A stretch of 34,660 bases of DNA from an uncultured Muribaculaceae bacterium (lineage in GTDB: Bacteria > Bacteroidota > Bacteroidia > Bacteroidales > Muribaculaceae), in NCBI GenBank assembly GCA_947179295.1, contig CAMXAZ010000028.1:1-34660 (forward strand). Direction: 5' to 3'. A program made the position numbers and the translations under genes. Positions 1 through 34,660 of this stretch are shown here, piece by piece. Every line of letters begins with the position of its first letter. The stretch's first letter is position 1. The notes beneath the pieces are model-generated. The model was not told where the DNA came from, searched no databases, and saw only the letters and a program-made list of their open reading frames with translations.

Positions 1-30
1 GATTGCAATGATTAATAACGCTTTTTTCAT
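1..30 (-). CDS. Start of an exported protein, cut by the window edge
   Basis: An ATG at 30-28 on the minus strand opens a frame reading MKKALLIIAI up to the first base of the window. A Lys-Lys pair followed by a run of Leu, Ile and Ala is the classic opening of a signal peptide or lipoprotein leader, so an exported protein is inferred. Only ten residues are visible and no family can be named. The gene lies downstream of dnaB on the same strand, about 165 nt after its stop. No Shine-Dalgarno sequence is seen, which is normal in Bacteroidetes. A chance short frame is possible. Confidence 0.5.
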   Translation of the reverse strand, partial: MKKALLIIAI

Positions 31-194
31 AAAACAATAGTTGGTTTTGTTAATTTTATCTATCTAACAAACCGTGTTTATGAAAAGTTTTATGACCGTT
101 AAAAATCGTTTCCTCAATAGGCTCAGAGGCCATATTTTTTTATAGCCTATTCTCCAGAATATTCATTAACGCATGAAATCACAGTCATATCGCA

Positions 195-1766
195 TCAGAA
201 GGGAGCTACATCGTCGCCGGGTGCGCCGAGAATATCGGCCGAGCCTCCGCTGAACGGACTTGCCGGCTGTCCGAAGCCTCCGCCGCCAAAATCATCATCG
301 CCGGCATTGAGGCGCGACACTTTTGAGCCGCTTGTCATCTCCGGCTCGCTGTCCCAGTTCTCGAAGCGGGCATAGCGCGATTTGAATCGCATCTTCACAT
401 CGTCCACACGGCCGCTACGGTGTTTTGCCACGATGAATTCGGCCAGACCGCGGATGTCATTGCCGGCGGCATCGACTCCTGAACGCAGGTAATATTCCGG
501 ACGGTGGATGAAGCAGACAATGTCGGCATCCTGTTCGATCGCACCAGATTCACGAAGGTCGCTCAGCTGCGGACGTTTGCCGTCCTTGCTGTCGGCGCCA
601 CGCGATTCTACACTTCGGTTAAGCTGCGAGAGGGCCACGATCGGGATGTTGAGTTCCTTGGCAAGCTGTTTGAGCGAGCGCGAGATCATGGAGACCTCCT
701 GTTCTCTCGAACCGAATTTCATGCCTGAGGCATTCATGAGCTGGAGGTAGTCGATGATTATGAACGAGACGTTGTGTTCTCTGACAAGCCGGCGCGCCTT
801 GGTGCGCAGTTCGAAGATCGAAAGCGAGGCTGTGTCGTCTATATATAAAGGTGCGCTGTATAGGTTCTTGACTCTTGACATGAGCTGGTCCCACTCCATC
901 TGCGTCAGCTGACCGCTTTTGATCTTCTCGCCTTCAATCTCGCAGGTGTTCTGGATCAGGCGGTTGACGAGCTGAAGGTTAGACATTTCAAGCGAGAAGA
1001 TGGCCACGGGGATATTATAGTTGACAGCCATGTTCTTGGCCATCGAGAGCACGAATGCGGTCTTGCCCATCGCAGGACGGGCCGCGATGATGATCAGGTC
1101 GCTTCGCTGCCAGCCGGAAGTCAGCTTGTCGAGTTCATGATAGCCCGTCTCAAGGCCTGAAAGACCGGAGGCGCGGTTGGCGGCAGTCTGGATCTGCTCG
1201 ATGGCCGAGTTGATCACAGGGTCGATCTGTGTGACGTCTTTCTTTACATTTCGCTGCGAGATTTCAAAGAGCTTGCCCTCGGCTTCCTGCAGAAGGTCGT
1301 CCACGTCGTAGCTCTCGTCGAAAGCCTGCGCCTCGATCTGCGATGCGAATTTAATAAGTTCGCGCGCGAGATACTTCTGTGCCACGATGCGGGCATGGAA
1401 CTCCACGTGTGCGCCTGAAGCCACTCTCGAAGTCAGCTCGGAGATGCGCAGCGGACCGCCGGCAGCCTCCAGTTCGCCCATCAGGCGCAGCTTTTCGGTG
1501 ACGGTGAGCATGTCGATGCTCTGCTGTGCGGCACCGAGGCTCTGGATGGCGGCATAGATCTTCTGATTCGACGGATCGTAGAACGATTCGGGTTTCAGAA
1601 TGTCACAAACAACCGTGTAGGCATCCTTTTCGAGCATCAGTGCGCCGAGCACCGCCTCTTCAAGATCGTTGTCGCGCGGAGGGATGCGGCCTCCGTGGTC
1701 AAAGGCTGAGACATGTTGCGGTTTCGATGTTCTTCGCTGAGAGCCTGAAGTGTTGTCCTGTGGCAT
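195..1766 (-). CDS. dnaB: Replicative DNA helicase DnaB
   Basis: Hexameric 5'-3' helicase that unwinds DNA at the replication fork and recruits primase. The 523-residue protein has the N-terminal DnaB domain (about 30-135), a linker helix region, and the RecA-like C-terminal ATPase. Walker A is ARPAMGKT at 229-236, the SLEM segment is at 258-261, and Walker B is IIIDYLQLM at 336-344. The DnaB signature ALSQLNR lies near 378-384 and the arginine-finger segment DLRESGAIEQDAD near 403-415. The tail is Gly/Pro/Asp-rich and probably disordered. The length is normal for Bacteroidetes. It is transcribed alone, divergently from ispE, from a -7 box at 1813-1820. Nothing points to a plasmid or phage version. 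Confidence 0.97.
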   Translation of the reverse strand: MPQDNTSGSQRRTSKPQHVSAFDHGGRIPPRDNDLEEAVLGALMLEKDAYTVVCDILKPESFYDPSNQKIYAAIQSLGAAQQSIDMLTVTEKLRLMGELEAAGGPLRISELTSRVASGAHVEFHARIVAQKYLARELIKFASQIEAQAFDESYDVDDLLQEAEGKLFEISQRNVKKDVTQIDPVINSAIEQIQTAANRASGLSGLETGYHELDKLTSGWQRSDLIIIAARPAMGKTAFVLSMAKNMAVNYNIPVAIFSLEMSNLQLVNRLIQNTCEIEGEKIKSGQLTQMEWDQLMSRVKNLYSAPLYIDDTASLSIFELRTKARRLVREHNVSFIIIDYLQLMNASGMKFGSREQEVSMISRSLKQLAKELNIPIVALSQLNRSVESRGADSKDGKRPQLSDLRESGAIEQDADIVCFIHRPEYYLRSGVDAAGNDIRGLAEFIVAKHRSGRVDDVKMRFKSRYARFENWDSEPEMTSGSKVSRLNAGDDDFGGGGFGQPASPFSGGSADILGAPGDDVAPF

Positions 1767-1812
1767 GGCTGTGATAGTAGTGTTGTGGCTTTGTTAAGAC
1801 GATTTTTCTATA

Positions 1813-1820
1813 CAAAGGTA
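1813..1820 (-). promoter_or_regulatory. Candidate dnaB promoter (-7 box)
   Basis: On the minus strand the sequence reads TACCTTTG, an exact match to the Bacteroidetes -7 consensus TAnnTTTG. It lies 47 nt upstream of the dnaB start. No good -33 TTTG box sits at the expected 19-20 nt spacing, so the call rests on the -7 match and the position. Confidence 0.5.
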
Positions 1821-1920
1821 CGAAAAAAGTTTCATCTTTTCGCCACTTCTTCAAGCAATGCGCTGCGGAATTATATTATCAAAGCTATCAATGCTGATTA
1901 CACATGTCCAAAAAAAGCGC

Positions 1921-1928
1921 TACCTTTG
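1921..1928 (+). promoter_or_regulatory. Candidate ispE promoter (-7 box)
   Basis: TACCTTTG matches TAnnTTTG and lies 81 nt upstream of the ispE ATG. The -33 region (TGATTACA around 1895-1902) is only a weak match. With the dnaB box it forms a divergent pair about 100 bp apart. Confidence 0.45.
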
Positions 1929-2009
1929 CCTGAGATTTAGAAACCGTTAACTTTTAAGGTTTGTAAAAAATCAACCTCTTATTCTTTCACGAAGCATATT
2001 TTTCTCCGT

Positions 2010-2831
2010 ATGATCCTGTTTCCCAACGCAAAAATCAATCTCGGCCTTGACATTCTGCGCCGTAGGCCTGACGGCTATCATGACATCGAGACCGTGATGA
2101 TCCCTGTCCCCTGGTGCGATGTTCTTGAAATAGTTCCGGCCAAGGGCTGCGAGACCACTCTGACTGTCAGCGGACGCCGGGTGGATTGTCCGCCTGAAAA
2201 AAATCTTGTAATGAAAGCCTACAGGGCTCTCGCCGAGACTGTGGAACTGCCGCCGGTCGACATTTTTCTGCGCAAGATCATCCCCGACGGAGCAGGTCTG
2301 GGAGGCGGATCGGCCGATGCGGCGTTTACACTCCGCGGGCTCAACGAACTCTTCGCACTCGGACTTTCCGACAGCCGGCTTGCTGAAATAGCCGCCGGAC
2401 TCGGAGCCGACTGCCCCTTCTTCATATATAACCGCCCGATGCTGTGCACCGGAATCGGCACGGAATTCACTCCGGCTGAAGTCAGTCTCAGAGGCCTAAC
2501 AATAGTCATTGTCAAGCCGCAGACGAGTGTGCCGACAGCCGAGGCCTACCGCCACACCACTCCGTCCATACCACAGACTCCCATAGCCGAGATCATCTCC
2601 CGCCCGATAAGCGAATGGCGCGGGCGGCTTAAAAACGACTTCGAACCGTCGGTATTTCCCGCCTACCCTTCAGTCAGCGAGATCAAGGAGAAAATGGAAG
2701 GACTCGGAGCCGTCTACACCTCCATGTCAGGTTCAGGCTCATCGGTCTACGGCCTCTTCGACAATGACATTTTGGCAGACTGTCTGACAGAGACTTTCGC
2801 CGGTTCGGCTGTGTTCAGTTCAAAACTCTGA
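2010..2831 (+). CDS. ispE: 4-diphosphocytidyl-2-C-methyl-D-erythritol kinase (IspE)
   Basis: Phosphorylates 4-diphosphocytidyl-2-C-methylerythritol at the 2-hydroxyl with ATP, the fourth step of the MEP isoprenoid pathway in the cytosol. The 273-residue protein is a GHMP-superfamily kinase. The substrate-binding start AKINLGL holds the conserved Lys8. The glycine-rich ATP loop IPDGAGLGGGSADAA covers 91-105. GADCPFF near 132-138 carries the catalytic Asp134. GHMP motif 3 (MSGSGSSVYGLF) lies near the C terminus. The length is typical. The start at 2010 puts MILFPNAKINLGL at the N terminus, as in the family. Dxs, the first enzyme of the same pathway, is at 30844-32790. Confidence 0.95.
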   Translation: MILFPNAKINLGLDILRRRPDGYHDIETVMIPVPWCDVLEIVPAKGCETTLTVSGRRVDCPPEKNLVMKAYRALAETVELPPVDIFLRKIIPDGAGLGGGSADAAFTLRGLNELFALGLSDSRLAEIAAGLGADCPFFIYNRPMLCTGIGTEFTPAEVSLRGLTIVIVKPQTSVPTAEAYRHTTPSIPQTPIAEIISRPISEWRGRLKNDFEPSVFPAYPSVSEIKEKMEGLGAVYTSMSGSGSSVYGLFDNDILADCLTETFAGSAVFSSKL

Positions 2832-2957
2832 TACCGCCGTCAGGCATCCGCTTTTTGCTGGGTTATTGAACGTTATGCGCTCCGGTTTGTTGTAAAATCA
2901 GAAAGAGGCATGGCCAAAAGCACGTTTTGTCGGAAAAATCTCTGCCCGGCAGCCATT

Positions 2958-2974
2958 TTGGCAACCTTTTTGCA
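2958..2974 (+). promoter_or_regulatory. Putative sigma-54 (RpoN) promoter of grpE-dnaJ
   Basis: TTGGCAACCTTTTTGCA matches the sigma-54 -24/-12 consensus YTGGCACG-N4-TTGCW. The first block matches 6 of 8 positions and the -12 block 5 of 5, with the obligatory GG-N10-GC spacing. Transcription would start near 2985, leaving about 40 nt of leader before the grpE ATG at 3025. A TTGTCGG half-site at 2928-2934 ends 23 nt upstream. No TAnnTTTG box was found between 2832 and 3024. RpoN use is inferred from sequence only. Confidence 0.6.
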
Positions 2975-3024
2975 TGATATATGAAAATAATCCTACGATA
3001 AATCAAAAAAACGACATAAATATT

Positions 3025-3651
3025 ATGAGCCACAAGCAAAATAACCATCAGGACAACGCCACTCCCCGCAAGGACGAGACTATGGACGGAAATGCAGCCG
3101 TTCTTGACGATGTCCAGGAAGCTTTTGACGAGCAGAATTCTGTCGAAGACGAAGAAAACGCCATCATCGACAAGCAGCTCTCCGATATCGATGCCCTGAC
3201 CCAGCAGCTGAAAGACGCCGAGGCCCAGGTTGAGAAAGAGAAGAAAGAATATCTCTTCCTCATGGCTGAGTTTGACAACTTCCGCAAACGCACTGGCAAG
3301 GAAAAATCAGACATAATCCGCAACGCATCCGAGAGCGTGCTCAAAGGACTGCTTCCAATCGTCGACGACTTCGAACGCGGCCTTGAGGCAAGCGCCAAAC
3401 TCGAAGATCCCTCCTCGATCCGCGAAGGCATGGAGCTGATCTATCAGAAACTTGTCAAATTCCTCGCCGCCAACGGCGTGAAACCCATCGAAAGCAACGG
3501 GCGGCCATTTGACGCCGAACTCCATGAGGCGATAGCTATGGTACCCGTGGCCGATGAATCGCAGAAAGGTATCGTAATCGACACTCCGACCAAAGGATAT
3601 ACAATCAACGACAAAGTGCTCCGCCATGCCAAAGTGGCTGTGGGCCAGTAA
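3025..3651 (+). CDS. grpE: Nucleotide exchange factor GrpE (Hsp70 cofactor)
   Basis: Exchanges ADP for ATP on DnaK and so sets the rate of substrate release in the Hsp70 cycle. The protein has 208 residues from this start. An acidic disordered N terminus is followed by a long charged helix that should form the dimeric coiled coil (roughly 45-105). The GrpE core motif FDNFRKRTGKEK follows, then the beta-wing domain ending in NDKVLRHAKVAVGQ. An in-frame ATG at 2974 was rejected as the start because it is the last base of the -12 promoter element, upstream of the expected transcript start. The dnaJ gene follows after 15 nt, so the two are co-transcribed; dnaK is not in the window. Confidence 0.95.
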   Translation: MSHKQNNHQDNATPRKDETMDGNAAVLDDVQEAFDEQNSVEDEENAIIDKQLSDIDALTQQLKDAEAQVEKEKKEYLFLMAEFDNFRKRTGKEKSDIIRNASESVLKGLLPIVDDFERGLEASAKLEDPSSIREGMELIYQKLVKFLAANGVKPIESNGRPFDAELHEAIAMVPVADESQKGIVIDTPTKGYTINDKVLRHAKVAVGQ

Positions 3652-3666
3652 GCAGCTACTCCACTT

Positions 3667-4827
3667 ATGGCTAACAAAAGAGACTACTATGAAGTGCTCG
3701 GCGTTGACAAAAACGCTGACGAAAAGACCATAAAGAGCGCCTATCGCAAAAAGGCCATCCAGTATCACCCTGACAAGAATCCCGGCGACAAGGAAGCCGA
3801 GGAGAAGTTCAAGGAAGCTGCCGAGGCCTATGACGTGCTCTCCAATCCCGAAAAACGCGCCAAATATGACCAGTTCGGCCACAATATGGGTCCGCAGGGC
3901 TTCCCCGGCGGAGGAGGAGGTTTCCATGCCGGAGGTTTCTCGATGGAAGACATCTTCTCGCAGTTCGGCGACATCTTCGGAGGTGGCTTCGGCAACATGG
4001 GCGGTTTCGAGACCGCCGGAGGCCGTGCCCGCCGCCAGCGCCGCGGTTCCGACCTGCGCATAAAGGTCAAAATGACTCTCGCCGAAATCGCAACCGGAGT
4101 CACCAAGACGCTGAAGATTCCTACTCTTGTCAAAGACACCCACTGTGACGGCACCGGTGCCAAAGACGGCACTGCATTCTCCACCTGCCCCACCTGCGGC
4201 GGTTCAGGCACCGTACTGCGCCAGCAGCAGACCCTGTTCGGCATCTCGCAGTCAGCCGTAGAATGTCCGCAGTGTAAGGGCGAAGGCAAGATCATCAATG
4301 AAAAGTGTAGCTTCTGCCACGGAGAAGGCGTGGTCCGCGAAGACCGCACTGTGACCTTCACCATTCCGGCAGGTGTGGCTGACGGACAGACTCTGACAGT
4401 CAAGGGCCAAGGCAACGCCGCGATCCACGGCGGAGTCAACGGTGACCTCCTTGTGGTCATCGAAGAGATCAAGAGTCCCGAACTCATCCGTGACGGCAAC
4501 GATGTCATCTATAACCTCATGCTCGACATCCCGACAGCCGCTCTTGGCGGATCTGTCGAAGTGCCGACCATCACAGGCCGTGCCCGCCTGAAAATTCCGG
4601 CCGGCACACAACCCGGCAAAGTCCTGCGCCTGCGCGGTAAAGGTCTCCCCTCGACCGACGGCTACGGAACAGGCGACGAACTTATCAACGTCATGGTCTA
4701 CATTCCCGAAAACCTCACCGATGAAGAGAAGAAGACCATCGAGTCGCTGCAGGGCAAGCCCAACATGACTCCCAGTCAGTCGACCAAAGACCGCATCTTC
4801 AGCAAACTCCGCCACATCTTTGAATAA
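3667..4827 (+). CDS. dnaJ: Chaperone DnaJ (Hsp40), first zinc-finger Cys replaced by Asp
   Basis: Delivers unfolded proteins to DnaK and stimulates its ATPase. The 386-residue protein is a full type I Hsp40. The J domain covers 1-70 with HPD in [10 protein letters not shown] near 33-42. A Gly/Phe-rich linker (about 75-125) follows, then the zinc region (about 155-220) and the C-terminal substrate-binding and dimerisation domains. Of the four CxxCxGxG repeats, three are intact (C174/C177, C200/C203, C214/C217). The first reads DTHCDGTG, with Asp157 (codon GAC) where the first Cys should be. Asp can bind zinc, so the site may still be metalated. It is the last gene of the grpE operon; a strong hairpin terminator follows. 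Confidence 0.96.
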
Positions 4828-4863
4828 GACATCCAAATTACAGCCGCAAGGCTCTGCTATATC

Positions 4864-4911
4864 AATTCCCCGTGCCGATAACAAATTTGCAATCCCGGCA
4901 TGGGGAATTTT
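4864..4911 (+). terminator. Rho-independent terminator after dnaJ
   Basis: Arms 4864-4877 and 4896-4909 pair over 14 bp with one G-T wobble and an 18-nt loop. A short T run (4908-4911) follows. It lies 37 nt after the dnaJ stop and separates the chaperone operon from mazG. Confidence 0.75.
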
Positions 4912-4945
4912 GCATCCATACCCACGATATTTGAGATTGATTGAG

Positions 4946-4953
4946 TATCTTTG
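4946..4953 (+). promoter_or_regulatory. Candidate mazG promoter (-7 box)
   Basis: TATCTTTG matches TAnnTTTG and ends 21 nt before the mazG ATG, implying a very short leader. No clear -33 box is seen at 19-20 nt spacing. Confidence 0.5.
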
Positions 4954-4974
4954 CAGTCATAAAAACCAAATATC

Positions 4975-5757
4975 ATGTCACATACCCGCGAGGAAAAAAT
5001 CGAGGCTCTGGGACGGGTGATCGACACGCTTGACATTCTGCGTGTGAAATGTCCCTGGGATGCCAAACAGACCAACGAATCACTGCGACCGAACACCATA
5101 GAGGAAGTCTATGAACTTTGCGACGCTCTCATAAACGAAGACAACGCCAATATCCGCAAGGAGCTCGGCGATGTGCTTCTCCATGTGCTTTTCTATGCCA
5201 AAATCGGCGAGGAGAAAGGCGCCTTTGACATCGCCGATGTCTGCGACGCCCTCAACTCGAAACTGATCTACCGCCATCCGCACGTGTTCGGCAACACTTC
5301 CGTCAACTCTACCGACGAAGTGCTCCAGAACTGGGAGGAACTAAAGTTGAAAGAAAAAGGCGGCAACAAGACCGTGCTTTCCGGAGTCCCCACCGCCCTT
5401 CCTGCAATGATAAAGGCCGACCGCATCCAGGAAAAAGCCGCCAATGTAGGTTTCGACTGGGAAAAACCGGAGCAGGTCTGGGAAAAGGTGCGCGAGGAAC
5501 TCGGCGAATTCGAAGAAGCCGTAGGAGGGATGGATGCCGCTCACCGCGAGGAGGAGATGGGCGACCTGATCTTCAGCATCATCAACGCCGCCCGGCTCTA
5601 CAAGATCAATCCCGAAAACGCGCTCGAAAAAACCAACAAAAAATTCATCAAACGCTTCAATTATCTTGAGGAAAAAGCCCGCGAAGCCGGCAAGACTCTC
5701 AAGGAAATGACACTGGCAGAAATGGATGCGATCTGGGAGGAAGCCAAAAGTCTATGA
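4975..5757 (+). CDS. mazG: Nucleoside triphosphate pyrophosphohydrolase MazG
   Basis: Hydrolyses (d)NTPs to NMPs and pyrophosphate, a cytosolic house-cleaning role that removes abnormal nucleotides and can lower ppGpp-linked stress. The 260-residue protein has the two-lobed MazG layout. The first lobe carries CPWDAKQTNESLRPNTIEEVYEL and the metal-binding helix pair ending in KELGDVLLHVLF. The second carries REELGEFEEAV and EEEMGDLIFSIINAARLY. The EExxE and ExxD acidic positions expected for magnesium are present in both lobes. The length is normal for the cellular enzyme rather than the short phage form. Its stop overlaps the next start by 4 nt (ATGA), so the two proteins are probably translationally coupled. 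Confidence 0.95.
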   Translation: MSHTREEKIEALGRVIDTLDILRVKCPWDAKQTNESLRPNTIEEVYELCDALINEDNANIRKELGDVLLHVLFYAKIGEEKGAFDIADVCDALNSKLIYRHPHVFGNTSVNSTDEVLQNWEELKLKEKGGNKTVLSGVPTALPAMIKADRIQEKAANVGFDWEKPEQVWEKVREELGEFEEAVGGMDAAHREEEMGDLIFSIINAARLYKINPENALEKTNKKFIKRFNYLEEKAREAGKTLKEMTLAEMDAIWEEAKSL

Positions 5758-6530
5758 ACTATAACGAACTGAACGCCCATCAGCGCGATCCCTTTCTCAG
5801 CTTCGATGCCGCGACCCACACCTATACCGTAGGCGACCGGACGCTGACTTCCGTGACAACCATCGTGGAAAGCTGCTTCCCGAAATTCGATGCCGACTAC
5901 TGGGCTGCGCGCAAAGCTCCGTCAATGGGTCTGACTGCTGAGGAGCTGAAAGCCCGGTGGGAGGAAAACGCCCGCCGTTCGCGCGAACTCGGCACAATAA
6001 TGCACGACCGCATAGAGCGCTATTATCTCGGTGACGATTACGGAGATGACGGCGACGCTTATGCCATGTTCCGCCATTTCGCGGCGGCCGAGCGTCTCTA
6101 CCCTTACCGCACAGAGTGGCGCATATATATGGAGGACTACGGTGTGGCCGGCACTCTCGACTTTCTGGAGCGACGCCCCGACGGCACCTTTAATATATAT
6201 GACTGGAAACGGTCAAAAAAGCTTGTCGGTCCTGACGGGCAGACCGAGCGCTCAAGCCGTTTCGGAGCCAAAGGCCTCCACCCGGTGAGACATCTCGACG
6301 ACTGCTCCTACATGCACTATGCACTTCAGCTGAGCATCTACAGATTCATCCTCGAAGAGCGCTACGGAATCGGCATCAGAGAGATGAAACTCGGAGTGTT
6401 CCATCCGGAATGCCCTATGGCCTACATAATCCCCGTCCCCTATCTGCGCATCGAAGCCCAGGCCGTCCTGGCCGACCACCGGCGCAAATTCAAGGCTCAG
6501 ACAGTACAACAGACAGTTAATTTTATTTAA
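5754..6530 (+). CDS. PD-(D/E)XK superfamily (RecB/Cas4-like) nuclease-fold protein
   Basis: Probable DNA nuclease of unknown biological role, 258 residues. The RecB-type active-site pattern can be read in order: His84 in GTIMHDRIERYY, a candidate acid Glu121 (TEWRIY), Asp136 in AGTLDF, DWK at 150-152 (the D-x-K catalytic pair), and Q192-x3-Y196 in LQLSIYRFI. There is no helicase domain and no four-Cys iron-sulphur cluster as in Cas4. No CRISPR array or recombination gene lies nearby. The gene starts inside the mazG stop, so it is co-expressed with a nucleotide-pool enzyme. A housekeeping repair role or an accessory defence role are both possible. The fold is fairly sure; substrate and function are not. 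Confidence 0.75.
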   Translation: MNYNELNAHQRDPFLSFDAATHTYTVGDRTLTSVTTIVESCFPKFDADYWAARKAPSMGLTAEELKARWEENARRSRELGTIMHDRIERYYLGDDYGDDGDAYAMFRHFAAAERLYPYRTEWRIYMEDYGVAGTLDFLERRPDGTFNIYDWKRSKKLVGPDGQTERSSRFGAKGLHPVRHLDDCSYMHYALQLSIYRFILEERYGIGIREMKLGVFHPECPMAYIIPVPYLRIEAQAVLADHRRKFKAQTVQQTVNFI

Positions 6531-6569
6531 AACACGGCAAAAACTGTATCCGTTCTGTCACTATTGCCC

Positions 6570-6577
6570 TATATTTG
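6570..6577 (+). promoter_or_regulatory. Candidate M16 protease promoter (-7 box)
   Basis: TATATTTG matches TAnnTTTG and lies 57 nt upstream of the chosen start at 6635. An in-frame upstream ATG at 6575 falls inside this box, which argues against that start. The -33 region is poor. Confidence 0.5.
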
Positions 6578-6634
6578 CGTCATATAATTGAAATAACACA
6601 AACATTCTCAATTCATTTCACCAAACCACCAATC

Positions 6635-9478
6635 ATGATCAAAGCTACATTCAGATTATTGTCGGCAGCACTCGTCATGGTCTTCATGGCTCTTCCCGGC
6701 ATAATCAGAGCGCAGGATCAGAATCCGATGCTCCAGCCTCTGCCCGTAGACACAGCAGTGCGTATCGGCAAACTGCCTAACGGCCTGACTTACTACATCC
6801 GTCACAACGAATATCCCAAGGGACAGGCGGATTTCTACATCGCCCAGAACGTCGGATCTATTCTTGAGGAAGACAGCCAGAGCGGCCTCGCCCACTTCCT
6901 CGAACACATGTGTTTCAACGGCACCACAAACTTTCCCGGCAATCTGCTCCGCGACTGGCTCGAATCAATCGGTGTGAAATTCGGAGCCAACCTCAACGCC
7001 TATACAGGTGTAGACGAAACTGTCTATAACATCAGTAATGTCCCCGTGGCACGCGAAAGCGTCCAGGACTCCTGCCTTCTCATACTGCATGACTGGGCCA
7101 ATGACCTCACACTCGCTCCTGAGGAAATCGACAAGGAACGCGGTGTGATCCATGAAGAGTGGCGCCGCTCCATGCAGGGCCAGATGCGAATCCTCGAAAA
7201 GATTCTGCCTGACCTCTACCCCGACTCAAAATACGGCCACCGTCTGCCCATCGGCAAGATGGAGATCGTTGACAACTTCCCCTATCAGGCCCTGCGCGAC
7301 TACTATGAAAAATGGTATCGTCCCGACCAGCAGGCCGTGATCGTGGTGGGTGACATTGACGTTGACCGCATCGAAGGCAAGATCAAAGAGATGTTCTCAT
7401 CGATCGAGATGCCTGAAAATGCCGCAGAGCGCGTCTATACCCCCGTGCCTGACCACAAAGGCACTCTCTACGGAATCGGAAGCGACCCGGAACAGAAAAA
7501 TCTTGTAGCCCAGATGATGTTCATCTTCGATCAGATACCCGCTGAAATTAAAAACACCCCTGCCTATTTCGTCAACGGATATATCCAGGCCATGATCTCG
7601 TCAATGATCAACAACCGTCTTAACGAAATCTCATCCAGACCGGATTCCCCCTTTGCCGGAGCCGGAGTTGATTTCGGCGGCTACTTCCTTTCTTCGAAAG
7701 TGAAAGATGCCATGAGCGGATCTGTGGCTTCAAAAAACAATGACATCATAGTGCCTCTCCAGGCCCTCTATCGTGAACTTCTGCGCGCACAGCGCGGCGG
7801 TTTCACCCAGAGTGAATATGACCGCGCGCGCAGCGAATATCTCTCGTCATTCGAGCGCATCTACAACAACCGTGCCACCCGTCAGACCGGCTCGTTTGTA
7901 AGCGAATATGTCAAGAACTTCACTGACAAAGAACCGCTGCCCTCGATCGAGACCGAGTGGGCTCTCGCGCAGGGAATCGCCAACAATGTTCCCCTTGACC
8001 TCATCAACCGGAAGATGGCCGAGGCTGTCACCCCTGACAACCGTGCCGTCATGGTGCTCATGCCTGAAGCTGAAGGAATCACTCTTCCCACCAAGGAGAT
8101 GATCGCCGAAGCACTCTCTGCCGTCGATGCCGAAACCATCGAGGCATTTGTGGATGAAGTCAACTCAGAGCCTCTGATCCCGACCGCACCCGTTGCCGGA
8201 ACAGTGGTAGCCACAACTGAAAACCCGCAGTTCGGAACCATTGACTGGACTCTCTCAAACGGTGCCAAAGTAATTGTCAAGCCCACAAAGTTCAAAGAAG
8301 ACGAAATCATCTTCTCGGCCTATGCCAAAGGCGGCTATTCGGATTTCTCTGACGACTACACCAACACAATTCTCTTCCTCTCGACAGCTCTTCCGGCCCG
8401 CGGTCTCGGCAGCTACACCAACACTGACCTGTCGAAATACACAGCCGGCAAGCAGGTGGCGCTCAACTGCGGATTCGGCAACTACAGTCGCAGCTTCTCA
8501 GGCTCGACCACTCCCAAAGACATCGAGACCCTCATGGAGCTCCTCTACATGAACTTCAAGGATATCGAATTCACTGCTGACGAATTTGCAGCCCTGCAGA
8601 CCGCCTACAGCGGCTTCCTTGCAAATCAGGAAAAGAGCCCCGAATACATCTTCCAGAAGAACATCCTCGCCACTCTCTACGACTCTCCCCGCGCACAGAT
8701 GCTCAACTCTGAGGTAATCAACAAGGCTTCGCGCGAACAGACAATCGAAATAGCCCATGCAATGACAGCCAATGCCGCAGACTGGACATTTGTGTTTGTC
8801 GGCAACGTCAACCCCGAAACCCTCAAGCCTCTCGTCGAGAAATATATCGCATCTCTGCCCGGCGATCCGAAGACTGCCGTGAAGAAGGTCGAGAAATACA
8901 ATCCGGCCCTCTTTATGAAAGGCGGCGACAAGACCGACTCTTTCACTGCCGAAATGTCGACACCCCAGACCCAGGTTGCCATTATCGAAAGCGGCGACAT
9001 GGAATATACCCCCAAAAACGCCATGCTTGCATCAATCGCAGGCCAGATTCTGACCAACCGTCTGATCAAGACCGTACGCGAAGAGATGGGTGCCGTATAT
9101 TCGATCAGCGCCTCCGGCTCACTCGAACGCTCAGGTCTGAACCCCGTAAGCATCGTGTCTCAGTTCCCGATGAAGCCCGAAATGAAAGAAGAAGTCCTCT
9201 CGTTCATCAAAGGCCAGTTCAAGGAAATGGAATCGAATGTCACCGCAGCCGAGCTCAATCCGGCCAAAGAATACATGATGAAGGCATTCACCGCCAACAA
9301 AGAACTCAACGGCCCGTGGCTCTCGGCCATCGTCGGAACGCTTTCAAACGGCGTGGACACATTCAACGGCAATGTCGACACTGTAAGCTCGATCACTCCT
9401 CAGGATGTGATGAACTTCATGAAGGCCATCAACGCACAAGGCAACTACCGTGTTCTCATTCTCGATCCTGCTAAATAA
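6635..9478 (+). CDS. Exported M16 family zinc metalloprotease (PqqL/pitrilysin-like)
   Basis: Predicted periplasmic or envelope peptidase of 947 residues with two tandem M16 halves, which normally close as a clamshell around peptide substrates. A signal peptide (MIKATFRLL followed by a hydrophobic stretch, probable cleavage near IIRA-Q at 26-27) begins the protein. The inverted zinc motif HxxEH is HFLEH at 87-91, and the third ligand Glu168 lies in EIDKERG, the usual distance downstream. The second half (about 500-947) lacks this motif, as expected of the inactive partner domain. The start at 6635 was chosen because it begins the signal peptide and lies downstream of the -7 box. Single-gene transcript with its own terminator. 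Peptide or toxin degradation is inferred; the substrate is unknown. Confidence 0.9.
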   Translation: MIKATFRLLSAALVMVFMALPGIIRAQDQNPMLQPLPVDTAVRIGKLPNGLTYYIRHNEYPKGQADFYIAQNVGSILEEDSQSGLAHFLEHMCFNGTTNFPGNLLRDWLESIGVKFGANLNAYTGVDETVYNISNVPVARESVQDSCLLILHDWANDLTLAPEEIDKERGVIHEEWRRSMQGQMRILEKILPDLYPDSKYGHRLPIGKMEIVDNFPYQALRDYYEKWYRPDQQAVIVVGDIDVDRIEGKIKEMFSSIEMPENAAERVYTPVPDHKGTLYGIGSDPEQKNLVAQMMFIFDQIPAEIKNTPAYFVNGYIQAMISSMINNRLNEISSRPDSPFAGAGVDFGGYFLSSKVKDAMSGSVASKNNDIIVPLQALYRELLRAQRGGFTQSEYDRARSEYLSSFERIYNNRATRQTGSFVSEYVKNFTDKEPLPSIETEWALAQGIANNVPLDLINRKMAEAVTPDNRAVMVLMPEAEGITLPTKEMIAEALSAVDAETIEAFVDEVNSEPLIPTAPVAGTVVATTENPQFGTIDWTLSNGAKVIVKPTKFKEDEIIFSAYAKGGYSDFSDDYTNTILFLSTALPARGLGSYTNTDLSKYTAGKQVALNCGFGNYSRSFSGSTTPKDIETLMELLYMNFKDIEFTADEFAALQTAYSGFLANQEKSPEYIFQKNILATLYDSPRAQMLNSEVINKASREQTIEIAHAMTANAADWTFVFVGNVNPETLKPLVEKYIASLPGDPKTAVKKVEKYNPALFMKGGDKTDSFTAEMSTPQTQVAIIESGDMEYTPKNAMLASIAGQILTNRLIKTVREEMGAVYSISASGSLERSGLNPVSIVSQFPMKPEMKEEVLSFIKGQFKEMESNVTAAELNPAKEYMMKAFTANKELNGPWLSAIVGTLSNGVDTFNGNVDTVSSITPQDVMNFMKAINAQGNYRVLILDPAK

Positions 9479-9551
9479 CCGTCACCACGGTCATCACATA
9501 ATGGTGCACCGGAAGTCTTAAAATACACAGCGATTCACCAGGAAATTTCCA

Positions 9552-9599
9552 AAAGGCGCGCGGCAATCACCCGGATTGCAACGCGCCTTTTGCATTTTT
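9552..9599 (+). terminator. Rho-independent terminator after the M16 protease gene
   Basis: The outer stem pairs 9552-9560 (AAAGGCGCG) with 9582-9590 (CGCGCCTTT), and the inner stem pairs GCAATC 9563-9568 with GATTGC 9574-9579. The following TGCATTTTT supplies the T-rich tail. Confidence 0.82.
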
Positions 9600-9619
9600 A
9601 CGGATTTTTCGTATTTTTG
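9589..9619 (+). promoter_or_regulatory. malQ promoter, overlapping the preceding terminator
   Basis: A -33 TTTG at 9589-9592 and a -7 TATTTTTG at 9612-9619 are separated by 19 nt. The -33 box is formed from the last T bases of the upstream terminator stem. The predicted leader to the malQ ATG at 9727 is about 100 nt and AT-rich; no riboswitch-like structure was recognised in it. Confidence 0.65.
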
Positions 9620-9726
9620 CATCATAAGTACTTCCATGTACAATCTTAACTCATCAATTCCGAACTTAACTGCCAAAAAATCAATTATAATAAATAGAAT
9701 ATACATATCATATATCATACTTACTC

Positions 9727-12405
9727 ATGAAATTGACCTTTAACGTGAATTACCGCACCGAGTGGGGTGAATCTCTCTATCTCACCGGTTCTCCGCTTGC
9801 ACTTGGCGAGGACGATCTCAGCCGCGCAGTGCCGATGAAACTTGTCGGGGCTGAAACCTGGACCGTGCATGTAGAAATTCCCGACACTGTAAAAGAATTC
9901 AGCTACGGCTACATAGTGCGTCATGACAACGGAACTGTCAAAAAGGAATGGGGAAAGCCCCGGCGCTTTGTCCATGCCGCAGACTCCCACATGTTCACTG
10001 TCTACGACCGCTGGCAGGACCAGCCCTGGGACAAACCTTACTACAGCAGCGCATTCACCGACTGCATCTGCCACCGCGGCGACCGCTCGGCGGCCGTGAT
10101 GCCGGCGGCAGGCATGTTGACCCTCAGTGTCGACGCTCCGATGATAGCCCCTGACGAGGTTGTGGCAGTAGCCGGAGAAGCCGCCGCAATGGGTGCCTGG
10201 GCTCCGTCAAAGGCTCTGCGCATGAGTGACGCCGACTACCCGACATGGAAAGTCAACATCCCGGCAGCTGAAATCCAGCCCGGAACAGACTATAAATTCC
10301 TTATACTAAAAAAATCAACCGGCGATGTTGTCGCATGGGAAGCCCGTGACAACCGCCATATAGATCTCACGCTCCAGCGCCCCGACGAGTCAATTGTGGA
10401 TGCCGGACAGCGGCTGGTCAACCCTCTGGCTCCCTGGCGTGGAGCGGGCGTGGCCATCCCTGTATTCTCGCTCCGCAGTGAAGACGACTTCGGTGTCGGT
10501 GATTTCCTTGACCTGAAACTGATGATCGACTGGGCCGCACAGACCCGACAGAATTTCGTTCAGCTTCTTCCGATCAACGACACCACCATGACCGGAAGCT
10601 GGACCGATTCATATCCCTACAATGCGAACTCGACCTTCGCCCTGCACCCCATGTACCTGCGCCTGCAGGCTATGGGCCGGCTGAAAAACGAGGAGCGCCA
10701 GCGCTATTTCGACAATCTGGGCCGCGAACTCAACCGCCTGCCTCAGGTTGACTACGAGCGTGTCAACAACGGCAAAAACGAATTCACCCGCGAGCTTTTC
10801 GCTCAGGACGGAAAAGAAATCCTCGCTTCGGAAGCCTACAAGGCGTTCTTCTCAAAAAATGCCGACTGGCTGATGCCCTATGCCGCATGGTGTGTGCTCC
10901 GCGATCTCAACCAGACCCCCGACATGAGCCGCTGGGGCGAATTCGCAGTCTATGATCCTGAAAAGATCAAAGGATTCATTGCCGACCATCAGCATGACAT
11001 CGACTATGTCTGCTACATACAGTACTTCCTCGACAAACAGATGCGCGAGGTCAGCGACTACGCTTCGGATCGAGGCGTGGCCATCAAAGGCGACATACCT
11101 ATCGGCATCTCGCGTACAAGTGCCGATGCCTGGATCTCACCCCGCCTGTTCAATCTCGACTGCCAGGCCGGTGCTCCGCCGGACGATTTTTCGGTACTTG
11201 GCCAGAACTGGGGATTCCCGACCTACAACTGGGAGGAAATGTCGAAAGACGGTTTCGCCTGGTGGAAATCGCGTTTCCGCAAAATGGCTGAATACTTTGA
11301 CGCCTACCGCATCGACCACGTGCTCGGATTCTTCCGCATCTGGCAGATCCCGATGGATGCCGTCCACGGTCTGCTCGGAGTGTTCAACCGCGCGCTGCCA
11401 TTCAGCCCCGACGAGCTCCGCAACAGCTATGACTTCTGGCTTGACGAAGAGCGCCAGACCCGCCCCTACATCATGGACTATATGCTCGGCGATTTCTTCG
11501 GCGAGACTGCATCGGAGGTGCGTGAGCGCTTCCTCCTCGACGACGGATATGGCCACTACCGCCTGCGCGACGAGGTCAGCACTCAGCGCAAGGTGGTGGA
11601 CTACTTCGCCGGACAGGAAAAGAACGAACGCAACGACCGCATGTGCAACGGTCTCTTAGGCCTGATCGACGAGGTTCTTTTCATCGAAGACCCATATGAA
11701 AAAGGCAAATACCATCCGAGAATCTCGGCCCAGTTCACCTATGCCTACCGTGCGCTGACCGACTACGAGCGCTGGTGTTTCGACCGTCTCTACAACGACT
11801 TCTTCTACCGCCGCAACAATGATTTCTGGTATGGCAAGGCTATGTGGAAGCTTCCGCCGCTTACTGATGCGACAGACATGCTTGTCTGCGCCGAAGACCT
11901 CGGAATGATTCCGGCATGTGTGCCTGCCGTAATGAACAATCTGCAGATACTTGTGCTTGAGATCCAGCGTATGCCGAAAGATCCGAATGCTGCCTTCGGC
12001 AACACCTGGACCTATCCCTACCGCTCTGTGTGCACCACCTCGACCCATGACATGGACGGCATACGCCGCTGGTGGGAAGCCGACCGTGATGCCACACAGC
12101 GTTTCTACAACGAAGTGCTCGGTGAGCCCGGAGAAGCGCCGGCCTATGCCGAGCCGTGGATCTGCGAGCGCATCATCAGACTCCATCTGCAGTCACCCTC
12201 GATGCTCTGCATACTCCCGCTCCAGGACTGGCTGTCGATCGACGGAGTGCTGCGCCGTCAGGACCCGCGCGACGAACTGATCAACATTCCCGCCAACCCG
12301 CGCCACTACTGGCGTTACCGAATGCACCTCACGCTCGAAGACCTCAACTCTCAGAAAGAATTCAACAACCGCATCCGCGAAGAAATCATATCATCAGGCC
12401 GCTGA
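9727..12405 (+). CDS. malQ: 4-alpha-glucanotransferase (GH77) with two N-terminal CBM20 domains
   Basis: Transfers alpha-1,4-glucan segments between malto-oligosaccharides, releasing glucose, in maltodextrin or glycogen metabolism. The 892-residue protein has two starch-binding CBM20 modules (about 1-105, starting MKLTFNVNYRTEWGE, and about 125-225, with GEAAAMGAWAP). The GH77 barrel runs from about 235 onward. Catalytic residues can be placed: nucleophile Asp530 in YRIDHVLGFF, acid/base Glu723 in CAEDLGM, and Asp775 in TSTHDMDG. This architecture resembles plant DPE2 and is common in Bacteroidetes. No signal peptide is seen, so it acts in the cytosol. It stands alone between two terminators, not in a sus-type locus. 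Confidence 0.93.
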   Translation: MKLTFNVNYRTEWGESLYLTGSPLALGEDDLSRAVPMKLVGAETWTVHVEIPDTVKEFSYGYIVRHDNGTVKKEWGKPRRFVHAADSHMFTVYDRWQDQPWDKPYYSSAFTDCICHRGDRSAAVMPAAGMLTLSVDAPMIAPDEVVAVAGEAAAMGAWAPSKALRMSDADYPTWKVNIPAAEIQPGTDYKFLILKKSTGDVVAWEARDNRHIDLTLQRPDESIVDAGQRLVNPLAPWRGAGVAIPVFSLRSEDDFGVGDFLDLKLMIDWAAQTRQNFVQLLPINDTTMTGSWTDSYPYNANSTFALHPMYLRLQAMGRLKNEERQRYFDNLGRELNRLPQVDYERVNNGKNEFTRELFAQDGKEILASEAYKAFFSKNADWLMPYAAWCVLRDLNQTPDMSRWGEFAVYDPEKIKGFIADHQHDIDYVCYIQYFLDKQMREVSDYASDRGVAIKGDIPIGISRTSADAWISPRLFNLDCQAGAPPDDFSVLGQNWGFPTYNWEEMSKDGFAWWKSRFRKMAEYFDAYRIDHVLGFFRIWQIPMDAVHGLLGVFNRALPFSPDELRNSYDFWLDEERQTRPYIMDYMLGDFFGETASEVRERFLLDDGYGHYRLRDEVSTQRKVVDYFAGQEKNERNDRMCNGLLGLIDEVLFIEDPYEKGKYHPRISAQFTYAYRALTDYERWCFDRLYNDFFYRRNNDFWYGKAMWKLPPLTDATDMLVCAEDLGMIPACVPAVMNNLQILVLEIQRMPKDPNAAFGNTWTYPYRSVCTTSTHDMDGIRRWWEADRDATQRFYNEVLGEPGEAPAYAEPWICERIIRLHLQSPSMLCILPLQDWLSIDGVLRRQDPRDELINIPANPRHYWRYRMHLTLEDLNSQKEFNNRIREEIISSGR

Positions 12406-12443
12406 TACCACGCCCAAGATTAAGTTTAATAACCTCTGAATAT

Positions 12444-12487
12444 ATTGCCTGCAGACGGAACTGCCATCCGGTCTGCGGGCAATTTTT
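12444..12487 (+). terminator. Rho-independent terminator after malQ
   Basis: ATTGCC-T-GCAGACGG (12444-12458) pairs with CCGTCTGC and GGCAAT across a 9-nt loop, and TTTTT ends at 12487. It lies about 40 nt after the malQ stop. An in-frame ATG starting directly at 12488 is therefore an unlikely start for the next gene. Confidence 0.82.
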
Positions 12488-12598
12488 ATGCTGTACCACA
12501 CGTTTTATCTAAAGCAGAACAATCATATCAATCTCAGAGGTAAAAAACAACGACCTCTTAATTCCTTGAACGAAAAAATATTTGACTCTATAAACATC

Positions 12599-13588
12599 AT
12601 GGTACAGAAAAAACGGGTTGACTATATAGATTATCTTAAAGGACTTACTATTTTATGGGTAGTATGGTATCATACCGCTCATCCGGAATTTGTTGATTAT
12701 CCACCAACAATGCCTATGTTTTTCTTTGTGTCAGGCATTTTTTTTAAGCCGTATCCTTTACAGGAATTTATAAAAAAGAAAATCAACACTCTTCTGATAC
12801 CGTTCGTATTCTTTTATGTGGTATATTACATCTATCTGATATTGCAATGGAGCATACATAACCCTTTGTCAAATTTCGATTTTTCATGCTTCTGGGGAAT
12901 TTTCAGGCTCTATAAATCTACGGAGTCGTTTCCTGTCAATCCTCCCTTATGGTTTATCTGCGCCCTGATCAACCAGCAGTTTTTAATATACCTCCTCGTT
13001 AAAGTAAAACTAAAACGAGTTGCAATCGGAATTTCAGCATTATTAATATCGCTATTCGGGGTTTTCTATTTCTACGATGTAAAAACACCATTTATGATTA
13101 GCCGCTGTCTGCCATATTTCATATTTTATTCAATGGGATACCTGACAGGAAGGCATATTTTATCTCTGATTGAAGGAGAGCACGGTATAAAAGCATCACG
13201 ACGGCTTGGTCTTTGCGGGCTAACTGTATTTATACTCTGCTGGTTTATCAAATCGACATATAACGTAAACCATTACCTTGGAACCATAGTTTCTTATTCC
13301 GAAATTTTTGCTTTCATATTATTAATGATCTATCTTTTAAAGTATTCTTACAAACTCCCATTTTTGAGATTTTTGCATTTTTACGGAGTTAATTCATACA
13401 TCGTTCTTGGAATGCATGAAATTGTACTGACCATATATCTGATATGTTTCACAAATTTATTTGGACAACCTGGTATTCCGGGTGGAATAATAATTCTCAT
13501 ACTCACCACTGCTACACTTTGGCCTGTGATACGAATTCTAAATAACCTTTGCCCGCAACTTATAGGGAAAAATGAATTATGGAAATAA
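12599..13588 (+). CDS. Membrane acyltransferase, acyltransferase-3 family (OafA/WecH-like)
   Basis: Integral membrane protein of 330 residues with about ten hydrophobic segments, probably O-acetylating a surface glycan or sugar. Family marks are the start RVDYIDYLKGLTILWVVWYHT with the conserved His25 in the first membrane helix, FFFVSGIFF, the basic loop before LLIPFVFFYVVYY, and PPLWFICALI. The acceptor cannot be predicted. The start at 12599 was chosen because upstream in-frame codons from 12488 begin at the malQ terminator and encode no recognisable sequence. The gene is clearly AT-rich (roughly 35-40% GC by eye, flanks well above 50%) and uses codons its neighbours avoid, which suggests horizontal acquisition. 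No glycan gene cluster lies next to it and no good promoter was found. Confidence 0.85.
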   Translation: MVQKKRVDYIDYLKGLTILWVVWYHTAHPEFVDYPPTMPMFFFVSGIFFKPYPLQEFIKKKINTLLIPFVFFYVVYYIYLILQWSIHNPLSNFDFSCFWGIFRLYKSTESFPVNPPLWFICALINQQFLIYLLVKVKLKRVAIGISALLISLFGVFYFYDVKTPFMISRCLPYFIFYSMGYLTGRHILSLIEGEHGIKASRRLGLCGLTVFILCWFIKSTYNVNHYLGTIVSYSEIFAFILLMIYLLKYSYKLPFLRFLHFYGVNSYIVLGMHEIVLTIYLICFTNLFGQPGIPGGIIILILTTATLWPVIRILNNLCPQLIGKNELWK

Positions 13589-13645
13589 AAAATCTATTCT
13601 TTCCGGTCTATGGTCGGCAAAAAGGACCTTATAAAATACAACAAA

Positions 13646-13670
13646 CCGGCTGCTGAGAAGCAACCGGCTG
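13646..13670 (+). terminator. Weak hairpin between convergent genes
   Basis: CCGG-c-TGCT (13646-13654) pairs with AGCA-a-CCGG (13659-13667) with a 4-nt loop and one mismatch, followed by a TGTTT tail. It lies 57 nt after the acyltransferase stop and 50 nt before the stop of the convergent DUF2400 gene. The 9-mer AACCGGCTG is also directly repeated here. Confidence 0.45.
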
Positions 13671-13717
13671 TTTCTATCGCCGAGTGATCGGTCATAAGAG
13701 ATTGTAAAAACACCCTC

Positions 13718-14485
13718 TCAGAGTTTCATTCCTATGCCAAAGAGGGCGAAGTCATAGACGGTCGGGTCTGAGGGGTTGAACCGGCGCAGGTGGGCTGTGA
13801 CCTCATCGACTGCCTTGCGGTCATTGGCCTTGCGTGTCAGCAGGCCAAGTTCGCGCGAGATGTCTCCGACATGTACGTCAAGCGGGATGTAGAGCTGCGA
13901 GGGTTCAAGCACATCCCAGACTCCGAGGTCGACTATACCGTCGTTTCTGACGAGCCACCGCAGGGCCATGTTGACTCGCTTCAAAGCCGAAGTGGTCAGA
14001 TTCTGCGGCAGACAGCGCGAGGCAAGATCAGATTTTCCGGGGTCAGCAGCCGCAAGCTCTCGGTTTATACCCGCGACAAGCGCCCAGGCAGGTGCTTCGG
14101 AAGAGGCCACATGCTCATGACGCGCAAAGTCCTGCAAAGTGCCGTGTCGGGAATAAATTTCACGCAGTCCACGCAGATAGTGCTTGAGATGGCGGATGAA
14201 AAATGTGCGGTGCACGTTGACTTCGTCAGGCAGCGATTCATAAGCCTTGTCCATCATGAAGCGGTATGGGCTGTTGTCCATCATGGCCAGCAATTTGTCG
14301 CAGTCGCGGCATATCATCTTACGGTTGCCCCAGGCGATGCCCGAAGTGAGCAGGGAGGCTATCTCTATGTCACGCAGATCTGAAAATCTGCGCGGAAACT
14401 GAACAGGATCATCACCAATAAAAGACGGCGAGTTGATTCTCGCCGCCTCTGTATCAAGAAGATCCTTAAGATCTCTGTCTGTCAT
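13718..14485 (-). CDS. TIGR02757 / DUF2400 family protein
   Basis: Conserved Bacteroidetes protein of 255 residues with no established function. The family is recognised from the C-terminal block: KRVNMALRWLVRNDG, DLGVWDVL, QLYIPLDVHVG, LGLLTRKANDRKAV and DPTVYDFALFGIGMKL. The N terminus contains DPVQFPRRF and SLLTSGIAWGNRKMI. The helical content and the LDxHV segment recall helix-hairpin-helix DNA glycosylases, but no catalytic Lys/Asp pair could be assigned with certainty. It follows the TlpA-like gene on the same strand with a 30-nt gap and is probably its operon partner. No signal peptide; cytosolic. Confidence 0.85.
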   Translation of the reverse strand: MTDRDLKDLLDTEAARINSPSFIGDDPVQFPRRFSDLRDIEIASLLTSGIAWGNRKMICRDCDKLLAMMDNSPYRFMMDKAYESLPDEVNVHRTFFIRHLKHYLRGLREIYSRHGTLQDFARHEHVASSEAPAWALVAGINRELAAADPGKSDLASRCLPQNLTTSALKRVNMALRWLVRNDGIVDLGVWDVLEPSQLYIPLDVHVGDISRELGLLTRKANDRKAVDEVTAHLRRFNPSDPTVYDFALFGIGMKL

Positions 14486-14515
14486 AATAAGTAACTGTTC
14501 AAAATTGACCGGGCA

Positions 14516-15634
14516 TCAGAATATAATATCGGTTGCTTTGACTGCAGTTGCCGCTGTATCCTTGTCGGCTGACACAGCGGCTGCGGCCTGAGGTTCGAAA
14601 CCTGCCATAGCGCTGTCAACTGCGTCGATCAGTTCCTGACTCATCTTGTCGCGTGAAACGATGATGCCTTCCGGATTGATCAGAATGATGCAGGGAATGC
14701 CGGAAATACCATAGAGATCGGTGGGAACAGTCTGTGCGTTGACAATGCAGGGCCACTGGAGATCGTGCTGCTTGATGGCCTTGAATGTATTGTCAGGTTC
14801 ATCCCATACGGCCACGCCCACAACGTCAAGCCCCTTGTCTTTATACTTGGCATAGAGTTCCTTGATGACCTTGGTCTGGCGGATGCACGGACCGCACCAG
14901 CTTGCCCAGAAGTCAACCAGCGTGAAGCGGCCGGGTTTCACGTAATCGCTGAGTTTTTCTTCCTTGCCGTTGTAGCTCACGGTGAAGTCCTTATAATGCT
15001 TTCCTTCAGAAGTTTCAGCTTTTGCTTGGAGAGCTGTGCGCAGCGATTCGAGACGCTTTGACGCTCCAAGAGCCGGATCTTTTGCGATTGCCGCGTCTAT
15101 ACCGGCGAGGTCCATCTCATAGGCATCCTGGAGAAACCAGAAGAGACCTACGGGGTTACCTATGTTCTCGGCATAGGCTTTCTGTGAGATTCCATTATAT
15201 TCCTTCTCAAGGACTTTGGCCTTTTCCATCTGGATAGAGTCGTTCTGGTCAAGCGAGCGGAATTCCTTCACGATCTCGTTGCGACGCTTCATGTAGCTTT
15301 CAAGCTTGTCATTGAGAGGTGTTCCTGAGGCCTGCATCGACTCTGAAAGAACGATGTTGCCCGGCTCGATGATGACAACCGGCCCGCGGCCTCCGTTGAC
15401 ACTTACAGTGCCGATGAAAGGGGCATCGACATTTCCTGAGAATTTCACTACTCCGTCAGTGACGAGGACTGAATCAATCTTCTGGCTGCTGTCCCAGTTG
15501 ATCAGGTAGGCCATGCTGTTATTATTGTCAGCCGGCACAGGGAGTGTCAGTGTGAAATTCGGCTGTGCGTTCAGCGAACACGCGCTCACGGCCAGCATAG
15601 CGGCTGCGAGCATTGATGTGATAGTCTTGTTCAT
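14516..15634 (-). CDS. TlpA-like lipoprotein thioredoxin with DUF4369-type N-terminal domain
   Basis: Probable envelope thiol-disulphide oxidoreductase of 372 residues. The N terminus MNKTITSML..LAVSAC is a lipoprotein signal peptide with lipobox VSAC and Cys19 as the lipidated residue. Residues about 25-120 form the beta-rich DUF4369-like domain common in Bacteroidetes TlpA proteins. A helical linker follows. The thioredoxin fold (about 215-345) has the active site WCGPC with Cys247 and Cys250 and a cis-Pro region at GIPCIILI. The Ala-rich C-terminal tail is unusual. The start at 15634 was chosen because it begins the signal peptide and lies downstream of the promoter at 15662-15693; an ATG ten codons upstream is less likely. 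Its redox partner is unknown. Confidence 0.88.
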   Translation of the reverse strand: MNKTITSMLAAAMLAVSACSLNAQPNFTLTLPVPADNNNSMAYLINWDSSQKIDSVLVTDGVVKFSGNVDAPFIGTVSVNGGRGPVVIIEPGNIVLSESMQASGTPLNDKLESYMKRRNEIVKEFRSLDQNDSIQMEKAKVLEKEYNGISQKAYAENIGNPVGLFWFLQDAYEMDLAGIDAAIAKDPALGASKRLESLRTALQAKAETSEGKHYKDFTVSYNGKEEKLSDYVKPGRFTLVDFWASWCGPCIRQTKVIKELYAKYKDKGLDVVGVAVWDEPDNTFKAIKQHDLQWPCIVNAQTVPTDLYGISGIPCIILINPEGIIVSRDKMSQELIDAVDSAMAGFEPQAAAAVSADKDTAATAVKATDIIF

Positions 15635-15661
15635 AATTCTGATTGGATATAATCTTTCGGG

Positions 15662-15693
15662 CAAAAGTACGAATAATCCCCCGGACAGCCAAA
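15662..15693 (-). promoter_or_regulatory. Promoter of the TlpA-like gene
   Basis: On the minus strand TTTG (15693-15690), 20 nt of spacer, then TACTTTTG (15669-15662). This is a full match to the Bacteroidetes -33/-7 promoter. The -33 box directly abuts the groEL terminator hairpin. Confidence 0.75.
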
Positions 15694-15726
15694 GCAGCCG
15701 TCCGGTAAAAAAGGCCGGACGACTGC
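15694..15726 (-). terminator. Hairpin after groEL
   Basis: GCAG plus CGTCCGG pairs with CCGGACG plus CTGC (15694-15705 against 15715-15726), one unpaired base on each side and a 9-nt loop. The minus-strand tail is only TTT, so termination strength is uncertain. It lies 54 nt after the groEL stop. Confidence 0.55.
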
Positions 15727-15780
15727 TGAAAAAGCTTGCAATATACTGTTTTCCTATATTGTCAGAGGGGATGCTGATTT

Positions 15781-17430
<1,650 letters not shown>

Positions 17431-17452
17431 TTATGCGTTTCAGAATTGATGA

Positions 17453-17728
17453 TTATTTCTCAAGAACAGCCAGAATGTCGCTCTGACGCATGATGAGATA
17501 TTTGGTGCCTTCGAGTTCCACCTCAGAACCTGCATATTTTCCGAAAAGGACTTCATCGCCGGCCTTTACAACCATTTCTTCGTCCTTAGTGCCGTTGCCG
17601 GTTGCAACCACGGTGCCGCGGAGAGGTTTTTCCTTGGCGGTGTCAGGAATGATGATGCCTGCGGCGGTGACTTCTTCTGCAGGAGTGGGTGTGATGAGCA
17701 CTCTGTCAGCTAATGGTTTGATATTCAT
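17453..17728 (-). CDS. groS: Co-chaperonin GroES (Hsp10)
   Basis: Heptameric lid of the GroEL chamber. The protein has 91 residues, standard for the family, with the N-terminal strand [14 protein letters not shown], the mobile loop [18 protein letters not shown] that contacts GroEL, and [18 protein letters not shown]. It is the first gene of the operon. From the putative sigma-54 promoter the leader would be about 100 nt long and is AT-rich near the start codon, without a Shine-Dalgarno sequence. The upstream region carries no CIRCE element (TTAGCACTC-N9-GAGTGCTAA). Confidence 0.97.
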
Positions 17729-17835
17729 AAGTTCCTAATATTAGTTATTTGGTTAATTATTATTGTTTCTGTCTTTATGCACACTTCTTATATATATTTA
17801 AGGTATATAAGGCTGCTTTCACGTCTATCAGATGG

Positions 17836-17852
17836 AGCATAAACCGTGCCAG
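17836..17852 (-). promoter_or_regulatory. Putative sigma-54 (RpoN) promoter of groES-groEL
   Basis: The minus strand reads CTGGCACGGTTTATGCT. Against the consensus YTGGCACG-N4-TTGCW the -24 block matches 8 of 8 and the -12 block 4 of 5, with exact GG-N10-GC spacing. Transcription would start near 17826. A second element of this kind precedes grpE-dnaJ, which makes chance less likely. An RpoN activator (AAA+ enhancer-binding protein) would be required; none is encoded in this window. Confidence 0.68.
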
Positions 17853-17862
17853 TCTTCATCTG

Positions 17863-17893
17863 TGTCAGTCGGAACTGACAATTTGTCAATTCC
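17863..17893. promoter_or_regulatory. TGACA/TGTCA palindrome array upstream of groES
   Basis: Positions 17871-17893 form a 23-bp palindrome with 11-bp arms, one mismatched pair and a single central base; the core is TGACAATTTGTCA. An additional TGTCAG at 17863-17868 pairs with the CTGACA at 17875-17880 as a second, overlapping inverted repeat. The palindrome lies 18 nt upstream of the putative -24 element and just downstream of the -7 box at 17910-17917. It could bind an RpoN activator or a repressor of the upstream promoter. Confidence 0.65.
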
Positions 17894-17909
17894 GCACCTC
17901 GCAAAAGGG

Positions 17910-17917
17910 CAAAATTA
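17910..17917 (-). promoter_or_regulatory. Second groES promoter candidate (housekeeping -7 box)
   Basis: TAATTTTG on the minus strand matches TAnnTTTG and is identical to the -7 boxes of cysK and purB. The expected -33 position has no TTG. Transcription would start near 17903 and run through the palindrome at 17871-17893. Confidence 0.4.
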
Positions 17918-17974
17918 ATGCCGGCCGGCTCACTCGCCCACCGACATTTAAAACGTCTCAGTCCGCGGATTGGT

Positions 17975-18703
17975 TCAGCCCTTGCAGCCTTTGCGCAGCC
18001 CGCTTTCTATTTCACGGTAAGACTCTTCCATCAGCCGGGTCTGGTCATGGCCGTCGGCAGAGGGATGGATTGGTTTGTGGATTGTCAGGCAGATATGGCC
18101 CGGCACCGGCATTTTCTTGAAACGCGGCAGCACGTCAAAGGCGCCGTCGATTGTCAGAGGCACCACCGGGAGGTTGAACTCGATGGCCAGACGGAAGGCA
18201 CCTTTCTTGAAACGGGCCATCTCTCCGGTCCATGAGCGCGCACCTTCGGGGAAGACCACAAGTGACATGCCTCCGCTCAGCTGGCGTTCGGCCTGCTGCA
18301 TGGTGCGGCGTGTGGCCGATGCCGAGGAATTGTCGACGAAGATCTGCTGCGACCAGGCACATGCCCAGCCTACAAATGGGATCTTGCGCAGACTCTGCTT
18401 CATCATCCAGCGGAAATTATGGCCGAGATAACCGTAGACGGTAAAAATGTCATATGCCCCCTGATGGTTGGCCACGAAAACGTAGCTCACTTTAGGGTCG
18501 ATATTCTCCCGGCCCCTGACAGTCACTCTGACAAAGGCAAGCCAGCAGAAAAGCCGGGCCCAGAGCACCTGCGGATAGTAGCCCCACCAGCGCCCGAAGC
18601 CGAGCGCCGAACCGGTCACCGTGACCACGGCAGCAATGACAGTGGCCACCGCAAGCAAAGGAATCATTATCAGAATCTGATAAATGCGATAAAAGATCAT
18701 CAT
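17975..18703 (-). CDS. plsC: 1-acyl-sn-glycerol-3-phosphate acyltransferase (PlsC family)
   Basis: Adds the second acyl chain to lysophosphatidic acid to make phosphatidic acid, at the inner membrane. The protein has 242 residues from this start. One or two N-terminal hydrophobic segments (about 8-30 and 45-62) anchor it. The acyltransferase motif HX4D is NHQGAYD with His80 and Asp85, motif III is FPEGARS at 151-157, and VPLTIDGAF is the later conserved block. The start at 18703 was preferred over an in-frame ATG at 18739 because that codon lies upstream of the -7 box (18727-18734). Monocistronic; no convincing terminator follows. Related lysophospholipid acyltransferases cannot be excluded. 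Confidence 0.88.
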   Translation of the reverse strand: MMIFYRIYQILIMIPLLAVATVIAAVVTVTGSALGFGRWWGYYPQVLWARLFCWLAFVRVTVRGRENIDPKVSYVFVANHQGAYDIFTVYGYLGHNFRWMMKQSLRKIPFVGWACAWSQQIFVDNSSASATRRTMQQAERQLSGGMSLVVFPEGARSWTGEMARFKKGAFRLAIEFNLPVVPLTIDGAFDVLPRFKKMPVPGHICLTIHKPIHPSADGHDQTRLMEESYREIESGLRKGCKG

Positions 18704-18726
18704 GGAATTTGTGTGCTTAAGACACA

Positions 18727-18758
18727 CAAAAGTACACATTATTCCCTATATTTTCAAA
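18727..18758 (-). promoter_or_regulatory. plsC promoter
   Basis: Minus strand TTTG (18758-18755), 20-nt spacer, TACTTTTG (18734-18727). This is the same layout as the TlpA-like gene promoter and an exact consensus match. It places the transcript start near 18721, which decides the plsC start codon. Confidence 0.78.
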
Positions 18759-18937
18759 AAATGTGCAATATTATCTGACCGGGGTTCGCTGTCAGTTTTA
18801 TGTATCTACAAAGTCTACACCTTAATATATTATTATAACCCCGTCTTACAGCATCGTAAAAATGATTCATTATCATTTGGCGGTTTGAAAAATGTTAATC
18901 TTTCTTACATCCGGTTAAAGAAATTTTTCTTTAATTC
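18759..18937. other. Spacer between plsC and sdhC with two inverted repeats
   Basis: This is most of a 336-nt gene-free stretch between divergent plsC and sdhC. It contains a perfect inverted repeat AAATGAT-N5-ATCATTT at 18860-18878 and a distant pair GACCGGGGTT (18777-18786) and AACCCCGTC (18837-18845), complementary with one bulged base. No gene, RNA family or mobile element was recognised in it. Confidence 0.5.
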
Positions 18938-18968
18938 TTGTAAAGCCCGATGTTTTGACGTAACTTTG
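18938..18968 (+). promoter_or_regulatory. Promoter of the sdhCAB/frdCAB operon
   Basis: TTG (18938-18940), 20-nt spacer, TAACTTTG (18961-18968). The leader to the first ATG at 19040 would be about 65 nt. Confidence 0.7.
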
Positions 18969-19039
18969 CGCTATAAAACAGTTCAATAGCATCAATTTCT
19001 TAATTCATTTAAATAACTTTAATCCATTTTCAAACTACT

Positions 19040-19714
19040 ATGTGGTTAACTTGCTCATCTATAGGGAGGAAGTTCGTGATGGCTCTCACGGGCTTATGCC
19101 TTGTCCTATTTGTCACGTTTCACTGTCTGATGAACGGTGTGGCTATCTTCTGGCCCGACGGTTATAACGCAGTCTGCGCATTCCTTGGCGCCAACTGGTA
19201 TGCACTGGTTGCATCAATGGGCCTCGCCGCGCTCTTCATCATTCACATCTGTTATGCCGTATGGCTGACCCTTCAGAACCGCAAGGCCCGTGGCAACGAC
19301 CGCTACGACGTGGTTCGCAAACCCGCTCAGGTTGAATGGGCATCGCAGAACATGCTCGTGCTCGGTATCGTGATCCTCGCATTCCTCGTTGTCCACCTCA
19401 TCCAGTTCTGGGCAAAAATGCAGCTCGCCGAAATCATGGGCATCCATGAACCCGACCCGCAGAACGGCATGTACTTCATCAATGTGGCATTCAGCTGCAT
19501 CTGGACCCCGATCATCTACATCATCGGCTTCATCGCTCTCTGGTTCCACATGAACCACGGCTTCTGGTCAATGTTCCAGAGCTGCGGCTGGGACAATGAC
19601 ACCTGGCTCCCCCGCCTCAAGACAATCGGCTGCTGGTGGACCTCGATCGTTGTCATCCTCTTCATCATCCAGGCAATCGTGTTCACAATCCGTGCCAGCA
19701 ACGGATGTTTCTAA
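19040..19714 (+). CDS. sdhC: Succinate dehydrogenase/fumarate reductase cytochrome b subunit
   Basis: Di-haem membrane anchor that exchanges electrons between menaquinone and the soluble subunits. The 224-residue protein has five predicted membrane helices (about 12-32, 52-77, 103-125, 148-168, 198-218), the single-subunit type B anchor seen in epsilonproteobacterial and Bacteroidetes enzymes. SSIGRKFVMALTG at 6-18 is the family start. Histidines suited as haem ligands lie inside helices: His28, His69, His119, and His170 or His173 in WFHMNHGFW. It is first in the operon, 32 nt before the flavoprotein gene. In an anaerobe the physiological direction is probably fumarate reduction, so frdC would be an equally good symbol. 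Confidence 0.93.
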   Translation: MWLTCSSIGRKFVMALTGLCLVLFVTFHCLMNGVAIFWPDGYNAVCAFLGANWYALVASMGLAALFIIHICYAVWLTLQNRKARGNDRYDVVRKPAQVEWASQNMLVLGIVILAFLVVHLIQFWAKMQLAEIMGIHEPDPQNGMYFINVAFSCIWTPIIYIIGFIALWFHMNHGFWSMFQSCGWDNDTWLPRLKTIGCWWTSIVVILFIIQAIVFTIRASNGCF

Positions 19715-19746
19715 TCTTATTCCGTAAATAATATCACAACACAGAT

Positions 19747-21774
19747 ATGGCAGACATCAAAAACCTTGAGGGCATGATTGACTCTACCCCCATCATGAAG
19801 GATTACGCCGACATCGAATCCTCAGCCTTACCTGAATATCAGATCGACTCCAAGATCCCCGAAGGGCCCCTCGCCCAGAAGTGGACAAACTATAAGGCAC
19901 ATCAGAAACTCGTCAACCCCGCCAACAAGCGCAACCTCGACGTGATCGTGGTCGGCACCGGTCTGGCAGGCGCATCAGCCGCATCGACCCTCGGCGAACT
20001 CGGTTTCAACGTGCTCAACTTCTGCATCCAGGACTCACCCCGCCGCGCTCACTCTATCGCAGCCCAGGGCGGTATCAATGCAGCAAAAGACTATCAGAAC
20101 GACGGCGACTCAATCTATCGCCTCTTCTATGACACTATCAAGGGCGGCGACTTCCGTTCACGCGAAGCCAACGTCTACCGTCTTGCCGAAGTGTCAAACA
20201 ACATCATCGACCAGTGTGTGGCACAGGGTGTTCCCTTCGCCCGCGAATACGGAGGTCTGCTCGCCAACCGCTCGTTTGGCGGCGCACAGGTTTCACGTAC
20301 ATTCTACGCCAAAGGCCAGACCGGCCAGCAGCTCCTTCTCGGCGCCTACGCCTCACTCAACCGCCAGATCAAGAAAGGCACAGTGAAGTCGTTCAACCGC
20401 CGCGAAATGCTTGACGTGGTTATCATCGACGGCCGCGCCCGCGGTATCATCGTCCGCAACCTCGTCACCGGCGAAATCGAACGCTACGCAGCCCACGCTG
20501 TGGTGCTCGCAACCGGTGGCTACGGCCGTGCATTCTTCCTCTCCACAAACGCTATGGGCTGCAACGGCTCTGCCGCTGTCCAGGCCTTCAAGAAGGGTGC
20601 CTACCTCGCCAACCTCGCTTTCACCCAGATCCACCCCACCTGTATCCCCGTCCACGGCGAAGATCAGTCCAAACTGACCCTCATGAGCGAATCGCTCCGT
20701 AACGACGGCCGCATCTGGGTTCCCAAAAAGAAAGAAGATGCCGAAGCCATCCGCGCCGGCAAGAAAAAACCCACCGATATCCCCGACGAAGACCGCGACT
20801 TCTATCTCGAACGCCGCTATCCGGCATTCGGTAACCTCTGCCCCCGTGACATCGCCAGCCGTGCCGCCAAGGAACGCTGCGACGCCGGCTTCGGTGTAGG
20901 TACAGGCAACGCCGTTTACCTCGACTTCAAATACGCCATCAACCGTCTGGGCGAAGACGTGGTCCGCGACCGCTACGGCAACCTCTTCGACATGTATCAG
21001 ATGATCTCTGATGACAACCCCTACGAGACCCCGATGATGATCTTCCCCGCAAGCCACTACACAATGGGCGGCATCTGGGTTGACTACGAACTTCAGACTT
21101 CTGTCAAGGGTCTCTTCGCAATCGGCGAATGTAACTTCTCTGACCACGGCGCAAACCGCCTCGGCGCATCAGCCCTCATGCAGGGTCTTGCCGACGGTTA
21201 CTTCGTGCTCCCCTACACTATGCAGAACTATCTGAGCGATCAGATCAAGGTGCCCCACTTCACCACTGACGCCAAGGAATTTGACGAAGCAGAAAAGGCC
21301 GTCCGCGCCCGCATCGACAAGCTCATGGCCATCAAGGGTACCAAGTCGCCTGACCAGATCCACAAGCGTCTGGGCCACGTGATGTGGGATCTCGTAGGTA
21401 TGGGCCGCACACTCCAGAGCCTCGTCAAAGCTCTTGGCGAGATCGAAGAAGTCCGCAAGGAATTCTACTCTGACCTGCGCATCGTAGGCCGTGCCGATGA
21501 CCTCAACACCGAACTCGAAAAGGCTCTCCGCCTGGAGGACTTCCTTGTCATTGCCAAGATGATGGCTATCGACGCCCTCAACCGCAACGAATCTTGCGGC
21601 GCTCACTTCCGCGAGGAATATCAGCTCGCCGACGGCGAAGCCGCTCGTAACGACAAGGACTATATGTATGTCAGCTGCTGGAAATACACCGGCGACAACG
21701 AAAAGCCCGTGCTTCTCAAAGAACCCCTCAACTACACCGAGATCAAGGTTCAGACCCGTAACTACAAATCATAA
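19747..21774 (+). CDS. sdhA: Succinate dehydrogenase/fumarate reductase flavoprotein subunit
   Basis: Catalytic subunit interconverting fumarate and succinate on covalent FAD, on the cytoplasmic face of the membrane. It has 675 residues, somewhat longer than the E. coli FrdA, as is usual for the type B form. The dinucleotide fold VVGTGLAG has Gly70, Gly72 and Gly75. His102 in [15 protein letters not shown] is the expected covalent FAD site. Substrate-binding segments include QIHPTC (His296), [17 protein letters not shown] and [10 protein letters not shown]. The FAD-binding segment [18 protein letters not shown] comes later. It sits between the cytochrome and iron-sulphur genes with short gaps (32 and 30 nt). 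Confidence 0.97.
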
Positions 21775-21804
21775 TCCTCCCCACACCAAAACATTGTAAG
21801 TAAA

Positions 21805-22560
21805 ATGGAACATACTATAAATGTAAACCTCAAGATTTGGCGTCAGCGTGGTCCCAAAGAGCCGGGTTCATTCCAGACCTACCGCGTGGAGAACGTCTCA
21901 ACCGGAAGCTCTTTCCTTGAAATGCTCGACATGCTCAACCAGCAGCTAATCGACCGCAACGAAGAGCCCGTAGTTTTTGACAGCGACTGCCGCGAAGGCA
22001 TCTGCGGCATGTGTTCTCTCTACATCAACGGACACCCCCACGGTCCCGTTCAGGGAATCACCACCTGCCAGCTCCACATGCGCAAATTCAACAACGAAGA
22101 CACCATCACCATCGAGCCCTGGCGCTCGGCCGCATTCCCCGTTGTGCGTGACCTCATGGTCAACCGCAACGCTTTCGACCAGATCCAGCAGGCCGGCGGC
22201 TACGTTTCGTTCAACTGCGGCGGCGCCCCTGATGCCAACAGCCTCCCCATCTCTAAGGAAGTGGCTGACATCGCTATGGACTCTGCCACCTGCATCGGCT
22301 GCGGCGCCTGCGTGGCTGCCTGCAAGAACGGCTCGGCTATGCTCTTTGTCAGCGCAAAGGTAAGCCAGTTCGCTCTCCTGCCCCAGGGTCAGGTGGAACG
22401 TGCCCGCCGTGCGCGTGCAATGGTCAGCAAGATGGACGAACTCGGATTCGGCAACTGCACCAACACCGGTGCCTGCGCAGCCGAATGCCCCAAGAACGTT
22501 CCTCTGAGCAACATCGCCCGCCTCAACCGCGAATTCATCAAAGCCAAGTGCGCTGACTGA
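21805..22560 (+). CDS. sdhB: Succinate dehydrogenase/fumarate reductase iron-sulphur subunit
   Basis: Carries electrons between FAD and the haem anchor through three clusters. In the 251-residue protein the [2Fe-2S] ligands are Cys62, Cys67, Cys70 and Cys88 ([11 protein letters not shown] and TTCQLH). The [4Fe-4S] group is C163IGC166GAC169VAAC173. The last group is Cys218, Cys224 and Cys228 in [13 protein letters not shown], which with a Cys from the preceding group forms the [3Fe-4S] and [4Fe-4S] sites. All expected ligands are present. Last gene of the operon, followed by a strong terminator. Together the three genes provide menaquinone-linked fumarate respiration, the route to succinate. 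Confidence 0.96.
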
Positions 22561-22599
22561 TCACCCGGTCTCACCGCACTGACGGCATAAAACACAACT

Positions 22600-22644
22600 G
22601 ATGCGCCCTCCGGTCTTCTCACAGACCGAAGGGCGCATCTCTTT
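22600..22644 (+). terminator. Rho-independent terminator after sdhB
   Basis: GATGCGCCCT-c-CGGTCT (22600-22616) pairs with AGACCG-a-AGGGCGCATC (22623-22639) around a 6-nt loop with one mismatch, then TCTTT. One of the strongest hairpins in the window. Confidence 0.87.
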
Positions 22645-22754
22645 CAGCCGTAAGCGCTATGACAGGGCATACACTCCCACCGCATGATCACACGATACGG
22701 GGCAGATAATGAATGCGTGTACTTGAAGCAGTACTTTTCCAACAACGTCCCCTG

Positions 22755-23477
22755 CTATTTGCTGTGACGGCTGTAGGCCTGGGCCATACGGGTGTGATAG
22801 GCTCGTTTGGCATATCCGGGGCCATTGTAGCCGCGGGCAAACGCCGCCCAGTTTTTGGCTTTCAAGTGTTTCACAAGTCCGGTTGTACTGATGAAACTGG
22901 CAAACATGTCAAGCTGGTCACGTTCCGACCGCGACATGCGGCAGACGAAGTCGTCAAGACTCTCGGCCCCGCATTTTTTCCAGTTGAAACCGCCAATCTG
23001 AAACATGCCCCAGAATGTGCCTTCCACAGCGGCATGATGATTGATTGATTTGGCGGCCTCAAGCCTCTTGTGGGCACGAGACTGCGATCCGCGTGACGAC
23101 GCGAACACAACAGAGTGAGATTTGCTGTATTTCGAAAGATTCACACCGCGCCTTGTGGCGAAACGGCGAAACATCGAGAGATCAAAATTGATCAGCGGTT
23201 TGCCCGGAGAGGCAAAACCTTCGTGTGTGCGCCCGGCTTCGATCTCGACCACAGCCTTGATGGCTGCGACTTCGACTCCGAGCTCCGCAGCCACTTCTTC
23301 GAAATCGGCTTCGGTCAGTGTCAGGATAGTGTCGGTAGGGAGCATCATCAGATCGCATCCCTGTGTAACGGCCGTCAGAGAGTCAGCGGCATTATGCTGC
23401 GAACTGTTGTCGGTCATTGAAAATAGAAGCGACGAGAGGAGAATGGAGAGCGAAAAGAGAATTAATCGTCGTGACAT
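22755..23477 (-). CDS. N-acetylmuramidase-domain (DUF3380-like) exported protein
   Basis: Probable peptidoglycan hydrolase of 240 residues. An N-terminal hydrophobic segment (MSRRLILFSLSILLSSLLFS) is a signal peptide or anchor. After a short linker the lysozyme-like domain runs from about residue 50 to the end. AIKAVVEIEAGRTHEGF near 72-88 holds the likely catalytic Glu. GTFWGMFQIGGFNW, MFASFI and WAAFARGYNGPGYA match the N-acetylmuramidase family found in phage endolysins and bacterial proteins. No peptidoglycan-binding module is attached and no holin, spanin or phage gene is nearby, so a domesticated cell-wall enzyme is more likely than a prophage remnant. The start at 23477 was chosen because it begins the signal peptide. 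Its transcript probably begins upstream of pepD or in the spacer; no -7 box was found. Confidence 0.78.
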   Translation of the reverse strand: MSRRLILFSLSILLSSLLFSMTDNSSQHNAADSLTAVTQGCDLMMLPTDTILTLTEADFEEVAAELGVEVAAIKAVVEIEAGRTHEGFASPGKPLINFDLSMFRRFATRRGVNLSKYSKSHSVVFASSRGSQSRAHKRLEAAKSINHHAAVEGTFWGMFQIGGFNWKKCGAESLDDFVCRMSRSERDQLDMFASFISTTGLVKHLKAKNWAAFARGYNGPGYAKRAYHTRMAQAYSRHSK

Positions 23478-23505
23478 GAAAAAATGAATTGATGAAACAT
23501 CGGCA

Positions 23506-23680
23506 GCGCCCTCCGGCGCGGCCCTTAGCGGAAGTGTGTCAGAAAGGAATGAAAGACACACTGATATTATAGACGCTTCAGGAGCGTAAAAGTTTAGTCA
23601 TTCATAGAAAACCACGCCTTCACGGCGCTCCGTAAGGAGAAAGAAAAGCGGTCTCCTCCGCCTGCTCCAGGCGGAGGAGA
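23506..23680. repeat. Cluster of short hairpins between pepD and the muramidase gene
   Basis: Six separate perfect stems lie in 175 bp: GCGCC-CTCC-GGCGC (23506-23519), AGTGTGTC/GACACACT (23533-23562), ACGCT-N5-AGCGT (23573-23587), CGCC-N5-GGCG (23615-23627), CTCC-GTAA-GGAG (23628-23639), and a 12-bp stem (23652-23680). Such density suggests a dispersed intergenic repeat or a structured leader RNA of the muramidase gene, not ordinary spacer. No match to a named element can be claimed. Confidence 0.55.
23652..23680 (-). terminator. Probable terminator after pepD
   Basis: A perfect 12-bp stem (23652-23663 with 23669-23680) has a 5-nt loop. On the minus strand it is followed by CCGCTTTTCTTT, a T-rich tail. 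It lies 62 nt after the pepD stop. If it is efficient, the muramidase gene needs its own promoter. Confidence 0.55.
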
Positions 23681-23742
23681 TGCCACCTTATATTATAAGT
23701 AATGTCCGGCTGACTGCTGTCATCAGAAACGCAGCCTGCATA

Positions 23743-25203
23743 TTACTTCTTGAGTTCGCCTACTTTTTCAAGGGTGCGCTTGAGCTGACCCCAGAAACGT
23801 TCTACGGCCGGAATGTACATGCTCTCGGAAGGAGAATGCACATCGCGCAGTGTCGGGCCGAACGAAACCATGTCGAGGTAAGGATACTTGGTGAGGAACA
23901 GACCGCATTCCAGACCGGCGTGAATGGCCTTGATGGCAGGTTCTACTCCATAAAGTTCCTTATAGGCGTCGCGTGAGATCTTCATGATCGGCGATTCGAG
24001 GTTGGGCTGCCATCCGGGATAGCCGTCGCCGTGTTCCACACGTGCGCCTGCGAGCTGGAAGACTGCCTCTACCTGGCGGGCGATGTCCCATTTGCGTGAT
24101 TCTACAGAGCTGCGCTGGCTGGTGGTCACCACGATTGTATTGTCGGGAGCCATCTTCACAGACGCAAGGTTGGTCGAGGTCTCTACAAGGCCTTCGAGTT
24201 CTCGGCTCATGGAGACTACTCCGTGGGGAGCGCCATAGACCGCGCGGATAAGATTGAGTGAGGTCTGCTGGTCAATGGTGAATTCGGGAGTGTCGACACT
24301 TTCCATTGTGATCTTGAGACCGGGTTCCACGCCCTGATATTCGTTTTCAAGATCGGCGATATAGTGGTTGAGCATGGTGCGCACATCTTCCTTGCGTGAA
24401 GTGTGGACACCGATGACTGCATGTGCGGCACGCGGAATGGCGTTGCGCAGATTGCCGCCGTCGATTTCAGAAACCACAACCTCATGCTTGCCTGAAAGCA
24501 TGAAAAGGAAGCGGGCAAGAAGCTTGTTGGCGTTGGCGCGGCCGAGATGGATGTCACCGCCTGAATGGCCGCCGTTGAGGCCTTCGACATTTATCTTGAA
24601 ATACATGAAATCGGTCGGGGCAAACGAGCGGTTGTAGGTGAAGAACGCCTGGGTGTCAACACCACCGGCACATCCTACAAAGATCTCGGCGTCATCCTCT
24701 GAGTCGAGGTTGAGGAGCATGGTGCCTGAAATCATATCTTCACCGAGATTGTTGGCGCCGGTCATGCCGGTCTCTTCATCGACTGTGAAGAGAGCTTCGA
24801 GCGGACCGTGCTCATAGCTGTCGTCAATCAGAGCGGCGAGAGCGGCTGCCATGCCGATACCGTTGTCGGCACCGAGAGTTGTTCCCTTTGTGCGAATCCA
24901 GTCACCGTCGATCACCACGGGGATCGGGCTGTTGGCAAAGTCGAAATTCTTGTCATTTGACTCGCAGACCATATCCATGTGGCCCTGCATGATGACTGTG
25001 GGAGCATTTTCATGGCCGGGAGTAGCCGGTTTGGTGATGACTACGTTGCCCACCTTGTCGGTTTTCACTTCAAGATTGTGAGCTTTTGCGAAATCCAGCA
25101 GATACTGGCGGATTTTCTCTTCCTTCTTTGAAGGACGGGGGATCTTGGTGATCTCGTCAAAAATAGCGAACACCTCGCGCGGCTGAAGATCTTTGATTTC
25201 CAT
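23743..25203 (-). CDS. pepD: Aminoacyl-histidine dipeptidase (PepD, M20C family)
   Basis: Cytosolic zinc dipeptidase that cleaves Xaa-His (carnosine-like) and other dipeptides. The 486-residue length fits. Metal-site segments of the M20 fold are visible in order: VIMQGHMDMVCE (His and Asp), GTTLGADNGIGMA (bridging Asp), FTVDEETGMTGA (catalytic Glu-Glu pair), LLNLDSEDDAEIFVGCAGG, and the late HAGLECGLF with the final His. A lid/dimerisation domain occupies roughly residues 200-390, starting NGGHSGGDIHLGRANANKL. It has its own promoter region shared divergently with the small membrane protein gene. Confidence 0.95.
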   Translation of the reverse strand: MEIKDLQPREVFAIFDEITKIPRPSKKEEKIRQYLLDFAKAHNLEVKTDKVGNVVITKPATPGHENAPTVIMQGHMDMVCESNDKNFDFANSPIPVVIDGDWIRTKGTTLGADNGIGMAAALAALIDDSYEHGPLEALFTVDEETGMTGANNLGEDMISGTMLLNLDSEDDAEIFVGCAGGVDTQAFFTYNRSFAPTDFMYFKINVEGLNGGHSGGDIHLGRANANKLLARFLFMLSGKHEVVVSEIDGGNLRNAIPRAAHAVIGVHTSRKEDVRTMLNHYIADLENEYQGVEPGLKITMESVDTPEFTIDQQTSLNLIRAVYGAPHGVVSMSRELEGLVETSTNLASVKMAPDNTIVVTTSQRSSVESRKWDIARQVEAVFQLAGARVEHGDGYPGWQPNLESPIMKISRDAYKELYGVEPAIKAIHAGLECGLFLTKYPYLDMVSFGPTLRDVHSPSESMYIPAVERFWGQLKRTLEKVGELKK

Positions 25204-25275
25204 ATCGGGTAATTAATTAGTGTTAAATTTTATGGATTTACCGCACTAAATTATAAAATAAAATTGATATACGCG

Positions 25276-25283
25276 CAAAAATA
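25276..25283 (-). promoter_or_regulatory. Candidate pepD promoter (-7 box)
   Basis: Minus strand TATTTTTG matches TAnnTTTG, 72 nt upstream of the pepD start. The -33 region is weak. It is back to back with the plus-strand box at 25297-25304, 13 nt away. Confidence 0.4.
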
Positions 25284-25296
25284 TCGCGCAAATTGC

Positions 25297-25304
25297 TACT
25301 TTTG
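25297..25304 (+). promoter_or_regulatory. Candidate promoter of the small membrane protein gene (-7 box)
   Basis: TACTTTTG matches TAnnTTTG and ends 23 nt before the ATG at 25328. No -33 TTTG is present at the usual distance. Confidence 0.5.
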
Positions 25305-25327
25305 CATCGTAAAAGTCCAAATTGACA

Positions 25328-25519
25328 ATGAAAACCTTGTTCATCACAGTCATCTTAGCTGTTGTTCTCATCGGAATCGCAATAGTTGCGCTGGGAGTCA
25401 AAGTGCTGTTTGTCAAAGGCGGACGTTTTCCCTCAGGCCATGCTCACGATCTTCCTGAACTGCGCCGAAGGGGTATCGGATGCGCCCACGGCGGCGCTGA
25501 CCGTAACCCGAAACGATAA
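25328..25519 (+). CDS. Small single-span membrane protein, conserved Bacteroidetes type
   Basis: A 63-residue protein with one N-terminal membrane helix (about residues 3-26, rich in Ile, Val and Leu) followed by VLFVKGGRFPSGH and a soluble tail containing RRRGIGCAH. I recall very similar tiny proteins (G-V-K-V-x-F-V-K-G-G-x-F-P followed by R-G-I-x-C) across Bacteroidetes, usually annotated only as membrane or hypothetical protein. The GIGC cysteine and the KGGRFP block look like the conserved features. Function unknown. The ATG at 25328 is preferred over a TTG two codons upstream. It precedes the OmpH-like gene by 40 nt, so the two may be co-transcribed. Confidence 0.75.
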   Translation: MKTLFITVILAVVLIGIAIVALGVKVLFVKGGRFPSGHAHDLPELRRRGIGCAHGGADRNPKR

Positions 25520-25559
25520 TATCATTTATATACAGTACATATACACCTATTTTCTTCAC

Positions 25560-26174
25560 ATGAACAAGTTAGCAATATCAGCTTCATCGCTGCTTCTAAG
25601 TCTCATGGCCCTCAGCACCACTTCTTGCAACGGCACATCATCAACCGAAGCCGCCGCCGATGCCAACACCCCGACAGCAGCAGCCGATAGCGATAGCTCT
25701 CCGAGCATCAACATCCGCTACATCGACTCAGATTCGCTGATGACGCACTACAATCTGGCAAAGGATTTTCAGGAAGCATCCATGCGTGCCGTCTCTAAAA
25801 TCGAAGGCGCCCGCCAGTCAAAGGCAACTGAAATTCAGAAATTCGCAGCTGCTATCGAGCAGAAGGGCCGCAGCAACGGCTATCTGACCGAAGCAAGTTA
25901 CAATGCCGACATGCAGAAGCTTCAGAAAATGCAGTCTGACGCAGAAAACTATCTTGCAAATCTCAGCCGCAATACTGAAAACGAACTCGCTCAGCAGCAG
26001 CTTCAGCTCAACGACTCGATCGAGAACTACATCAAGATCTATAACGCATCAAAAGGCTATGATGCAATCCTCTTCAAAGCCGCAGGCGTTTACTTCAACC
26101 CGGCTCTTGACATCACAAGCGAGATTATCGAAGGCCTCAACGCCCGCTACAATAAAGTAGGCGACGCCAAATAA
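25560..26174 (+). CDS. OmpH/Skp-like exported protein
   Basis: Predicted periplasmic chaperone-like protein of 204 residues. The N terminus MNKLAISASSLLLSLMALSTTSC is a signal sequence ending in a Cys, a possible but non-ideal lipobox. A low-complexity Ala/Thr/Asp linker (about 25-50) follows. The rest is a long amphipathic helix region rich in Gln, Lys and Glu (about 60-170), with INIRYIDSDSLMTHYNLAKDF matching the OmpH start and YDAILFKAAGVYFNPALDITSEIIEGLN matching its end. Skp-family members form jellyfish-shaped trimers holding outer-membrane proteins. No bamA or lpx gene is adjacent, so this is a stand-alone paralogue. An open frame reaches back to 25386 but overlaps the small membrane protein gene, so 25560 is the start. 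Confidence 0.82.
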   Translation: MNKLAISASSLLLSLMALSTTSCNGTSSTEAAADANTPTAAADSDSSPSINIRYIDSDSLMTHYNLAKDFQEASMRAVSKIEGARQSKATEIQKFAAAIEQKGRSNGYLTEASYNADMQKLQKMQSDAENYLANLSRNTENELAQQQLQLNDSIENYIKIYNASKGYDAILFKAAGVYFNPALDITSEIIEGLNARYNKVGDAK

Positions 26175-26205
26175 GGCATCTGTAAGCCAAATAAAACAAT
26201 ACAGA

Positions 26206-26251
26206 GAAAGGGCTGTTTCCCCGTGAATCTAATCGGGGTAACAGCCCTTTC
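26206..26251. terminator. Bidirectional terminator between convergent genes
   Basis: GAAAGGGCTGTT (26206-26217) pairs with AACAGCCCTTTC (26240-26251), and CCCCG (26219-26223) pairs with CGGGG (26234-26238). The arms are nearly perfect with a 10-nt loop. It can serve the OmpH-like gene (plus) and the response regulator gene (minus). Confidence 0.75.
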
Positions 26252-26313
26252 CTGGCTATATACAGTTTCTGCTCCCGCTCTCAGGAATCTCAGAATATAG
26301 AGTCTGTGCAAAA

Positions 26314-26964
26314 TCAGATGTAGTAGTCAGACAGTTCTACCAGTCCGGCCCTCAAGGCATATCTGGTAGCTTCATATACGGTATTGACATCAAGTTTGCG
26401 GAATATGTTCTTCTTATGCGTCACTATAGTATGGACGCTTGATATCCGCTTGGATGCTATCTGCTTGACAGAAAGCCCTTGGGCGATCATTACCAGTATT
26501 TCTGTCTCGGCCGGTGTCAGTTGCGCCACACAAGTCTCCCTGATTCCTGATCTGATAAACCCGTCAATCTGACTGCAATGGAAGCCTTCTCTTTTCATTG
26601 CTCCGCAAAGAGCTGCGGAAATTTCAGTCAGATCACAGTCTTTCAACACTATGCCTAACTGTGGTTCACTTCCAAGACACCGGATAAACCCGGTGCTGAG
26701 GTCGCTGGAGAAAACTATCCAGTCAGCTTTTTCAAACCGCCGCATAATCACAATCAGATTCTCAGGCCGCCCTATGTCAGAGAGAGCATAGTCAATCACG
26801 ACTATGGCATCCGGATAGTTTTCAAGATGGCGTATAAGCGCGCTCCGGTCTGAGGCTTCAAGGCATCTGCATTCCGGATATATACTGGCAATCAGGGAGA
26901 TCATGCCTAATCGCGTGATCTCCTGATTGTCACACAATATGAATGTGCGCCGGTCGGTCGTCAT
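26314..26964 (-). CDS. LuxR/NarL-type response regulator, orphan
   Basis: DNA-binding regulator of 216 residues. Residues 1-125 are a receiver-like domain. FILCDNQEITRLG holds the acidic-pocket Asp12, with Asn13 where most receivers have a second acid. VVIDYAL holds the likely phospho-acceptor Asp58, and VLKDCD holds the conserved Lys108, with Ser86/Ser87 as the switch hydroxyl. Residues 148-210 are the LuxR helix-turn-helix (LTPAETEILVMIAQGLSVKQIA, then SSVHTIVTHKKNIFRKL). No sensor kinase is encoded nearby. It starts 9 nt after the cysK stop, so it is probably transcribed with cysK. Its target and signal are unknown. Confidence 0.88.
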   Translation of the reverse strand: MTTDRRTFILCDNQEITRLGMISLIASIYPECRCLEASDRSALIRHLENYPDAIVVIDYALSDIGRPENLIVIMRRFEKADWIVFSSDLSTGFIRCLGSEPQLGIVLKDCDLTEISAALCGAMKREGFHCSQIDGFIRSGIRETCVAQLTPAETEILVMIAQGLSVKQIASKRISSVHTIVTHKKNIFRKLDVNTVYEATRYALRAGLVELSDYYI

Positions 26965-26973
26965 AGGCCGGTT

Positions 26974-27921
26974 TTACAGGGGATACTCGTCAAACGCATA
27001 GAGGACTGTGGACAGATATCGTTCGCCGGTGTCAGGTAGTATCGCCACTATGGTCTTGCCCTCGTTTTCTTTCTTACGGGCCTCACGGATAGCTCCTGCA
27101 AGTGCGGCTCCGGATGAAATGCCTACCAGCAGACCTTCTTTCTCAGCAAGCAGTCTGGATGCTTTGATGGCTTCATTGTCAGGGATGGCAATGACTTCAT
27201 CAACAACCGATTCATTGTAGTTTCCGGGGACAAACCCCGCTCCTATGCCCTGGATTTTGTGCGCACCTGCCTTACCGCCTGAGAGCACCGGAGAGCTTGC
27301 CGGTTCCACGGCCACGGTTTTTATATCCGGGTTATGTTTTTTCAGTACCTCCGAGGTGCCGCTGAGAGTGCCTCCGGTTCCAACTCCAGCCACAAATATA
27401 TCCACCTCGCCATCTGTGTCTCTCAGTATTTCCAAGGCCGTGCCACGCCGGTGAGCCTCCGGATTGGCAGGATTTTCAAATTGCTGGAGTATGATCGCCC
27501 CCGGATTCTGTTCTTTCAGTTCACCGGCCTTTCTTATGGCACCTTTCATACCCTCGCTTCCCGGAGTAAGCACAATTTCGGCGCCAAGTGCCTTGAGCAG
27601 ATTCCGGCGCTCTACACTCATGGTTTCAGGCATTGTCAGTATCAGCTTATAGCCTTTCACCGATGCCACCCAGGCAAGGCCGATGCCGGTATTGCCGCTT
27701 GTCGGTTCTATGATCAGTGTCTCCGGAGTCAGAATCCCTTTACGCTCGGCATCTTCAATCATGGCCAGTGCGATGCGGTCTTTGACACTGCCGCCGGGAT
27801 TGAACGACTCGATCTTCACAAGGATACGCGCTTTCAGATTCTCAGAAGCGACAATATTGTTCACTTCCATGAGCGGAGTGGAGCCTATAAGCTCTGTGAG
27901 GTTTTTATAAATCTTTGACAT
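26974..27921 (-). CDS. cysK: Cysteine synthase A (O-acetylserine sulfhydrylase)
   Basis: PLP enzyme that makes cysteine from O-acetylserine and sulphide in the cytosol. The protein has 315 residues from this start. The PLP lysine is Lys47 in NPGGSVKDR, the substrate loop is TSGNTG at 74-79, the phosphate-binding glycine loop is GVGTGGT, and GISSGAA lies near the C terminus. The C terminus ERYLSTVLY is typical. The start at 27921 is preferred over an in-frame ATG at 27966 because the -7 promoter box (27964-27971) covers that codon. A palindrome overlaps the -33 box, and a response regulator gene follows after 9 nt. CysM-type thiosulphate use cannot be ruled out. Confidence 0.95.
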
Positions 27922-27963
27922 ACTATATGAATTTTGTTGGAAATCTATCAACGTCTGATAATG

Positions 27964-27994
27964 CAAAATTACAATCAGACTTATTTCCTGTCAA
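27964..27994 (-). promoter_or_regulatory. cysK promoter
   Basis: Minus strand TTG (27994-27992), 20-nt spacer, TAATTTTG (27971-27964). Transcription would start near 27957, 36 nt before the ATG at 27921. Confidence 0.7.
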
Positions 27995-28014
27995 TACCAT
28001 ATTTATGGTAATTG
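27992..28014. promoter_or_regulatory. Palindromic operator candidate over the cysK -33 box
   Basis: CAAT-ACCATA-TT-TATGGT-A-ATTG is a 23-bp inverted repeat with one bulged base. The inner part TACC-N8-GGTA recalls sites of Rrf2-family regulators such as CymR, which control cysteine genes in Firmicutes; that link is an analogy only. Its left end is the -33 box itself, so a bound protein would block polymerase. Confidence 0.5.
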
Positions 28015-28023
28015 TTCACAGAC

Positions 28024-29505
28024 TCACTTCTTCCAGAAGGTAGGTGTAAACAGAATCAGTACCGTGAACAGTTCCAGACGGCCTATCATCATGATCAGAG
28101 CCAGAAGCCATTTGCCAAGATCAGGCACAACGGAATACGATCCGCCATATCCTGTGACCCCTGCTCCGAGTCCGGTATTGCTTATGCAGGAGAATGCAGA
28201 GAAAAATGAATCGACAAGCGGCAGCCCCATTGCAGTCAGCAATATGCCGCCTACCATTATTATCATTACATAAAGACAAAGGAATGCGATCACTTTTGAC
28301 ACTGTTTCGTGAGGGATCACACGGTCATTTACTCTTACGGTCAGAATGTTGTTGGGGTGGATAGAGCGCACAATCTCGTTGCGGCAGTTTTTGAGCAGAT
28401 AGATCAGACGGTCAATCTTGGCGCCGCCGCTGGTCGAGCCCGCACATGATCCGAAAAACATCAGGGCGAAGGCAAGCGAAAGCACAAAGGTGCCCCATGA
28501 CGAGAATGCCGATACCTCATAGCCGGTTGAGGTTATGGTCGAGATGATCTGGAAAAGCGGATCAAGTGTCACCGACTTGACTGAATGGACCTGACCGTTT
28601 TTGATTATCGCAATGACAAAAAGCAGATAGCAGCCCAGGATTATACCCACGTAAGTTCTGAACACATCGTTGCGCCATATCGGTTTGAAATCGCCGTGAG
28701 CCGCACGATAGAGCAACACAAAACTCGTACCGCCGAGAAACATAAAGATTGTCATCACGATCTGTATATAGACCGAATCCCAAGCTTCGATGCTGTCATC
28801 AGCGGTAGAGAATCCTCCGGTCGACATGGTGCTGAACGAATGACACAGAGCTTCGAACACATTCATCGGCCCTATGATAAGCAGGACAAACAGCACTGCT
28901 GTAAGCACTATATAGATAAGCCACAGACCTTTGGCTGTCTGCGATATACGCGGCCGCAGTTTGTCGTGTGTGATCCCCGTCACCTCTGCGTTGAACATCT
29001 GCATTCCGCCTGAATGATTCAGCATCGGAACCACGGCAAGGGTGAAAAGTATGATACCCATGCCTCCGATCCACTGCATCAGACTGCGCCAGATCACAAC
29101 CCCGTGGCTCAGATGGCTGATCGAACTCATGACAGTGGCTCCGGTGGTGGTGAATCCCGACATTGCCTCAAAGAATGCATCTGAAACCGAAAGAGGGTCG
29201 TTTTCCATCAGCATGAACGGAATCATGCCGAAAACCGAGAAGAAGACCCACACAAGGGCTGTCAGCAGAAAGCCTTCACGTTTTGCCATGCGCGGACTCC
29301 GCGGACGGATGCAGAATGTCATCAGAGAGCCGGCTGTCAGCGTAAGCCCCATAGTAAGAAGGAAGTTTATCCAGTCTTTTTCCTGATATATCAGAGATGT
29401 AGCCAGCGGGACAGCCAAAAAGGCCCCTTCTATGATCAGAAGCAGTCCGATGATACGGAGAAGCACCCTGAAATTGATCGTCGATGCAGAGTCTTTGAAT
29501 CTCAT
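28024..29505 (-). CDS. trkH: Potassium uptake protein TrkH
   Basis: Membrane pore subunit of the Trk potassium transporter, 493 residues with about ten or more membrane helices. The four-repeat MPM fold shows filter-like Gly segments: GFTTTGATVMSS in the first pore loop followed by SLMQWIGGMGIILF, STGGFSTAD in the second, TSTGYEV in the third, and ISNTGLGAGVTGYG in the fourth. FFGSCAGSTSGGAKIDR is the usual loop after the third repeat. It needs the cytosolic TrkA ring for gating; trkA lies directly upstream with a 7-nt gap. Last gene of the purB-dxs-trk run. Whether K+ or Na+ coupling drives uptake cannot be read from the sequence. Confidence 0.94.
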   Translation of the reverse strand: MRFKDSASTINFRVLLRIIGLLLIIEGAFLAVPLATSLIYQEKDWINFLLTMGLTLTAGSLMTFCIRPRSPRMAKREGFLLTALVWVFFSVFGMIPFMLMENDPLSVSDAFFEAMSGFTTTGATVMSSISHLSHGVVIWRSLMQWIGGMGIILFTLAVVPMLNHSGGMQMFNAEVTGITHDKLRPRISQTAKGLWLIYIVLTAVLFVLLIIGPMNVFEALCHSFSTMSTGGFSTADDSIEAWDSVYIQIVMTIFMFLGGTSFVLLYRAAHGDFKPIWRNDVFRTYVGIILGCYLLFVIAIIKNGQVHSVKSVTLDPLFQIISTITSTGYEVSAFSSWGTFVLSLAFALMFFGSCAGSTSGGAKIDRLIYLLKNCRNEIVRSIHPNNILTVRVNDRVIPHETVSKVIAFLCLYVMIIMVGGILLTAMGLPLVDSFFSAFSCISNTGLGAGVTGYGGSYSVVPDLGKWLLALIMMIGRLELFTVLILFTPTFWKK

Positions 29506-29512
29506 TTACGAC

Positions 29513-30847
29513 TTACTTAAATAATTTTTCAACTTTATGCAGCAGACCGCTTAGGGTGAACACAACCACTCTGTCGCCTGGAGCAATGACTGTATTACCT
29601 GACACAAGGTGTCCTTTGCCGTCTCGGATAAGACCGGCTATGGTCATGTCGCGTGACAGGCGCAGGTCCTTCACCGGGCCGCGGGTGATTTTCGAACCTT
29701 CGCGGGCCACTATTTCCGCGACTTCCGCATCGGCGAGTGCCAGACATTTTGAGGTCGAAGTGTCGCGGTCGAGAAGCATCTGGAAAATTCTCGACGATGC
29801 CAGCAGTTTCTTATTTATTATGGTTCCGATATTGAGTCCCTCGGCTTCAGAGATGAACTGCAGGTTCTCGACTTCGGCTATGGTCTTCACCACTCCCAGC
29901 TCTTTTGCCGAAAGGCATGTGAGAATGTTGGTCTCGCTGCTGTCAGTCAAGGCTATGAAGGCATCCATGTCAGAGATTCCGGCTTCAAGCAGAGCGTCTG
30001 TGTCACGGGCATCGGCATTGATGATATGTGCTTCAGGACAACGCTCAGACAACCTGAGACATCTGTCACGGTCTATATCCATGATCTTGAAATTGAATTC
30101 ATCGCCGGCCATCGCACACAGGCGTATGGCAATGCGGCTGCCTCCCATTATGAGCACGTCGCGGATCTTGCGCTGCTTTTTGCCGCAGAGGTCCACAAGC
30201 GAGTCGACATGATCACGACGGGTCATGAAATATACAATGTCGTTGCTCTGCAACTTGTCAAAACCGCCCGGAATAATAGTCTCATGATCACGCTTTATGG
30301 CGGCCACATGGAAATTATGGTCCATCATACCGAGCTCCTTGAGCTGCATCCCTACCAACGGTGCATTGTCTCTCAGTTTCACACCGACGAGAATCAGCTC
30401 GCCGTCATGAAGCTCAAACCAGTGGCGCACCCAGTTGTGGCGCAATGCCTGGATGGTTTCCATAGCTGCGAGATATTCGGGATAGATCATGTCATCGGCT
30501 CCGATATGGCTGAAGAATTCCCGGTTGGACGGATCTTTGAATTCGTAGTTGTCGATTCGGGCTACTGTCTTCTCGGCTCCAAGGCTCTTGGCTATGGCAC
30601 AGGCCACTATGTTGCGGGTCTCGAAAGGAGTCACCGCGATAAACAGATCGCAACCCTCTACCCCGGCCTGTTTCAAGGTTGTGAATGAGGTAGGCGATCC
30701 TCTGAAAGTCAAAAGATTGTAATTGGCATCGAGCATTGCGAGTTTTTCGCCATCGCTGTCAACCACAGTTATATCCTGCTCCTCGTTCGAAAGAAGTTTG
30801 GCCAGATGAGTACCAACCTCTCCGGAGCCTGCTATCACTATTTTCAT
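29513..30847 (-). CDS. trkA: Trk potassium system regulatory protein TrkA
   Basis: Cytosolic NAD(H)/ATP-sensing ring that gates TrkH. The 444-residue protein has two RCK units. The first nucleotide fold starts [16 protein letters not shown] (Gly7, Gly9, Gly12), followed by a TrkA-C domain (about 135-220). The second fold starts [14 protein letters not shown], where the GxGxxG pattern is degenerate, and is followed by a second TrkA-C domain ending [18 protein letters not shown] weaker second site is common in TrkA. The start overlaps the dxs stop by 4 nt (ATGA), implying translational coupling to an isoprenoid gene with no evident functional link. Confidence 0.94.
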
Positions 30848-32790
30848 TCAGTAGGAGTGCTGTCGGTTTGTGTTTTTATATACGATTCCTTTATCGCCTG
30901 GTAGATTCCGTCTGCGTCAAAGCCACACAGATGGTGAAGCTGAGCCGGTGTGCCCTGTGCTATGAATCTGTCAGGGACGCCGAGACGTCTGATAGGCTGG
31001 GTCGAACCAAGATCTGACAGCATCTCTGTCACTGCACTGCCCAGACCGCCTTCCGAGATGCCGTCTTCAACAGTGATCACCGGACAACCCTTTTCTGCGA
31101 TTTCACTTACAATTTCGGCATCAAGAGGTTTTACGAAAATCATATCATAGTGAGCCACTCTGATATTCAGTTCCTTCTCGGCTCTCTTGATTGCTTCAGT
31201 GACTTCAGATGCTATAGGACCGGTGCTTAAAACCGCGATGTCATTTCCGTCACGCAGTTTCTCTCCTTTACCGATCGGCAAAGTCCGCATAGGCTCTTTG
31301 ACCGACTCTTCAGCCCGTCCGCGCGGATAGCGGATTGCAATCGGCCCGTCAAAATCCTGTGCGGTAAGCATCAGGTGGCGCAGATAGTCGAGATTGCGCG
31401 GCGAAGCTATGGTCATGCCGGGGATGGCCCGCAGATAACTCAGATCAAAGACTCCGTGATGCGTGGCACCGTCTTCTCCGACCAGTCCTGCCCGGTCGAG
31501 GCAGAAGACTACCGGGAGCCCCTCTATCGCCACGTCATGTATGATGTGGTCAAAGGCTCTCTGCATGAAAGAGGAATAGATAGCCACATATGGTTTCATC
31601 CCCTCCTTGGCAAGACCTCCGGCAAATGTCACGGCATGACCCTCGGAAATACCTACATCAAAGGTTCTTTCCGGGAAAGCCTGCTGAAGCCTGTTCATCG
31701 AAGTTCCTGACAGCATTGCCGCTGTCACGCCTACAATCCTGTCATTGGAGCGGGCAAGTTCCACAAGCGTGTCGCCGAACACCTGCTGATATTTCGGCGG
31801 ACGCCCTGCTCCGTCTTTCAGTATCTCGCCGGTTCCAACATCAAAACGCCCCGGCGCATGCCATGTCGACGGATCTTTTTCGGCCGGTTCATAGCCTTTG
31901 CCCTTGACTGTCCGGAGATGAAGTATGCGCGGGCCAGGAAGATCTTTTATATCCTCAAGCACACTGACCACAGTCTGGAGATCATGACCGTCAAACGGAC
32001 CGAAATACCTTATGTTCAGGCCTTCGAAAATGTTCTGCTGCTTTGTCAGGAGTGATTTCAGGCTGTTGTTGAAACGCATGATCATACCCTTGCCTGAGTC
32101 TGTCACAAGCTTGTGGCGACGCAGGAAACGCGAAAAGCGGTAACGCAGATTGTTATATGCCTTCGATGTTGTCAGGTGGGCCAGATATGTGTTGAGCGAA
32201 CCGACAGGCCTGTCGATCGACATGTCATTGTCATTAAGAATGATCAGCAGATTCGAATTCGAATTGGCTGCATTGTTAAGCCCTTCGAATGCAAGGCCTC
32301 CGCTGATCGAGGCATCGCCGATGACGGCCACCACATGGCGCGGAGGCACATCTTTCCGGAGCGAACTGGCCACAGCCATGCCCAATGCAGCTGAAATGGA
32401 GTTGGAGGCATGGCCGGCTGTGAAGGTGTCATATTCGCTTTCTTTCGGATTCGGGAAACCGCTCAGACCGCCGAGAGTACGGTTTGTCTCAAAGCGGTCA
32501 CGGCGCCCGGTCAGCAATTTATGGCCGTAAGCCTGGTGTCCGACATCCCACACAATCCTGTCATACGGGGTGTTGAACACATAATGCAAGGCGACGGTCA
32601 GCTCTACCGCTCCCATGCTCGATGCGAAATGTCCGGGATGAGACGCAAGCGAGTTGATCAGAAACGAACGCAGCTCGGCACAGACTTTCGGCAGCTCGTC
32701 AACGGGCAACCTGCGCAAGTCGGCCGGCGAATCTATGCCTGACAACAGCGGATAGTCAGCCTTTACTGTTTCGTTTTCCATTCTTGACAT
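30844..32790 (-). CDS. dxs: 1-deoxy-D-xylulose-5-phosphate synthase
   Basis: Thiamine diphosphate enzyme that condenses pyruvate and glyceraldehyde 3-phosphate, the first and flux-controlling step of the MEP pathway, in the cytosol. It has 648 residues. [16 protein letters not shown] is the conserved substrate/ThDP segment. The ThDP-binding motif runs from [15 protein letters not shown] to LNDNDMS. The pyrimidine domain holds [10 protein letters not shown] and [15 protein letters not shown], and the C-terminal domain holds [14 protein letters not shown]. Two possible starts exist (32790 and 32781, residues M1 and M4); both overlap the preceding small gene. Works with IspE at the other end of the window. 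Confidence 0.96.
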
Positions 32791-32944
32791 ATTTTTTATA
32801 AAGAGGAACCCAGACCACTATGCCTGAACAGATGACTATAAACGCCACCCAGAGCGTGAATGGCTGCGATGCAATCACCAGATAGCACAGAGCCAGCCAC
32901 AAAACGGCAATAAAGCCAAAGCGTATTTTAGTCGAGGTATCCAT
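32756..32944 (-). CDS. Small two-span membrane protein between purB and dxs
   Basis: A 62-residue protein with two hydrophobic segments (about 8-27 and 32-51), a short turn, and a strongly basic C-terminal tail ([13 protein letters not shown]). The layout predicts a membrane hairpin with a cytosolic Lys-rich end. No family was recognised. The start at 32944 (MDTSTKIRF) is preferred to an ATG eight codons upstream because it leaves a normal spacing to purB and a more typical N terminus. Its 3' end overlaps the dxs start by 26-35 nt, so it is probably real and translationally coupled to dxs. Confidence 0.65.
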
Positions 32945-32993
32945 TATAAATTCTTTTTTTAACCACACTCTGCCTTTCGGGGGGAGGGAGGAA

Positions 32994-34337
32994 TCAATAC
33001 CCGGTGTAGCTGTGCGGCGAGAGTTTTTTAAGCTCGTCCTTTACCTCAGGCGAAACTTCAAGAGTGTCGATAAACGCGGCAATGCTTTCAGCTGTCACAG
33101 CACTGTTGGTACGGGTAAGCGCCTTCAGTGTTTCATAAGGCTTGGGATAGCCTTCACGGCGGAGCACTGTCTGGATGGCTTCGGCCACGACACTCCAAGT
33201 GTTGTCAAGGTCGGCATCAATAGCTGCACGGTTGAGAAGCAGTTTGCCGAGACCTTTCATTGTTGACGCCACTGCAATCAGAGTATGGGCCAGAGGCACA
33301 CCGATGTTGCGCAGTACAGTCGAGTCGGTAAGGTCACGCTGCAGGCGTGAAACCGGAAGTTTGGTTGCAAGATGACCGAATACGGCATTCGCTATACCGA
33401 TATTGCCTTCCGAATTCTCAAAGTCGATCGGATTTACTTTGTGAGGCATGGCCGAAGAGCCTACTTCTCCTTCCTTGATCTTCTGCTTGAAGTATTCCAT
33501 TGAGATGTACATCCACATGTCACGGTCGAGATCAAGGATTATATTGTTGATGCGGGCCAGAGCGTCGAACACAGCCGCAAGATTGTCATAATTGGAAATC
33601 TGTGTGGTATATTCCTCACGTTCGATTCCAAGTTTCTCGCTCAGGAATTTAGCACCAAAAGCTCTCCAGTCAATTTCAGGGAAGGCACACAGATGGGCGT
33701 TGAAATTACCCGTGGCACCACCGAATTTGCCTGAAATAGCCACCGAATCGAGAGCTTCAAGCTGACGGCGCAGGCGATAGCTGAATACTTTGATTTCCTT
33801 TCCGAGACGGGTCGGCGATGCCGGCTGTCCGTGGGTTTTTGCGAGCATGGGTATTTCATACCACTCATCGGCTCTTTCCTCAAGATGCTCGATAAGCTCT
33901 ATAATGCGCGGACGGTAAACTTCCTTGAGGGCATCGGCTATCGACATCGGCACCGATGTATTGTTGATGTCCTGCGAAGTAAGACCGAAGTGAATGTACT
34001 CCTTGGTCTTTTCAAGTCCGAGCACATCAAATTTTTCTTTGAGGAAATATTCAACCGCCTTCACATCATGGTTTGTAACACTCTCGATCTCCTTGATGCG
34101 AAGAGCGTCTTCAACCGAGAACTGTTCATAGATGGCACGTAACTTACCGAAGACATCAGCGGGCACTGAAGCCAGCGCAGGCAACGGCAGTTCACAAAGA
34201 GCTATGAAATACTCGATTTCTACTTTAACCCTATAGCGGATAAGCGCATATTCAGAAAAATATTCGTCCAGGCGCTCACATTTTCCGCGATAGCGGCCGT
34301 CAACCGGCGAAATAGCTGTCAGTTCAGTAAGTTTCAT
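32994..34337 (-). CDS. purB: Adenylosuccinate lyase
   Basis: Releases fumarate from SAICAR and adenylosuccinate, two steps of purine synthesis. The 447-residue protein belongs to the fumarase/aspartase fold. SPVDGRYRGKCERLDEYFSE is the E. coli-type N terminus. Conserved blocks are the ESVTNHDVKAVEYFLKE region, HFGLTSQDINNTS, KTHGQPASPTRLGKE (catalytic His), and the signature loop SSAMPHKVNPIDFENSEGN with the catalytic Ser. It leads a five-gene minus-strand run (purB, small membrane protein, dxs, trkA, trkH) beginning about 290 nt downstream of an rRNA operon. Confidence 0.96.
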   Translation of the reverse strand: MKLTELTAISPVDGRYRGKCERLDEYFSEYALIRYRVKVEIEYFIALCELPLPALASVPADVFGKLRAIYEQFSVEDALRIKEIESVTNHDVKAVEYFLKEKFDVLGLEKTKEYIHFGLTSQDINNTSVPMSIADALKEVYRPRIIELIEHLEERADEWYEIPMLAKTHGQPASPTRLGKEIKVFSYRLRRQLEALDSVAISGKFGGATGNFNAHLCAFPEIDWRAFGAKFLSEKLGIEREEYTTQISNYDNLAAVFDALARINNIILDLDRDMWMYISMEYFKQKIKEGEVGSSAMPHKVNPIDFENSEGNIGIANAVFGHLATKLPVSRLQRDLTDSTVLRNIGVPLAHTLIAVASTMKGLGKLLLNRAAIDADLDNTWSVVAEAIQTVLRREGYPKPYETLKALTRTNSAVTAESIAAFIDTLEVSPEVKDELKKLSPHSYTGY

Positions 34338-34379
34338 GATTTTTTATAACTATGATTGTCAGTTAAAACGTATTTGCTG

Positions 34380-34387
34380 CAAAATTA
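34380..34387 (-). promoter_or_regulatory. Candidate purB promoter (-7 box)
   Basis: Minus strand TAATTTTG matches TAnnTTTG and lies 42 nt upstream of the purB start. No TTG is present at 19-20 nt further upstream. No PurR-like operator or purine riboswitch was recognised in the leader. Confidence 0.5.
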
Positions 34388-34503
34388 CAAAAAAAGCGAC
34401 ATATAACCGAGATTCAAGCCCTACAAAATCATCAGACCCGACAAATGCCGGAGCCTCGGCGCAGATAAGTGTCTCTCTGATGCGGGGGATTGCAGTGGAT
34501 TGC

Positions 34504-34524
34504 GGATGGTGGATGGTGGATGGC
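34504..34524. repeat. Three tandem 7-bp repeats (GGATGGT)
   Basis: GGATGGT, GGATGGT, GGATGGC run head to tail. Related GGATTGC words occur just before and after (34494-34500 and 34543-34549), giving a G-rich, slippage-prone stretch in the spacer between the rRNA terminator and purB. The rest of the spacer (34388-34570) holds no recognisable gene. Confidence 0.7.
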
Positions 34525-34570
34525 TGAGTGATGTCAGGTCGGATTGCGGAGGAGGTTTCGCACGGGGGCA

Positions 34571-34617
34571 TAAAAAAAGCGGGCCGGAAGCTGTCGCTGT
34601 GACAAGTTCCGGTCCGC
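34571..34617 (-). terminator. Rho-independent terminator of the rRNA operon
   Basis: GCGG-CCGGAA-TGTC arms (34579-34595 and 34601-34617) pair with minor bulges. On the minus strand seven T bases follow (34578-34572). It lies just after the 5S rRNA 3' end. Confidence 0.82.
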
Positions 34618-34627
34618 GGTTTAGAGG

Positions 34628-34660
34628 GGGCGGTTATCTACTTTCCCACTTTCGTAGTAT
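34628..34660 (-). rRNA. rrf: 5S rRNA, 3' end only (cut by the window edge)
   Basis: Read on the minus strand the last bases give TACGAAAGTGGGAAAGTAG followed by ATAACCGCC, which is the conserved 3' third of bacterial 5S rRNA (the GTGGGA-AGTAGGT helix IV/V region and closing helix I). Only about 33 nt are inside the window; the exact 3' end is uncertain by a few bases. The 23S and 16S genes should lie further right. A strong terminator follows directly. Confidence 0.8.

Follow-up and report, generated by a model that had tools for sequence, protein, structure and literature searches.

A putative sigma-54 promoter and a candidate sensor-less activator for the groES-groEL operon of an uncultured Muribaculaceae bacterium

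The DNA analysed here, referred to below as the window, is a stretch of 34,660 bases from an uncultured Muribaculaceae bacterium that carries two identified chaperone operons, groES-groEL (groESL) and grpE-dnaJ, on opposite strands (Table 1). A single groES match was found in this genome. The region between groES and the acyltransferase gene upstream of it contains an element, CTGGCACGGTTTATGCT (minus strand, 17852..17836), that a sequence-only reading had proposed as an RpoN promoter, and both its sequence and its coordinates are as given there. It agrees with the consensus YTGGCACGNNNNTTGCW at 12 of 13 defined positions, the single miss being an A for the first T of TTGC, and the GG and GC pairs stand exactly 10 nt apart (GG-N10-GC), as had also been claimed. 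The distance to the groES start codon, earlier put at 108 nt upstream, comes to 107 nt between 17836 and the ATG at 17728. Judged by the position of the -12 element, transcription of groESL would start about 12 nt downstream of 17837.

Table 1. Genes and predicted regulatory features of the window
Feature	Position	Strand	Basis or remark
groES, 91 aa	17453..17728	-	Cpn10 PF00166, 1.8e-30
groEL, 545 aa, directly downstream of groES	15781..17418	-	PF00118, 7.5e-75
Acyltransferase gene, immediately upstream of the putative groESL promoter; its stop bounds the intergenic region	17975..18739	-	PF01553, 2.9e-29
Putative sigma-54 -24/-12 promoter element CTGGCACGGTTTATGCT	17836..17852	-	GG 17850-17849, GC 17838-17837; 12/13 to consensus
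Predicted transcription start	17825	-	Placed 12 nt past the -12 C by reference to that element
Proposed activator site, three TGNCA pentamers	17863..17888	-	Pentamer enrichment and phasing across relatives
Individual pentamers	TGACA 17884-17888; TGTCA 17876-17880; TGACA 17863-17867	-	Centres 34, 26 and 13 nt upstream of the promoter's first base
Second sigma-54-like element TTGGCAACCTTTTTGC, before grpE-dnaJ	2958..2973	+	10/12, GG-N10-GC
grpE	2974..3651	+	GrpE PF01025, 2.6e-44
dnaJ	3667..4827	+	DnaJ, DnaJ_C and central-domain Pfam matches

The groES element is the sole site at 12/13 in the window. Given that shuffled windows hold a mean of 0.18 sites at this level, the match alone is suggestive but not decisive, and conservation is what decides. 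Five sites reach at least 11/13, namely the groES site, a site at 2958 on the plus strand before grpE, and those at 19698, 19296 and 7878, the last three lying inside long open frames of the ORF list; the groES and grpE sites precede both chaperone operons identified in the window. The grpE frame opens at 2974, directly after its sigma-54-like element, and the next in-frame ATG, at 3025, reads MSHKQNN. With a predicted +1 near 2985 and a frame that abuts the element, the start at 2974 is probably too early, and the true grpE start is probably 3025.

Loss of the element in relatives had been set beforehand as a refuting condition, and the element was instead found to be kept across the bacterium's own family. 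A GG-N10-GC element with at least 10/12 agreement lies within 200 nt of groES in 60 of 70 family genomes, compared with 0.5% of shuffles of the same upstream regions, which rules out a chance match. Under a looser rule (at least 9/12, 230 nt) the 70 family loci divide into 61 strict, 7 relaxed and 2 without an element (L180, L199), the 65 loci from other families of the order into 20 strict, 41 relaxed and 4 without, and the 45 loci from the class outside the order into 12 strict, 30 relaxed and 3 without; for these looser-rule counts, loci without a found start codon (10, and 11 more), dropped at first, were restored by their coordinates. The genomes examined, among those with groES, were 70/143 for the family, 65/93 for the order (own genome and G013 excluded), 44/48 for the class and 23/147 for other classes, the class set holding one genome twice (G196) and the other-class set likewise (G189); being related, they are not independent in these conservation counts or in the pentamer counts below. 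The own-family set was taken as Muribaculaceae, the nearest named matches of the activator EBP2 (see below) belonging to that family. Within the family the distance from element to ATG varies from 59 to 124 nt and the surrounding sequence changes, but TTGGCACG and TGC are retained, as would be expected of a bound element. The TGGCACG columns of 68 family promoters show C in 66, A in 66, C in 64 and G in 51; because a relaxed site was by definition the top TGG-type match within 230 nt, these column counts contain TGG and the -12 G by construction.

A shorter pattern, TGGCA-N7-TG[ACT], for which the chance rate is 0.2-1.1%, was found in 62/71 family loci (one family genome, L172 and L256, being counted twice here and once in the 70-genome counts), 33/54 order loci, 25/36 class loci and 3/23 other-class loci. 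The -12 dinucleotide becomes less regular with distance, with 27 GA, 11 GT, 22 GC and 1 GG in the order outside the family and 22 GA, 5 GT and 15 GC in the class outside the order. The frequency of GA and GT makes the sigma-54 reading weaker there and leaves it strongest in the bacterium's own family.

Elements of the form GG-N10-G(C/T) also precede htpG, grpE-dnaJ, clpB and clpC. Across the genus, 16 of 22 htpG loci have the element before the gene (15 with GG-N10-GC, 1 with GT), 5 of 22 lack it and 1 of 22 has no found start; 23 match rows were available, of which 22 were examined and one (L328) was left out. In one genus genome (G152; L326, L328) htpG appears split into two frames with a stop, possibly through an assembly or sequencing error. 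For grpE, GGC-N4-TTTTTG(C/A/T) stands upstream in 16 of 18 genus loci, the present one included (9 GC, 5 GA, 2 GT). The clpB and clpC genes of this genome, recognized by look as were clpB and clpC in the fetched relatives, are preceded by TCGGCATGATTTTTGT and TTGGCACAATTTTTGT, respectively. A genome scan with a one-mismatch pattern returned 164 matches against 164 for the reversed control, so pattern counts alone do not define a regulon; the exact TTGGCACGN5TGC gave 68 matches in 21 genus genomes against 29 for the control. Perfect sigma-54-like sites were also seen 43-51 nt before a gene for a protein of about 490 aa in L075, L086 and L094 (at about 1500), and the one such sequence tested, a 487-aa stretch of L075, had no Pfam or NCBIfam match.

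The absence of rpoN from the genome would have spoken against a sigma-54 promoter; a complete gene was found on contig C53, encoding 478 aa with activator-interacting, core-binding and DNA-binding domains by Pfam. PF00158 has two strong matches in the genome (228 and 222 bits), which were the only strong sigma-54 activators found and are called EBP1 and EBP2, and two weak ones (37.4 and 26.9 bits), which are Clp ATPases by eye; at a genome completeness of 95%, a third activator might have escaped detection. EBP1, encoded on contig C20 with a histidine kinase gene after it, is a response regulator of receiver-AAA+-Fis architecture. It stands at the end of an operon for HlyD, ABC and outer-membrane efflux proteins (Pfam) and four membrane proteins that are FtsX-like, a naming made by eye here as in the fetched relatives. 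This operon opens with its own sigma-54 site, TTGGCACGATTAATGC, other members of the genus have perfect sites ahead of the same gene (L072, L093, L095), and a palindrome, TGTCCGAAATCGGACA, lies upstream. The efflux operon together with EBP1 and its histidine kinase (C20:18500-34500 of the own genome; operon at about 2590-14143 of locus L207) looks autoregulated. With this operon's site, TGGCACG-N5-TGC gains support as the sigma-54 site of the organism, and EBP2 is left as the activator available to groES. EBP1, with an operon of its own and a different palindrome, is an unlikely activator of groES.

Candidate promoters of other types were also considered. Between 17400 and 18400 the plain sigma-70 consensus has two matches, none of them between groES and the upstream gene, and a plain sigma-70 promoter in the groES leader is rejected. 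This genome has a TAATTTTG box at -189 from the groES ATG, similar to the -7 motif of Bacteroidota housekeeping promoters, and the box is also present upstream in a close relative (L006). With TAnnTTTG found in only 15 of the 70 family upstream regions, and at varying places, the box was rejected as not conserved. It might still be argued, from this box and from the GA or GT so often found at -12 outside the family, that the conserved element is an operator or some other sequence merely resembling a sigma-54 promoter and that a housekeeping or other sigma factor transcribes groESL. We consider this very improbable, as exact GG-N10-GC and most of TGGCACG are kept in the 68 family promoters, the same spacing recurs before other chaperone genes and before the operon encoding its own NtrC-type activator, and the housekeeping-like box is both infrequent and scattered.

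A milder proposal, which is compatible with a sigma-54 promoter here, is that the sigma-54 start is secondary and stress-specific and that basal groESL transcription comes from a housekeeping promoter. Cells ordinarily require GroEL continuously, and the box at -189, shared with L006, could serve such a promoter. No second conserved promoter-like element stood out, however, when the groES upstream regions of the relatives were read, and the single housekeeping-type match is not conserved, nor is there a sigma-70-type match in the leader, so that we find this arrangement rather unlikely. The preferred reading remains that groES-groEL is transcribed from a sigma-54 promoter.

The sequence-only reading had noted no HrcA/CIRCE signal at this operon, and the wider comparison agrees: CIRCE half-sites are present in 0/70 family, 0/65 order and 0/45 class groES loci, in all 0 of 180 inside the class against 17 of 24 upstream loci outside it. 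HrcA (PF01628) has no match in this genome. Of 198 phylum genomes 111 have it, every one of them from another class, against 0 of 49 genomes of the own class (this one and 48 class members), the own order being represented in the count by this genome only. With neither half-site nor hrcA match, HrcA/CIRCE control of this groES is rejected. Outside the class, the 19 loci of genomes with HrcA include 17 with CIRCE half-sites and none with TTGGYAYR upstream, whereas all five loci of HrcA-less genomes have it ahead of groES and are free of CIRCE half-sites; this 8-mer was chosen after seeing the elements and would be expected in about 3% of loci by chance if bases were even. The five (L127, L145, L147, L156, L161) have TTGGCAC- or TTGGTAC-type elements before groES, three of them with GG-N10-GC, while those of L127 and L156 lack the GC of -12. 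Sigma-54-type elements, as defined by sequence, and HrcA/CIRCE are mutually exclusive in the loci sampled. Chaperonin repression by HrcA/CIRCE accompanies groES in other classes of the phylum and is seen in neither of its parts in the own class, and the system proposed here would follow the opposite logic, activation in place of repression. In excerpts of a 2013 study on Porphyromonas gingivalis, heat-shock promoters are likewise described as having no CIRCE, and a different mechanism is assumed (PMC3646045).

EBP2, the candidate activator, is a protein of 422 aa encoded at C16:45754-47019. It consists of an AAA+ domain (residues 22-189; PF00158, 3.4e-65), a lid (194-266) and a Fis-type HTH (378-419; PF02954, 1.3e-13), and Pfam finds no N-terminal receiver or other sensor domain, the AAA+ match starting at residue 22. 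The GAFTGA loop reads GSFTGA, and 32 aligned sequences show GSFTGA, GAFTGA or GAYTGA. In the AlphaFold model (mean pLDDT 76) a 29-residue helix spans 288-316, residues 324-376 fall under pLDDT 50 and the HTH occupies 379-419. The helix, located between the ATPase and the DNA-binding domain, is conserved in the alignment (ERE-LYKVLFDM-KD-NDLKK) and is a possible docking site for a regulator. PspF, the sensor-less sigma-54 activator of the phage-shock response, is likewise built of AAA+ and a Fis-type HTH, and EBP2 residues 16-263 match PspF structures. What sets EBP2 apart is its conserved helix and some 50-60 disordered residues ahead of the HTH, and the PspF NCBIfam equivalog scores it at 276.8, under the cutoff of 443.55.

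EBP2 orthologs (E<=1e-100) are present in 94 of 99 genomes of the order. By the coordinates of best matches, 43 of 92 order genomes have EBP2 within 8 kb upstream of groES and on its strand, the distance being 1.6-5.8 kb, and the same linkage, at the same distances, holds in 33 of 45 class genomes outside the order (G231, G239 and G297, with no listed groES place, left out). The two genes are on different contigs in 45 of the 92, the own genome included (C16 and C28), which is partly assembly fragmentation, and unlinked on one contig in 4 more; 12 of the 45 class genomes outside the order are also unlinked. Among 80 titled EBP2 loci groES is found downstream in 29, and 13 end less than 4 kb after EBP2. 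The gene order EBP2 - LptE - a protein of about 300 aa - SecG - groES - groEL is seen in five titled loci (Flavobacterium orientale, Galbibacter orientalis, Labilibacter marinus, a Bacteroidales MAG and Maribacter litoralis), with LptE and SecG confirmed by Pfam in two of the five and groEL in the fetched relatives named by eye. We read this neighbourhood as a sign of an old functional association, not as proof of one. RpoN control of groES-groEL, the central proposal of the sequence-only reading, is supported by the presence of rpoN, conservation of the element in the family, true sigma-54 activators in the genome, and orthologs of the candidate near groES in much of the class. From the sequence evidence, a sigma-54 promoter at groESL is very probable, and its activation by EBP2 is likely.

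The DNA upstream of the promoter offers a candidate binding site. The three TGNCA pentamers at groES form the dyads TGACAAATTGTCA and TGTCAGTTCCGACTGACA. In the 80 nt upstream, 68 family promoters contain 188 TGNCA sites against about 20 expected at a uniform 1/256, and 114 and 112 sites were counted in 61 order and 42 class promoters, respectively. Their centres cluster in the family at 13-16, 23-26, 33-35, 44-46, 54-57 and 64-66 nt; the best periods are 10.3, 10.5 and 10.2 bp and the vector strengths at 10.5 bp are 0.54, 0.61 and 0.68 for family, order and class. Seven control pentamers gave at most 41 sites, far fewer than TGNCA, but some small control sets showed comparable phasing (class AGNCT, 13 sites, 0.72; order TCNGA, 30 sites, 0.45; family GTNAC, 41 sites, 0.42), so that the enrichment is the firmer observation and the phasing the softer one.

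The phased array comes down to about -40, where the pentamer centred 13 nt from the promoter's first base would stand relative to the predicted start. A pentamer centred 11-17 nt upstream is found in 45/68 family, 13/61 order and 21/42 class groES promoters, and the -40 pentamer is therefore not universal. Elsewhere in this genome pentamers are centred at 13 and 43 nt before the htpG promoter and at 13 nt before that of clpB, next to 13, 26 and 34 nt at groES, and the pentamer lies at 12-14 nt in 16 of 16 genus htpG loci with the element. No TGNCA occurs within 90 nt of the grpE or clpC promoters of this genome, or of the EBP1 operon promoter. Sigma-54 enhancers usually lie further upstream, at about -80 to -150, and act by looping. 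EBP2 is the proposed binder of the array, and, as far as the structural model goes, the disordered tether could let a promoter-proximal EBP2 dimer reach the polymerase.

The array may also be assigned differently. The sigma-54 promoter would be real, but the array would belong to another regulator, for example a response regulator or repressor resembling RprY, and a different activator would open the complex. The array is unusually close to the promoter, grpE and clpC are without it, and EBP2 is unlinked to groES in this genome, all of which fits such an arrangement. Against this, the genome has yielded only two strong activators, one of which, EBP1, has its own operon and palindrome; the EBP2-groES neighbourhood is conserved; and TGNCA repeats at a centre spacing of 10-11 bp suit dimeric Fis-type sites. 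The NifA site is TGT-N10-ACA. In the P. gingivalis study, excerpts report that the response regulator RprY binds the groES, dnaK and clpB promoter regions by EMSA, which speaks for a regulator of this kind, but that it did not bind htpG, whereas htpG of the present genus has the array (PMC3646045). On balance we consider this assignment unlikely.

The explanation we prefer, to which we give a probability of roughly three in four, joins the RpoN promoter, EBP2, the TGNCA array and a wider control of chaperones. Sigma-54 RNA polymerase would wait at 17852-17836 as a closed complex, the opening of which would require an activator that burns ATP. This activator would most likely be EBP2, which this genome encodes elsewhere and whose orthologs, in much of the class, have their genes a short way ahead of groES. 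As a bare sigma-54-activating AAA+ protein with a conserved helix, a long disordered tether, a Fis-type HTH and no sensor, EBP2 would bind the phased pentamers that end at about -40, and its tether would reach the polymerase. Stress would presumably induce the operon, a signal being routed to EBP2. The htpG and clpB genes would probably be driven likewise, and grpE-dnaJ and clpC perhaps so. A device shared across these genes would stand in for HrcA/CIRCE as the chaperone and heat-shock control of the lineage.

A chaperonin operon under sigma-54 has a counterpart in Bradyrhizobium japonicum, where groESL3, one of several groESL copies, is under NifA and sigma-54, and the likeness extends to the Fis-type activator. 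That operon is tied to nitrogen fixation, being co-regulated with nitrogen-fixation genes (PMC6604987), whereas here one groES match is present and the control looks like general chaperone control. The idea of RpoN-dependent groESL is already known as a prediction for the Bacteroidota: excerpts of a 2025 computational survey in PLoS One report that GroEL, GroES, IbpA, GrpE, DnaJ and DnaK are enriched for predicted sigma-54 promoters, list Hsp90 and ATP-dependent proteases also among the predicted targets, and state, citing a Blattabacterium paper, that GroES of B. thetaiotaomicron is sigma-54-dependent (PMC12316311). The chaperone cluster described there makes the same claim at the phylum level, and in those excerpts it comes with no named activator, enhancer array, EBP2 linkage or HrcA/CIRCE exclusion. 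The open-access literature searched yielded nothing on a link between EBP2 and groESL, on the phased array near the promoter or on the mutual exclusion with HrcA/CIRCE.

More tentatively, and with considerable doubt, the observations can be drawn into one evolutionary reading. The class of Bacteroidales and Flavobacteriales may have ancestrally swapped HrcA/CIRCE repression for sigma-54 activation of the whole chaperone set, with the sensor-less EBP2, born or kept beside groESL, as the heat-shock master regulator. EBP2 might then act without a loop from the phased TGNCA array, the last pentamer touching the polymerase at about -40 and the tether swinging the ATPase onto sigma-54, while the signal might arrive through a partner protein, perhaps a chaperone, on the conserved helix; other HrcA-less classes may share a version of this system.

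The regulation of chaperones in Bacteroidota is left open in print, to judge from excerpts of the P. gingivalis study (PMC3646045). Sigma-54 promoters are silent without an activator, and so, if the preferred reading is true, chaperonin synthesis in this lineage would be gated by an ATP-driven switch. Its regulator would be encoded by one gene, open to deletion and testing, and might prove to be a sigma-54 activator that works right next to the promoter; the class as a whole would have a heat-shock system under positive sigma-54 control.
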